Source: Acetatifactor sp. | Lineage (GTDB): Bacteria > Bacillota > Clostridia > Lachnospirales > Lachnospiraceae | Direction of reading: 5' to 3' | Assembly (NCBI GenBank): GCA_016290775.1 | Contig: JAEEVF010000004.1 | Span: 62,001-126,000, forward strand | DNA: 64,000 nucleotides | Part shown: piece after piece, positions 1 through 64,000 of the stretch | Layout of the letters: every line of letters begins with the position of its first letter | Position numbering within the stretch: position 1 is the stretch's first letter | Program-made: the position numbers and the translations under genes | The notes under the pieces: generated by a model | The model's database searches: none | What the model saw: only the letters and a program-made list of their open reading frames with translations | What the model was told of the DNA's origin: nothing

Positions 1-64
1 AGATGACACCCACGATATCATTTTTTTCTCTGACTTCTTCTACGATCTCATCCGAATAGTACAT
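1..64 (-). CDS. dnaG: DNA primase DnaG, N-terminal fragment (runs off left edge)
   Basis: Reverse complement from ATG at 64 reads MYYSDEIVEEVREKNDIVGVI, typical DnaG N-terminus; preceded by a GAGGGG Shine-Dalgarno; directly downstream of dgt. Not in the ORF track because it is short. Confidence 0.85.
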   Translation of the reverse strand, partial: MYYSDEIVEEVREKNDIVGVI

Positions 65-82
65 TTGACCCCTCTTGTTTGC

Positions 83-1087
83 TTATATCTGCCAAGATTT
101 CGGTATAAAAATCGACTCATACAGGGAGATGGCGTAGCGATCGCTCATGGCACCCACGAAATCGCAAACGACCTGCTCCTTGCGCTCTCCCTCGGAGATC
201 AGGTTCCTAAACTCTTCCGGGAGCAGTTCCAGGTTCTTGAGATAGTAAGAATACAGCGTCTCCATCAGGATCTCCGCCTTCTTCTCCTCCGCCTTAGCCA
301 AGGGATTCGTGTAAACCCGCTCAAACATAAAGGCACGGAGCTTTTTCATGGCGTCTGCCACGGTATCGCTCATCACGATATCATCCTTGTCCATGCTGTT
401 GGTCACAATGTCATGGATAAAGCGGTCAAGACGCGCTCCCGGCGTGTTTCCAAGGACTGCGCGGATGTCCGCCGGCACGTCCATCTCGGTCAGGATCCCG
501 GCGCGAACGGCATCGTCCATGTCATGGTGGATGTATGCGATCTTATCCGAAAAGCGCACCACCTTGCCCTCCAAGGTGTGCGGATTGCCGCTGGTCTGGT
601 GATTCAGGATGCCGTCCCTGACCTCAAAAGTCAGATTCAAGCCCTGCCCGTCCTTCTCAAGGCGGTCCACGGTACGAACGCTCTGGATCGAATGCTCAAA
701 GCCCAAGGGGCAAACCCGGTTCAGCGCACGCTCACCCGCATGTCCAAAAGGCGTGTGCCCAAGGTCATGCCCAAGGGCGATGGCCTCCACCAATTCCTCA
801 TTAAGTTTCAGTGCCTTAGCAATCGTTCTGGCATTCTGTGAAACCTCCAGCGTGTGCGTAAGGCGCGTGCGATAATGATCCCCTTCCGGCGTAAGGAACA
901 CCTGCGTTTTGTCCTTGAGCCTGCGGAATGCCTTACAGTGAATGATCCTGTCACGATCCCTCTGGAATACGGGGCGGATGTCACATTGCTCCTCGGGCTT
1001 TAGCCTGCCCTTGGAATTCATGCTCAGGGATGCATAAGGGCTTAAATAAGCTTTTTCCCACTGTTCAAGGTTTTCTCTAATGGTCAT
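83..1087 (-). CDS. dgt: Deoxyguanosinetriphosphate triphosphohydrolase-like protein (HD domain)
   Basis: Motifs FQRDRDRIIHCKAFRRLKDKTQVF, RTRLTHTLEVSQNARTIA, ALGHDLGHTPFGHAGE. Start placed at MTIRENLEQW rather than the ORF-track M at 1138. Confidence 0.93.
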   Translation of the reverse strand: MTIRENLEQWEKAYLSPYASLSMNSKGRLKPEEQCDIRPVFQRDRDRIIHCKAFRRLKDKTQVFLTPEGDHYRTRLTHTLEVSQNARTIAKALKLNEELVEAIALGHDLGHTPFGHAGERALNRVCPLGFEHSIQSVRTVDRLEKDGQGLNLTFEVRDGILNHQTSGNPHTLEGKVVRFSDKIAYIHHDMDDAVRAGILTEMDVPADIRAVLGNTPGARLDRFIHDIVTNSMDKDDIVMSDTVADAMKKLRAFMFERVYTNPLAKAEEKKAEILMETLYSYYLKNLELLPEEFRNLISEGERKEQVVCDFVGAMSDRYAISLYESIFIPKSWQI

Positions 1088-1194
1088 GAACTTGTCCTTT
1101 CTGACGCTTTGCGTCCACGTCCTCCTTAAACCTTTCAAAACTCACCCTAGGTTATATATTCTGCGACATTCCAAAAAATCCTTTTTTGAAGGTC

Positions 1195-1229
1195 AAAAAA
1201 CTTCGGCCCCCAAAATGAGCCGAAGTTTT
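1195..1229 (-). terminator. Intrinsic terminator downstream of alpha/beta hydrolase
   Basis: Stem AAAACTTCGGC / GCCGAAGTTTT followed by T-run on the minus strand. Confidence 0.8.
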
Positions 1230-1272
1230 CGTCTGCTTATCAAGCATGCTGTCAGATTGAATTCGTATAGAC

Positions 1273-2163
1273 TTAAAAATGCATGAGGTCGTCCACAATG
1301 AATTCCACGCATTTGTCCATGGCCTCATATGCCGTCTTGAAGGGAGCCATCTGGAACACGTGCCACATGCCCTCAAACACGTCAAGCCGCACCTTCACGC
1401 CAGCTTCCTCCATGCGCGATGCCAGCTTTTTGGAATCGCTGAGCAAGATCTCATTGGATCCTACCTGGATATAGGTGGGCGGAAAGCCCGTAAAGTCGCC
1501 AAAAAGCGGTGAGATATAAGGATTCTTGAGGTCTTTCTTTCCTGCGTAATCCGAGATCATCTGCTCCAGATAAGGAATGCTCAGCACAGGATCCATGTCG
1601 CGACGTTCCACATAGGATTCGCCCGAAAACGTCATGTCCGTCCAAGGGGACATGAGAACCAATCCCTTGGGCAGGAATCTTTTTTGCTCCTTGAGCTTGA
1701 GCACCAGAGCCAACGCCAGGTTGCCGCCGGCCGAATCACCCGTGATGATCACGTCGCGCGCGCCATACCCCATCTTCATCAGATAATCCCATACCTTCAT
1801 GGCATCCTCAAGCGCCGCGGGAAATGGGTGCTCCGGCGCAAGGCGATAATCGAAGCTTAAGACCTCCATGGCAGTGTACGAAGCGAGCTTTGCGGTCAGC
1901 GTTCTTGCATAAAGACTGCTGCCCGTGGAAAAACCGCCGCCGTGGCAATGCAGGATCACCTGCTTATGCACGTGAGCACGGTTTAAGCTCACCCACTCAC
2001 ACTTCATGCCCTTGATCTCAAGGGGCTTAAAACTGATCTCTTTGACTCTTTTATAAAGCTCCCCGATCTGATCCTGGGACTGCCTGTGTTTTTCGATGTC
2101 TGGCTTGTCCACCATGCCATGTGCCAGCCGGATCAGCCGCATCAATCTTTGATTCGCTTCCAT
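1273..2163 (-). CDS. Alpha/beta hydrolase (HSL-type esterase/lipase family)
   Basis: HCHGGGF oxyanion motif, GDSAGGNLA nucleophile elbow, C-terminal WHVFQM. Confidence 0.9.
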   Translation of the reverse strand: MEANQRLMRLIRLAHGMVDKPDIEKHRQSQDQIGELYKRVKEISFKPLEIKGMKCEWVSLNRAHVHKQVILHCHGGGFSTGSSLYARTLTAKLASYTAMEVLSFDYRLAPEHPFPAALEDAMKVWDYLMKMGYGARDVIITGDSAGGNLALALVLKLKEQKRFLPKGLVLMSPWTDMTFSGESYVERRDMDPVLSIPYLEQMISDYAGKKDLKNPYISPLFGDFTGFPPTYIQVGSNEILLSDSKKLASRMEEAGVKVRLDVFEGMWHVFQMAPFKTAYEAMDKCVEFIVDDLMHF

Positions 2164-2867
2164 CAGAAATGCAACCTCCTTCTTACCTCATTGCGGAGTC
2201 TCCTCCTCGAGAGCGTCGTAATGATGGCAATGTCCATGATCACGCAGACCGTCAGCACCACGGCCGACCAACCAAGCCCAACGGGCACGTCGCGGAAAAG
2301 ATCGATGACGATCTCATAACTCACGCAAAGGATTGCCAGCGCCGTGAAGAAATATAGTCCTCTGGCAAGGATTCCCTTCAGGAATTTGCGAATGGCGACC
2401 GCAAACAGCTCCACCACCACGGTCGTGCAGACGACCAGCGGAAGACCCAGGCCCCAAAGCCAATGATATTTATCGATCATTCTGGCGATCAGATAAAGGT
2501 AAAGTGCCATTGCGGCGCCATCCAAAAGAATATACAGATAGGGGGTAAGCTTTGGATAGATCGCGGCGGGCACCAAGATCACCCACAGGAGCACGCACGC
2601 GCCGATCACGGCCAGGGACCAAAGGTTGTGACGAAATGCCAGCCAGTTTAAGATGCCGCAGGTCACTGCCGTCGCAAGGCATACCATCGAAACAAGCCAG
2701 CCGAAATCCGCCCTTTGGATCTCCTCGACCTGCGCCTTCTCCTTGGGGAACGGCGGGATCAGGTTATCTTTTTTGATCTCATTGGGATTGATCACCGGCG
2801 TGTTGCAAAGAGGACAATTCTTTGCGGTTGCGTCCAATTCCACCCCACAATTCACACAATATGACAT
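2163..2867 (-). CDS. Zinc-ribbon membrane protein (DUF6320-like), multiple TM helices
   Basis: N-terminal MSYCVNCGVELDATAKNCPLCNTPV zinc ribbon followed by several hydrophobic segments. Confidence 0.75.
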   Translation of the reverse strand: MSYCVNCGVELDATAKNCPLCNTPVINPNEIKKDNLIPPFPKEKAQVEEIQRADFGWLVSMVCLATAVTCGILNWLAFRHNLWSLAVIGACVLLWVILVPAAIYPKLTPYLYILLDGAAMALYLYLIARMIDKYHWLWGLGLPLVVCTTVVVELFAVAIRKFLKGILARGLYFFTALAILCVSYEIVIDLFRDVPVGLGWSAVVLTVCVIMDIAIITTLSRRRLRNEVRRRLHF

Positions 2868-2880
2868 CGCTTTTCCCTCC

Positions 2881-4179
2881 TTAGCTTTCCGAAGCTTCCG
2901 GAATCTCGCGGTTGCTCTCAACCTTCACGTGAATGCCGTCCTTTACGAGTTTGCGGAAGAAATACCGCTCCACGTCCGCTTCCACGATGCTGCTCGCGAA
3001 ATTCACGGTCAGCACGTCGCCAAATGAAATGATGGCGCAATTGGTACGACTCGAAAAGGGCTGACCCATGCATATGTCGATCCTTTCAATGTAAGGCCGC
3101 ATGCTCTCGTGAACGTTTAGAGCTCCCATGTTGGTCAGGCCTGCCGAGGAATTTCGGTCCTGCACCTTCGTGTAGAACTGTCGCACCACAAAGTCCTTAA
3201 GGAACAACGGTACGACGCGGATCAGCGGATGACTTTGCGTCCTCGCATTAGTCGTGATGTCAGCACGAAGGAACTTATCGTTTACGTAATAACGCATGTA
3301 GTGATGCACCTGCGCCACGATTTCTTCGAAGGTATATTCCCCAAGCCTTGGATCCACGCCGGGATAGATCATGGTGATGAAATTTCGCAGGGTCTTGGAC
3401 GGGAAGAACCTTCTTAGGTTTACCGGCATTGCAATCCGGACGGGCTTCACGTGAAAGCGCTTGTCCTTCGCCTGCTTCTTTAGCAGGGCATACAAAAGCA
3501 CGGCGTTGAAATACTCCGTGATGCTGCATTGATACCGCTTGCTCACTGCCGCCACCTCGGAGGTGGACATGATGCCGTCGATGATGTTCAACGTGTAAAA
3601 CGGCTCCTTCGTGCCACGGATGCGATAGGTCTTTTCTCCGGGGCGCGGCGGGCAGATCTTCGAGTTTGCATAACGCATGTAAGCGTCCTCAAGCTCCTCC
3701 GGATCAGGCTTCTCGTTCACGTCGAGCACAAAACCGCCGTTTTGGATCTCCGTATGTCCTAAAAGCCTTAAGTACTCCGCCGTCATCGTCATGAGCACGC
3801 ACATGCCGCCCGTGCCGTCGCCCAAGCTGTGATGCGCCTCCAAGGAAATGCGGTTGTGATAATAATATACCCGCAAAAGATACCGGTTGTTGGCCTTAAA
3901 GCTCATGGGCTGGCAAGGGTTTTTCACGTCCGGCGTGACAAAAGGACCGGGACGATCATTGGGTTCCAGGTAACGCCAAAAAAGGCCTTTCCGAATGGCG
4001 GCCTTGTAGGTTGGGAATCTTGGCAGCGTGACATCAACTGCCTGCTGTAGAAGGTCCGGATCGACCTCCTCCTTTAACAGCACCGAAAGTCGGTAGGTCG
4101 ATGAGAAATCGCGCCTTTGCAGCGTGGGATATACAATTGCGGATAGATCCAGTTTATACCATTCCTTGTGATCCGGCAT
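2881..4179 (-). CDS. Condensation-domain-like / alcohol acetyltransferase-like protein
   Basis: EAHHSLGDGTGG matches the HHxxxDG-type motif of CoA-dependent acyltransferases/condensation domains. Confidence 0.65.
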   Translation of the reverse strand: MPDHKEWYKLDLSAIVYPTLQRRDFSSTYRLSVLLKEEVDPDLLQQAVDVTLPRFPTYKAAIRKGLFWRYLEPNDRPGPFVTPDVKNPCQPMSFKANNRYLLRVYYYHNRISLEAHHSLGDGTGGMCVLMTMTAEYLRLLGHTEIQNGGFVLDVNEKPDPEELEDAYMRYANSKICPPRPGEKTYRIRGTKEPFYTLNIIDGIMSTSEVAAVSKRYQCSITEYFNAVLLYALLKKQAKDKRFHVKPVRIAMPVNLRRFFPSKTLRNFITMIYPGVDPRLGEYTFEEIVAQVHHYMRYYVNDKFLRADITTNARTQSHPLIRVVPLFLKDFVVRQFYTKVQDRNSSAGLTNMGALNVHESMRPYIERIDICMGQPFSSRTNCAIISFGDVLTVNFASSIVEADVERYFFRKLVKDGIHVKVESNREIPEASES

Positions 4180-4255
4180 GGAGTGCCTCCTGATATTTCC
4201 TGCAAGGATAGTATACTATTGTGCATCATTTATTGCAATCTTTTTAAAGGGCATC

Positions 4256-5074
4256 TCATTCCATGCCCTCGAGTTTCATGCTCTGATCGGCAATGATCTT
4301 GTTGATCTCTTCCAGCGGCACGTTCGCCAGGAAAGCGTCATAAACCTCCAGCACGTAAGGATTTGTCGGCTCATATCCGCCGCAATTCCTGATAATGCGG
4401 TTATCCTTGTCATATAAATAAATGTCCAGGTCTCGCCCGTCGCACATGTTCTCGTCCATGCCGGGATCGATCATGAACAGCCTCTCAAAATCAAGGGCTT
4501 TTTCAATCGTGTCATACTGCTCCTTCATGAGCTTCAGCCTGGCGATCTCCTTCTCATCTGCACCATAAGTGCCTTCCATCCTTGTGGGCATGAGAATGAT
4601 CGCCTCTCTGTTTTTCGTGATGATCACGTCCGCCCCAAGGCGCCAATAAGGATTCGGTCCTTCGTTCCTCCCGCAGGAAAACCCGATCAGATAATCCTCC
4701 GAAAGCTCAGGAACGCCAGTCAAAAACTCCTCGATGGTGTGGGCGGTCGTCCGGTCCCAAGTATATGTCATAAACTGACTCGCGCCATGCTTTTTTGCGA
4801 TCTCGGCAATCTTCTCCCTCGAATCCGCCTTGCCGCGCTGATTCACTTCGTGGTTCCACTTCGCAGAGCCCCAAGAAACCGTGGTGGAGGTCACGTTGAC
4901 ATATTTGTAGCCCTCATCCGTACGATATACGTAGGTTTCATAGGTCCTCTCTCCAACGCCTCCGTGCAATACGGCATAATATCCATTCGCAATCTCATTT
5001 CCGCCATTTGTCTTTGCGCCCAGCATTCCAAATGCCGCAAAAAACACCGTGATCAATTGAATAATACCCTTCAT
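4256..5074 (-). CDS. Hypothetical protein with N-terminal signal/TM segment
   Basis: Intact 272-aa ORF, N-terminal hydrophobic segment MKGIIQLITVFFAAFGMLG; family not recognised. Confidence 0.6.
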   Translation of the reverse strand: MKGIIQLITVFFAAFGMLGAKTNGGNEIANGYYAVLHGGVGERTYETYVYRTDEGYKYVNVTSTTVSWGSAKWNHEVNQRGKADSREKIAEIAKKHGASQFMTYTWDRTTAHTIEEFLTGVPELSEDYLIGFSCGRNEGPNPYWRLGADVIITKNREAIILMPTRMEGTYGADEKEIARLKLMKEQYDTIEKALDFERLFMIDPGMDENMCDGRDLDIYLYDKDNRIIRNCGGYEPTNPYVLEVYDAFLANVPLEEINKIIADQSMKLEGME

Positions 5075-5144
5075 GTGATCGCCCTCCCGTCCTTTCTGAT
5101 AAGATAGACGAAGTTTTTCCCAAAAGGTTCCCGGAAATCACAAA

Positions 5145-5178
5145 AAAAGAGAGCAAATCATTTGACTTACTCTCTTAC
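5145..5178 (-). terminator. Terminator of tRNA-Leu(CAG)
   Basis: GAGAG...CTCTC stem followed by T7 on the minus strand immediately 3' of the tRNA. Confidence 0.65.
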
Positions 5179-5184
5179 GATTCG

Positions 5185-5268
5185 TGCAGAAAGAGGGACT
5201 TGAACCCTCATGGTGTTGCCACCACACGGACCTGAACCGTGCGCGTCTGCCAATTCCGCCATTCCTGC
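5185..5268 (-). tRNA. tRNA-Leu (anticodon CAG)
   Basis: Minus strand GCAGGAATGGCGGAATTGGCAGACGCGCACGGTTCAGGTCCGTG...GGGTTCAAGTCCCTCTTTCTGCA; class II with long variable arm; anticodon loop TTCAGGT; acceptor GCAGGAA/TTTCTGC. Confidence 0.95.
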
Positions 5269-5325
5269 GAACAAAATGTATTATATCTTGTCGCCGCGGA
5301 AAAGTCAACACATTTTTTTATGGAT

Positions 5326-6747
5326 TTAGCGCGAGCTCAGAGCACTTTCGATTGACCGTGCCGCCTCTAGCGTTTCGTCCTCAGAAGTGGAGTTGAAATA
5401 ATAGGCCCGATCCGCCGTTCTGATCATGATATAGTTCTCGTTTGCCCTCCAAAGGAAGACGGAGCAACCACTCTCCTCCTCCACGAAAAACTTACCCTTG
5501 AGCATGTTCGGCATGCCAACGCCTGCGATCCTGGCCATGTGAAGCTCCGAAAGCTTGTCACCCTGCGAGAACTCCTGAATGTCGTTTACGTCGATCACGT
5601 ACTCATCCCAGAGCTGATGGCAGATCACCTTGCCGTCTTTTACGTAAACCTTAAGCGGCGTCGATTCCATCATGCCAAGGAACACCACGGCAACAATCGT
5701 TGCAACGATCGCAAGGGCTGCAAAGACATAGATCAGCTTACCCATGGGATGCGCCAGATTGATCGTACCGCCCACGCCCACACGCTTTTCCACGTTGAGG
5801 CGTTTGTCATTGGGATTGCAATAGATCATGCCGGCGATCCAGAGGTCGTCATCATCCTCAAGCATCGTCATCTCTTTCTCATAACGCGCCTCGATCTTCT
5901 TCTCGCGAACGACAAACAGAGCAACGGCAGAAAGGAGAAGGATCATGTAAACGGCCAGCGCGATCATCACCAGAAGCTCCTCAGTGATAAAGTAAAACGA
6001 TACCATCCACAAAACCATGAATACGAAATTCACCCAAAGAAAGATCACAAACATGTCGGCCATGTTCTTTTTCTTAGCACGGTTATAATTTGCATTGATC
6101 GCGCTGTCAGCGGAAACAACCTCATTTTTCACTCGGTCCAGGATAACTGCCAAAACACAAACCAAAACGGCTATTGCGAAGAACATTGCTGCCATGCCGG
6201 TGAGCATGAAAACGCCGACGAACCAGTTGTTGCCAAAGGGAATGACCTTGAAATCCACCAAAAGCGCGAATATAACGACACCAAAGCTAAGCAGCGTCGG
6301 GATACAAACATTCGCAGGACGGAGCGCATGTACGGCGCTTGCATTGCTAAGGTCCGTATAGGTCACGCCTGCCTCACTCTTGATCCCAAGACTCCTCTTG
6401 AGCGCCTTCATCTCCTTGTTGCCAAAATAATACGGAACAACAAGTGCCACAAGCGCGATCATGATAAAGATCGTCCAGATTGCCGTTTGTACGGTCACGC
6501 CTTTTAAGAGCAGGAACAACGCGGAGAGAATGGTAACGACGATTGCAATGCCAAGTGCCTGTGTATGGTGCTTTTTCACAAGTGCTTCCACCTGCTGTGC
6601 CGTCTCACCCTCCTGAAACTCACTGCGGTTCTTGACACCGAATACCAATTTCTTTTCTTTCCATTTTGCGGGATAGATCTGAAAAAAATAGATCCATGTC
6701 GTAGGAACCAGACAAAGAAACATGATCAACCCAAAAAAGAACATCAT
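5326..6747 (-). CDS. Multi-TM membrane protein with C-terminal PH-like domain (DUF1648/DUF5808-like)
   Basis: Many TM helices, segment DLWIAGMIYCNPNDKRLNVEKRVGVGGTINLAHPMGK typical of DUF5808-type regions, C-terminal PH-like region. Confidence 0.7.
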   Translation of the reverse strand: MMFFFGLIMFLCLVPTTWIYFFQIYPAKWKEKKLVFGVKNRSEFQEGETAQQVEALVKKHHTQALGIAIVVTILSALFLLLKGVTVQTAIWTIFIMIALVALVVPYYFGNKEMKALKRSLGIKSEAGVTYTDLSNASAVHALRPANVCIPTLLSFGVVIFALLVDFKVIPFGNNWFVGVFMLTGMAAMFFAIAVLVCVLAVILDRVKNEVVSADSAINANYNRAKKKNMADMFVIFLWVNFVFMVLWMVSFYFITEELLVMIALAVYMILLLSAVALFVVREKKIEARYEKEMTMLEDDDDLWIAGMIYCNPNDKRLNVEKRVGVGGTINLAHPMGKLIYVFAALAIVATIVAVVFLGMMESTPLKVYVKDGKVICHQLWDEYVIDVNDIQEFSQGDKLSELHMARIAGVGMPNMLKGKFFVEEESGCSVFLWRANENYIMIRTADRAYYFNSTSEDETLEAARSIESALSSR

Positions 6748-6759
6748 CGTTTTCCCCTC

Positions 6760-7131
6760 CTATCTTGTCGCCCCATAATACTCTTCCACCAAAGAGAGGA
6801 TCTCCGACTTTGGCACCCCGGAGATCCGTGCTTCCGAGACAATGCGCCGAAGCTCCGTCTTGTTGGCTTCCGGGATGCTTGCCTGCTTTTGGATCTCCAT
6901 GCGCACGCGCGCACCGTTTTTGCGATCCGTCATAATATACCCCTCCGTCTTTAGAAGCTGGTAGGCCTTACTCACCGTCATGGTATTGATCCCCATCTCC
7001 AAAGCCAGTGCACGCACAGTCGGGAGCTGTTCCCCGGCGGCAAGCTCGCCGCCGGAAATCCCCATGACGATCTGATTGCGGATCTGCATATAGATCGGAA
7101 CGTCCGATAATTCATTGATTCTAATGATCAT
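6760..7131 (-). CDS. GntR family transcriptional regulator (YtrA-like, short)
   Basis: PIYMQIRNQIVMGISGGELAAGEQLPTVRALALEMGINTMTVSKAYQLLKTEGYI wHTH; 123 aa without an effector domain. Confidence 0.92.
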   Translation of the reverse strand: MIIRINELSDVPIYMQIRNQIVMGISGGELAAGEQLPTVRALALEMGINTMTVSKAYQLLKTEGYIMTDRKNGARVRMEIQKQASIPEANKTELRRIVSEARISGVPKSEILSLVEEYYGATR

Positions 7132-8021
7132 TCACCTTCACCTCTATTACTTTTCTTCGCCTTCAACGAAAGGATAATTACCAAAAGTAGCATCGGGATC
7201 GCGCTGATCATACCGATATACGCCGGTCCAAAGATGATCATGTCATAGTTTTCAACCTTGAGCATGTATGCAAAAATCGTGAATGCATTGACGGAACCAT
7301 GCATCAACGCCGGCAGCCAGATGCACTTGGTCTTGTCGTAAACATAATCGATCAGGATTCCGAGTGCAGCGGCGCTGATACAGAACACGACAGGTCCAAG
7401 AACGGGTGCGCCAAAGTATTCCTTGCCATATTCATAACCTGCCAGGATCATGCAAGGCCAATGCCATGCGCCCCAAAGGACACCGCCAACAATGCGTCCC
7501 TTCGTCACGCCGAGTTTTTCCTTCAGATAGGGATACATGGCGCCTCTCCAGCCAACCTCTTCTCCCAAGGCCAAGAACATGTTAAAGAAGGGAGCCCAGG
7601 TGACTGACTGGATAATGCTTGAGATCATGTATGTCTTTATCGTCATCCCCTGCGCCTCGAGCAGTGCCAGAGCACCAGTCGCTTCCAAATTCTCTTTGAT
7701 GATCGTAAACTCCGGATCATAGGTGTTCGGGAAGATCAAAAAGAACAGACCGCCACCGAGCAAGCTCAAAAGAACGGGAACGTAAAGGGCAAAGAAGATA
7801 AAGCGGATCTTTCCCTTCAAATGCGGCACCCACCCCATGCCTTTCAGCGGGATCCTTGCGATCAACACGCTCAAAAACGGCACGAACATACAAGCCATCA
7901 TGATATACTGGAAGTAATTTATGGCAACAGTACTCGTTATGGTCTCGGCGATCCAGCCAAGGCCGAACGCCATGATCATGTAAATGATAAATTGTTTTTT
8001 CGTAGTATTTCTAGCTTCCAT
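7128..8021 (-). CDS. CPBP family intramembrane metalloprotease (Abi/CAAX-like)
   Basis: ALGEEVGWRGAMYPYLKEKLG (EExxxR motif) and later GAWHWP, LMHGSVN motifs; start placed at MEARNTTKK. Confidence 0.9.
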   Translation of the reverse strand: MEARNTTKKQFIIYMIMAFGLGWIAETITSTVAINYFQYIMMACMFVPFLSVLIARIPLKGMGWVPHLKGKIRFIFFALYVPVLLSLLGGGLFFLIFPNTYDPEFTIIKENLEATGALALLEAQGMTIKTYMISSIIQSVTWAPFFNMFLALGEEVGWRGAMYPYLKEKLGVTKGRIVGGVLWGAWHWPCMILAGYEYGKEYFGAPVLGPVVFCISAAALGILIDYVYDKTKCIWLPALMHGSVNAFTIFAYMLKVENYDMIIFGPAYIGMISAIPMLLLVIILSLKAKKSNRGEGE

Positions 8022-8126
8022 AACCCTCATCCTTTCTGAATGTATCACATTGCACATTTGTTGTCTTGTTTGTATTGCTCCTTGTAATACATATAATACA
8101 TTGAAAGGATGAAGTTGTCAATAGGT

Positions 8127-11100
8127 TTATTTAGATTCTTCGTTTTGCTTCTTGTGGATGTTGTCGATGTCCTCGGTGCTTCCGCCGCCGTCATCGTTCG
8201 GGTCGCGGAACTCACCCTTTTCCACGAGTCTTAGGAACGCGTCCACGACATCCGCCGTAAGCTGCGTGCCCGACACTTCCTCGATGATGGAGACCACCTT
8301 ATCGAAATTCATACGCTTTCTGTAAGGACGGTCCGAATACATGGCATCGAACGTATCTGCCACGGCAATGATCTGCGCCACTCTCGGAATGTCCACGCCC
8401 GTAAGGCCCTGTGGATATCCCTTACCGTCCGGTCTCTCGTGATGAGATCTTGCACCAACAGCCAGCTCAGGCATGATGCTGATCTTTCGAAGTGCTTCAT
8501 ATCCCAGCGCGGAATGCGACTTGATGACGCCAAACTCCTGATCGGTCAGCTTCCCCTGCTTGTTCAGTACCTCAGGCGGCACGCCGATCTTTCCTATGTC
8601 ATGCAAAAGAGCGATGTTACGGAATTTCTCCACCGTCTCTTCGTCATATCCCAGCTCCTTGGCAAGCATGACGGTATATTCTGCCACTCTTGTCGAATGA
8701 CCTCTGGTATAGCGGTCCTTCATATCGATGGTCATTGCGAAGGCTTCCGTGATCTCACGGATGAGGAGTTTGTCCTCTTCCTGCTTCTTTAAGAGGGCCT
8801 TCGTCTTCTTTCGAACATAGCGGATCACGATTTCCGCAATGATCAAAATGATCAGAAGCACGCACAGCAGCATAAACCACCACTGCTCGTACACGGCCTT
8901 GGTCTTGACGATCTGCACGGAAAGCTCCGATCCGTTCTGCCCGCTGTTGTCCTCCAGGTGCATCACGAAGGTGTAGGTTCCTCCGGACAGGTTGGTGTAG
9001 TCAACCGCGCCAAACTCGCTTCGCTCCACCGTCGTCTTTTCTCGATCAAACCCTTTCAGATAATAGGTTACGCGAGGATTCATCAAGGTATATACATATG
9101 CAAAGCCGCAAATGGTCAGCTTCTTCGTCTTTGAAGGGATGGTGATCGTTCCGTCCTTATCCGGGTAAACCTTAACACCATCCGCCTCCATGTAAGGAAC
9201 AGCTAGTTTAATGGCGTTCACGTCCTCAAACTCATTTTCAATATTCACTCGGATCACGCCCGCATTGCCGGCGATATAAAGGTCTCCGTCTGCCGTCACG
9301 TCATTGTAGGAGTTTGCGGTACTCACGCTGGAGAGTCCGTTCGCCCTACTGTAATACAGACAATTGATCTCTTCGTTCTCGATCAGTTCGTCTGCTGAGA
9401 CCACGTAGATGCCGTTACTGCTCAAAATCCAAAGTTCTCCCTTGGAGTTTTCCACGATGTCGAAATTGTTTGGATATGGGAATTTCCGGATCGTAACGAC
9501 ATTGTAATCTTCCGTGAGATATCCGAGGGCATTACTGGTCACGATCCAATAAACATCCTTTAGCCTGCTCTTTTTAATGCGCATGACAACGCCGGAGGAA
9601 AGACCGTTATCCGTGCCGACGTGAATCGTCTTCGTACCTTCGCTGATATAGATGCCGTCGCCATCCGTCCCCATGATCACCTCGTGGTTTTTCCCTTCGG
9701 CCACGGTCAGGATTTCCGTGTTGCTGATACTGGCTGACTCGTCGTAAACCTCCGTGATCTTGTCTCCAAGGATCACTGCCACGCCTCCCGTGCACGCCAC
9801 CATCATGCTACCGTCTGACTTTTCCTCAGCCACGCGCACACGGTTCGAAGGCATGCCGTCATCAAGCGTAAAACACATGACCTTTCCGTCTGCATAACGG
9901 ATCAGTCCGTAATCGCTGTAGGTGGATATCCAAAGCTGATCCTTGCTGTCCCTTGTAATGGCACGGATCCTGACGCCTTTTAACATCTTGATCAGATCCG
10001 TCTGCTTCATGTCAACTCCAGATGCCGTAACAGCCTGTTTCAGCGGCAGCATTGTCACGATCAGATTCGGATCGGTCACGATGAGCCCTCGGTCCGTCCC
10101 GACAAAAAGCCTGCCCTTCAAATAGCAGGTCGTATTTACGACTTCATCCGGAATGTCATAACGATCAAAGATATCCATGAACTGATCAGGAACAATCTTC
10201 ATCACTCCCTGACGTGAGGAAGTGAACCAAAGATTGCCTTGGTAATCCGTGATCACGTGCTCGATGGAATTGTTCAGCGGAATGTTCTCAAGCTTCCTGC
10301 ATCTTCCGTTTTCAACGATCCCGACGCCATTGTCGGCACAGATCCATACCTGATCTTGAAAGCATTCAATGTCATTGATACAGGAAAGCGGCGTAGCATT
10401 AATAAGCGTCGCCGTCCGCATGCCGTCCGAAAGCGTTCCGTAATAAAGCCCTGAATGCTGAGTTCCGAGATACAGATACCCCGGCTTTTGGGGATCCGGA
10501 TAGATTGCGTGGATGTCTCTGATCCCCATCTTGCTGCCTTCGTAATTCGCAGTAACCGCTCCGTCCTTCATGGTAAAGATGTTACCTTCCTGCGTCAGTC
10601 CGTAGATCAGCCCGTCCGCCCCCCTGCGAAGCATGCGTATATATTCCTCGTTGACCTGTGGTTCATCCACCGTCCTTAAATGCATGCTCTGGTCCACGAG
10701 AGCTATGCCATGCGTCGTGGCAACATACACGTTACCGCTTTCATCCTCCTCAATGGAACGCACGGATGCGGATTTAAGACCTTCCTTCTTTCCAAAATGC
10801 CACTCCCTGCCCTGATGCTGTACATAGACGCCGCTGTCATTGGTTCCGATCCAAAGCTTGTCCTTGCTGTCCACAAAAAGGCTTACGACACTCGCAATGC
10901 CCGTCGTGGAATCCATTCGTTCAAACGTGTTGCCGTCGTAACGGATCAGACCACTATAGCTCCCGATCCAAAGGAATCCCTCTGAAGTCTCCACGATGGA
11001 ATTAGCTTCAGAAGTGGGCAGTCCGCTCATGTTATCATAAAGGATCGTGGCAACGCCCTCGCTTCGTCCCGTCGGATCCACGGTGATCTTATGCCCCGCG

Positions 11101-11234
11101 GCCCTTCCCACGTCCTCCACGCCCTTGTCGGCAAGGACACTGGCAGGCCAAAAAAGCTGTCCTGCCACTATAACAGCCATGACTGTCGCAAGCCATCTTC
11201 TTGTCCATTCACGAGCCAAGCCTCTCCCCTTCAT
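8127..11234 (-). CDS. Two-component-regulator-propeller / Y_Y_Y sensor with TM helix and cytoplasmic HD-GYP domain
   Basis: Repeated LWIGT/LWF propeller blades, Y_Y_Y-like segment, TM WWFMLLCVLLIILIIAEIVI, then HD-GYP: HSTRVAEYT...ALLHDIGKIGVP...SHHERPDGKGYPQGL. Confidence 0.9.
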   Translation of the reverse strand: MKGRGLAREWTRRWLATVMAVIVAGQLFWPASVLADKGVEDVGRAAGHKITVDPTGRSEGVATILYDNMSGLPTSEANSIVETSEGFLWIGSYSGLIRYDGNTFERMDSTTGIASVVSLFVDSKDKLWIGTNDSGVYVQHQGREWHFGKKEGLKSASVRSIEEDESGNVYVATTHGIALVDQSMHLRTVDEPQVNEEYIRMLRRGADGLIYGLTQEGNIFTMKDGAVTANYEGSKMGIRDIHAIYPDPQKPGYLYLGTQHSGLYYGTLSDGMRTATLINATPLSCINDIECFQDQVWICADNGVGIVENGRCRKLENIPLNNSIEHVITDYQGNLWFTSSRQGVMKIVPDQFMDIFDRYDIPDEVVNTTCYLKGRLFVGTDRGLIVTDPNLIVTMLPLKQAVTASGVDMKQTDLIKMLKGVRIRAITRDSKDQLWISTYSDYGLIRYADGKVMCFTLDDGMPSNRVRVAEEKSDGSMMVACTGGVAVILGDKITEVYDESASISNTEILTVAEGKNHEVIMGTDGDGIYISEGTKTIHVGTDNGLSSGVVMRIKKSRLKDVYWIVTSNALGYLTEDYNVVTIRKFPYPNNFDIVENSKGELWILSSNGIYVVSADELIENEEINCLYYSRANGLSSVSTANSYNDVTADGDLYIAGNAGVIRVNIENEFEDVNAIKLAVPYMEADGVKVYPDKDGTITIPSKTKKLTICGFAYVYTLMNPRVTYYLKGFDREKTTVERSEFGAVDYTNLSGGTYTFVMHLEDNSGQNGSELSVQIVKTKAVYEQWWFMLLCVLLIILIIAEIVIRYVRKKTKALLKKQEEDKLLIREITEAFAMTIDMKDRYTRGHSTRVAEYTVMLAKELGYDEETVEKFRNIALLHDIGKIGVPPEVLNKQGKLTDQEFGVIKSHSALGYEALRKISIMPELAVGARSHHERPDGKGYPQGLTGVDIPRVAQIIAVADTFDAMYSDRPYRKRMNFDKVVSIIEEVSGTQLTADVVDAFLRLVEKGEFRDPNDDGGGSTEDIDNIHKKQNEESK

Positions 11235-11280
11235 AACAAAGCCTCCGTTCTAAACAAAGCCTCCGTTCTAAACAAAGCCT
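11235..11280 (-). repeat. Tandem 18-bp repeat (about 2.5 copies) carrying the Shine-Dalgarno of the downstream gene
   Basis: AACAAAGCCTCCGTTCTA x2 then AACAAAGCCT on the plus strand; minus-strand unit TAGAACGGAGGCTTTGTT contains GGAGG. Confidence 0.9.
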
Positions 11281-13171
11281 ACCTTTTTTCACGAAGATCA
11301 TACCCTGCGTCTTCATCCATCATGCTTACCATGATGTTAGCAAATTTCGGATCAAATTGCGTTCCGCTGCACTTAAGGATCTCCTGCTTCACCTTATCCT
11401 GCGGTATCACGCCACGATAACTCCTGTAGCTCGTCATGGCATCATATGCATCCGCAACCGCAATGATCCTTGCGGCCTCAGGGATCTTCTCTCCCGCAAG
11501 TCCGTCCGGATATCCCTTCCCGTCATACCTTTCATGATGCCACCTTGCACCAGTCGCAAGGCTAGGCATCTCCTTGATATTGCTAAGGATGCGATAGCCA
11601 ACCACGGGATGACTCTTGATCTCCTCATATTCCTCATCGGTCAGCCTTCCGGGTTTGTTGATCACCTCGTCACGGATGCCGATCTTACCTACGTCATGCA
11701 AAAGTCCCATCATGTAAATGTCGGACTGCTCCTGCTCATCATAACCATATCTTCTCGCGATCTCGCGGGAATATTCCGCAACTCTGCCCGAGTGACCGTT
11801 GGTGTAGGAATCCTTTGCATCGATCGCATCGGCCAGGGAACGAACGACATGAAGGAACAGGTTCTTGTTCTCTTTGGTCTTTTTGTCCACCTCACGTGAA
11901 AGGTTCTTTTGCAGGCGGACCATCTCGAGGATCCTTGAAACGCGCATCATCAGGATCTCAGGGACGAAAGGCTTACGGACAAAATCCTCCGCGCCCAGCT
12001 CAAGTCCCTTCTTTTCGGACTCCATGTCGTCATTCGCCGTAAGGAATACGACGGGAATGCCCGCAACGTCCTCTTCCATCTCCATCAGCTTGGCTTTCGT
12101 CTCGAAGCCATCCATCTCAGGCATCTTAACGTCCAGCAGGATCAGGTTCGGCCTGCTGTCCTTAAGGAGTTCCAAAAGCGCCTTGCCAGACTTAAGGGCC
12201 GTCACGCGCATATTATTCTTGCTCAGCACGTGTCCTGCAAGCTTTAAGTTGGAGATGTCATCGTCAACGACAACGATCCAGGGTACTTCGTCCGTTCCCC
12301 GCTTCATTTCGTCGGAATGCATGAATTCGACTTCATAGGAAACAGAGATCAGATCCGCATTCTTTTGGTTCCAGCTGCGGAGGATATGACCGATCACCTG
12401 CGTCACGGCATCCTCACGAATGTCCGTCAGGAATACGAAAACCTGATTGCTTTGATACTGCATCACAAGGTCGCTCTTTCTGAGCGCGGCCTTGACATAT
12501 GCGCAAAAGCGGTCACAGTTTGCAGCGAATTGCGCTTCACTCTGCTCGCCGATCGGCGTAAGGGAAAGGAAAAGCTTGCAGGCCTTTTTCCGATAGCGGA
12601 TCAAGTACCTTGTCACAAAACGATAAACGTGAAGGAACGCTTCCCGGTCAAGCTGTAATGCGGAATCAGATGCGTCCCGCTGCTCGAGGATCGCATTCAG
12701 GATCGCAAGATTCAGCGGCTGATCGTCCTCCACATGGCTTACGGGAAATGAAGGTACGGACGCCATCATCGGCTGATCATCATCCGCCCTGTGCTTCTCT
12801 CCTATGACACGATCGATCCTTTCCACGAAATCCGAAGGCTCAAACGGTTTTTTGATAAAATCGGCCACGCCCATTTCCTTGGCGCGTTCCATCACCTGCG
12901 GATCATCATCTGCGGTAAGAAAGATCACGGGAAGCTCTTTCCTTCCAAGCTCTTTTTCAAGCTCCCTAAGGCGCTTCAGCGCCTCGAAGCCATCCATCTC
13001 CGGCATGCGAACGTCCAAAAGGATCAGATCCGGTTCATTGCTCCTTACGTAATCCAATAGCATCTGTCCGGACTTCATCGCCGTGACTCTTTTTTTCGAC
13101 TTGCTGAGAATATGCCCAGCCATTTTTAAGTTCGTGGTATCATCATCTACCACAACAATCCAATCCGTCAT
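11279..13171 (-). CDS. Response regulator with REC - degenerate GGDEF-like - REC - HD-GYP architecture
   Basis: Two REC domains (VVDDDTTNLKMAGHIL...LILLDVRMPEMDGFEALKRL; VVDDDISNLKLAGHVL...LILLDVKMPEMDGFETKAKL), C-terminal HD-GYP (NGHSGRVAEYSREIA...LLHDVGKIGI...HHERYDGKGYPDGL). Confidence 0.92.
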   Translation of the reverse strand: MTDWIVVVDDDTTNLKMAGHILSKSKKRVTAMKSGQMLLDYVRSNEPDLILLDVRMPEMDGFEALKRLRELEKELGRKELPVIFLTADDDPQVMERAKEMGVADFIKKPFEPSDFVERIDRVIGEKHRADDDQPMMASVPSFPVSHVEDDQPLNLAILNAILEQRDASDSALQLDREAFLHVYRFVTRYLIRYRKKACKLFLSLTPIGEQSEAQFAANCDRFCAYVKAALRKSDLVMQYQSNQVFVFLTDIREDAVTQVIGHILRSWNQKNADLISVSYEVEFMHSDEMKRGTDEVPWIVVVDDDISNLKLAGHVLSKNNMRVTALKSGKALLELLKDSRPNLILLDVKMPEMDGFETKAKLMEMEEDVAGIPVVFLTANDDMESEKKGLELGAEDFVRKPFVPEILMMRVSRILEMVRLQKNLSREVDKKTKENKNLFLHVVRSLADAIDAKDSYTNGHSGRVAEYSREIARRYGYDEQEQSDIYMMGLLHDVGKIGIRDEVINKPGRLTDEEYEEIKSHPVVGYRILSNIKEMPSLATGARWHHERYDGKGYPDGLAGEKIPEAARIIAVADAYDAMTSYRSYRGVIPQDKVKQEILKCSGTQFDPKFANIMVSMMDEDAGYDLREKR

Positions 13172-13218
13172 TCTCTCTCCTTAAGTGCTTCATTCGAATA
13201 AATATCATGAAAAATATA

Positions 13219-13827
13219 TCACGTTTTGTCCTCTTTCGCAACAATCGGCAGGTGCTCCAGGTAGAGCTCTACCATCAAAAGATAGATGCAAAGATTCTCC
13301 CAGATAAAGATGGTGTCGTCAAACCATTTCCAGTTTAAGAGGAGCAACGCAATGATGAAACAGACCGCATATGCAAAGGTAATGGCCGCAAAGATCCAAG
13401 GTCCTTTGCGCTTGATCAAAAACAGATTGATCAAAAACGTGAAGGACGCGGAAAACATCAGACCATACGCAAAACCAAGATGAACGTTTGTCACCTTTTC
13501 ACTCCAGTCATCGTTGCAGGGAAAGATCGAACACCCCCACACACAGAAGAACACGAAGAAATAGGTAATTTTTTTCAATAACGGCATCGGCGTTCTGTAG
13601 ATATAGATCACAAGGATCGTAAACATCGTAGTTGCGCAGAAAAAGTAAAGTACCGCCGTCCATACCCGAAATCCGATGTAGGCTGAGATTGTTCTGCCAA
13701 GGTCATACCGATGGAGCCCGATCAGCCATGCGGAAAGGACGATCACAAGCGACGCAGCGGTGTAGATCGCACCCGAAATGATCACCGGTCGTCCGCCCAC
13801 GAAGATCTTCTTTGACAATTCCTTCAT
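13219..13827 (-). CDS. DUF998-like integral membrane protein
   Basis: Six or so hydrophobic helices; start MKELSKKIFVGGRP. Confidence 0.55.
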   Translation of the reverse strand: MKELSKKIFVGGRPVIISGAIYTAASLVIVLSAWLIGLHRYDLGRTISAYIGFRVWTAVLYFFCATTMFTILVIYIYRTPMPLLKKITYFFVFFCVWGCSIFPCNDDWSEKVTNVHLGFAYGLMFSASFTFLINLFLIKRKGPWIFAAITFAYAVCFIIALLLLNWKWFDDTIFIWENLCIYLLMVELYLEHLPIVAKEDKT

Positions 13828-13920
13828 CTTGCTCCCCCTCAAACATTGTTTTGTAAGGTTTTTCATGCATTCATATTATACTTCATCGCCGCCCGAAATT
13901 CAATCATTGGATGTGCTTTG

Positions 13921-14025
13921 CGAACACACGTTCCGTGGTTGTCTCGGGTGGTTTTGAGCCCATATCTAGCGGTTGACTTTTTAGAACATTTGTTCTAAAA
14001 TGAAATCAAGATAGAACAAAGGTTC
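13921..14025 (+). promoter_or_regulatory. Sigma-A-type promoter with three LexA-like GAAC-N4-GTTC operators
   Basis: -35 TTGACT (13973-13978), 17-bp spacer, -10 TAAAAT (13996-14001). GAACACACGTTC 13922-13933, GAACATTTGTTC 13984-13995 (inside spacer), GAACAAAGGTTC 14014-14025. Confidence 0.75.
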
Positions 14026-14047
14026 GATTCAAAAAAGGAGGTACTCC

Positions 14048-14374
14048 ATGAACGATTATGAGATCATTGCAGTGGATTTTGACGGCACTCTCTGCTACAG
14101 CAATTGGCCTGCCCTGGGCGAGCCCAACGTGCGTCTGATCGAGTACCTTAAGAATTGGAAAAAGAAGGGAAATAAGCTGATCCTCTGGACCTGTCGCGCA
14201 GGCGAAGCACTTGACATGGCGGTCAACTGGTGCGGCGAACAGGAACTGGAATTTGACGCCATCAACGACAATCTTCCGGAAATCGTTGAAAAATACGGCA
14301 ACAATTCCCGGAAGATCACCTGTGATTATTATATTGACGACCGCGCCAAGTTGCCGGAAATGGTCTGCTGCTGA
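14048..14374 (+). CDS. Small HAD-superfamily hydrolase-like protein
   Basis: IIAVDFDGTLCYSNWP (DxDGT), LILWTCRAGEAL, CDYYIDDRA motifs; AAAAAAGGAGG Shine-Dalgarno upstream. Confidence 0.85.
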   Translation: MNDYEIIAVDFDGTLCYSNWPALGEPNVRLIEYLKNWKKKGNKLILWTCRAGEALDMAVNWCGEQELEFDAINDNLPEIVEKYGNNSRKITCDYYIDDRAKLPEMVCC

Positions 14375-14419
14375 GCAGAGCCTGCGGCGAGCCCGTCGCC
14401 CTGGCTGGCGCCGTCTGAT

Positions 14420-15283
14420 TTATGACGAATGGGCCATGTCGTAACGCCCTTTCATGAATTCGCGCACATTTTTAGATTCTTCCAGATCGATGGGGAATCC
14501 AAAGTAGTTCGCCACATAGATTGACAATTCTTCAAAATAGTCATACATGCGGAAAAGCTTCTCCCACATGTCTTCATAGGTTCCATTGGCAAAGATGCCC
14601 GCGAACCTCTCCATTTCCTCTTCTGAGATGAAACGTTTTAAGTACTTTAGGTTCATTCCGGTGGATACGTCAAATCCGTGATCGATCCCGACCTTCCAAC
14701 GGATCATCTTGCGGAACATGTCCATCATGTATTCTTCCATGGCACGCTTTGCATAGTATAGCTCATGCCTGCAAAGCCCCTTTGTCACGTAATTGCTGAT
14801 CCAGCGGAATTCATTCACCGTGTTGAAAAATTCAAACTCACTCGGCTTCTTGATGGAGAATACTTCCTTGGACGTAATGTCCTTCAGTTCCGTGAAATGA
14901 TCCTTGTTGATCAGCACGGTCCTCGGCTCCGCAAAGCTCTCCTGCTCTTTGATCTTGCTGACGTCGACAAAGGTCAGGTCGATCCTGTTGCCGTCCTTAT
15001 ATTGCGTGAGATACGCAAAGTTCTCCCGGCCCTGATAATCATAGGGCTCGGCGTAGTAATCATCTGGCATCTGCATGATCAAAATGTCGCCAAAACGCTT
15101 CATGTAATCATGATCTTTTGAAAACTCCCGAACGTCCGTTACAAAAAAGGTAACGTCAAAATCCGAAAACCTATCATGTACGGCCCCTGGCGTAACGTTC
15201 GACCCTTCCATCGTCACTGCACGGATCCTGTCATCCTCCTTCGCCGTCTTTAAGATCAGTTCATACATTTCATCATATGTCAT
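14420..15283 (-). CDS. Aminoglycoside 6-adenylyltransferase (AadE/ANT(6)) family protein
   Basis: AVTMEGSNVTPGAVHDRFSDFDVTFFV nucleotidyltransferase motif, GNRIDLTFVDV, LCRHELYYAKRAMEEYMMDMFRKMIRWKVGIDHGF. Confidence 0.85.
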   Translation of the reverse strand: MTYDEMYELILKTAKEDDRIRAVTMEGSNVTPGAVHDRFSDFDVTFFVTDVREFSKDHDYMKRFGDILIMQMPDDYYAEPYDYQGRENFAYLTQYKDGNRIDLTFVDVSKIKEQESFAEPRTVLINKDHFTELKDITSKEVFSIKKPSEFEFFNTVNEFRWISNYVTKGLCRHELYYAKRAMEEYMMDMFRKMIRWKVGIDHGFDVSTGMNLKYLKRFISEEEMERFAGIFANGTYEDMWEKLFRMYDYFEELSIYVANYFGFPIDLEESKNVREFMKGRYDMAHSS

Positions 15284-15298
15284 CTTACCTTGCTCCTC

Positions 15299-15595
15299 TT
15301 ACATTGCTCCTTTTGTCCGATTCAAAAGCTCCGCATTCTTCTCAAGCAGGTTGTAAATGCCGTCCTCGCTGAGCACTCCGCGTTTGAGCCCCGCGGGAAG
15401 CTTTCCGCTTTCGTCCAGCGCAAGATCATTTTTCCAGTTCTGACTGGCATAGTATTTCTCCAGTTTGCGGACCATCTTTTGATACTCCTCAAACGCATCC
15501 AAAGCCTGTTCCAACGCATCTGCCCTTTGCTTTGCCTCGTCCAGGATCTGTTCCATCTCCGTGATCCGCTTCACCGCAACTTCCACTTTTGTCAT
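15299..15595 (-). CDS. DUF4298-like small protein
   Basis: 98-aa ORF with RITEMEQILDEA...YYASQNWKNDLALDESGKLPAGLKRGVLSEDGIYNLLE. Confidence 0.75.
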   Translation of the reverse strand: MTKVEVAVKRITEMEQILDEAKQRADALEQALDAFEEYQKMVRKLEKYYASQNWKNDLALDESGKLPAGLKRGVLSEDGIYNLLEKNAELLNRTKGAM

Positions 15596-15634
15596 AGTTT
15601 TGCACCTTTGTCTGATAGTTATTCCGCCTGTTCT

Positions 15635-16912
15635 TTACGACGGTTCTTTTACGCCTTTTCTTTTCACGATCTTGTACAGTTCCTCCGCCGCAAGCCTTGT
15701 TTTTGCAACAACGTCTCTCCCTTTGGGGAAACAGTAATACAGGCAATCCTTGGTCCCGATCGACACAATGTCACCGATCTCATACCAATAATAATCCGAA
15801 TTGACGCTGTAGGAAAAGCCCGGGGACTGCTCATAGTGAAGTTTTCCTTCGCAACCGTCAAGAACGAAGCCCGTCTTATCATGGCGAAGCCTTCCCGATC
15901 CAACCATGTAAAGAGCCTTTGCATCCTTCAGGATCGCAATGTCACAGGGCACGTCCAGGAGATATGCATCGTTTTCGATTTCTTCCCTTACGGCCTCCCG
16001 CTCCCATGCAAACCAGTCGGGAACATGCGAGAATTTGGTTTCCACGTTCACGCCCTTTAGCTTACCAAGCGTATCGAGCTCATAGGTTGCACCGCATGCA
16101 TTGCACTTTAGCTCCGTACCTTTGCCTACCGTCTGTCCTTCTGTCATGCAATGCGGGCATTTGTACAGGATCCTGTTCAGGCCGTCCGCCCGAAAGGGTT
16201 CATCGATCTCAATTTCGTTTTCCTGCTGCCAGCGGAAATAATCAATGGAAAAAGCGTCCTGCAAGGTTTCATTGATCTGCCTAATGCCGGCTTTTTCCAG
16301 TTCTTGCGTTGAAAACAAGCATTTGATCTGGCATGAGACCTTCACGTCTCTTTTCTGCAGATTATTGTAAAGAGGGTCTCTCGTAAAGGCACCGTAGGAA
16401 GTGATCATGACCACCGGGTGCTTTAGCTTTTTGAGAAGAACGCCGAGGCTCTCCGGGATCTTCGTCGTCGTTCCGTCTAAGGAATATCCCGCCTCCGGGA
16501 ACATGAGAACGCTGGCGTGATTGACGTTCAACGCATGGGCCATGTCTGTGATCAGCGTCATGTCTGAGACAAACTTGCAGGTCGGAATGCAGCCCAAATG
16601 CCTGATCAAACCTTCCTTTCCCACAAGCGCATCCATGGTGTTCACGATGCTAAACGGCTTTCCCTTCAGCACTTCAAAGGCAATGGCAAGGTCCGTAAAG
16701 CTAGAGTGATTCATCAGGACCATCCAAGGACCGTCGCCCGCCTTTTCCATGTCCACTTTTTCACAGGTAAAACCCACCTGCTTCAGTTCCCCCGCAAGTG
16801 CCATGCGTGCAACGCCTGCAAGGATTTTGGATGGCTTTTTCGGCTTTTTATGTTCCCAGGACGGAAGGCCCTTTACCTCTTCATAGTCTCGCGTTTCGGT
16901 TTTGATCTTCAT
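15635..16912 (-). CDS. PlsC-like 1-acyl-glycerol-3-phosphate acyltransferase with zinc-ribbon and extra C-terminal domain
   Basis: MVLMNHSSFTDLAIAFEVLKGKPF (NHxxxxD) and MFPEAGYSLDG; zinc ribbon YKCPHCMTEG...LKCNACGATYEL. Confidence 0.8.
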   Translation of the reverse strand: MKIKTETRDYEEVKGLPSWEHKKPKKPSKILAGVARMALAGELKQVGFTCEKVDMEKAGDGPWMVLMNHSSFTDLAIAFEVLKGKPFSIVNTMDALVGKEGLIRHLGCIPTCKFVSDMTLITDMAHALNVNHASVLMFPEAGYSLDGTTTKIPESLGVLLKKLKHPVVMITSYGAFTRDPLYNNLQKRDVKVSCQIKCLFSTQELEKAGIRQINETLQDAFSIDYFRWQQENEIEIDEPFRADGLNRILYKCPHCMTEGQTVGKGTELKCNACGATYELDTLGKLKGVNVETKFSHVPDWFAWEREAVREEIENDAYLLDVPCDIAILKDAKALYMVGSGRLRHDKTGFVLDGCEGKLHYEQSPGFSYSVNSDYYWYEIGDIVSIGTKDCLYYCFPKGRDVVAKTRLAAEELYKIVKRKGVKEPS

Positions 16913-16938
16913 GATTTATGTCTCCGCAATGCTAATCC

Positions 16939-18303
16939 TTATTCTATTTGCATCAAAGCACTTATTTTCTTTTTGTAGCTTACGTATCTTGCAAGCGCCG
17001 TCACTCCGCTGATCGCCCAAACGATCCCGACGGACCACCAAATGCCCCACAATCCGATTGCCGGGATCCCGACCATCATCACGGGAACGATAAACCGTCC
17101 AAACACTTCGACAATGCCATTCATCAAGGCAAAAAAAGAATCTCCGAGTCCGTTGAGAACGCCTCTTACGACATAGATGAGTCCTAACATCGCATAGAAA
17201 AGGCTTGTGATCTGAAGTGCTTTTGCTCCCATGTTGATGACTGCCTCGTCTTCCACAAAGAACCGAATGATCGCTCTCCCGCAAAGCTGCATGACTGGCA
17301 ACATCAGGACTGAAAAACCCACCATCAAAAGCAAACCTTTTCGATAGCCTACCTTTACTCTGTCCATCTTCTTCGCGCCAAAATTCTGTCCCGTATATGT
17401 GGAAAGCGCCGCACCAAGTGTCTGATAAGGCTGATGAATGATCTGCTCGATCCTGCTGGTCGCGGTAAATGCAGCTACCGTCACCTTACCAAAAGAATTG
17501 ACCACTCTCTGCAATGCCATGCACGAGATTGCGATCAAGGAGAATTGAAGGGAAAGCGGAACCCCAAGTCTTAACACCTTATACGCTATCCTTCCATTGA
17601 AATGCATGTCTTCCTTCGTGAACTTAAAATAGGGGTTTTTCATGACGGCGTAAACCAAGCAGGCAATCCCAGAAACAAACTGCGAGATTACCGTTGCAAT
17701 GCCAGCTCCTTTTACGCTCATGTGAAAAACGCAGACAAAAAGGAGGTCTAGCCCCGTGTTCAGAAGACATGAGAAGATCAGGAAAAACAATGGCGTTTTA
17801 GAATCTCCGAGAGCCCTTAACATCGAAGATGCGTAGTTATACAGAGACACAAAGACAATCCCGACACACATGATCCTCATGTAGGCGATCGCATCCCCCA
17901 TGATCTCCGAAGGCGTGTCTAACAGTTGAAGCACCGGCGTGGTCAGAAAAAAAGCCGTGATCCCGACCACAAGCGGAAAAACAAGCATGATGTATCCCGT
18001 GTTGACGATGCAACTTTTCACGGCGCCATCATCTTCCTTCCCAAAGAATTGGGACGTGATGATCCCGCCGCCGCTTCCGATCCCATTACAAAGCGCAAAG
18101 AAAAGGAATGTCACCGAATTGGTGGCCCCGATGGCCGCGAGTGCCTCTGCGCCGACAACTTGGCCTACGACAACCGAATCCACCAGGTTATATACCTGCT
18201 GAAACAGATTTCCGATCAACATCGGCACGGAGAATAACAGGATCAGGGAAATCGGATTCCCCTCCGTCATTCGCATTACTGCAGTTTTATGCTCTCTCTC
18301 CAT
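16939..18303 (-). CDS. MATE family efflux transporter
   Basis: ILLFSVPMLIGNLFQQVYNLVDSVVVGQVVGAEALAAIGATNS N-terminus and 12-TM pattern. Confidence 0.95.
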   Translation of the reverse strand: MEREHKTAVMRMTEGNPISLILLFSVPMLIGNLFQQVYNLVDSVVVGQVVGAEALAAIGATNSVTFLFFALCNGIGSGGGIITSQFFGKEDDGAVKSCIVNTGYIMLVFPLVVGITAFFLTTPVLQLLDTPSEIMGDAIAYMRIMCVGIVFVSLYNYASSMLRALGDSKTPLFFLIFSCLLNTGLDLLFVCVFHMSVKGAGIATVISQFVSGIACLVYAVMKNPYFKFTKEDMHFNGRIAYKVLRLGVPLSLQFSLIAISCMALQRVVNSFGKVTVAAFTATSRIEQIIHQPYQTLGAALSTYTGQNFGAKKMDRVKVGYRKGLLLMVGFSVLMLPVMQLCGRAIIRFFVEDEAVINMGAKALQITSLFYAMLGLIYVVRGVLNGLGDSFFALMNGIVEVFGRFIVPVMMVGIPAIGLWGIWWSVGIVWAISGVTALARYVSYKKKISALMQIE

Positions 18304-18351
18304 CTTAAGTCACTTTTTCCTTTGATACTCCACAAAAGGTGTATCAATCGC

Positions 18352-19335
18352 TTATTCCGTCCGGGAAGAACTCTTATCCCGTTTCGTGATCAGTTCGGTA
18401 CCACCGTCTCCCCAAAAGACGATCACTTCGTCGCCCTCCTTAAATCCCTTTCGGTTATCCCGCTGGCAACTGGGATTCCTCGAGAGACAGTAGAGCTTTT
18501 TGTCGCCTTTCTCCCATGTTCTGTCAACCACGTCAAGGTAATACTTGTGGGATTTACGCATTTTCAATAGGCACCCAATCGAGATCGGAAGGATCACGAT
18601 CAGTGTATGGAACCCCAAAAGAGCAATAAGCAGGCTGGCACACCTAAGGAGGATCGCATTATGCGTCCCTGACAAAATGATTGCAAGGAATGGCACCAAA
18701 AGAATCGCCTCCCATCCCAAGATGACGCTCCAAGACCACTCGCCCCAGATTGCGCGATAGAGCAGTTTTTTCTCCTGCTCTCCCACCTCTTTGAGCTCCA
18801 GATTATTGGCAAACTCTATGTCCTCCTTGAAGTTTTCATAGTCGTCTTCATATTCTTCCTCTGTCTGAAGCAGGCCGATGAATTCCTCAAAGTTTTCCGC
18901 AATCTTGTTAACATCATAATCTGATTCCTGATCGATATGGACCACCTTGGGTTCTCCGTCCCTGCCGCACTCACTGTAATCCAAAAAGATCATGTCGTGC
19001 CCGGCGGTGAACGTATCACAGATGGGAATCCCGATCGCAGGATATCCCCAACCATCGATCCAGTTCGAATAACCTGTGCCTCCGCAAAGAGAGTTACTCT
19101 TCTCCCGTCCGATCCCGTAAATCCCTTCGATGATCGCACCAGAACCCTTCACGAAGTTTTTCTTCGGACAACCGCCATTGTGCTGCCGCATGAGCGCAAT
19201 ATAAGACTCGGGGAGTTTATATCCCAGCTCCTCTTCCACGCTCTGGATCATTTCATCCGTGACAGGATCCGAGAGATAACTGTCCGCCCATTCTCCATCC
19301 TTCCAGAAATCACTAAAGTCAATCCCTTCAAACAT
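18352..19335 (-). CDS. SMI1/KNR4 (SUKH) domain protein with C-terminal TM region
   Basis: EMIQSVEEELGYKLPESYIALMRQHNGGCPKKNFV...GTGYSNWIDGWGYPAIGIPICDTFTAGHDMIFLDYSECGRDGEPKVVHIDQE; two TM segments downstream. Start at MFEGIDFSDFW. Confidence 0.88.
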   Translation of the reverse strand: MFEGIDFSDFWKDGEWADSYLSDPVTDEMIQSVEEELGYKLPESYIALMRQHNGGCPKKNFVKGSGAIIEGIYGIGREKSNSLCGGTGYSNWIDGWGYPAIGIPICDTFTAGHDMIFLDYSECGRDGEPKVVHIDQESDYDVNKIAENFEEFIGLLQTEEEYEDDYENFKEDIEFANNLELKEVGEQEKKLLYRAIWGEWSWSVILGWEAILLVPFLAIILSGTHNAILLRCASLLIALLGFHTLIVILPISIGCLLKMRKSHKYYLDVVDRTWEKGDKKLYCLSRNPSCQRDNRKGFKEGDEVIVFWGDGGTELITKRDKSSSRTE

Positions 19336-19367
19336 TGTTTTCCCCCTTCTAGATGTGACACTTGTTA

Positions 19368-20090
19368 CTAGGGACGTACCTCGCTGCCGCCCCACTCAAC
19401 AACGACAAAACCATTTCTTTCCGGCGCCGTCAGCTCCTGTTCTACAAGCTCCACTGGCTTTTTGCTGCCATACCAAGTCATGAAAACGCGGATCACCGTA
19501 TCTGGATTTGGATTGATGAACAACTTCGCATTTTCTTCGTAAGCATCCCTCTGGAAGCTGATCACGTTATAGTTGTTATTCTCCATGAGCGGAAGCCAAT
19601 ACACGATGAATTCATTTGCCTCGCGCCTTGTAAGACCAAGCTCTGCCAGTGCTTTCTCCAGAAACTCTGCCGTGTCCTCGCCCTTTACGCAAAAGCCCTC
19701 GGACATGTCATATTTCGTCGTGGATTCCCCTTCCCAATACAGATAATTGTAGGTCTTCCCGCTTTCATCCGTCAGCGTTCCGTCAGGCTCCGCAACAACC
19801 TTCCACCCATCTACGTACTTAGGATAGGTCGTTGTCAACTTGCCGTTAAAATCAAGCCTTGCCACAACCTCCGTCGTTTCCTCCGGATAGAGATAAAGTA
19901 CGGGTTTCCTTACTTCAACGCCAAAAATCCTGTAGTAGTAATAATATCCCAAAAACAACACAACGGCCACGATGAAAATAACTGTCAGGATCTTCCAAAG
20001 TTTGTTATTCTTTCTCTTCTTTTTCTTCTCCTCTTTTTCGATTTCCAGCTGGATTTTTTGTTCTTCTGTCAGATAATACTCTTCGCCCAT
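19368..20090 (-). CDS. Hypothetical membrane-anchored protein
   Basis: N-terminal charged region, single TM ILTVIFIVAVVLFLGYYYYY, then KPVLYLYPEETTEVVARLDFNGKLTTTYPKYVDGWKVVAEPDGTL extracellular domain. Confidence 0.7.
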   Translation of the reverse strand: MGEEYYLTEEQKIQLEIEKEEKKKKRKNNKLWKILTVIFIVAVVLFLGYYYYYRIFGVEVRKPVLYLYPEETTEVVARLDFNGKLTTTYPKYVDGWKVVAEPDGTLTDESGKTYNYLYWEGESTTKYDMSEGFCVKGEDTAEFLEKALAELGLTRREANEFIVYWLPLMENNNYNVISFQRDAYEENAKLFINPNPDTVIRVFMTWYGSKKPVELVEQELTAPERNGFVVVEWGGSEVRP

Positions 20091-20315
20091 TTTGTCCCCC
20101 CATAATAAAACCTTCATGCGGTCATATCAACCAAAGTTTCCATTTTTCAGTATATCAAAACAAGGCCATTTACGTCAATTTCACATGCGAAAAAGGCCAG
20201 CCAAAAATGAGAGTTTCGTCCGCGCGCCGTGGCGTCAAAATCCTGATGATATTGCGACCGGCGGTAAGATATGATAGAATGTTATCGGATTTGGATCAGG
20301 AAGGATTAAGAACCA

Positions 20316-20811
20316 ATGAGTGAAGAACAAGCAGCGGCAAAGATTCCGCAGACTTTGGAAGAATTAAAGGCTTTCGCCTCAGAGCATAACATTCCTTTGG
20401 TTTTCAAGCCGCACCAACAACCGTGCCGCCAACTGGAGAAAAATGCCTGGCATTATCATCGGCGCCCTCTGTCTGATCGCCGGGCTTTTCATAACGTTTC
20501 TCAATCCAAATCATCGCGATAAGTATGAGCGCGGCTACTACCGCTATCAAGATTCATATTATTACACCAACGGATCGGAATGGTTCTCTTATGACTATGG
20601 CTACTGGAACGACGTTAGCGTAGCTCTGGTTGAGGACATCATCGCCGACTACGATGCCTACAGCATTGACATTTCGTCCGTCGATGTAGACCCCTGCTAT
20701 TACACATACGCATATGATGACGATGATCGCTGGGACAACGATGACTGGTTCGATGACAACGACTGGGATTATGATTTTGACAACGACTGGGACTGGGACA
20801 GCGACTGGTGA
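20316..20811 (+). pseudogene. Frameshifted (probably internally deleted) protein gene with TM segment and Asp/Trp/Tyr-rich tail
   Basis: MSEEQAAAKIPQTLEELKAFASEHNIPL in frame 20316; continuation FSSRTNNRAANWRKMPGIIIGALCLIAG...DWDYDFDNDWDWDSDW lies one nucleotide out of frame from about 20401. Confidence 0.6.
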
Positions 20812-20914
20812 TCTAAGACGTACTGCATGGTCATTTCCACAAATGCGTCTGCCTGATTCAGTCAATCTGCATTATTCTCTTGCATAAGAGCTCACAGTAT
20901 GATATATTTTGTTT

Positions 20915-21007
20915 AAGGGGAAAGCCACGAAGGCGCCTACCCTTTATAGTGGGACTAAGTTTTACAACTTAGCCGTCAACTACTCGCGATAGTTGGCGGC
21001 TATTTTT
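20915..21007 (+). ncRNA. Putative antisense antitoxin RNA (copy 1)
   Basis: Promoter TTGCAT-17 bp-TATATT (20880-20908); terminator stem AGCCGTCAACTA/TAGTTGGCGGCT followed by ATTTTT; 3' end converges on the toxin stop codon. Confidence 0.65.
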
Positions 21008-21095
21008 CTTTCCCTTTAAGGATTGCGTAACACAATCCAATCAGGGCTACAATGAATATTCCAATCTGAATTAACTCAGCATATGTAACATACAT
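21000..21095 (-). CDS. Putative holin-like type I toxin peptide (31 aa), copy 1
   Basis: MYVTYAELIQIGIFIVALIGLCYAILKGKEK; GGAGG Shine-Dalgarno 9 nt upstream; hydrophobic helix plus charged tail; duplicated nearby. The 68-aa ORF in the track uses an upstream GTG through the likely 5' UTR. Confidence 0.75.
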   Translation of the reverse strand: MYVTYAELIQIGIFIVALIGLCYAILKGKEK

Positions 21096-21297
21096 TGGCA
21101 TCGCCCTCCTTTCTTTCGTCCGGAGGGTGATCCCCTCCGGCAATGGAGGGTAGCCGCCTTGCTCTATGACTTTCCTTACCGTCGAATGTAACATGGCATG
21201 TTGCACAAAGTCAACATGGCAAAATCACGGTTTTTGTTTTGTCAAGAAGGCTTCAAGTGCCTCGAAAGACTTGTAAATCAAGAAAAAATTACATGTC

Positions 21298-21325
21298 AAA
21301 GGGCCAGCAATCATTGCTGGCCCTA
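21298..21325. terminator. Hairpin terminator
   Basis: GGGCCAGCAA-TCA-TTGCTGGCCC perfect 10-bp stem between the DUF1062-like ORF stop and toxin copy 1 upstream region. Confidence 0.7.
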
Positions 21326-21327
21326 GT

Positions 21328-21633
21328 TTACTTTAATTCAGCATTATTCTTTTTCAAAAAATCAATATCACTGCCATATTTCAGCGCTGTATCCATGTCG
21401 TTCGTTTCAAATGCTTCAAAGAGATCCTCAGGAATCTTGCCGGGTTTCGTCCTTTCATAGATTGTCAGATTCCAGGAATGCTTGCATTTTATGCATCGAT
21501 ATATGAGCCACACGTCTACGGATTTGCCGTTTGCGTTCATCCTGAACTTGCCGGAGTTAATGAACTCCTGCTTTTTCCCGCAGCCTCCGCAACGATGATA
21601 GACCCTAATGCTTGCAGATTCAGCGGGATCCAA
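21328..21633 (-). pseudogene. Short DUF1062-like protein, probably truncated
   Basis: RVYHRCGGCGKKQEFINSGKFRMNANGKSVDVWLIYRCIKCKHSWNLTIYER is DUF1062-like; only 101 aa, TTG start without obvious Shine-Dalgarno and overlapping the upstream ORF. Confidence 0.55.
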
Positions 21634-21790
21634 TGCTTAACGCCGTGGCAAGTCTTTGATCGCGAAGGATCCTTTGAATGCTCTTCTCCGTTTCTTTACA
21701 TGGTATATAGATTAATTGACCGTCTACGTATTGCTGAATCGTCTCCAATAATTCTTTGGGCAGAATCTTCTCTGCCTTGATATAGCTCAT
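21620..21790 (-). pseudogene. CD3324/Mor-like small DNA-binding protein remnant
   Basis: MSYIKAEKILPKELLETIQQYVDGQLIYIPCKE matches the N-terminal pattern of this family; the helix-turn-helix part is replaced by an unrelated tail. Confidence 0.5.
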
Positions 21791-22042
21791 AATGCTCCTC
21801 CTATTTGACGTTTCCCTAGGATTCATCTGAGCTTACGATTCAACTTATTTAAGCTCAGACTACTGAGCAATAACAAATTTTCTGGTCATACAGAATCTCT
21901 CCTTTCTTGTAATAAACAAACTATGTGTATTGTATCGGTACTACGGCCGAATGTCAACCTCGAGAATACTTATAAACAATTTTGCTCCGGCAATCGCCAA
22001 CATTCTCTTGCATATGATCTCACAGTATGTTATATTCTGTTT

Positions 22043-22135
22043 AAGGGGAAAGCCATAGAGGCGGCTACCCCAAATAAGTTTGTGGTTAAACTTAGCGTTT
22101 AGCCGTCACTATTGGTAGTAGTGGCGGCTATTTTT
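22043..22135 (+). ncRNA. Putative antisense antitoxin RNA (copy 2)
   Basis: Promoter TTGCAT-17 bp-TATATT (22008-22036); terminator stem AGCCGTCACTA/TAGTGGCGGCT plus ATTTTT; stem covaries with copy 1. Confidence 0.65.
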
Positions 22136-22223
22136 CTTTGTCCTTAAAGACCTTGAAACAAAGGCCAATAAGGGCTACAACGAAAATACAGAATTGGAAT
22201 AGATCCGCAAATGTAACTTCCAT
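22128..22223 (-). CDS. Putative holin-like type I toxin peptide (31 aa), copy 2
   Basis: MEVTFADLFQFCIFVVALIGLCFKVFKDKEK; same Shine-Dalgarno and leader as copy 1. Confidence 0.75.
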   Translation of the reverse strand: MEVTFADLFQFCIFVVALIGLCFKVFKDKEK

Positions 22224-22425
22224 TGGCATCGCCCTCCTTTCTTTCGTCCGGAGGGTGATCCCCTCCGGCAATGGAGGGTAGCCGCCTTGCCCTATGACTT
22301 TCCTTAGCGTCGAATGTAACATGGCATGTTGCACAAAGTCAACATGGCAAAATCACGGTTTTTGTTTTGTCAAGAAGGCTTCAAGTACCAAGAAAGGCTT
22401 GTAAATCAAAGGAAAATTGAATGTC

Positions 22426-22463
22426 AAAAGGCACTCTTTCGTGCAAGCACGAGAGCGCCTTTT
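22426..22463. terminator. Hairpin terminator-like inverted repeat
   Basis: AAAAGGC-A-CTCT..CGTG-CAAG-CACG-AGAG-C-GCCTTTT with flanking T-run. Confidence 0.65.
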
Positions 22464-22590
22464 ATTTTTCGTGGAAAGAAAAAAGCAGAGCTTTTTGCTC
22501 TGCTCATGATAATGCGGAAGATGGGGTGAGGCGGATTAAGAAAAAGGTCCGGGGGACCTTTTTCCCGCCGAACCGACCGACGAAGGCGCT

Positions 22591-22638
22591 TGCGCCGAGG
22601 AGACCTTGAACCCTGGGTTCAAGGGACTCCTCGGCGCA
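22591..22638. repeat. 48-bp near-perfect inverted repeat
   Basis: TGCGCCGAGGAG-A-CCTTGAACCC-T-GGGTTCAAGG-GA-CTCCTCGGCGCA. Confidence 0.85.
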
Positions 22639-22679
22639 AAACAAAAGGGTTAAGCCTTTTGGCTTAACCCTTTTGTTTT
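22638..22679 (-). terminator. Terminator of tRNA-Leu(TAA)
   Basis: AAAACAAAAGGGTTAAGCC-TTTT-GGCTTAACCCTTTTGTTTT perfect hairpin immediately 3' of the tRNA. Confidence 0.85.
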
Positions 22680-22681
22680 CC

Positions 22682-22765
22682 TGCGGAAGATGGGACTTGA
22701 ACCCACACGGTGTAACCACCACAAGATCCTTAGTCTTGCTCGTCTGCCAGTTCCGACACTTCCGC
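22682..22765 (-). tRNA. tRNA-Leu (anticodon TAA)
   Basis: Minus strand GCGGAAGTGTCGGAACTGGCAGACGAGCAAGACTAAGGATCTTG...GGGTTCAAGTCCCATCTTCCGCA; anticodon loop CTAAGGA; acceptor GCGGAAG/CTTCCGC. Confidence 0.95.
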
Positions 22766-22851
22766 TTAGCGCACCGCGCAAAAAGTATAATAGCATTATC
22801 GGGCGCGAATGTCAACACTTTATTTATGATTTTTCATATTTCTGGGGCGCG

Positions 22852-25512
22852 TTACAGTACGCGCCTCAGATTTCTTACCAAAACTTCGTACTCGTTCATG
22901 AAATTCTCGTGTTCCAGGGTCAGGAAATGCATGTTTTCCTGGCTGGCCGCCTCTTCCAAAAGCCTTGCGCGTTCAGAGAGTTCCTCCGCTCCGATGGTCT
23001 TGCTGTTGGACTTGATGCTGTGGATGAGCACGCGGTAATCCTTCCAGTCTTCCTTTGCGTACAAGTTCCTGAGGTCGCGACTCTTTTCATCAAAGGCAGC
23101 GGCATACTCATCAAGCATTGACACGTAAAAATCTTTGTCATCGGCGCAGTAGATCAAGCCTTTTTCCACGGCAAGACCAAGGCCCTTGACCTCCTCCAAA
23201 ACCTGATCTGCGGGCTTTTTCGACGCATCTGATGCATTTACTTCACCCTCACCAGGCAAGAACTCCAGGCTGAACGCGTCATCGCTCTCATCAGGCTCTT
23301 CCTGCTTTGCCTCCTTACAAAAGCTCTGCAGGTCCTTCGGTAGGTATTTACAAAGCTGTTCCTCCAGCTTTTTCGCGTCGATCGGCTTCGAAAGGTAATC
23401 GTCAAAGCCTGCTGCCAGATAAGTCTCCCTTGCTCCGACAACGGCATTTGCCGTCAGTGCCACCACAACCGTGCCGCCGCCCTTCTTGAACAGGCCTTCC
23501 TCACGAAGCTTTGCCAGCGTTTCAATGCCGTCCATCTTCGGCATCATATGATCCAGGAACACGATGTCATAGCGCTTCGAGCGGATCTTTTCGATGGCAT
23601 CGCTTCCCGATGAGGAAAGATCCGGCGTGATGCCGTTTCTTTTCAGGAGATTCTTTGCCACTTCAAGGTTCATCCCATTGTCATCAACAAGGAGCACGCG
23701 TGCATTCGGCGCGTAAAGATATGCCTTTTCCTTTAAGCTTTGTTCGCTTCTGATGACATGCTCCGCATAATCTCCGATGGGCTGGTCCGAAATGATGCGC
23801 TGCTGCAGACGGAAGGAGAACACGGAACCCTTGCCGTATACGCTGTCAAGGTGGATCTCACTGCCCATCATGGACAGAAGCTTTACCACGATCGCCATGC
23901 CAAGGCCCGTGCCTTCGATGTTGCGATTTCGCTTCTCCTCAAGCCGTTCAAAGGATTCAAACAGCTTTTTGCGGTCTTCTTCCTTGATGCCAATGCCAGT
24001 GTCCTTGACGCTCACGTCGAGGAGCACGTAACTCTGCTCTTCCTCTTGAATACGCCCGCCCTGGCGTACGGAAAACAAAACCTTTCCTTCTTCGGTATAT
24101 TTCACCGCATTCGTCAGCAGGTTCATGATGACCTGCGTGATGCGTACGTCATCGCCTTGCAAAACGCAAGGGAGGTTTTCGTCTACGTCCACTTCAAATT
24201 CCAGATTCTTGGCCTTTGCGCGGCCCTGGATCGAATTGACCAGATTTTGGATCAGACTCGCGAGGTCATAGGATACGGGAACGAGCTCCATCTTGCCATC
24301 CTCGATCTTGGAAAAGTCCAGGATGTCATTGACGATGGAAAGAAGGGTCTTTCCTGAAGCCTTAATGTTATCAGCATATTGTCTGACGTTCTCCTCCCTG
24401 GTTTCGCGCAGGATCATCTCATTCATGCCGAGCACGGCATTGATGGGCGTTCGGATCTCGTGCGACATCTCCGCGAGGAAATCGCCCTTTGCCTTATTTG
24501 CGGCATCCGCGGCGGACTTCTCAAGGCGGAGTACCTTCGCCTCATATTCCTGTTTCTGCTCGCTGATCTTCAGCTCCTCGATCCTCTTACTGTTCTTGAT
24601 CACGCTCCGATATGCGATAAAGCATACAATGGATATGATCCCGAAGCTGATGAGGTACACAAGCACGTTGACAATGAGCTGACTTGCCACGTCCTTATAC
24701 AGTTCACTGTTTTCCACGATGATCAGGGCATCCCACTGATCCAGCACTTCTGCCATAAAGACCGTGCACTTCTCGTCACGGATCTTCGCCTGAAAGCTTG
24801 TTACGCCGCCGTTTCGCAGGTTGGGGATCACTTCGCCGTAATCTTCCAGATCATCGATGTATTTTCCGTTCATGGAGGCGTCACGATGTGCAATGATCAT
24901 GCCGTCTTCATTGACGATCATGCTATAGCCCTTTCCCTTGATCGTCACGTCTTGTACAATGGTCTGGATCTCATTCATCGTGACGTCGAGGGACATCACG
25001 CTTTCACCGTCGGAAAGCATGCGGCTAAAGGATATGATCACGGCACCCGTCTGTGCGTCCACGTAGGGACTCACGATCGTGCTCTCACCTTCCGCTTTCT
25101 TGGCTGACAGATACCAATCCCTTTGCGTCGGATCGTAATCCTGGGGCGGAACCCAGCCTACGCCGTCCAAATACTTCCCCTGAACGTAACCATAGAGGCC
25201 GGTGTAGTTTTCGTCAAACTGCTGCTCCTGATTCTTGGATTCCCCGATCAGATATCGCAGGATCCTGGCCGAATCATCCCCGTTTTTCACCATGACGTCC
25301 ACGGTGTCAGCGGTCACCCAGAGCACGCTCTTGGCGGTATCCAGATAGTTTTCAAGCGACACGGCAAGGCTTGAAGCCTTGTCTTCTCCAACCTCCATGA
25401 TGTTCGATACGGAAACACGAAGAAAGAGTCTCGTCGTGTATACGATCACGAGGATCATGAGGACAAAGATCACAAGAAGGGTCAAAGCAATATTCAATTT
25501 ACGCCGTTTCAT
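22852..25512 (-). CDS. Hybrid sensor histidine kinase (dCache sensor - HisKA - HATPase - REC - HPt)
   Basis: FLAEMSHEIRTPINAVLGMNEM (H-box), VIMNLLTNAVKYTEEGKV, DTGIGIKEEDRKKLFESFER, REC with FLDHMMPKMDGIETLAKL, HPt LIHSIKSNSKTIGAEELSERARLLEEA. Confidence 0.95.
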   Translation of the reverse strand: MKRRKLNIALTLLVIFVLMILVIVYTTRLFLRVSVSNIMEVGEDKASSLAVSLENYLDTAKSVLWVTADTVDVMVKNGDDSARILRYLIGESKNQEQQFDENYTGLYGYVQGKYLDGVGWVPPQDYDPTQRDWYLSAKKAEGESTIVSPYVDAQTGAVIISFSRMLSDGESVMSLDVTMNEIQTIVQDVTIKGKGYSMIVNEDGMIIAHRDASMNGKYIDDLEDYGEVIPNLRNGGVTSFQAKIRDEKCTVFMAEVLDQWDALIIVENSELYKDVASQLIVNVLVYLISFGIISIVCFIAYRSVIKNSKRIEELKISEQKQEYEAKVLRLEKSAADAANKAKGDFLAEMSHEIRTPINAVLGMNEMILRETREENVRQYADNIKASGKTLLSIVNDILDFSKIEDGKMELVPVSYDLASLIQNLVNSIQGRAKAKNLEFEVDVDENLPCVLQGDDVRITQVIMNLLTNAVKYTEEGKVLFSVRQGGRIQEEEQSYVLLDVSVKDTGIGIKEEDRKKLFESFERLEEKRNRNIEGTGLGMAIVVKLLSMMGSEIHLDSVYGKGSVFSFRLQQRIISDQPIGDYAEHVIRSEQSLKEKAYLYAPNARVLLVDDNGMNLEVAKNLLKRNGITPDLSSSGSDAIEKIRSKRYDIVFLDHMMPKMDGIETLAKLREEGLFKKGGGTVVVALTANAVVGARETYLAAGFDDYLSKPIDAKKLEEQLCKYLPKDLQSFCKEAKQEEPDESDDAFSLEFLPGEGEVNASDASKKPADQVLEEVKGLGLAVEKGLIYCADDKDFYVSMLDEYAAAFDEKSRDLRNLYAKEDWKDYRVLIHSIKSNSKTIGAEELSERARLLEEAASQENMHFLTLEHENFMNEYEVLVRNLRRVL

Positions 25513-25536
25513 GCGCCTGGCCCTCCTTTCCTAAAC

Positions 25537-27234
25537 CTAATTACTGAATGCATCTAATAGTCCCTGCAGGCCGTCCTTATCATAGATTTCTTTGTAATAG
25601 CTTACTTCTTCTGCGATCATCTCATCGATGACCTTCATGCCAAGAAGCTCCACGGGAGCCTTGTCGTCCGTCATGACCATGTACGACTCGCCATCCTTGT
25701 CCTCCGAAGCCGCGTGAACGTAAGGTATCAGATGATCGGTCACGCGTTTCATCATGGCGCGGATCTCCGGATTCTCTTCCGACTCAAGATTTCTCTCCAT
25801 CGTTTCGAGAATGCCTGATTCCATGGAAGCAAAAAGCTCGCGGTTACTGCTGCTTGCGCAATTGACATAGTAACAATTCGGGAAGACTTTACTGATGGTC
25901 TGTGACAGTGCAAAGGTGATCCCTTCGCCGTCATTTTGGCCACGCATGTTCATGTTGACGACCATGACGCCGCCTGGCTTCAAGTGATCTTTTACCAGCG
26001 TAAAAAACTCCACGCTGCTCATCTGGAATGGGATCGTGATGTCCTGATAGGCATCCACCATGATCACGTCGTAGGTCTGATCGATCGCATTTAGGTATGC
26101 GCGTCCGTCGTAGGTGACCACCGAAATGTCATCTGAGAGATGAAAATATTCTCTCGCCAACCCCGTGATATCCTCGTCGATCTCCACGCCGATGGCATTG
26201 ATCCCGCGAAAGTCAGGATCATTGTCGTCGCTTAAAAAGCGCCTGCACTGAGTTGCGTAAGTGCCTGTTCCCATGCCAAGGATCAGCATGTCAATTCCGT
26301 GCTTTTCCTTGACGCCCGCCATGTAAGGCGCCGCCAGCGCATAGTCATAATACATGCCCGTGAGCTGTCCGTCTTTTTCATATACGGACTGGACGCCAAA
26401 GAGGACGTTCGTCGACAGATAAACTCTCTTATCGTCTTCGGTCACCTGAAGATAGTTATAAACGGATTCGCCTTCATAGGTAAGGTCCGACTCCCAGAAG
26501 GCGAAGCTGTCGGACTTACCAAAAAAACAGGATACCAGAAAGATCAGGATCCCTGCGGTGACCTTCACCGCATTCTTGCGATTTCCGGGAGACTTCTCTC
26601 CGTCCTTCCTGGGACTTACGAAGTAAAGGATCGCCAGCAAAAGCAAGATCCCTGCAAAGATCAAAAAGGTGATGGACGTTCCAACCGCCGGGATCGTGAC
26701 AAAGGTCGGAACAAAGGTACCGATAATGCTGCCGACCGTGTTGAAGGCATTGAGCATGCCCACGGTCTTTCCGCTGTCGCCAAGGTCGTCAATGGTGAAT
26801 TTCACAAGTGACGGCGTTACGGTGCCAAGGAGGAACAGCGGGAACACGAAGATCACCATGCAGGCTGCAAATGCCGCCCAGATCAGGAACATATGATTCA
26901 CGGAAAAGATCATCACGGCAGAGATCCCGACGATGATATATTTCCCGAGCACGGGGATCAGCGCGATCCAAATGGCAGCAATGATGATGCGTCCGTATAA
27001 TCTGTCGGGATCAGGATTCTTGTCCGCCGTCCTGCCGCCGTAAATGTTTCCGAGGGCCATGGCGATCATGATCGTCCCGATGATGATGGTCCAGACAATC
27101 TGTGAGGAACTAAAATAGGGGGCAAGCAATCTGCTCGCCCCTAATTCTACTGCCATCACGGACATGCCTGCAAAAAACTCCGTAAGATACAGGTAAACCT
27201 TATTGCTGAGTATTTTTCTTCTTTTGTTTTGCAT
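25537..27234 (-). CDS. Fused MFS-like membrane protein / spermidine synthase-like methyltransferase
   Basis: N-terminal TM helices (EFFAGMSVMAVELGASRLLAPYFSSSQIVWTIIIG) plus DMLILGMGTGTYATQCRRFL...GVEIDEDITGLAREYF...VIMVDAYQD. Confidence 0.9.
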   Translation of the reverse strand: MQNKRRKILSNKVYLYLTEFFAGMSVMAVELGASRLLAPYFSSSQIVWTIIIGTIMIAMALGNIYGGRTADKNPDPDRLYGRIIIAAIWIALIPVLGKYIIVGISAVMIFSVNHMFLIWAAFAACMVIFVFPLFLLGTVTPSLVKFTIDDLGDSGKTVGMLNAFNTVGSIIGTFVPTFVTIPAVGTSITFLIFAGILLLLAILYFVSPRKDGEKSPGNRKNAVKVTAGILIFLVSCFFGKSDSFAFWESDLTYEGESVYNYLQVTEDDKRVYLSTNVLFGVQSVYEKDGQLTGMYYDYALAAPYMAGVKEKHGIDMLILGMGTGTYATQCRRFLSDDNDPDFRGINAIGVEIDEDITGLAREYFHLSDDISVVTYDGRAYLNAIDQTYDVIMVDAYQDITIPFQMSSVEFFTLVKDHLKPGGVMVVNMNMRGQNDGEGITFALSQTISKVFPNCYYVNCASSSNRELFASMESGILETMERNLESEENPEIRAMMKRVTDHLIPYVHAASEDKDGESYMVMTDDKAPVELLGMKVIDEMIAEEVSYYKEIYDKDGLQGLLDAFSN

Positions 27235-27256
27235 GTCTGTTTTTCCTTATCTTGGT

Positions 27257-31448
<4,192 letters not shown>

Positions 31449-31453
31449 TGGCC

Positions 31454-32209
31454 CTAGATGTCCTCCAGCGTAAGGAAGGGCGTAAAGTCCTCCGAATCAG
31501 ATGCGATCTTTCCACCAAAGGCTTTCATGAATGCATCCATGACCTTGCGGACCGTCTCTGCGTCCGTGGATTCATAGTCACAGGAAAGCACCTGCTTCAT
31601 GCGAAGGTCGTTTAAGACTTCCTTGTCTTCCTTCTCCAGCGTCTCGCGGATGTCCTCAAAGGTGATCACGCCTTCTTTGGTCGTGATCTCGAGAACGCAT
31701 TCTTCCTCCCAGACTTCAATGTCCTTCTTGTTGATGAAGCTCAGCACGCCTGCAAGGCTTTTTGCAGTCGTTTTCTTGGGCAGGAGATACAGGAAATCAC
31801 GCATCTCCTTCACAGGCTTTTTCGGAGGGTTCGCGGACTTTTTGTCCACGGCCGTCTTTGCGCCCTGCGCAGGCTTCTTTGCAACTGCTGCCTTCGCTCC
31901 GCCCTTTCCTGCATACATCTTATCCCAAGGCTTGTATTCCGCTTTCTTGGGAGTGTACTTGCCCTTGTTCTCAGACTTTGCGGGAGCGCTCTTGCCTACA
32001 TCCTCCGTCTTCTTCGGTGCTGACGCCGGCTTTTCTGCAGTATATGCCTTCTTTGAAGCGCCCGCCTTCGCTGCATCGTTCGTCTTCTTTGAAGAAGCAT
32101 ACGACTTCCCGGCGTCGCCCGTCTTCTTTGGAACGGGCTTTCCCGAAAGATCGTTCTTCTTTGGAACCGGTTTATTTGCCAGATTGACTTTTTTCTTCTG
32201 ATCTGCCAT
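31454..32209 (-). CDS. Hypothetical protein with Lys/Ala/Pro-rich low-complexity N-terminus and folded C-terminal domain
   Basis: Repetitive KPVPKKNDLSGKPVPKKTGDAGK...; C-terminal DFLYLLPKKTTAKSLAGVLSFINKKDIEVWEEECVLEI. Confidence 0.75.
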   Translation of the reverse strand: MADQKKKVNLANKPVPKKNDLSGKPVPKKTGDAGKSYASSKKTNDAAKAGASKKAYTAEKPASAPKKTEDVGKSAPAKSENKGKYTPKKAEYKPWDKMYAGKGGAKAAVAKKPAQGAKTAVDKKSANPPKKPVKEMRDFLYLLPKKTTAKSLAGVLSFINKKDIEVWEEECVLEITTKEGVITFEDIRETLEKEDKEVLNDLRMKQVLSCDYESTDAETVRKVMDAFMKAFGGKIASDSEDFTPFLTLEDI

Positions 32210-32221
32210 GTTCTTTCCCTC

Positions 32222-34021
32222 TTAACCTACCAGGTTCTCCAGCTCGCCCAAAATCTCCTCAAATGCCTTCATGGCTGATTCGATGGGTGCCGCCGTCTCC
32301 ATGTTCACGCCCGCGATCTTAAGGAGCTCCACGGGAGGCTTGCTGCAACCGCCGGAAAGGAACTTCTTGTAACGCTCCACGGCGGGTGCGCCCTCGCTTA
32401 AGATTGCCCTTGCGATCGCAACGGATGCGGAAAAGCTGGTGGCATATTGGTAAACATAGAAATCGTAATAAAAGTGCGGGATGCGAGCCCATTCATATGC
32501 GATCTGCTCATCGGAGATCATGTCAGGTCCATAGTATCTCTGATTGAGCTCGTAATACATTGCATTCAGGTTCTCCGCATTCAGGCTCTCACCGCTCTCG
32601 CAGAGCTCATTGCTCTTCATCTCAAACTCAGCGAACTGCGTCTGACGGAACACCGTGCCCTTGAAGCTGTCCAGATAATGGTTGAGCAGGTATGCACGCT
32701 CCTTCTTGTCCGTCGTGTTCTTCAGGAGATACTCCAAAAGCAGGATCTCGTTCGTCGTGGATGCCACTTCCGCAACGAAGATCTTATAGTCTGCGTAGAT
32801 GTACGGCTGGTTCTCATTGGAGTAGCAGCTGTGAAGCGCATGACCCATCTCGTGCGCCAGCGTAAACATGGAATCCAGCGTGTCATTGTGGTTTAAGAGC
32901 ACGTAAGGATGCGTGCCGTAAGCACCTGCGGAATAAGCTCCGCTTCTCTTTCCTTCGTTCTCATACACGTCGATCCAACGGTTTGCAAATCCCTCGCGCA
33001 GTTTTGCGAGATAATCCTCTCCAAGGGGCTCCAACGCCTTGAGAACGGTAGCCTTTGCCTCTTCATAGGGAACCACCTTTGCAACGCCCTCGATCATGGG
33101 AACGTAGATGTCATACATGTGCAGCTCGTCCACGCCAAGGCACTTCTTGCGAAGGCGAACGTAACGATGCAGGAGCTCTAAGTTGGCATTGATCGTTTCC
33201 ACCAGATTCTTGTAAACCTGAGGAGACACGTTGTTGCGGTCCACGGATGCTTCCAAGGTGCTGGCATATTTCTTCGCCTTCGCATGGAAGATCAGGGTCT
33301 TTACCTGACCGTTGTAAAGTGCTGCCAGCGTGTTGTTAAACTGCTTGTACACGGAGTACATCTTCTCGAATGCTTCCTTGCGGACGCGCCTGTCGGGGCT
33401 TTCCATGAGGTTCCCGTACCTGCCGTGGGTGATGCGAACGGTTTCGCCCTTTTCATCCTGCATCTCAGGGAAGACAAAATCTGCATCGTTCATGATGGAG
33501 AAAGCATCCTCAGGTACCTGGCTCATTTCCATGGTCTGTGCGATCAGCTTTTCCATTTCGGCGGACAGGCAGTGTGCCTTTCTGCGGCGGATCTCATCGA
33601 TCTCAATGCGGTAAAGCTCAAGGCCGGGCTCTGCCTTATAAAATGCTTCCATCGTCTCATCGGACAGGTCAATGACCTCGGGCTGTACGAAAGCCGTCTT
33701 GCCGGAAGCCTCAGCGTAAATGTTCATCACCTTCGCCGTCATGGCCTGATGCTTTGTGTTCTTTTGATCCTGATCAAAAAGTCTCTGTGCGTAATTATAT
33801 GCCAGCTCCAGCTTTTGGCCGCATGCCGCATCCAATTCCAGACATTTAAGGAGGTTTGCGGCGCTCTCGGAAAGCTTTCCCTCCAGAGCGGCAACCTGAT
33901 CCACCAATGCCGCGATCTCTTCCAGATCCTTTTCCCAATCCTGCACCGTGGCATACATGTCCTCCACCTTCCAGGTGTTCTCAATTGCCACGTCTTCTCT
34001 CTTCAACAACTCTTTTGCCAT
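32222..34021 (-). CDS. pepF: Oligoendopeptidase F (M3 family)
   Basis: TLAHEMGHALHSCYS (HExxH-type HEMGH) and full-length M3B pattern. Confidence 0.95.
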   Translation of the reverse strand: MAKELLKREDVAIENTWKVEDMYATVQDWEKDLEEIAALVDQVAALEGKLSESAANLLKCLELDAACGQKLELAYNYAQRLFDQDQKNTKHQAMTAKVMNIYAEASGKTAFVQPEVIDLSDETMEAFYKAEPGLELYRIEIDEIRRRKAHCLSAEMEKLIAQTMEMSQVPEDAFSIMNDADFVFPEMQDEKGETVRITHGRYGNLMESPDRRVRKEAFEKMYSVYKQFNNTLAALYNGQVKTLIFHAKAKKYASTLEASVDRNNVSPQVYKNLVETINANLELLHRYVRLRKKCLGVDELHMYDIYVPMIEGVAKVVPYEEAKATVLKALEPLGEDYLAKLREGFANRWIDVYENEGKRSGAYSAGAYGTHPYVLLNHNDTLDSMFTLAHEMGHALHSCYSNENQPYIYADYKIFVAEVASTTNEILLLEYLLKNTTDKKERAYLLNHYLDSFKGTVFRQTQFAEFEMKSNELCESGESLNAENLNAMYYELNQRYYGPDMISDEQIAYEWARIPHFYYDFYVYQYATSFSASVAIARAILSEGAPAVERYKKFLSGGCSKPPVELLKIAGVNMETAAPIESAMKAFEEILGELENLVG

Positions 34022-34045
34022 AAGTTCTATAGTCCTTTCTTTCCG

Positions 34046-34276
34046 TTAATTTCCGATCGCGCCAAGGCTCTTTAATAATTCCAGGTCGCTCGCCTTCACC
34101 TTAAGGCTCGTCTCGATTCTTTCATTCTCGGGCGTCGTCACGACAATCTCGATGACGGTGTCCTCCTTCAGCCCCTTTTGCGCTACGGCTTTACAGAACG
34201 CCGGAAACTTCGGATGATTCTCCTTGAAAGAATTCCAGGCACCCACAAATTTCATCATATTTCCAAAATCCACCAT
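34046..34276 (-). CDS. Conserved small hypothetical protein
   Basis: 76-aa intact ORF with good spacing between pepF and metF; MVDFGNMMKFVGAWNSFKENHPKFPAF. Confidence 0.6.
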   Translation of the reverse strand: MVDFGNMMKFVGAWNSFKENHPKFPAFCKAVAQKGLKEDTVIEIVVTTPENERIETSLKVKASDLELLKSLGAIGN

Positions 34277-34360
34277 TGCTTTCCTCCATAGTTATCTCAG
34301 GATACACTACAACACTTTATTATACTCTCTTTCCCTTTTATTTTCAAGGTTTTTGTGAAT

Positions 34361-34396
34361 AAAAAAGCCCCTGGGAGCGTTTCCCCATGGGCTTTT
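34361..34396 (-). terminator. Terminator downstream of metF
   Basis: AAAAGCCC...GGGCTTTT hairpin with T-run on the minus strand. Confidence 0.8.
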
Positions 34397-34418
34397 CTCA
34401 CTTTTTTACTTAAGCTTC

Positions 34419-35288
34419 TCATAAAGCAATGATCTTCGACAGGTTTTCCATGATCGCAGCTGCCACAGTCGGATTATTCATGGAATATACGTGCACCGTG
34501 TGGAAGCCATTCGCAAACAGGTCGATGATCTGATCCGTCGCATAGGCGATGCCTGCCTGACGCATGCAATCCGGTGTGTCTCCGAAGGTGTCAAGGATCC
34601 TGCGGAACCTCTGCGGCAGTTGGGATCCGGAGAGCTTTAAGGTGCGTTTTACCTGCGTTGCATTCACAATGGGCATGATGCCCGGATGTACCGGTACAAA
34701 AACGCCGGCTTCGCGGAGCTGATACATGTAGCTGTAAAAAGCGGCATTGTCAAAAAACATCTGCGTGATCAGAAAATCCATGCCTGCATCCACTTTTTCC
34801 TTCAGGAACTTTATGTCCTGCTGCTGGGTACTTGCCTCAGGATGCGTTTCCGGATAACATGCTCCGGCAATGCAAAAGTTCGGGTCAAATTCCTTGATCT
34901 CACGCACAAGTTCAATGGCGTGACGGAAGTTTTTCTCGGTGGGTTCAAACCCTTCGGGGCGGTCACCGCGCAGTGCCAGGATGTTCTGAATTCCCTTTTG
35001 TTTCAAGAGTTCAAGCTGTCTGTCCACCGTTTCCTTGTCGGAGGTGATGCAGGTCAGGTGCGCCATCATGGGCACGCCCTGCTCCTCCTGGAGCTGCCTT
35101 GCAATCTCCACGGTATATTCACTCGTTCCTCCGCCTGCGCCATAGGTCACGCTCATGAAAGAAGGCTTTAGGTCTGCGATCTTTCTTGCCGCGGTGACAA
35201 CACTCTCCATATTGTCCTTTGTCTTTGGCGGAAACACCTCGAAGGATACGGAGTATTTCTTTTCCGCCAGGATTTCACTGATCTTCAT
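34419..35288 (-). CDS. metF: Methylenetetrahydrofolate reductase
   Basis: SFEVFPPKTKDNM, FMSVTYGAGGG, HLTCITSDKETV, ILALRGDRPEG. Confidence 0.95.
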   Translation of the reverse strand: MKISEILAEKKYSVSFEVFPPKTKDNMESVVTAARKIADLKPSFMSVTYGAGGGTSEYTVEIARQLQEEQGVPMMAHLTCITSDKETVDRQLELLKQKGIQNILALRGDRPEGFEPTEKNFRHAIELVREIKEFDPNFCIAGACYPETHPEASTQQQDIKFLKEKVDAGMDFLITQMFFDNAAFYSYMYQLREAGVFVPVHPGIMPIVNATQVKRTLKLSGSQLPQRFRRILDTFGDTPDCMRQAGIAYATDQIIDLFANGFHTVHVYSMNNPTVAAAIMENLSKIIAL

Positions 35289-35345
35289 GTCATTTCCCTC
35301 TTTCCGGCCTGTTTATGCCTGATCAAAATGTATATTCTTTGGGCA

Positions 35346-37247
35346 TCAGCCCTTATCACTTTCTTCCTCGGCCGCGGGATCCGTCGTTCCGATAAAGCGA
35401 TATAGCACAATTTCGTCCACCAACGGGTTGGCTCCGGGGAGCAGATAAGAAAGCCCGTCCTTGCCACTGTTTTCCAAGGACAAGGTAAGGCGTTGCTCGC
35501 CCTCCATCTGCACGGCCCGAACGCGATAATCTCCAACCTTACGAACCAGGAAGGAGTAATATTTCTTGAACAATTCCAGCGTTTCCTCGTCCACGGATTT
35601 GAGCTTGATGAGGTCCGGCGGCGCGGAACGAACGTCCGCATACATTCTGTCATAGCCGGAGATCACCAGCACATAGGTCTCTCCATAGGTTTCGACCCGC
35701 ATGGTACCGTCTTGGTCAAATCGAACGGTGGCGGTATATTCCCCAAGCTCGCTGTCATAAAAGAGCCAAGTGCCCTCAAGGAACCTGATCAATTCCTTTT
35801 CGTTCCGGAAATTCACGCCCCTGTGCTCACCGTCCTGATCCCGTCCGAGCACATAAGTCGAAAGCGGCATGCCCTCTTTGGTATTGCGCTTCAGCCTGTT
35901 CTCGCTGCCGAAGACATAATCCCCGTAAAACGAGCCCTGCTCCGCCCGAACGCACAGCTTTGGAACATCATCGAGAGTCACGTGCACGGCGATCTTTTCC
36001 CCGGCCTGAAGCTCGAAGTAAGCGATCCTTTCCCCAGGTATATAAATCCGCTCTTTCATCAGATCCTTGCTGATCTCGTCCTTGTGGTAGACGCGATCAA
36101 TGCTAAGGCGCGTATTGTCCTCGGCTGCAGTGATCACGGCCCAGTAATGTACGGGATCCTTTTTGGCCTGCTTTTTCTTGGAGTTGGACGAGGCTTCTTC
36201 ATAGTCTTCCTCTTCCTCAATCACGGGCGGATCCACAAACTGAGACGCACCGCTTAATCTTGCAAGCTCCCTGGAGGTAAAGAATTCAATGTTAGCCAAT
36301 GTTTTAGGCGCCGTCTGATCCACGGGAAGGTTGGAAATAAAGTTCCATTTGCCCTTCTCGTAGGTGAATTTGATCACATATTCCGGCTTTTTCTCACGCG
36401 CCCAGACATTGCGACGCCAGTATATCTCATAAGTGGTCCCGCAAACCGTTCCGCTCATGAATTCCACGCGCATCGGGTTTTGCTCGTCGTGGATATAGTA
36501 AAACAGATTTCTTGCGATTTCTTTCCATTCGATCGGTTTTCTGGCCTCTGAATAGTCCAGTCCCGTTCTGGATTTTGCAAAATTCTGGATGGATCGTAAG
36601 GTCAGGCAAGTCACTTTGCTTGCATTCAACGCAAGCTCTTCCTCGGTGAAGGGCTCTTCCTTGGGTTCGCCGTCTTCCTCTGGCGGCTCCTCACCGCGCA
36701 TTTCCGCCTTGCGGCGCTCCTCTTCCAAACGCTCCGTGCGAAGCGTCTCCCGGATCTGTGCGATCTGATCGTCACTCAAGGTCACGTTCATGCCGGCACC
36801 ATATTGCAAAACCGTTTGCCAGTCAATCTCCTCAGGGCGGTCATAATGGCACACAAAGAACCCATTGTCACTGCCGCGAATGGACCACTGGAGCCTTCGA
36901 AGCTCCTGCTCCGTCAGTTCGACCACTTCGGGAACTTCCAAAGCCTCTTCCTCCAAGGCATCCTGCGCCTCACCGACTGCAGACATCTCATCTTCCGCTT
37001 GCTCCGGGGCATTCGTCTTAACGGCCGCTCCCGCGACGACAACCTGGTGCGATGTAGGCGTGATCGCATGATATACTTCCGCCGATTCCACGTGACGCAT
37101 TATGCTGTTTTCAACATTCGTCTCGTCTTCTGCCACGGTCTGTTCCAATGCATCTTCCGCGGCAATTGCGTCAAGACCGTCCTTTCCGCAACCGGCGAAA
37201 AATGCAAGGACCAGGCAAAGCGCCAAGACCTGCATCATTTTCCTCAT
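35346..37247 (-). CDS. Large lipoprotein of unknown function
   Basis: Signal peptide MRKMMQVLALCLVLAFFAGCGKD with lipobox FAGC; rest not recognised. Confidence 0.7.
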   Translation of the reverse strand: MRKMMQVLALCLVLAFFAGCGKDGLDAIAAEDALEQTVAEDETNVENSIMRHVESAEVYHAITPTSHQVVVAGAAVKTNAPEQAEDEMSAVGEAQDALEEEALEVPEVVELTEQELRRLQWSIRGSDNGFFVCHYDRPEEIDWQTVLQYGAGMNVTLSDDQIAQIRETLRTERLEEERRKAEMRGEEPPEEDGEPKEEPFTEEELALNASKVTCLTLRSIQNFAKSRTGLDYSEARKPIEWKEIARNLFYYIHDEQNPMRVEFMSGTVCGTTYEIYWRRNVWAREKKPEYVIKFTYEKGKWNFISNLPVDQTAPKTLANIEFFTSRELARLSGASQFVDPPVIEEEEDYEEASSNSKKKQAKKDPVHYWAVITAAEDNTRLSIDRVYHKDEISKDLMKERIYIPGERIAYFELQAGEKIAVHVTLDDVPKLCVRAEQGSFYGDYVFGSENRLKRNTKEGMPLSTYVLGRDQDGEHRGVNFRNEKELIRFLEGTWLFYDSELGEYTATVRFDQDGTMRVETYGETYVLVISGYDRMYADVRSAPPDLIKLKSVDEETLELFKKYYSFLVRKVGDYRVRAVQMEGEQRLTLSLENSGKDGLSYLLPGANPLVDEIVLYRFIGTTDPAAEEESDKG

Positions 37248-37418
37248 GCTGTTTTCGTACTCCCCACGTTGATCGTGACCGACTAAAGGTGCGTACAAAG
37301 CCACGAATTTATTCTAACCCAAAACGCCCTGCTTGTCAAATGAGTGCTCCTGCAAACATGGCACGCACTCAACGAGATACATGTCCATACAGGCACGCGC
37401 TCGATAGGCTTATCGCGC

Positions 37419-37448
37419 AAAAAAACGACGCGACAATTCGTCGCGCCG
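37419..37448 (-). terminator. Terminator downstream of kdgK
   Basis: GGCGCGACGAATTGTCGCGTCGTTTTTTT on the minus strand. Confidence 0.8.
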
Positions 37449-37467
37449 CCTTGTAAATACTGATTTA

Positions 37468-38499
37468 TTATCTTTGTACTCTTCCGGAGGCATCTCCGCC
37501 TGCCAGGGTCTCCACTTCTTTGCGGGAAACCAGGTTGAAGTCGCCAGGGATCGTGTGCTTCAAAGCGGATGCCGCAACGCCAAACTCCAACGCCGACTTA
37601 AAGTCCTTTCCGTCAAGCATGCCGCAGATCACGCCGCCTGCGAAGGAATCGCCGCCGCCAACGCGGTCAACGATGGGATGAATGCTATATTCCTTAGAGT
37701 GGTAAAACTCCTTCGTGTCTCTGGAGTAGATGCATGCGGACCAGCCATTGTCGGAAGCCGAATGACTGACGCGCAGGGAGGAGATGCAGTATTCGAAGTT
37801 ATAGTCTGCAACCATCTGCTCAAAAATGGACTTGTAGCCTGCAAGCTCAAGATCGCCGCTGGTCACGTCGGTATTGCCGGGCTTATAGCCAAGCACAAGC
37901 TCCGCATCTTCTTCGTTGCCGATGCAAACGTCCACATACTTCATCAGATTCTTCATGACTCTCTGAGCCTTCTCGGAGGTCCAGAGCTTCTTTCTGAAGT
38001 TCAGGTCCACGGAAACCTTCACGCCTGCCTTCTTGGCTGCGATCAGAGCCTTCTCGGTCAACTCCGCTGCCGCGTCAGAAATGGCAGGAGTAATGCCGGT
38101 AAAGTGGAACCAGTCTGCATCCTTGAAAATGTCAGCAAAGTCGAAATCCGCCTCGGTTGCCGTGGAAATGGAGGAATGCGCTCTGTCGTAGATGACCTTG
38201 GAAGGTCTCATGGAGCTGCCGCTCTCAAGATAGTAGATGCCAAGTCTCTCACCGCATCTTGCAATATGCTTCGTGGAAACGTTGTACTTTCTGAGGGCCG
38301 CAACGGCACACTCACCGATCTCATTGTTCGGAACTGCGGTCACGAATTCTGCGTCATGGCCATAGTTTGCAAGGGAAACTGCAACGTTTGCCTCGCCTCC
38401 GCCATAGTTTACGTCAAACTCATCCGCCTGAATAAACTTCTCAAAATTCGGGGTGGACAGACGAAGCATGATCTCACCCATCGTAATTACCTTTGCCAT
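37468..38499 (-). CDS. kdgK: PfkB-type sugar kinase, likely 2-keto-3-deoxygluconate kinase
   Basis: NYGGGEANVAVSLANYG, VDRVGGGDSFAGGVICGM; next to KDPG aldolase. Confidence 0.88.
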   Translation of the reverse strand: MAKVITMGEIMLRLSTPNFEKFIQADEFDVNYGGGEANVAVSLANYGHDAEFVTAVPNNEIGECAVAALRKYNVSTKHIARCGERLGIYYLESGSSMRPSKVIYDRAHSSISTATEADFDFADIFKDADWFHFTGITPAISDAAAELTEKALIAAKKAGVKVSVDLNFRKKLWTSEKAQRVMKNLMKYVDVCIGNEEDAELVLGYKPGNTDVTSGDLELAGYKSIFEQMVADYNFEYCISSLRVSHSASDNGWSACIYSRDTKEFYHSKEYSIHPIVDRVGGGDSFAGGVICGMLDGKDFKSALEFGVAASALKHTIPGDFNLVSRKEVETLAGGDASGRVQR

Positions 38500-38539
38500 A
38501 GTTGTTCTCTCCTGTTCTAAGCTAATAGTTTAACTTGCA

Positions 38540-38719
38540 AACTCGGGGCATGGCCTCTGTATTCCCCCTCCGGGACGTTCGCACTCCGTAGGTGTACGTA
38601 GCGGATGCTAAGGCATCTCAAGTGCTGTTTCGCTTCGCGCAACATCCCTTGATACGCTGCCTAAGCACCGACGTGCACCTACGGCCCTGAGGGGGAACAA
38701 CAGAGGCCTCCCCTCGAGA
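38540..38719 (+). repeat. Structured quasi-palindromic repeat element, copy 1
   Basis: 48-nt block GGGACGTTCGCACTCCGTAGGTGTACGTAGCGGATGCTAAGGCATCTC, variable hairpin, 39-nt block GATACGCTGCCTAAGCACCGACGTGCACCTACGGCCCTG; outer arms GGCCTCTG/CAGAGGCC. Confidence 0.92.
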
Positions 38720-38856
38720 CACCGGAATGCTTTTGTTCTCGTCGCAATATGTGTTGCTATATGTGTTGTGACATATGTTGTTTGATATCGTCCTCTCTCA
38801 ATTCACATGGCGATGTTTCTTACAACATGAGGTCTTGTAAACCTAATTATCCTGTA

Positions 38857-39040
38857 AACTCGAGGGGAGGCACCTGCTGTTCCTTTTCAGGGCCGTAGGT
38901 GCACGTCGGTGCTTAGGCAGCGTATCACATAATGTCGAAGTCTTTTTTGAGACATTATGTGAGATGCCTTAGCATCCGCTACGTACACCTACGGAGTGCG
39001 AACGTCCCTGAGAAGGAATGCAGGGGCCATGCCCCGAGTT
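38857..39040 (-). repeat. Structured quasi-palindromic repeat element, copy 2 (inverted relative to copy 1)
   Basis: Same 48- and 39-nt blocks on the opposite strand; inner stem ACATAATGTC/GACATTATGT; outer arms CCTGC..TTCC/GGAA..GCAGG. Confidence 0.92.
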
Positions 39041-39081
39041 CTGCTGGACTCTATTCTCCGTTTTGTAAAGCGATTTCTAGC

Positions 39082-40041
39082 TTATTTCTGTACCAGGTGT
39101 ACCGCAAAGCCTGCGATGCTCTCCTTGAGGTAAATCGCCTTAAACTTCCCCTTCTCGTCGCGCTTGGGCTCTTCGAATTCCACGCCGAGGACGGTCTGCA
39201 TATAGTTGACGGCGCGCTCAATGTAATTCGTGCGGATCGCGATGTGGCCGTTGGCGCCCTTGAACGGCGACTTCATAACCTCTACGGCCGTTCCGGCAAA
39301 GATGGAACTATTGCCAACCTTTACAGGCATTCCAAAGAGGAACGCGAAGCGATTTGCAGCCTTCAGGGCCTCTTCCTCGTTTGCCGCATTGATGCCAACG
39401 TGTGCCAGCTCAAAGCCCAGCATGGTCTGAACGGCTTCGCGGGTCAGCTGCTCGATCTTGTCCCACTCACCTGCGTTGATCAGATCGCCGGGAACCATCC
39501 AGGATCCGCCGCATGCGATGATCTTGGAGAAATCCAGGTAAGAGGTCAGGTTCTTCGCATTGATGCCGCCGGTGGGCATGAACTTCATGTTCACGTAAGG
39601 TGCTGCCATCGCCTTGATCTTTGCAAGGCCGCCGCTCTGCTCTGCGGGGAAGAACTTTACCACCTCGAGGCCAAGCTCAATGGCCTGCTCAATGTCACTG
39701 GGACTGGACGTGCCGGGAGTGATGGGAACGCCCTTTTCCTGACAATACTTTACGGTCCTGGGATTCAGGCCGGGGCTTACGATAAACTTAGCGCCTGCCG
39801 CCACTGCCGCGTCTACCTGGGCTGCATTTAAGACCGTTCCTGCGCCAACGCACATGTTCGGAAACTTTTCCGTCATGATGCTGATCGCCTCAGCTGCCGC
39901 ATCCGTGCGGAAGGTCACTTCCGCGCAAGGAAGTCCGCCTGCGCACAATGCCTTTGCCAAGGGATATGCATCCTCCGCGCGATCGATCTTAACCACGGGT
40001 ACAATGCCGATTTTACTGATCTGTTCCAATATAGCTTCCAT
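39082..40041 (-). CDS. eda: Bifunctional KHG/KDPG aldolase with C-terminal VOC/glyoxalase-like domain
   Basis: GIVPVVKIDRAEDAYPLAKALCAGGLPCAEVTFRT, CVGAGTVL, FIVSPGLN, VKFFPAEQSGG, FMPTGGI; extra ~110 aa with HVGINAANEEEALKAANRFAFLFG...GHIAIRTNYIERAVNYMQTVLGVEFEE. Confidence 0.9.
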   Translation of the reverse strand: MEAILEQISKIGIVPVVKIDRAEDAYPLAKALCAGGLPCAEVTFRTDAAAEAISIMTEKFPNMCVGAGTVLNAAQVDAAVAAGAKFIVSPGLNPRTVKYCQEKGVPITPGTSSPSDIEQAIELGLEVVKFFPAEQSGGLAKIKAMAAPYVNMKFMPTGGINAKNLTSYLDFSKIIACGGSWMVPGDLINAGEWDKIEQLTREAVQTMLGFELAHVGINAANEEEALKAANRFAFLFGMPVKVGNSSIFAGTAVEVMKSPFKGANGHIAIRTNYIERAVNYMQTVLGVEFEEPKRDEKGKFKAIYLKESIAGFAVHLVQK

Positions 40042-40102
40042 GTGATTTCCTTTCCGCCTTGCTTTGAAAAATCAAAATGTAAGGGCTTACATTTGCATTA
40101 TA

Positions 40103-42655
40103 TCACACTTCAGCGGAATTACAAGTCTTATCCTTCAGATTCTGCTTTCTTTTTTTCAGCCAAGGGAGTAACGCAAACACGAAGCATGCGATCAAAAGGC
40201 TGACGATCGTGATCACGATGCCAAGGCCTTTACCGCTGGGCGTGTAATACAGTCGGATGGCGTAATCTCCGGGCTCCAGATCCAATGCAATAAAGGCTTC
40301 TCCAAAGGTCTGCGGCTCCGTCTCCTGCCCGTTGACAAAAACCTTCCAGCCCTTTTCATAAGGGATGGAAAGGATCAGTCGTCCGGCCTCGTCGAGTTTC
40401 AGGTTTCCCGTCACCTCGCGGTTTTCAACCTTCACGTCCGTCATATGCTGTCGCCCCAGGATCTCCAGTGCCTCCTGCATCATCTCCATGTTCAGCTTGT
40501 ATACGTTAACGGAAACCTTCGGTGTGTCGTCACTGTCGTCTCCGTTGGTGAAACGAACGGTCTGCCCTTCCTTCAGGGCTCCTATATACATAATGTTTTC
40601 TTTCTTCAGGTCTTTCAGGTTCTGCTCATCCGGCGTTGCGCCCGTCATCTTGATCTTACTTGTGCCGTAATTGGTAACGCAGCCATAGTAGATGCCGTCT
40701 TCCTTGGCCGTAAAGGTCACGTCGTCGCCATCCGCTTCGCTTCGGATCTTCTTGAGCATGATGCCTTCAATCCCAAGCTGGTTTAGGAGCTCGTTCTGAA
40801 TGGTGATGCCCTTGTCCTTCATCTCCTCGGGAAGGTCAAATCCATAAGGCGCCACATAACCGAAAGGCAAGGTATATAAGGCCTCGTAAAGGTAGATGCC
40901 GTTTTCTTCATCCACCAGGCGGTAAAGCTCATTCTCCCACTCATTGGTCTCAGCGAACATATATCCCACGTTGATGAGTGCGGCAGAAAAAGGCGTTGCG
41001 CCTTCATAGCCGTAATATACTTTGCTGTGATGCATGCCAAATTTGGTGTAAAAACTCATCACGTAAGAATTGAGGGTCGATGAGAACACGGAGGCAGAAG
41101 GGAAACCTGAAAGCGTCGCGTCATTTTTCGTCTTTCTGGTGAACTTCTCAAAGCGCGCAAAGCCGTCCTTTTCGTTCGCATGGCGTTCATAAAGCACTTT
41201 GTAGTCGTTCACGTGCTTCAGGTACGTATCCCTATTCGTGGTGCCAACGCTGGTATAGGCCATGTTGATCGCGGATTCCGCAAGGATGGCCACCAGAAGG
41301 ACTGCGCCAATGGCAGCTCGCGTCCCCATGCCTTTTTTCGTCTTCCAAAGGTACAGGCAGATGGAATAAAGCGTCACAAAGCCAAGGTTTGCGATCCAGG
41401 TCCAGCTTTCGAAATCATCCACTTCGACGAACTTTTGAATGATCAAAAAACAGCCCGCGGCACCGAGATATGCCTTCAAAACCGATGAAGCCTTGATCCC
41501 GTCCAAGTGACACAGGCATTCGTGACACATGATCAGAACGATCATTACGTAAAGGAAGGACTGCCTTGCCGGAAGGGAATCCGGATAGTTAAAGCCGTGC
41601 CAGATGAAATCCAGGGCGTTCACGGAAAAGCCCATGAGGAAGATGCCAGCGATGGCCAAAAGACCAAAGCGCTTGCGTGCCGTGATCCTGTCGTTCAGGG
41701 CAAACAGGGGCACAAGGAAAAAGACCATGCAGCCGCAGTAGATATTGGGCCAGTGCTCCAGTGCGCGCTCCGTGTTGATGGCCATGCAATGACGTGCCAG
41801 CTCATCGATCACTGAGAAGTAGAATTTCCATTCCTTCGGGAACTCCACCTTGCCAAAGTCCGTGGCAAGCAGTGCCATGACCTCCGGCACCAAGTAGATT
41901 GCCGCCAGACCGCCTGCAAGAAGGGATGCCGCGGCGAATTTCCAGATCATGGAAAAGCTCTTCTTTTCTGCGAAGAAGAGATAGATGAAATACAGTACCA
42001 GGAACATGCAGATCATGATGGAAATATAGAAATTGGTCAGAATGGAAAGGGAAAGTGCAAGTACGTACAGGCCAACCTTGCCCTTCTTTACCAGGCGTTC
42101 CAAGCCCATGAGGATCAAGGGCAGAAGCACCACGCAATCCATCCACATGACATTCCAGTTGTATGCGGCAACGAACCCGCTCATGGCGTAAAACAGCGAG
42201 CATGCAAGGGCCGCAAAGAGCTTTTCAGGGGTCTTCTCCTCTTCGCGAGAGCGCAGGTACACAAAGGAGCAAAGCCCTGCCAGGCCGATCTTGATGACTA
42301 CCATGTAGCTCATGAATTCGATCCAATATTTCTCGGGGAATAAAAAGGCAAGCCAGTTTAAGGGGCTGGCGAGATAATAGACGAAAAGCGCAAGAAAATT
42401 AGAGCCCATCCCGACGTTCCAGGTATAGGCAAGACCCTCTCCCGCCTTCATTTTTTCCATGAATTCACGGAAGAACGGGACATATTGATGGTACATGTCC
42501 GAAAACATGAAGCTTCGATTTCCAAAGGGAAAAATGCTGTTGCCGATGAAGATTGCCATCATCAAGGCAAAGGGGCCAAAGAAGGCCAAAAAAAGCGCCG
42601 TTCCCGCCAACGTCGGGCGGAAACGGAAGCGCTTATGTTTTTTCTGATCCGTCAT
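40103..42655 (-). CDS. YfhO family membrane protein
   Basis: SNIFPF-like N-terminus GNSIFPFGNRSFMFSDMYHQYVPFFREF, many TMs, C-terminal FVNGQETEPQTFGEAFIALDLEPGDYAIRLYYTPSG. Confidence 0.9.
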   Translation of the reverse strand: MTDQKKHKRFRFRPTLAGTALFLAFFGPFALMMAIFIGNSIFPFGNRSFMFSDMYHQYVPFFREFMEKMKAGEGLAYTWNVGMGSNFLALFVYYLASPLNWLAFLFPEKYWIEFMSYMVVIKIGLAGLCSFVYLRSREEEKTPEKLFAALACSLFYAMSGFVAAYNWNVMWMDCVVLLPLILMGLERLVKKGKVGLYVLALSLSILTNFYISIMICMFLVLYFIYLFFAEKKSFSMIWKFAAASLLAGGLAAIYLVPEVMALLATDFGKVEFPKEWKFYFSVIDELARHCMAINTERALEHWPNIYCGCMVFFLVPLFALNDRITARKRFGLLAIAGIFLMGFSVNALDFIWHGFNYPDSLPARQSFLYVMIVLIMCHECLCHLDGIKASSVLKAYLGAAGCFLIIQKFVEVDDFESWTWIANLGFVTLYSICLYLWKTKKGMGTRAAIGAVLLVAILAESAINMAYTSVGTTNRDTYLKHVNDYKVLYERHANEKDGFARFEKFTRKTKNDATLSGFPSASVFSSTLNSYVMSFYTKFGMHHSKVYYGYEGATPFSAALINVGYMFAETNEWENELYRLVDEENGIYLYEALYTLPFGYVAPYGFDLPEEMKDKGITIQNELLNQLGIEGIMLKKIRSEADGDDVTFTAKEDGIYYGCVTNYGTSKIKMTGATPDEQNLKDLKKENIMYIGALKEGQTVRFTNGDDSDDTPKVSVNVYKLNMEMMQEALEILGRQHMTDVKVENREVTGNLKLDEAGRLILSIPYEKGWKVFVNGQETEPQTFGEAFIALDLEPGDYAIRLYYTPSGKGLGIVITIVSLLIACFVFALLPWLKKRKQNLKDKTCNSAEV

Positions 42656-42656
42656 T

Positions 42657-44033
42657 TCATTCCTCTTCCTGCGCCGCAGGGGTATGCGGGCGCTCTTCCA
42701 TGGACACGTAGCTGCGCTCCTTCATCACGCTAAGGTACGCGGGACGAATGATCTTGTCCATGTTGATGAGTTCCTCGATCCTGTGTGCACTCCAGCCAAC
42801 GATCCTCGCGATCGCAAAGATGGGCGTGTACATCTCCAGCGGGATTTCCAGCATGGAATATACGAAACCGCTGTAAAAGTCCACGTTCGCGCTGACGCCC
42901 TTGTATATCCGCGCCTTCTGGCTGATCACTTCAGGGGCGAGCCGCTCGATCATGGAATATAATGCAAAATCCTTTTCCCTGCCTTTTTCCTCTGCGAGCT
43001 GCTCCACAAAGGCCTTGAACACTTTGGCTCTGGGATCGGAGAGGGAATATACCGCATGTCCCATGCCATAGATCAGGCCCTTCTTGTCAAAGGCTTCCTT
43101 GTTCAGGATCTTTTGCAGGTATGCGCGTACCTCTTCTTCGTCGGTCCAGTCGGACACGTGCTTTTCGATATCGCGCATCATCTCCACGACCTTGATGTTT
43201 GCGCCGCCGTGCTTCGGTCCCTTTAAGGAGGACAGTGCTGCTGCCACCACGGAATATGTATCCGAACCTGAGGAGGTGACCACGCGGGTCGTAAAGGTGG
43301 AATTGTTACCGCCGCCGTGCTCCATGTGAAGCACCAGCGCGATGTCAAGCACCTGCGCCTCAAGCTTCGTGTACTTTTTGTCGGGACGCAGCATCATCAA
43401 AAGATTCTCCGCCGTTGAAAGCTTCTTCATCGGGCGGTGAATATACATGCTGTCGTCGTTGGAATAATGATTATAGGCATGATAGCCATACACTGCGAGC
43501 ATGGGGAAAATACTGATCAGGGCAAGGCTCTGACGGAGCACGTTCTCCACGCTGTTGTCGCTGCAGTTCTTATCGTAGGAAGCAAGGGTCAAAACGCTCC
43601 TGGTCAGGGAGTTCATGATGTCACCGGAGGGTGCCTTCATGATAACGTCTCTGGTAAAGTTCCGAGGAAGCGTTCTTCCGCCGGCAAGCACGTCGCGGAA
43701 TTCCGCGAGTTGCTCCTCATTCGGAAGGCGACCAAGGAGCAAGAGATACGCCACTTCCTCGAAGCCGTAGCGCTTGCCCTTAAAGCCGTTGACCAATTCA
43801 ATGCAATCATAACCGCGATACCAAAGCTTGCCATCGCAGGGCGTTTTCACGCCATCCACCATCTGAAATGCTTCGATCCGGGAGATATTCGTAAGTCCCG
43901 AAAGTACGCCATTTCCATTCTTATCACGAAGTCCGCGCTTTACGCCATATTCGTCAAACAGGGAAATGTCAATATCATCCTCTTCAAAACAAATCCTGGA
44001 ATACTCGGATAGGTATTCTTCATTTCTCTTCAC
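42657..44033 (-). CDS. Citrate/2-methylcitrate synthase
   Basis: MEHGGGNNSTFTTRVVTSSGSDTYSVVAAALSSLKGPKHGGANIKV; GMGHAVYSLSDPRAKVFK. Confidence 0.95.
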   Translation of the reverse strand: MKRNEEYLSEYSRICFEEDDIDISLFDEYGVKRGLRDKNGNGVLSGLTNISRIEAFQMVDGVKTPCDGKLWYRGYDCIELVNGFKGKRYGFEEVAYLLLLGRLPNEEQLAEFRDVLAGGRTLPRNFTRDVIMKAPSGDIMNSLTRSVLTLASYDKNCSDNSVENVLRQSLALISIFPMLAVYGYHAYNHYSNDDSMYIHRPMKKLSTAENLLMMLRPDKKYTKLEAQVLDIALVLHMEHGGGNNSTFTTRVVTSSGSDTYSVVAAALSSLKGPKHGGANIKVVEMMRDIEKHVSDWTDEEEVRAYLQKILNKEAFDKKGLIYGMGHAVYSLSDPRAKVFKAFVEQLAEEKGREKDFALYSMIERLAPEVISQKARIYKGVSANVDFYSGFVYSMLEIPLEMYTPIFAIARIVGWSAHRIEELINMDKIIRPAYLSVMKERSYVSMEERPHTPAAQEEE

Positions 44034-44043
44034 GCGAACCTCC

Positions 44044-45024
44044 TTATTTTGCCTTTTTGCTGTCGATGATCTTCTTGATGAAGCCTTCTATATAGTTACA
44101 ATATTCCTTGTCCGCTGCCACTCCCTTGAAATCATTGTTCTTGATCACATAGTGGTCATAGGAATCGCGGAACCAAAACTCTGCATTGTTTGGCGTCTTC
44201 TGCAGAATATACGAATTCTCGATCGAGGTTTCCTCGTCATGCAGAGACGCGATGATAAGGACTGGTTTGCTTCCCGTCCTTTGAATGGAGGAGACGGGAG
44301 TCAGATTGTCTGCCTTGTCCTTCCCGTAGATCCAGCGCAGGGACTGATGGGTAAAAGGTCTTTGCGCCGCGCGAAGGAACCCGGGAATGTGGTAAGATTT
44401 CAGAATCTGATCCAGCTGATCGTCCACGGAAGAAAAAGGTGACATGGCGATGCAGCCGCTGACCTCGGGGATCTCCGCAGTACAGTTGATGGCGGCAGAA
44501 CCGCCAAGGGACACGCCCCAGACCACGATCGGCAGATTCTTGTACTTTTCCACGGTCCCAATGTAATTGACCAAGGCGCGGACGTCATCCACTTCCAGAT
44601 AACCAAGGCCAAGCTTTCTGCCCGTGCTCTCCCCGTGCGCACGCGTCTCCAAAAGGAAGGACGCATAGCCCAGATCCTTCATCAGGCTGGCATGCCCGTA
44701 AAAATATGTGACGGACGGCTGTCTCATTGCAGTCAGGAAAATGACCACGGCCTTGGGATCATTTGTTTCCACCTCGGAGCACCAAAGGACCTCTCCGTCC
44801 TCCGTCTTGATGTTGCGCTGCGTGCTCGAAAGCTTGAAATCTTCGGATTTATAGACCGCCTGATAAGGATGGTTTTCATCCTCCACGCCCTTATACTTGA
44901 TGTGACGGAACACATAGATCATGGTAAGAAACGTCGGGATCATCAAAATAAAAAGAATGATGAAGATCCAAAGAATGATCCTTCGTTTTCTCCAGCCGTA
45001 ATCCGTGATAACTCCTTTTTTCAT
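44044..45024 (-). CDS. Alpha/beta hydrolase with N-terminal TM helix
   Basis: VVWGVSLGGSAAINCTAEIPEVSGCIAMSPF; TM IILWIFIILFILMIPTFLTMIYVF. Confidence 0.87.
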   Translation of the reverse strand: MKKGVITDYGWRKRRIILWIFIILFILMIPTFLTMIYVFRHIKYKGVEDENHPYQAVYKSEDFKLSSTQRNIKTEDGEVLWCSEVETNDPKAVVIFLTAMRQPSVTYFYGHASLMKDLGYASFLLETRAHGESTGRKLGLGYLEVDDVRALVNYIGTVEKYKNLPIVVWGVSLGGSAAINCTAEIPEVSGCIAMSPFSSVDDQLDQILKSYHIPGFLRAAQRPFTHQSLRWIYGKDKADNLTPVSSIQRTGSKPVLIIASLHDEETSIENSYILQKTPNNAEFWFRDSYDHYVIKNNDFKGVAADKEYCNYIEGFIKKIIDSKKAK

Positions 45025-45058
45025 GTTGTTAACCTCCCCAAAGCTTCCTGCCACGGCT

Positions 45059-46579
45059 TTATGCTTCTTCGCTTAGCAGTCGCTCCTTACGCTCGATCAT
45101 TTCGTCGATCTTTTCGATATAGAGCGATACGTCCTTGATCGAATCGCTCCGCTCGATCCTGCCGTCCGGATAGACCCGCTTGCTGATGCAGCCGGCGCCC
45201 AGCGCAAGGATCGTCTGAACCTCCTCCATGATCAAAATGTTATAAATTCCATACTTGCCCGGGACTGCATATCCAACATTTTCAAAATTCCCGGACATGT
45301 TCTTTTGTCTGTAAAGATAATAGGGTTGCATTCCAAGACGCTTTGCGCCTTCGGCCGCGATCCGCATGGTCTCATCCGTGTTGCTTAAGGCCGTGATGCC
45401 ATGCTCGCGGATCCACTCGCTGAGCTTGGATGCCCGCTTGATTGCAAGGGAATGGACTGTCAGGCTGTCCGGTGCAAGCCTTACGACTTCATCAATCGTA
45501 TGCTGCACGTCTTCCTCGGTCTCCCCCGGAAGCCCCAGGATCAGATCCATGTTGACGTTATCAAAGCCTTCCTTGCGGGCGATGCGATATGCCTCAAGCA
45601 CTTGCGCAACGGAGGCCTTACGGCCGATCACATCCAGCGTCTCCTGCTTCATCGTCTGCGGATTGACGGAGATGCGACTAACGCCATGTTTCTTTAGCAC
45701 GCGGAGCTTTTCCGGCGTGATGCTGTCCGCCCTGCCGGCCTCCACGGTAAACTCCAAAAGCTTTGATAGGTCAAAGTACTTTTCAAGCGCTGAAAGAAGC
45801 TTCTCCAATTGCTCCGGCTCCAGGGTGGTTGGCGTTCCGCCGCCCACGTAAACCGTATCCAGCGTCTTGTCATGATATTTCTTCGAAACATATTCCATCT
45901 CGCGGATCAGGCAGTCCAGATAGGCGTCCACCTTCTTGCGATAAGCCGCGATCGGAAACGAAGTAAAGGAACAGTAAAGGCAGGTCGTCGGGCAAAACGG
46001 AATGCCGATATACAGGCTGTAACCGTCCTGATAATGGATCTTTGACAAAAGCTCCCGCTCGCGCCCTGCAATGTCAATGCTAAGAAGTGCCTTCTCTTCG
46101 CTGACAAAGTACTTGTCCATCATGTAAGCCTTGATCTCAGGTGCCTCCCTGCCCTCTTCCAAAAGGCCATAGGCGATCTTGGTGGGGCGGATCCCCGTAA
46201 GGTTTCCCCAAGGAAGACTCCTGCCCACGTGGCTCTCAAGCGTCTTGTAGAGAAAGGCTTTGAAACCAGCTTTATATTCTTCCGCCTTGTCTTCGCATTC
46301 CCACCGGTACTCAGCGCCAAAGCACTCAGGCGCCTTTCCTTCCACGTTCATGCGAACCGTTGCGCCCTCCGGTGAAAACTCGACCTGAATCTCCTCGCAG
46401 GCCTTCGCCTTTTCAGGATCGGCCTTGACCTCGCGGTATTCCTCCCAAAGGACCTTGCTCTCCGTCGTCAAAACCTTGACCTGCCTGTCGGGGTAAAAGG
46501 CCTTGACAATGGAGTTCACGTCGTACTCATAGCTCGGCTGGCTTAAGTTTACAAACAAATATCGTTCAATTCTACACAC
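45059..46579 (-). CDS. hemZ: Coproporphyrinogen dehydrogenase HemZ (radical SAM)
   Basis: IGIPFCPTTCLYCSFTSF radical SAM motif, YVGGGTPTTLEPEQLEKLL, RISVNPQTMK. Start uncertain; GTG at 46579 preferred to the 46663 M. Confidence 0.9.
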   Translation of the reverse strand: MCRIERYLFVNLSQPSYEYDVNSIVKAFYPDRQVKVLTTESKVLWEEYREVKADPEKAKACEEIQVEFSPEGATVRMNVEGKAPECFGAEYRWECEDKAEEYKAGFKAFLYKTLESHVGRSLPWGNLTGIRPTKIAYGLLEEGREAPEIKAYMMDKYFVSEEKALLSIDIAGRERELLSKIHYQDGYSLYIGIPFCPTTCLYCSFTSFPIAAYRKKVDAYLDCLIREMEYVSKKYHDKTLDTVYVGGGTPTTLEPEQLEKLLSALEKYFDLSKLLEFTVEAGRADSITPEKLRVLKKHGVSRISVNPQTMKQETLDVIGRKASVAQVLEAYRIARKEGFDNVNMDLILGLPGETEEDVQHTIDEVVRLAPDSLTVHSLAIKRASKLSEWIREHGITALSNTDETMRIAAEGAKRLGMQPYYLYRQKNMSGNFENVGYAVPGKYGIYNILIMEEVQTILALGAGCISKRVYPDGRIERSDSIKDVSLYIEKIDEMIERKERLLSEEA

Positions 46580-47234
46580 AGAATGGATTGTTCTCCTTTT
46601 CGTATCCGATGGTGGTCGAGCCGCCATGTCCCGGATAAACCTTGGTGTCCTCCGGAAGAACAAAAAGCTTTTCCCGAATGGACCGAACGATCTGACTCAT
46701 GCTACCCGTCGGAAAATCGGTCCGCCCAACACTTTCCTGAAAGAGCGTGTCGCCCGACAAAAGGAAGCCCTTCTCCTCGAGATAATAACAGCAGCTTCCG
46801 CTCGTATGCCCGGGGGTTGCGATCACTTTGAAGGTCATGCCCGCGATGGTGATCTCCTGCCCGTCTTTTAGGTACTCATCCGCGGAAACGGTGCAGGCGC
46901 GCCCTGCCATCTCGGAAACGTTCATGTCGGCATTGCCAAGAAGCTCCCTTTCGGCGTCGAGTGCATATACCTTAATAGGTTCTAAGCCCTTTTCCTTGCG
47001 TTCGCGATTCACCGCGCCCTTTAAGGCTTCCAGCCCCCAGATATGATCAAAATGTCCGTGGGTCAGAAGGATGCCCTCGACCTTTAAGTCGTTCTTAAAA
47101 AGGCTGGCATAAACTTTCGTCCCCTGGTCGGCAGGATCCACCACAACGGCCTTGTTTTCGCCTTCCCGATAAAGGAAATATGTATTCGTGGCGCAGCTTC
47201 CAAGCACCATTCTTCCGATCTTGAGTTCTCCCAT
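46572..47234 (-). CDS. MBL-fold metallo-hydrolase (glyoxalase II-like)
   Basis: LTHGHFDHIWGLEAL, ATPGHTSGSCCYYL, LSGDTLFQESVGRTDFPTGS, VYPGHGGSTTIGYEKENNPF. Confidence 0.95.
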   Translation of the reverse strand: MGELKIGRMVLGSCATNTYFLYREGENKAVVVDPADQGTKVYASLFKNDLKVEGILLTHGHFDHIWGLEALKGAVNRERKEKGLEPIKVYALDAERELLGNADMNVSEMAGRACTVSADEYLKDGQEITIAGMTFKVIATPGHTSGSCCYYLEEKGFLLSGDTLFQESVGRTDFPTGSMSQIVRSIREKLFVLPEDTKVYPGHGGSTTIGYEKENNPFCV

Positions 47235-47253
47235 GGGGTTTCTCCTTTAGTAT

Positions 47254-49569
47254 TTATCCAATGCTTCGCTCAATGTCGATCACGCCTTCGATCGCGTGGA
47301 GCCTCTCCATGATGTTATTCAGCGCGTCTCGACCGCTCACCTCGAACCCGATCTGCATGGTCACAAGGCCCTGCTTATTGGTCCTGGTGTTCAGCGAGAG
47401 AATGCTGATGTTCTTCTCCGTATATACCTTCGAAATGTCGGAAAGCAAGCCGTTTCTGTCATGCGCAAAGAGATTGATCTCGCAGACATAATTGCCCTCA
47501 CCGTCCTTGCTGTCATCGGACAATGCCCAATCCGCCTCCACAATCCTGATGCGCTCGTCTTCGGGGAGATTCAACATGTTAACGCAGTCCGTGCGGTGAA
47601 TGCTGATGCCCCTTCCCCTGGTCACGAAACCAATGATCTCGTCTCCCGGCACGGGTGAGCAACACTTGGAAAAACGAACCGACAGATCCGCCGTTCCCTT
47701 GACAAGAATGCCGCCCTTGGAACGCATGCGAACGGGATGCGCGGAGCCTTGGCTGCTCTCAGCGATCGAAGCAAGCACTTCCTCGTTGGTCAGCTCCTTC
47801 TTGTGGTCGCGGTCGTAATACTCCTGCAAACGGCCAATGATCTGGCCTTCCTTCAGGGCGCCATGTCCAACGGCCGCAAGCACGCTGTCCCAATCACGGA
47901 AGCCATACTTACGCATGATGGCGTCCATATATTCCGTGGAAAGAAGGCTTGCGATATTGATGCCTTTGGTCTTGCAATAGTTGTTCAAAAGGTCCTTGCC
48001 GCGGGCAACGTTTTCTTCCTTGCCCTGGCTCTTGAACCATTGATTGATCTTATTCTTTGCCTGCGTGCTCTTTACGACCGCGAGCCAGTCACGGCTCGGG
48101 CCCTTGGAGTTGCCGGACGTGATGATCTCAATGCGGTCACCGTTCTTGATCTGATAATCGATGGTGACAAGCTTTCCGTTCACCCTTGCGCCGACCATCT
48201 TGTTGCCGACTGCGGAGTGAATGCAGTACGCAAAGTCTATGGGCGTTGAACCTGCAGGCAAGTTCTTGACCTCGCCCGTAGGCGTAAAGCAATATACCTG
48301 ATCCGAGAACAGATCCAGGTCATTTTTCAAAAGGTTGAGGAATTCGCGGTTGTCAGACATGTCCTGCTGCCATTCCAGGATCTGACGCAGCCAAACAAGC
48401 TTTTCCTCTTCCTGGGTTTCCACCTTCTTGCCGTCGGAAGCCTCTTTGTACTTCCAGTGCGCGGCGATACCATATTCTGCCGCCTTATGCATCTCAAAGG
48501 TGCGGATCTGCACCTCAAAGGGCTGGCCACTGGTACCGATCAGGGTCGTATGTAGGGATTGGTACATGTTCGCCTTCGGGATCGCGATATAATCCTTAAA
48601 GCGGCCCGGAACGGGCTTGTAATGGGCATGAATCTCACCAAGGGCAGCATAACAGTCCTTGACGGAATCCACGATGATCCTGACTGCGAATAGGTCGTAG
48701 ATCTGATCCAGAGTCTTGTTCTGGTTTTTCATCTTCTTGTAGATGCTAAAGAAGTGCTTAACGCGCCCTTCGACCTTGCACTTGATGCCTGCGGCATCGA
48801 TGATCCCGCGCACCTCGTCCACGATGCCCTGGATGTACTGTTCGCGAACGCTCCGCTTCATGGCGATCTGATTCACCAGGTCGCGGTAAGCTTCCGGTTC
48901 AAGATACTTCAGGGACAGGTCGTCCAGCTCGATCTTGATCTTGCTGATGCCCAGTCTCTGGGCGATGGGACTATAAATCTCAAGGGTTTCCCTTGCGATC
49001 CTCTGCTGGCTCTCCGGCTTTTGATGCTGGAGCGTGCGCATGTTATGCAGTCTGTCGGCAAGCTTGATCAGGATCACTCGAATGTCCTTTGCCATGGCAA
49101 GGAACATCTTGCGCAGGTTTTCCGCCTGCATTTCAAGCTTCGCGTCGGACTGATCCGCGCCCTGGCTTAAGGGGATTTTTTCGAGTTTGGTCACGCCGTC
49201 CACAAGAAGTGCCACGTCAGCGCCAAATTCGCGCTCGAGGTCCTCCTGCGTAAGCTCCGTGTCCTCCACCACGTCGTGCAAAAGGCCGGCGATGATGGTC
49301 TCCTTGTCCATTTCGAGTTCTGCCAGGATGATGGCAACGTTCAAGGGATGGATGATGTAAGGCTCACCGGACTTGCGAACCTGGCCGGCATGTGCCTTCT
49401 TTGCGGTATCATATGCTTTCGCGATGGCAGTCACGTCATCGCTGGGATGGTAGGTTTTGACACGCGAAATAAGCTCCTGATACAACTGCTCGGGAGTTTC
49501 AAATTCCTGTGGCCTTACCAACGTGCGGTCACTGTAATGTACGTCATTTTTCAATTCCGCTTCCGTCAT
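47254..49569 (-). CDS. relA: Bifunctional (p)ppGpp synthetase/hydrolase
   Basis: HD, synthetase, TGS and ACT domains: AGLLHDVVEDTELTQEDLEREFG, RLHNMRTLQ, YDLFAVRIIVDSVKDCYAALGEIH, TPTGEVKNLPAGSTPIDFAYCIHSAVGNKMVGARVNGK. Confidence 0.97.
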   Translation of the reverse strand: MTEAELKNDVHYSDRTLVRPQEFETPEQLYQELISRVKTYHPSDDVTAIAKAYDTAKKAHAGQVRKSGEPYIIHPLNVAIILAELEMDKETIIAGLLHDVVEDTELTQEDLEREFGADVALLVDGVTKLEKIPLSQGADQSDAKLEMQAENLRKMFLAMAKDIRVILIKLADRLHNMRTLQHQKPESQQRIARETLEIYSPIAQRLGISKIKIELDDLSLKYLEPEAYRDLVNQIAMKRSVREQYIQGIVDEVRGIIDAAGIKCKVEGRVKHFFSIYKKMKNQNKTLDQIYDLFAVRIIVDSVKDCYAALGEIHAHYKPVPGRFKDYIAIPKANMYQSLHTTLIGTSGQPFEVQIRTFEMHKAAEYGIAAHWKYKEASDGKKVETQEEEKLVWLRQILEWQQDMSDNREFLNLLKNDLDLFSDQVYCFTPTGEVKNLPAGSTPIDFAYCIHSAVGNKMVGARVNGKLVTIDYQIKNGDRIEIITSGNSKGPSRDWLAVVKSTQAKNKINQWFKSQGKEENVARGKDLLNNYCKTKGINIASLLSTEYMDAIMRKYGFRDWDSVLAAVGHGALKEGQIIGRLQEYYDRDHKKELTNEEVLASIAESSQGSAHPVRMRSKGGILVKGTADLSVRFSKCCSPVPGDEIIGFVTRGRGISIHRTDCVNMLNLPEDERIRIVEADWALSDDSKDGEGNYVCEINLFAHDRNGLLSDISKVYTEKNISILSLNTRTNKQGLVTMQIGFEVSGRDALNNIMERLHAIEGVIDIERSIG

Positions 49570-49636
49570 GCGCTACCACTCCTACGTGTTACAAAAATGA
49601 ATTCCGTCAGCGCGGCATATGCCGCGCCATTTGGTC

Positions 49637-50161
49637 TTACTTTCCGGGATATACGATCGCAGCGTCAAGGCGATAATCCTTGATGCGCTCACGGCCCTTC
49701 AGGCCTGCAAGCTCCATCAGGACAACCACGCCGACCACTTCACCGCCAAGGCTTTCGATCAGCTTGATCATTGCCTCCGTGGTACCGCCGGTTGCGATCA
49801 GATCGTCCACGATCAAAACCTTCTGACCGGGCTTGATGCTGTCCTTATGCATCTCGATCACGGCGCTGCCATATTCGAGATCATATTCAATGCTGACCGT
49901 CTCACAGGGGAGCTTGCCCTTCTTACGGATCAGCACAAAAGGCTTGTGCAGATTGTAAGCAATGGGGGTTCCGAAGATAAACCCGCGTGATTCAGGACCA
50001 ACCACTACGTCAAACTCCAGATCCTTCACGAGATCCTGCATGGAGTTGATCGCGAGCTGCAATCCGTCCGCATCCTGCAGAACGCTTGTCACGTCGCGAA
50101 AAATGATGCCCTTCTCAGGGAAATCAGGGATCGACCTTACGTACTCTTCCAATTTCTTCAT
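49637..50161 (-). CDS. apt: Adenine phosphoribosyltransferase
   Basis: IPDFPEKGIIFRDVTSVLQD, VVGPESRGFIFGTPIAYNL, VLIVDDLIATGGTTEAMIKL. Confidence 0.97.
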   Translation of the reverse strand: MKKLEEYVRSIPDFPEKGIIFRDVTSVLQDADGLQLAINSMQDLVKDLEFDVVVGPESRGFIFGTPIAYNLHKPFVLIRKKGKLPCETVSIEYDLEYGSAVIEMHKDSIKPGQKVLIVDDLIATGGTTEAMIKLIESLGGEVVGVVVLMELAGLKGRERIKDYRLDAAIVYPGK

Positions 50162-50230
50162 GATTTTCCTCCCGCTTGTAATAAGAACGAGCCTCCCCCC
50201 TAAGGGAAAAGCTCAATCCTTCGTACGATC

Positions 50231-50734
50231 TTATTTCTTACCACAGCATTTCTTGTACTTTTTCCCGGATCCGCAAGGACAAGGATCATTGGGGTAAACC
50301 TTTGCACCCTTGATCACCGTCGTTGAGGATTTCTGCTCCTTGTAGAGTCTCTTTCTTGTCTCGTCGTCGAAGATGGCTTTCCACTCTTCCAGGTTGTAGA
50401 GCCAGTCTGCTTCGGCAGAAACCATGTTTTTGTACAAGAGTGCCTTGTCATATACAAGGTTCACCTGCGTATCCTCCTCCATCTCTTCGATGGGGTTCTT
50501 CTCGATCAGGCTGTCATTGATGCCATCCAAAAAGCCCGTCATGGTCATCACGTCAACGCCAAAGCGTTCTGCGAGTTCCTTTACGGTACCCTTAACTTCC
50601 TCATCGGGGTTCTTTAAGAGCTCTGCATAGATTGCCTGCTCGCGCTTGAAGTAAACGCCCCAAAGTCTTTGAAGTTCATCCTTTCCAAGCTTTTCGTTAT
50701 AAGCGACGCCGCGCCATTTCTCTAAAAGTGCCAT
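50231..50734 (-). CDS. SEC-C metal-binding domain protein
   Basis: C-terminal [21 protein letters not shown]. Confidence 0.9.
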
Positions 50735-50871
50735 AATTCTTACCATCCTTACTGTTTACAGGACATGCCTGCATTATTCCACTAACTTTTACTAGTATAT
50801 AACAAAAACGGGCTCAAAGCAACAAAAACTTGCATATTCGCTTGCAGTTCCCCCGCCTTTTAGAATATAAT

Positions 50872-51840
50872 ATGCGTATGAAAACGCGGATGAAAAAACT
50901 AAAGATCGTGTTTATGGCGGTATCTCTGGGCCTGTGCCTTTCGGGATGCCTGGAAACTGCGCCCAAAACTCCGTCCTCTTCACAAGAGATTTTGACGGGA
51001 CAACCCATCACCGCGACCGTATCGCCCGGTGCATCGGAAAAATCCCCTTCCGCTCCCGGGGAAACGGGGGATGAAACACAAAGCTCCGCTCCCGCGGAAA
51101 CCAAAACGCCGGCCTTTGGCGAAGAAACGCAGCAAAGCCTTGCATGCTTTCTAAAGACCGCGACGCTCCCTCTTGGAAACACCATGTACGTCTGGGGCGG
51201 GGGCTGGAATGAGGAGGATACCGGGGCAGGCGTGGAAGCCTGTACCATCGGCGTCAGCCCGAACTGGAAGGCCTTTGCGGACCAGCAGACCAAGGATTAC
51301 GATCACAAAAAGGTGCGTTATCAGATCCACGACGGACTGGATTGTTCCGGCTTCGTGGGTTGGGTCGCCTACAATGTATTCGAAACCGAAAACGGCAAGG
51401 AAGGCTATGTCTTCAAATCCACGGACGTGGCAAAAACCTTTGCTTCTTATGGCTGGGGTGATTTCCTTCCCGCAAAGGAAGTGAAGGACTGGAAGCCCGG
51501 CGACGTCGCCAGCATGGAAGGTCATGTCTGGATCAGCCTCGGCACCTGCTCGGACGGAAGCGTTTTGCTCCTCCATGCCAGTCCTCCGGGCGTTCGCCTC
51601 TGCGGCACGCAGCCTGACATATCTTCCGCGGTTTCCGAGGCGGCCGGCCTGGCGCGAAAATATATGTCGGAATATTATCCCGAATGGTATGAGCGCTTCC
51701 CGGAATTCATTTCCTCAGACACTTACCTAACTTCTTCCTCGCAGCTGCGCTGGAACAAGGCAACCTTCCCTGACGCCGAAACCGTTCAGGGGCTTTCACC
51801 CGAAGAGCTTCTTTCACTGCTCTTTGGAGAAACCAAATGA
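50872..51840 (+). CDS. NlpC/P60-like cell-wall-associated lipoprotein
   Basis: Lipobox LCLSGC; DGLDCSGFVGWVAYNVFE catalytic Cys motif; GDVASMEGHVWISLG. Confidence 0.85.
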   Translation: MRMKTRMKKLKIVFMAVSLGLCLSGCLETAPKTPSSSQEILTGQPITATVSPGASEKSPSAPGETGDETQSSAPAETKTPAFGEETQQSLACFLKTATLPLGNTMYVWGGGWNEEDTGAGVEACTIGVSPNWKAFADQQTKDYDHKKVRYQIHDGLDCSGFVGWVAYNVFETENGKEGYVFKSTDVAKTFASYGWGDFLPAKEVKDWKPGDVASMEGHVWISLGTCSDGSVLLLHASPPGVRLCGTQPDISSAVSEAAGLARKYMSEYYPEWYERFPEFISSDTYLTSSSQLRWNKATFPDAETVQGLSPEELLSLLFGETK

Positions 51841-51854
51841 TAAGGAGAATAGAC

Positions 51855-52238
51855 ATGGCAAATCAGAATCAAGAAGGTCAAAATCCCAAAAACAAAATGA
51901 CGGCGAAACGCATCGCCGCCATCCTTGGAATCGTTTTATTGTTTGGATTGTATATCGTCACGTTGATCGTTGCGATCGTTGATCGCGGCTCTTCAGGGAA
52001 GCTCTTCATGGCCTGCCTGATCGCCACGGTGGCCGTACCTCTCCTTCTCTGGATCTACATCTGGATGTATGGCGTTATGACCAACAAGCACACCATCGCA
52101 TCCTTCGACGTAAGAAAGCCTGAAGACATTGCGGCACAAGTAAGTCTCGAGGAGGCGATGGTCAAAGAGGCTAAGGAGACTGCTGAAGCCGGCGCGGAAG
52201 ATGGACAAGAAGAAGCGGAAGAAGACGCTGACGCCTGA
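51855..52238 (+). CDS. Small membrane protein, two TM helices, acidic tail
   Basis: IAAILGIVLLFGLYIVTLIVAIV and LFMACLIATVAVPLLLWIYIWMYGV. Confidence 0.75.
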   Translation: MANQNQEGQNPKNKMTAKRIAAILGIVLLFGLYIVTLIVAIVDRGSSGKLFMACLIATVAVPLLLWIYIWMYGVMTNKHTIASFDVRKPEDIAAQVSLEEAMVKEAKETAEAGAEDGQEEAEEDADA

Positions 52239-52253
52239 CTCCTTCCGCCCTGT

Positions 52254-52859
52254 TCATACTGTTTTAGTTAATTCTGCAAGCTTTTGGTCCACCTGTTCGC
52301 GGCTCTGGAACACAATGCCGTGGATGCCAAGTTCATTAGCGGCCTCTACGTTGACCGCAGTGTCGTCCACAAAAACGCTTTCTTCGGGCTTTAACCCAAA
52401 CCTTGTAAGGCAAAGCTTGTAGATTTCCGGATCAGGCTTGATCAGCTTGTCCTTCCAGGACAGGATCCCGCCGTCCATCTCTTTTCGAAACACCAAGGCT
52501 TTTTCGCATTCCTTTTCGATCTTCTGAGAGAAGTTCGAAAGGAAATAAACGGAGAAGCCTTGTTTTTTTAGGCTTTTTACCCACTCGATGGCATAATCCC
52601 TGATCGTTACGATGTCGGTCATGTCGTCATATGCCCTGTGGAACTCCTCTTCCATTTCTGGATCGTTTTTCACGAACCCTGCCATCACTTCTTCAAAGCT
52701 CCATACGCCGCGGTCAAGCTCCGGCCAAACCGAGCTTAACACGGACGCCTTCGCGATGCGACGGATCTCCTCTTCGGAAAAGCCTTTGTCCGCAAGGAAC
52801 CCTGCCCATCGAAAGTCCGTAAGCACGTTCCCAATGTCAAATATCACGTTCTTGATCAT
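52254..52859 (-). CDS. HAD family hydrolase (subfamily IA)
   Basis: VIFDIGNVLTDFRW, FLSNFS, KPDPEIYKLCLTRFGLKPEESVFVDDTAVNVEAANELGI. Confidence 0.92.
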   Translation of the reverse strand: MIKNVIFDIGNVLTDFRWAGFLADKGFSEEEIRRIAKASVLSSVWPELDRGVWSFEEVMAGFVKNDPEMEEEFHRAYDDMTDIVTIRDYAIEWVKSLKKQGFSVYFLSNFSQKIEKECEKALVFRKEMDGGILSWKDKLIKPDPEIYKLCLTRFGLKPEESVFVDDTAVNVEAANELGIHGIVFQSREQVDQKLAELTKTV

Positions 52860-52862
52860 GTT

Positions 52863-54158
52863 TTATGCTTTCTTCAGCGGGCTCTCCCTGTAGATGATGT
52901 CCTGTCTTCTGGGGCCATTGCTGATCATGGTGATGGGATAACCGATCTGCTTCTCGATGAACTCAATGTAGTTGCGGCAGTTCTCGGGAAGATCCTCATA
53001 ACGCGTGATCCCGCGGATGTCACACTTCCAGCCAGGAAGCGTCGTCAACACGGGCTTTGCCTTCTCAAGAAGGTGCGTTACGGGGAAGTCCGTCGTCACC
53101 TTTCCGTCGATCTCATAGCCTACGCAAACAGGGATCTCGTCGAGATATCCCAAAACGTCAAGCACGGTGAAGGCCACGTCGGTGGTACCCTGCAGGCGAC
53201 AGCCATACTTCGATGCCACGCAGTCAAACCAACCCATTCTGCGAGGGCGTCCGGTGGTTGCGCCAAATTCGCCGCCGTCACCGCCGCGTCTTCTAAGCTC
53301 GTCTGCTTCGTCGCCAAAGATCTCGGAAACAAAGGCACCTGCACCGACTGCGGAGGAATATGCCTTACATACCGTTACGACTTCCTTGATCTCATAAGGC
53401 GGAAGTCCTGCGCCGATGGCGCCAAAGGCTGCCAGCGTGGAGGAACTCGTTACCATGGGATAGATGCCGTGATCCGGATCCTTTAAGGTGCCAAGCTGGC
53501 CCTCAAGGAGCACCGTCTTGCCCTCCTTTAAGGCCTGGTTCAAAAATGCGGAAACGTCGCAAACGTAAGGCGCGATCATCTCCTTATACTCATGAAGCGT
53601 TGCAAGAAGCTCATCGGGATCGATCTCGGGCTTGTTGTAAAGGTGCTTAAGAAGCACGTTCTTTACGGCGCACACGCTGCGGACCTTCTCAGCCAATCCC
53701 TCTTCATCAAAGAGTTCATTGACCTGAAAACCGATCTTAGCATATTTGTCCGAATAGAACGGAGCAATGCCGGACTTGGTGGAGCCAAAGGACTTTCCGC
53801 CAAGGCGCTCCTCTTCATACTGATCAAACAGGATGTGATAAGGCATTACGATCTGTGCCCTGTCTGAAACCAGAATCTTAGGCATCGGCACGTTGCGTTC
53901 AACGATGGACTGGATCTCCTTGAAAAGAAGGGGAATGTTCAGCGCCACGCCATTGCCGATCACGCTGGTGGTGTGACCGTAAAACACACCGGAGGGCAGG
54001 GTGTGGAGGGCAAATTTGCCGTAGCAGTTCACAATCGTGTGTCCTGCGTTTGCTCCGCCTTGAAAGCGCACGATAATGTCCGCCTTCTCAGCCATCATGT
54101 CCGTGATCTTGCCTTTTCCTTCGTCGCCCCAGTTAGCTCCTACGACTGCTTTTACCAT
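52863..54158 (-). CDS. purA: Adenylosuccinate synthase
   Basis: VVGANWGDEGKGKITDMMAEKADIIVRFQGGANAGHTIV. Confidence 0.97.
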   Translation of the reverse strand: MVKAVVGANWGDEGKGKITDMMAEKADIIVRFQGGANAGHTIVNCYGKFALHTLPSGVFYGHTTSVIGNGVALNIPLLFKEIQSIVERNVPMPKILVSDRAQIVMPYHILFDQYEEERLGGKSFGSTKSGIAPFYSDKYAKIGFQVNELFDEEGLAEKVRSVCAVKNVLLKHLYNKPEIDPDELLATLHEYKEMIAPYVCDVSAFLNQALKEGKTVLLEGQLGTLKDPDHGIYPMVTSSSTLAAFGAIGAGLPPYEIKEVVTVCKAYSSAVGAGAFVSEIFGDEADELRRRGGDGGEFGATTGRPRRMGWFDCVASKYGCRLQGTTDVAFTVLDVLGYLDEIPVCVGYEIDGKVTTDFPVTHLLEKAKPVLTTLPGWKCDIRGITRYEDLPENCRNYIEFIEKQIGYPITMISNGPRRQDIIYRESPLKKA

Positions 54159-54204
54159 GTGGGTACTTCCTTTCTTTTTATGCTTGGATTCTTATTTTTC
54201 GAAC

Positions 54205-55620
54205 TTATTCTCTGCCGTCCCAGCAGTAGGTACACAGCTTGCTCTCATCGATGCCGACGGACTTGACCATGTCGTCAAGTCTGTGGTAATGGAGCGTCGT
54301 GAAGTTCAGCTGTTTTCCGATGCGGGCCACCATGTCATTGTATTCCGTGGTGTTCGGGTCTACGTATTTCTTGAGGTCGATCTTTAAGCCTTCCTGCTCC
54401 ATGTCGCGCAGAACTCTTCTTGCGATCAGGTCCATTTCCGAAGTGGATCTGGAGAAGTTCAAGTACTTACAGCCAAACAGAAGCGGCGGGCATGCAGGAC
54501 GGATGTGCACTTCCTTTGCACCGCTCTGGTACAGGAACTCCGTCGTCTCGCGAAGCTGCGTGCCACGCACGATCGAGTCATCGATGAGAAGCAGGCTCTT
54601 GTCCTGGATCAGGTCATGCACGGGGATCAGCTTCATCTTTGCGATGAGGTTTCTCTGCGTCTGCATGGTCGGCATGAAGGATCTCGGCCAGGTCGGCGTG
54701 TACTTGATGAAAGGTCTTGAGAACGGGATTCCGGACTCGTTGGCATATCCGATCGCATGGGCGGTTCCGCTGTCAGGAACGCCCGCTACGATGTCAGGCT
54801 TTACGTGGTCTCTGCCTGCATCGCGCTTTGCAAGTGCCGCGCCGCAGTTGTAACGCATCTGCTCTACGCTGATGCCCTCGTAGGAGGAGGAAGGATAGCC
54901 ATAGTAGATCCACAGGAAGGTACATATCTTCATGTCCTTGCCGGGATTTACAAGGGTTCTTACTCCTTCAGGCGTCACAACGACGATCTCGCCGGGGCCA
55001 AGTTCCTTGCAATCCTCATAGCCGAGGTTCAGGTATGCGAAGCTTTCAAAGGATACGCAGTGTGCGTCCTTCTTTTTTCCGATAACGACGGGGGTCCTGC
55101 CGAGACGATCTCTTGCCGCATATAGGCCGATCGGGGTCAGGAGCATGATGCTCATGGAACCGTCGATGACTTCCTGAGCATATTTTATGCCTTCGACAAT
55201 GTTGTCCTTTTGGTTGATCAGTGCCGCAACAAGCTCGGTTGCGTTGATCTCGCCGCTGCTCATTTCCATAAAGTGGGAAAGGCCGTTGTCGAAGATTTTT
55301 TTGGTGAGCTCTTCCGTGTTATTGATCTTGCCGACGGTGGTGATGGCATAGGTGCCATGGTGGGATCTCATGAGGAGGGGCTGGGGCTCGTAATCGGAGA
55401 TGCATCCGATGCCGAGGTTGCCTTCCATGGAGTTTACGTCGTGATCAAATTTGGTACGAAAGGGTGCATTTTCAATGTTGTGGATCGCGCGGTCGAAGCC
55501 TTTCTTGCCGTAGACAACCATGCCTGCGCGGCGGGTGCCGAGGTGGGAATGGTAGTCAGTGCCGAAGAAAAGGTCGAAGGTGCAATCGTCTTTTGAGGCT
55601 ACGCCGAAGAAACCGCCCAT
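54205..55620 (-). CDS. purF: Amidophosphoribosyltransferase (PurF family)
   Basis: MGGFFGVASKDDCTFDLFFGTDYHSHLGTRRAGM, VAGVPDSGTAHAIGYANESGIPF, LLIDDSIVRGTQLRETTEFL. Confidence 0.95.
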   Translation of the reverse strand: MGGFFGVASKDDCTFDLFFGTDYHSHLGTRRAGMVVYGKKGFDRAIHNIENAPFRTKFDHDVNSMEGNLGIGCISDYEPQPLLMRSHHGTYAITTVGKINNTEELTKKIFDNGLSHFMEMSSGEINATELVAALINQKDNIVEGIKYAQEVIDGSMSIMLLTPIGLYAARDRLGRTPVVIGKKKDAHCVSFESFAYLNLGYEDCKELGPGEIVVVTPEGVRTLVNPGKDMKICTFLWIYYGYPSSSYEGISVEQMRYNCGAALAKRDAGRDHVKPDIVAGVPDSGTAHAIGYANESGIPFSRPFIKYTPTWPRSFMPTMQTQRNLIAKMKLIPVHDLIQDKSLLLIDDSIVRGTQLRETTEFLYQSGAKEVHIRPACPPLLFGCKYLNFSRSTSEMDLIARRVLRDMEQEGLKIDLKKYVDPNTTEYNDMVARIGKQLNFTTLHYHRLDDMVKSVGIDESKLCTYCWDGRE

Positions 55621-55664
55621 GTGTGATCTCCTTGTATGTAAATTTGTGATTTTGTATGCTTGTG

Positions 55665-55844
55665 AACTCGGGGTGAGTTTGTGCAGCCCCTCTCAGGGAC
55701 GTTCGCACTCCGTAGGTGTACGTAGCGGATGCTAAGGCATCTCGTGTGTTGTCTCGCAGGGCTCGTCAACGCACGATACGCTGCCTAAGCACCGACGTGC
55801 ACCTACGGCCCTGCGAAGGGCTATCACAAACTTCCCCTCGGGTT
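55665..55844 (+). repeat. Structured quasi-palindromic repeat element, copy 3
   Basis: Identical 48- and 39-nt blocks; inner stem GTGTGTTG/CAACGCAC; outer arms GTTTGTG/CACAAAC. Confidence 0.92.
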
Positions 55845-55920
55845 GCTCATTGACTAAAGTAATTTACTCTCTGTCGCCTTGAATGTAACAAAATCAAGAA
55901 CTTCAAAATTTGCCATTCTC

Positions 55921-57372
55921 TTAAACGTTTATCTCCGCTTTTACTCCAAGGAGATCTTTGTTGGCGTCTAGAATTGGACGAATGACGTTGTTGAGGAAGG
56001 CGTCGACTTGGAGAGGGCTGCGGCCGACGTAGCGGGCAGGGTCCATGCATTTCTGGAGGTCTTCCAGGGAGAGGCCGAAGGCAGGGTCTGCTGCAATGAG
56101 TTCGAGGAGGTTGTTGTCCTTGCCCTCGACTTTGACGTTGCGGCCGGCTTCCATGGAGAGCTCGCGGATGCGTTCGTGGAGTTCCTGGCGGTTGCCGCCG
56201 TTCTTTACGGCATCCATCATGATGTTCTCCGTTGCCATGAAGGGCAGCTCGCTGCGGAGGCGCTTCTCGATGACCTTGGGATATACCACAAGGCCGTCTA
56301 CCACGTTGAGGCAGAGGTCCAGGATGCCGTCCACTGCAAGGAAACCTTCAGGAATGGAAAGTCGCTTGTTTGCGGAGTCATCGAGGGTTCTCTCAAACCA
56401 CTGGGTTGCGGAGGTGATTGCGGGGTTCAGCGCGTCCACCATTACGTATCTGGAAAGGGATGCGATGCGCTCGCTCCTCATGGGGTTTCTCTTATATGCC
56501 ATCGCTGAAGAACCGATCTGGGTCTTCTCGAAGGGCTCTTCCACCTCCTTCAGGTGCTGCAAAAGGCGGATGTCATTGCTCATCTTGTGTGCGCTGGCCG
56601 CGATACCTGCAAGCACGTTTGCGACTCTGGTGTCCACCTTGCGGGAATAAGTCTGGCCTGACACGGGATAGCACTCCGCAAAGCCCATCTTTGCTGCGAT
56701 CATGGGATCGATCTTGTCGATGGTCTCCTGGTCTCCGTTGAAGAGCTCGAGGAAGGATGCCTGGGTACCGGTGGTTCCCTTGGAGCCAAGAAGCTTCATG
56801 GTGGAAAGCACGTGGTCAAGGTCCTCTAAGTCAAGCGAGAACTCCTGCAGCCAAAGGGTTGCCCTCTTACCTACGGTGGTAGGCTGTGCGGGCTGGAAGT
56901 GCGTGAAGGCCAGCGTCGGCTGTGCCTTATATTTGTCCGCAAAGTCAGCCAGCTCCTTCATCACGTTGATCAGCTTCTTGCGAACCAATTTCAAAGCTTC
57001 GGTCATCACGATGATGTCGGTATTGTCGCCAACGTAGCAGCTTGTGGCGCCAAGGTGAATGATGCCTGCTGCCTTAGGACACTGCTGCCCGTAGGCATAT
57101 ACGTGGCTCATCACGTCGTGGCGTACCACCTTTTCGCGTGCCTGTGCAACATCGTAGTTGATGTCCTCGGCATGTGCCTTCAGCTCATCGATCTGCTCCT
57201 GGGTGATGACGGGCTTTCCGTTCTGGGAAAGGCCAAGCTCCATCTCCGTCTCAGCAAGCGCGATCCAGAGTTTTCTCCATGTGCGGAACTTCATGTCAGG
57301 CGAAAAGATAAACTGCATCTCTTTGCTGGCATAACGCTCCGATAAAGGGCTTTGATATCTGTCAGTACTCAT
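55921..57372 (-). CDS. purB: Adenylosuccinate lyase
   Basis: IIHLGATSCYVGDNTDI, QIGSSAMAYKRNPMRSERI. Confidence 0.96.
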   Translation of the reverse strand: MSTDRYQSPLSERYASKEMQFIFSPDMKFRTWRKLWIALAETEMELGLSQNGKPVITQEQIDELKAHAEDINYDVAQAREKVVRHDVMSHVYAYGQQCPKAAGIIHLGATSCYVGDNTDIIVMTEALKLVRKKLINVMKELADFADKYKAQPTLAFTHFQPAQPTTVGKRATLWLQEFSLDLEDLDHVLSTMKLLGSKGTTGTQASFLELFNGDQETIDKIDPMIAAKMGFAECYPVSGQTYSRKVDTRVANVLAGIAASAHKMSNDIRLLQHLKEVEEPFEKTQIGSSAMAYKRNPMRSERIASLSRYVMVDALNPAITSATQWFERTLDDSANKRLSIPEGFLAVDGILDLCLNVVDGLVVYPKVIEKRLRSELPFMATENIMMDAVKNGGNRQELHERIRELSMEAGRNVKVEGKDNNLLELIAADPAFGLSLEDLQKCMDPARYVGRSPLQVDAFLNNVIRPILDANKDLLGVKAEINV

Positions 57373-57400
57373 AAAAAAATCTCCTCACTAGAAGTTTAGA

Positions 57401-57442
57401 TAGCCCAAGTAACTCACGGCCTCGTGAGTTATTCTTGGGCTA
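57401..57442. other. Long intercistronic hairpin between purC and purB
   Basis: TAGCCCAAG-T-AACTCACG-GCCT-CGTGAGTT-ATT-CTTGGGCTA. Confidence 0.85.
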
Positions 57443-57449
57443 TTGTTGT

Positions 57450-58319
57450 TTATACTAATTTTTTGCCTGTCAGAAGCTCGTAGCCCTGCAGGTACTTGTC
57501 AATCGTCTTCTGCACGATCTCCTCAGGAAGGGTCCAGTCGTGATCGTGAGACTTCAGCCAGTCTCTCGCGAACTGTTTGTCGAAGGAAGGCTGAGCGTGT
57601 CCGGGCTCATATCCTTCTGCGGGCCAGAAGCGGGAACTGTCGGGTGTGAGCATCTCATCACCAAGAACAATGTTGCCGTTCTCGTCCAGACCGAACTCAA
57701 ACTTGGTGTCTGCAATGATGATACCCTTTGTCAGTGCGTAGTCTGCGCACTTTTTATATAAAGCGATGGTGTAATCACGAAGCTTGCTTGCATATTCCTC
57801 GCCCTTGCCGGGGAAGCGCTTCTCAAGGTATTCTACGCTTGCTTCGTAGGAGATGTTCTCGTCGTGGTCTCCGATCTCTGCCTTGGTGGAAGGAGTATAG
57901 ATGGGCTCAGGGAGCTTATCGGATTCCTTCAGGCCCTCGGGAAGCTTGATGCCGCAAACGGTGCCGTCCTTAACGTAGCTTGCCCAGCCGCTGCCGGTGA
58001 TGTAGCCTCTTACGATGCACTCCACGGGAAGCATCTCCAGCTTTTTGCACATCATGCTGTTGCCGTCGAACTTGGGCTGCCGGAAGAATTCAGGCATGTC
58101 CTTTATGTCCACTGAGATCATGTGGTTGGGGATGATGTCCTTCGTCATGTCAAACCAGAACTTTGACATCTGCGTAAGAACGGTTCCCTTCTTGGTCACA
58201 ATGTTGTGAAGGATCACGTCAAAACAACTGATGCGGTCCGTTGCCACCATGATCAGGCTGTCGCCGTTGTCATAGATCTCGCGAACCTTTCCCTCTTTGA
58301 TGGGTTTCAGCTCCTGCAT
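57450..58319 (-). CDS. purC: Phosphoribosylaminoimidazole-succinocarboxamide synthase
   Basis: KEGKVREIYDNGDSLIMVATDRISCFD, VECIVRGYITGSGWASY, IADTKFEFGLDENGNIVLGDEMLTPDSSRFWP. Confidence 0.97.
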   Translation of the reverse strand: MQELKPIKEGKVREIYDNGDSLIMVATDRISCFDVILHNIVTKKGTVLTQMSKFWFDMTKDIIPNHMISVDIKDMPEFFRQPKFDGNSMMCKKLEMLPVECIVRGYITGSGWASYVKDGTVCGIKLPEGLKESDKLPEPIYTPSTKAEIGDHDENISYEASVEYLEKRFPGKGEEYASKLRDYTIALYKKCADYALTKGIIIADTKFEFGLDENGNIVLGDEMLTPDSSRFWPAEGYEPGHAQPSFDKQFARDWLKSHDHDWTLPEEIVQKTIDKYLQGYELLTGKKLV

Positions 58320-58443
58320 TTTTACTACCTCGCTTTCAAACTTTTTGACACAATACCATTATCCACGTTTCCCGTCATTTTTCAATAGAAAAATCATGGA
58401 AAATTCGAAGAAAATCAGAAAAAACTATGCCAAAAAGCACAAA

Positions 58444-59298
58444 TCATTCTCCGACGCTCTGACGGTAACTGTTTTTGAGCATGCGGGTCATGTTTTCGCC
58501 CTCTTCGTGATAGCTCCTCTCGTCCCCTGCGTCGCGATATGCCTGTCTTTGGCGGATCATGAGCATTTCCGGTTGCAGCAAAAATTCCTTTTGCAGCTCC
58601 TCCATTTTCTTCTCCAGCTCCAGCGTGAGCTCATAGTGCTCCATCTCGCCCGAGGCGAAGGACACGTACTGCCTCTCCGGAAGCGAAAGACGCTTGGTCG
58701 CAAGGAAGCACAGGTACTCCTCTTCGTTCCCGGTAATGCGGTATGCCGAAAGGAAGCTGTCTCCGGCCTGTTCATAGAGCATCAGCCTTGCGTAGGCAAC
58801 GCCCTTGTTATGATATATGCCCGCCTTGAGCTCTTCTCCCGAAACGGAAAGGCCCTTTTCGCCAAACTCCTCCCAGCGAAGGAGCAATCCGTCATATCCG
58901 CGGATGGCGGCCAAGTACTTTTTCTTTTTCACAAGATAATCGATCTGTTCCTTCCGCTTCTCGAGGCTCGAAAGAGATGCGCCGCGCCTCAGGATCTGCT
59001 CCACCTGGCGGATAACGTCGGCCTCATAAAGCCCCACGTACTGCAAAATGGCGGAGACGTAAGTGCTAAGGGAACCCTGGCGATGCACCATGGGATCCAA
59101 AAAATCCGCCAGATCCGGCAGGCCGCACCGCGTGCGGATCCAGCCAAGCAGCTCGTCATTCATCAGGGTCCTGTCCAAAAGAAATGCGTTCTCCTTCAGG
59201 CAGTAGCACAGCTCCTCCATGCAATAAACCCTGGTCTCGAGGCCCTGGATCAAATATGGTACGGAAGAATATTCTCCAACGCAAAGATATGCCTTCAT
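58444..59298 (-). CDS. Hypothetical protein in DUF5716/DUF5717-like cluster
   Basis: Intact 284-aa ORF directly downstream of the DUF5716-like gene; MKAYLCVGEYSSVPYLIQGLETRVYCMEELCYCLKENAFLLDRTLM. Confidence 0.75.
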   Translation of the reverse strand: MKAYLCVGEYSSVPYLIQGLETRVYCMEELCYCLKENAFLLDRTLMNDELLGWIRTRCGLPDLADFLDPMVHRQGSLSTYVSAILQYVGLYEADVIRQVEQILRRGASLSSLEKRKEQIDYLVKKKKYLAAIRGYDGLLLRWEEFGEKGLSVSGEELKAGIYHNKGVAYARLMLYEQAGDSFLSAYRITGNEEEYLCFLATKRLSLPERQYVSFASGEMEHYELTLELEKKMEELQKEFLLQPEMLMIRQRQAYRDAGDERSYHEEGENMTRMLKNSYRQSVGE

Positions 59299-59307
59299 GT
59301 CCGCCTC

Positions 59308-60585
59308 CTAGGTGAGATTTACGTCCATTTCAAAGCTTCTGTTTTCCGCCGCGCGGAATTCACCAAATCCAAGATCAAAAAACTCTGCGTGCAACACGTT
59401 CTCTGCTTTCATGCCAAGGGTCATGCGAATGCGCGAAATGTCGCCGGAAAGGCCTTCCAACGGCAATTCCACGATCTGCTTTCCGCCGCCCACAAGGCTT
59501 GTCACGGTAAGCTCCACAGTGTGATCCTGACGCAGATAAAACTCCATGCCAGAGCTTGCGCTTCTCCAATCCTCTCCCGCATCCAAAAGGGCAACGTAGG
59601 TCTCCTCGCCCTGTCTGTATGCCGTCATGCCAATGTTGCATTTTAACTTGTCATCCCCAAGGAAGACATATTCCTTGGTAAGACCGCTTGGATGCGTGCG
59701 CTCAAGCATGCCATGGCAGGCGCCCTTGCTGAACAGGTTGTTCCCAAGGAAGATCCTGCGGCGGTCGCAAAGGAAGGTCAGGGAGGACTTGAGCCAATCC
59801 TCTGAAAAATCGTCGCCGATCAGATAGACCGAAGCCGTCCTGCCGTTCCCGATCTTTTCCTGCGCCAGCTGAAGGAAGGTTCGGTCAAGGATCCGATTTC
59901 CCTCCTCCGCCTTTGCGGATACGGAATCCCTTGCAGGGAATTCCTCCACCTCGCGATGGATAAAGGTCACCACCGGCTTCGTCTTTTTGTTGCATTCCAT
60001 GCGATAGCAGATCATGGAAGAGCCCTGATAATGGAACAGCTCCGAAGGCTCCTTCCAAAGGTCTCCCGGCTGATGCGAAAGATAATCATAATAACTCTCT
60101 TGATGAGACTGATACGAAACCTTGTCGATCTTGAGGCGAAGGTTCGCCGTCACCTTATCCAGGACGGCCGCCGTTTCATCATTCATCTGATCACAGGTGA
60201 CCATCATGGCCTCGAGCTTGTCCGTTCCGGCCACGCTGGCCAGCATCCCCAGCGTCCTTTTAAAGAACAGCGTAAGGAGCGCGATTGGATCATATTCCGT
60301 CTCCTCAATGTAAACCGGCTCTCCTGCCAGGGCAAGCCCCAAAAGGCCCTCCGTCAGGATTCCCTGACCGTCCCTCGCCTGCGCGAGTGCTTCCCTGCCG
60401 TAGGACCACTGATTTGCACCTACCTTTTTGCAAAGCGCCGTGGGAATGCTGAAGTTTTCAGAGCCTGCGACGCTCGAAACCGTCTCCACCTGACCGGAGG
60501 TTGCGGTGCAATAACTGATCTGCGCATAATCCCAGCCCAGATCATATCCAACGATCAGTTTTTGATTGCCGCCAATCCTTTGCAT
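59308..60585 (-). CDS. DUF5716-like protein; N-terminus suggests actin/Hsp70-type ATPase fold
   Basis: LIVGYDLGWDYAQISYC phosphate-1-like motif; IPTALCKKVG...YGREAL resembles Hsp70-like proteins. Confidence 0.7.
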   Translation of the reverse strand: MQRIGGNQKLIVGYDLGWDYAQISYCTATSGQVETVSSVAGSENFSIPTALCKKVGANQWSYGREALAQARDGQGILTEGLLGLALAGEPVYIEETEYDPIALLTLFFKRTLGMLASVAGTDKLEAMMVTCDQMNDETAAVLDKVTANLRLKIDKVSYQSHQESYYDYLSHQPGDLWKEPSELFHYQGSSMICYRMECNKKTKPVVTFIHREVEEFPARDSVSAKAEEGNRILDRTFLQLAQEKIGNGRTASVYLIGDDFSEDWLKSSLTFLCDRRRIFLGNNLFSKGACHGMLERTHPSGLTKEYVFLGDDKLKCNIGMTAYRQGEETYVALLDAGEDWRSASSGMEFYLRQDHTVELTVTSLVGGGKQIVELPLEGLSGDISRIRMTLGMKAENVLHAEFFDLGFGEFRAAENRSFEMDVNLT

Positions 60586-60606
60586 CTTCCGTCCTCCCTT
60601 GCAGGT

Positions 60607-63600
60607 TTAACGCATCGTAAACAGGTTTTCCCCACAGTATTCTTTGAAATAATAGTTCTCAAGTGCTTCATCCAAAGCTTCTTCGTCGCCCATGCCCTGG
60701 CTGACCACCATGTCATTGATCATGCCAAACTTTGTCCCGGCGTTTTCCTTGTCAGGCTCCGGACCCTGTAGCTTTCCGCGGATCGTCATGGTCTCCTTGC
60801 CGCCGATTTCCTCCGTCACGTAGTACTCGAGCGTCTCGCCAAAGAAGAGAATGAATTCCTTACAGCAGATTCCCCAGAAGACGTCGCGCATAGTTTCCGA
60901 CAGGTAATCCTGCGATGCGCCGCCCTCTTGCGTGATCACGTAATGGATACGCGCCTTTCCGCCGGGCTTGGTGCGATACTCAACGATCACCTTGTCAGAC
61001 AGTTCACCGAGAAGGTACTTTTGCGTCTTCAGCTTTCGGTAAAACTCAAAGTGGAGCTTCTCCGCCATCATCTCACGAAGGAAGGTGTCAAGCGCGTTGT
61101 CCACCTCACGCGAGCCATGTTTTGGATTCTCCGCATAATACTTCAAGAAGGCAAGCTTGCACACCTTCGGCAAGGCCATGCCTGCGATATGATCGTCCAA
61201 TACGTAATGGAACAGGATCTCGTCCGCCGTGTTCTCACGGACAAAATAATCAAAGCAGCCTTGGATCACGTACGCCCTTGCCACCTTATAATCCCTGCAG
61301 GCGCGGTCATAGTCTTCGAAGATCTGCGCACGCTCTGCCACGTAACCGCCGGTAAAGATCATCTGCAGAAGGATCCTCTCCTCAAGCCCCGTGACGTCAA
61401 GGGAATTCTCCCGGAGCGCATTCCACAGGTCGCGAAGATCCTTCAACGTCCCTTGGAAATAGCGGCTTAGGTAATCCAGCATTGCCACGTTCGCCTTGCC
61501 GCGCAGGAAAAGATAATTCGACGCCGCCACCAGACAGGGAACCTCGCTCTCTTCCCCGGCAAGAGCCTTTGCAGTGAGGCGGGCCAGGGTGTTGGCATCC
61601 AGGAAATACGGTCCATAGGCTTGCAGCCATTCATAAGGCTTTGCATAATTGCCCTGCAGGAGTGCATAGCGGGAAACCTCCATCCGCTCCGTCAGCGAAA
61701 GTTCGGCATCTCCAAGGAGCTCGAGCACTTCTTCAAGCCGCTCCGCCTGCTCGCTCTCGAAGAATTCCCGGAGGAGACGTAAGGACAGCCTTCTTCTTTC
61801 CTCAGGCGAAAGGCCGCTCCAGCTAAGGAGATTCAACGCCTTCTCTGAAAGCAATTCATCTAAGGGTTCCTCTCCGGCCTGGTCAAGGAGCCACAGGTCA
61901 AATTCCGGTGCCTGCACGTTGAATTTTTTCAGCTCCGGCACAAAAACGTCGGGCTTCATGAAATGTTCTACCTTGGCTTCAATGTTCACAAAGCGGTTGC
62001 CAAAGGCGTCCTCAAAGACAAGCGTGCTATCGTCACCAAACACGGGCGCAACCACCTCACCCGAGGCAAGAGGGCATTCCCGTCCCAAAACGCTCCCCTT
62101 TGCGAAAATGATGACCTTCTTCATCCTGTCATCCTTTACGCGGATCCTGGCCGCAAACACAATGCGGATCAGCACGTCCACGTTCTGCTCCGTGACCATC
62201 TCAGGCGTAAAGAGCCGCTCGTAAAGCCTTGCGAGATGCTTGTTCACCCTGCCTCTTTGGATCTGCTGCTCCACAAAATCCTTGCTCTTTAGGAGATACT
62301 TTTCATATACTTCCTGATAGACCACCTTGTTGTCCAAAACATGGTCATAGAGGAATGCGCAGTGCTCGTAGTCGAGCTTATTTTGCAACGAGAAATAAAG
62401 CACGGCAGGCTTTGGCAGGCCCTTGCGATCTCTTAGGTCGATGGAGGACATGAAGGATTCATAAAGATTCGTGATGCGAAGCTGCTCTTCCACGCCTCTT
62501 TCATACCAAGGCAGGGCACGCTTTCCAAGAACGCCTCCCTTGACAAGGAGCGTGCACATGTGACTTACGATGCGAAGATCCTTCTTTTTCCGATAAAGGC
62601 GCTCCAAAATGCGGCACAGCAAGGGCGAATACTCCTTGTTCTTGTCCATCAGTTCAAGGAACCGCTCCGCCATGTCCTGATTGAAAAAGTCCTTGCGAAG
62701 TCCATAAAGCAGGACGTGCTGTTCAAAAGCGCCCAGCGTGCGGATCATCGCAGGGTTGTTTAAGTAAATCTGCAGTGCTTCGAGATAGATCACAAAGCTT
62801 CTGCAGCCATATTCAAATTGCTGTGCCAAGAAGCGAAGTCGCTCTGAAGGAACGCTCGACAGTTCTTGGGAAAGATAGAGCAAGAGCCAAGCGATCCGCC
62901 AGGATTCCGGCTGCTTGTGATACAGTGCTTCCACTTCGCGCGCCACGGCGTCGATCTGCTCATCGTCCCTGGTGATCAAGGTCGAAAGATAGAGATAATA
63001 TGCCCAAAGCTCATCATCTGCATTGCCGCTGCTTTCCATGAGGTCTGCCGCATGCTCAAGGAGCCACTGTGCTTCCTTTACGCGCTCCTGCGTGATCAAA
63101 AGCTGTGCCTTGAAGAGCCTTGGCATGGCCGCATTCTCATCCAACGCGATCAGCCGCTCCACCAGCGTCCCCGTCTGCTCCATCCAGCCATCCAGCCCGA
63201 TCTTGCGCGTGCGGAACTTCTCATATTCCTTCATGACGGACACGATGGTCTGCTTCCACTGACGTCTTGCGGGGTTGATCGCAGGCGCATTCCCAAGCTT
63301 TACGGTGACGGGAACTTCCAGACAGGTAAAGGAGTTGTATAGGAGGATCTTTCCGTGATTCTCCCCGGGATGCAAAAAGGCTTTGTCAACATAGTACGGA
63401 ACGTGAACGGTGTTCCCAAGAAAGTCTTCCTCGCAGATGAGTTCGCGGTCCATGGAAAGGAAGTCTCCTTCACATTCCACGTTGAGAACGACATAGCCCC
63501 AGCCGTTCTTGGATACCAGGAACTCCTGCTCAAAGGGCTGGTACTCTCCTTCCGAGGGCTGCATCTCCAGACGAAGAAGCGGTGTTTCGGTGTAGTAAGT

Positions 63601-64000
63601 CACTGCCTGCTTTTTGCCCGCGCAGATCAGGAACTCTTCCATGTTCTGCTCATGTCCCGGAAAAGCGGAAAGCGCGCGATATGCGGCCGTAAGACGCGGA
63701 TCCTCCTTGGAAAGAACGGCAAGGAAATCGGCGGAATAATATACCGACAAGGCTTCCTGCCAATTCTCTCTGGCAAGTTCCACAAAACCGTTAAGATCGG
63801 TGATGGTGCCAATGGAGCTTTCCGGAAGGGCGCTTGCCAGGTTCACCACGAAGGGGAGGGAGTACTCCCCAAGGTTGCTGATCACGCGAAATGCGCCGCT
63901 GATCGCTTCCCCGGGCTGCGCTCCCTCCCCGTGAAATGCAAACTGAATCTGTGCCTCTTCGCCCAAAAACTCAGGCGTAAGGCATTCCATGCGATAATCC
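60607..64000 (-). CDS. DUF5717-like very large repeat (TPR-like) protein, 5' end beyond the right edge
   Basis: Open reading frame continues upstream of the 63990 M to the window edge (DYRMECLTPEFLGEEAQIQFAFHGEG); helical repeat-rich. Confidence 0.75.
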   Translation of the reverse strand, partial: DYRMECLTPEFLGEEAQIQFAFHGEGAQPGEAISGAFRVISNLGEYSLPFVVNLASALPESSIGTITDLNGFVELARENWQEALSVYYSADFLAVLSKEDPRLTAAYRALSAFPGHEQNMEEFLICAGKKQAVTYYTETPLLRLEMQPSEGEYQPFEQEFLVSKNGWGYVVLNVECEGDFLSMDRELICEEDFLGNTVHVPYYVDKAFLHPGENHGKILLYNSFTCLEVPVTVKLGNAPAINPARRQWKQTIVSVMKEYEKFRTRKIGLDGWMEQTGTLVERLIALDENAAMPRLFKAQLLITQERVKEAQWLLEHAADLMESSGNADDELWAYYLYLSTLITRDDEQIDAVAREVEALYHKQPESWRIAWLLLYLSQELSSVPSERLRFLAQQFEYGCRSFVIYLEALQIYLNNPAMIRTLGAFEQHVLLYGLRKDFFNQDMAERFLELMDKNKEYSPLLCRILERLYRKKKDLRIVSHMCTLLVKGGVLGKRALPWYERGVEEQLRITNLYESFMSSIDLRDRKGLPKPAVLYFSLQNKLDYEHCAFLYDHVLDNKVVYQEVYEKYLLKSKDFVEQQIQRGRVNKHLARLYERLFTPEMVTEQNVDVLIRIVFAARIRVKDDRMKKVIIFAKGSVLGRECPLASGEVVAPVFGDDSTLVFEDAFGNRFVNIEAKVEHFMKPDVFVPELKKFNVQAPEFDLWLLDQAGEEPLDELLSEKALNLLSWSGLSPEERRRLSLRLLREFFESEQAERLEEVLELLGDAELSLTERMEVSRYALLQGNYAKPYEWLQAYGPYFLDANTLARLTAKALAGEESEVPCLVAASNYLFLRGKANVAMLDYLSRYFQGTLKDLRDLWNALRENSLDVTGLEERILLQMIFTGGYVAERAQIFEDYDRACRDYKVARAYVIQGCFDYFVRENTADEILFHYVLDDHIAGMALPKVCKLAFLKYYAENPKHGSREVDNALDTFLREMMAEKLHFEFYRKLKTQKYLLGELSDKVIVEYRTKPGGKARIHYVITQEGGASQDYLSETMRDVFWGICCKEFILFFGETLEYYVTEEIGGKETMTIRGKLQGPEPDKENAGTKFGMINDMVVSQGMGDEEALDEALENYYFKEYCGENLFTMR

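Follow-up and report, generated by a model that had tools for sequence, protein, structure and literature searches.

A Lachnospiraceae family of short mobile DNA elements with a conserved hairpin core and almost wobble-free covariation

Three copies of an element of about 180 bp in the window, by which we mean the whole 64,000-nucleotide stretch of DNA that was analysed, belong to a large Lachnospiraceae family of short mobile DNA elements that was previously unnamed and is new as a family. The elements are probably non-autonomous DNA transposons (MITEs) of Lachnospiraceae, which carry terminal inverted repeats (TIRs), fast-changing complementary arms and a conserved hairpin core. The best reading is a new MITE super-family around a conserved DNA hairpin module that is common to MITEs with different ends. 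Both the arms and the core are kept complementary by DNA-level rules and not by the wobble rules of RNA.

Results

Copies in the window and distribution of the family

A preliminary description of the window had reported the element at 38540-38719 (+), 38857-39040 (-) and 55665-55844 (+), and it is seen there as described. The 48-nt left block is identical in all three copies, and the other blocks reported as common to them are indeed identical. Copy 1 extends from ACTCGGGG to CCCCTCGAG (38541..38718, +) in the 5' region of a pfkB-type kinase gene (37468-38499, -), and its conserved core occupies 38567..38692 (+; 128.6 bits with the covariance model R1). Copy 2 (38858..39039, -; core at 38885..39013, -, 135.4 bits) is inverted relative to copy 1 within the same intergenic gap and adjoins a KDPG/KHG aldolase gene (39082-40041, -). 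Copy 3 (55666..55843, +; core at 55691..55816, +, 133.9 bits) follows a purB-like (adenylosuccinate-lyase-like) gene (55921-57372, -) and lies in the 5' region of an ORF (54205-55620, -) without a Pfam match, which we take to be purF-like. No transposase lies beside the window copies, as had been noted. An imperfect GTCGCAATATGTGTTGC palindrome at 38741-38772, between copies 1 and 2, is terminator-like by pattern only.

BLASTN against the genome of the window, a check proposed in the preliminary description, yielded more copies; the 48-nt block occurs elsewhere in this genome once exactly and once with three mismatches. Model R1 was built from 11 copies of the same genome, leaving out five pairs of the P4 stem at which a gap had been misplaced in the first alignment, and detected about 18 copies there. 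The element is not confined to this assembly, since R1 matched 40 of the 61 congeneric genomes, with up to 38 copies each. At the order level, nine of 196 genomes contained the element, all of the same family, Lachnospiraceae. A pattern scan of a species-representative collection gave at least 120 matches; among the matches listed, nearly all the named records came from Lachnospiraceae, and a few MAGs with odd names probably carry wrong labels. As for carriage by phages, a match was found in a single viral contig only. Rfam, at gathering and relaxed thresholds, gave no match to a described RNA family, and nothing specific to the element was found in the literature, in which coverage of subscription journals was mostly lacking. 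The initial view of a structured, undescribed, mobile repeat thus holds, the element being multicopy, dispersed and without an Rfam match.

With ORFs called heuristically and the element in the reader's orientation, the left gene runs toward it 61 times out of 99 (p=0.027). The element starts a median of 16 nt past the stop codon of the left gene, and the next gene begins a median of 45 nt further on. Facing pairs such as window copies 1 and 2 recur. No transposase or other gene recurred among the neighbours beyond common housekeeping genes. An intrinsic terminator, or an insertion that targets terminators, was rejected, as neither end has a T-run.

Anatomy of the element

The reported pairing of blocks, tips and outer arms is real, and the cores fold as single strands 5-9 sd below dinucleotide shuffles (z of -5 to -9 on either strand). 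In the reader's orientation, the terminal repeat is followed by an arm, a CAGGGA-type stem, the ACGCTCTCGCT loop, a long stem, an AG bulge, a CGG stem and TAAG..CTAAG with an A.A mismatch, and then by a variable tip or short loop. The conserved core of ~93-130 nt keeps several irregularities, namely the two-base bulge, a GNRA mini-hairpin and the A.A mismatch, which reads T.T on the opposite strand. The arms change fast yet remain complementary, and the terminal inverted repeats lie outside them.

The mini-hairpin, which the preliminary description had missed together with the outward long TIRs of the sister species and the stacked partial copies described below, is formed on the complement strand by the conserved loop ACGTTCGCACT. 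In the window it reads GT-GCGA-AC at 38577..38584 (-) in copy 1, at 38996..39003 (+) in copy 2 and at 55701..55708 (-, the complement strand) in copy 3. Among 202 distinct copies, the loop is GNRA on the complement in 194 (GAGA 64, GCGA 46, GAAA 44, GCAA 22, GGGA 12, GGAA 6), and the two-pair stem covaries (GC/GC 149, GT/AC 43, AT/AT 4, AC/GT 2). RNAalifold likewise predicts the mini-hairpin. With the motif there in 194 of the 202 copies, it is apparently the complement of the reader's strand that is structured. GNRA is equally an RNA loop. DNA, too, forms an exceptionally stable mini-hairpin when two G-C pairs close a GNNA loop (PMC4686876), so the motif names the strand and not the molecule.

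Full copies at five loci of G000 (L008, L010, L012, L014, L016) and at L119-L121 of G076 carry a stack of partial copies of the element at one end; the stacks are cut at varied points, the mini-hairpin loop included. At two pairs of orthologous sites, L066 and L139 (G085/G122) and L085 and L094 (G011/G018), the core was kept and both outer arms, or the tip, were fully replaced by another self-complementary sequence.

Covariation and the rules of pairing

Covarying stems had been proposed from the three window copies, and the larger samples bear this out. Of 36 pairs, 17 were changed on both sides in the first 11 copies; shuffles gave 7.4 and slid partners 2-6. A set of 106 copies from public genomes, with contigs chosen by sequence pattern and not by the model, had double-sided changes at 30 of 36 pairs (502 cells versus 140). 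Most stem positions covaried in the 202 distinct copies.

If RNA is selected, G-U on the functional strand is expected to exceed A-C. To keep the prediction from favouring one strand, the two mismatches were compared on pairs that had been predicted on each strand independently. G-T and A-C were found 35 and 34 times, respectively, in ~3,730 cells of the 202 copies (GT 14, AC 13 and WC 1877 in set A2; GT 21, AC 21 and WC 1702 in set A3). In contrast, RNase P RNA of the same genus gave GT 31 and AC 5 under identical treatment, and 253 versus 6 with its own-strand structure. The arms were also symmetric (GT 133 versus AC 121), and they were so in every direction of the neighbouring genes (75/75, 49/48, 25/37, 28/21); alignment noise, itself symmetric, enters the arm counts to some extent and matters far less for the core counts. 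One-sided intermediates between related copies amounted to 205 GT versus 198 AC when summed over identity bins. Since wobble is almost absent and strand-symmetric, unlike in RNase P RNA, the complementarity is held at the DNA level. G-U tolerance on the transcribed strand, which marks a structured ncRNA, was not found, and the suggestion that the repeat is a candidate ncRNA is left unsupported. The earlier caution that a choice between RNA and single-stranded DNA or a cruciform was inference had been right.

Symmetry alone does not tell whether a folded strand or cruciform is under selection or palindromes are corrected by mutation. For the core, the conserved irregularities speak for selection; the free arms could reflect either process. 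Strictly concerted changes of the arms were rejected, as one-sided intermediates are common between close copies.

Target duplications and a partner IS in sister species

When copies from the sister genomes G022 and G017 were aligned, a terminal inverted repeat became visible beyond the arms. This 16-bp TIR, TAGGTGATTGCGAAAC, has 61 matches in G017 and 29 in G022, compared with one each for a reversed-pattern control. The core-bearing elements of the sister genomes measure 205-227 bp, the core forming their interior, and coreless elements with the same TIRs measure 87-90, 98 and 141-143 bp. Target-site duplications (TSDs) of 12-13 bp accompany the sister-species elements: exact 12/12 duplications flank both L341, which has the core, and the coreless L336, the duplicated TTCCCCTATACT is present twice in L110, and the overall mean was 6.57 of 12 versus 4.85 in shuffles (0/1000). 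The L031 and L136 copies are paralogues with different flanks, and L132-L134, separate loci of G006, match one another at 99% identity over ~450 bp. Four coreless 141-143-bp MITEs of G017 (L338, L340, L344, L352) have the same ends around a different long hairpin, CAATATAGACAAAA..TTTTGTCTATATTG.

When DDE transposase loci were scanned for the TIR end, one was found in G016. The best NCBIfam model of this transposase, which has the domains DUF772 and DDE_Tnp_1, is IS1182 at 81 bits; since the cut-off of that model is 270 bits, we label it IS1182-like only. Full relatives of the transposase occur in G061 and G016, and L366 of G061 is a complete 1,769-bp IS with both TAGGTGATTGCGAAAC ends and a 13-bp TSD, ATTTTGTAGCCCC. 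The transposase is absent from G017 and G022 themselves at E<=1e-30, and the core was absent from the autonomous IS. In at least two sister species, G017 and G022, the core-bearing elements thus insert with TSDs of 12-13 bp and share their ends with the intact IS1182-like IS of G061, and because of these shared ends it was very probably a transposase of this kind that moved them in trans. The sister-genome copies are MITEs of an IS1182-like element; like the family at large, they are short, non-coding and dispersed in many copies. With MITE ends, target duplications and a matching IS in the sister genomes, the proposal of a mobile element holds.

Ends and mobility of the window sub-family

The copies of G000, G011 and G018 end in ACTCGGGG/CCCCGAGT, inverted repeats of ~8 bp. 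The CTCGGGG ends of this window sub-family gave no TSD signal (3.82 observed, 4.10 shuffled), and its true ends or its mechanism may differ from those of the sister-species elements. The own genome contains no relative of the IS1182-like transposase, and neither a target duplication nor a partner transposase, sought as IS1182-like only, was found for the window copies. Because of these two results, the window copies are assigned to MITEs provisionally, on the strength of their homologous core and their dispersal, not of target duplications. Empty sites in related strains, which the preliminary description had proposed to look for, were not seen between the ~92% identical genomes G085 and G122: every compared copy was shared at the same locus, and the one large indel inspected was unrelated. 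We infer that the window sub-family moves in a similar way with another transposase.

Discussion

The MITE reading suggests how such elements could spread. An IS1182-like transposase supplied in trans would mobilise the sister-species elements, and a different transposase would move the ACTCGGGG/CCCCGAGT sub-family similarly. The core, folded as a single strand or a cruciform, would be kept through recognition by a protein, the likeliest target being the strand that bears the GNRA mini-hairpin, and copying errors at the hairpin could give rise to partial tandem copies. Against this reading we count that the conservation of the core across families exceeds that of a usual MITE interior, that the IS lacks the core, that the IS1182-like transposase has no relative in the own genome and is missing from G017 and G022 at E<=1e-30, that the window ends show no TSD and that no empty site was seen. 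It is conceivable, though we suggest it only tentatively, that the core is a DNA hairpin module in its own right, living as a parasite or helper of MITEs. Recognition of its folded single strand by a host or transposition protein would then be the reason why it has entered, or been kept in, MITEs of several unrelated ISs across Lachnospiraceae.

A purely mutational origin, in which template switching and gene conversion correct the palindromes and the core is conserved by recent shared ancestry, would give covariation without selection. This would account for the arms of G076, which differ in sequence and are always complementary around identical cores, for the arms or tips replaced at orthologous sites, for the stacked partial copies and for the strand symmetry. 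The bulge, the A.A mismatch and the GNRA loop nevertheless persist family-wide although correction would erase them, and one-sided intermediates dominate between close copies, so that the changes are not simply single-step; we regard this origin as rather unlikely. Still less probable is a structured ncRNA on the complement, or a 3'-UTR RNA hairpin on the reader's strand, that is carried or spread by MITEs and acts in transcripts of neighbouring genes. Its complex conserved fold with a GNRA tetraloop, and the bias of left genes toward an element that begins shortly after their stop codons, speak for such an RNA, but wobble pairs are few and equally so on both strands, whatever the transcription context, a GNNA loop on two G-C pairs also makes an exceptionally stable mini-hairpin in DNA (PMC4686876), and a terminator T-run, a conserved neighbour gene and an Rfam match are all lacking. 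The position of the hairpins shortly behind genes, and their frequent arrangement in facing pairs such as window copies 1 and 2, also recall REP/BIME-like repeats moved by a Y1 (RAYT) transposase. Y1_Tnp, however, occurs in 19 of the 61 genomes, is missing from the element-richest ones (G017, G076, G081, G032, G079) and is present in several element-free ones. REPs have a GT(A/G)G head preceding a short imperfect palindrome (PMC2817692); the present elements lack such a head and are too long. We rejected this origin, which is highly improbable, the Y1 (HUH) transposase not being associated with the elements.

The MITE-type kind of element is already known; what is unusual here is a core shared by differently ended elements and a wobble-free covariation. 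BOX and RUP elements are likewise mobile palindromic repeats of 100-200 bp that lie between genes and are predicted to fold strongly. We know of no report of strand-symmetric covariation for these or for RU/ERIC. The enterobacterial RU/ERIC-type repeat units (PMC2759123) share the same size, intergenic location, palindromic form, mobility and folding. All three differ from the present family in host group, and the likeness is one of description. REP/BIME repeats with RAYT resemble it as intergenic hairpins near gene ends in facing pairs, whereas the Lachnospiraceae element has neither the GTAG head nor the Y1 association. The ISMac2-derived MITEs of Methanosarcina are MITEs of the IS1182 family (table in PMC3852290). 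Such MITEs are similarly short and non-coding, with IS1182-type terminal inverted repeats and several to many copies; here, in contrast, the interior consists of a conserved hairpin core that also occurs in elements of unrelated ends, and the partner transposase is IS1182-like only.

Strong covariation is commonly read as evidence for structured RNA. The present family has hundreds of strongly covarying copies, and yet the comparison of G-U with A-C mismatches shows DNA-level pairing. This comparison is a cheap test that separates DNA-hairpin repeats from RNAs in discovery screens. For Lachnospiraceae genomes, the family also defines a class of mobile hairpins, which frequently sit directly behind genes, and a candidate transposase.

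The TwoAYGGAY RNA (RF01731), listed as a probable RNA (PMC2864571), deserves the same test. Like the present family, it is a hairpin family of gut Clostridiales with unknown function, and it differs from the Lachnospiraceae core in sequence and fold. TwoAYGGAY may itself be a DNA-level mobile hairpin. It was found adjoining the hairpin core at L041 1248-1410 (-) and at L131-L134 of G006, a genome in which the two are copied together, the core and TwoAYGGAY being duplicated as a ~450-bp unit bounded by GGAAAGTTAGT/ACTAACTTTCC.
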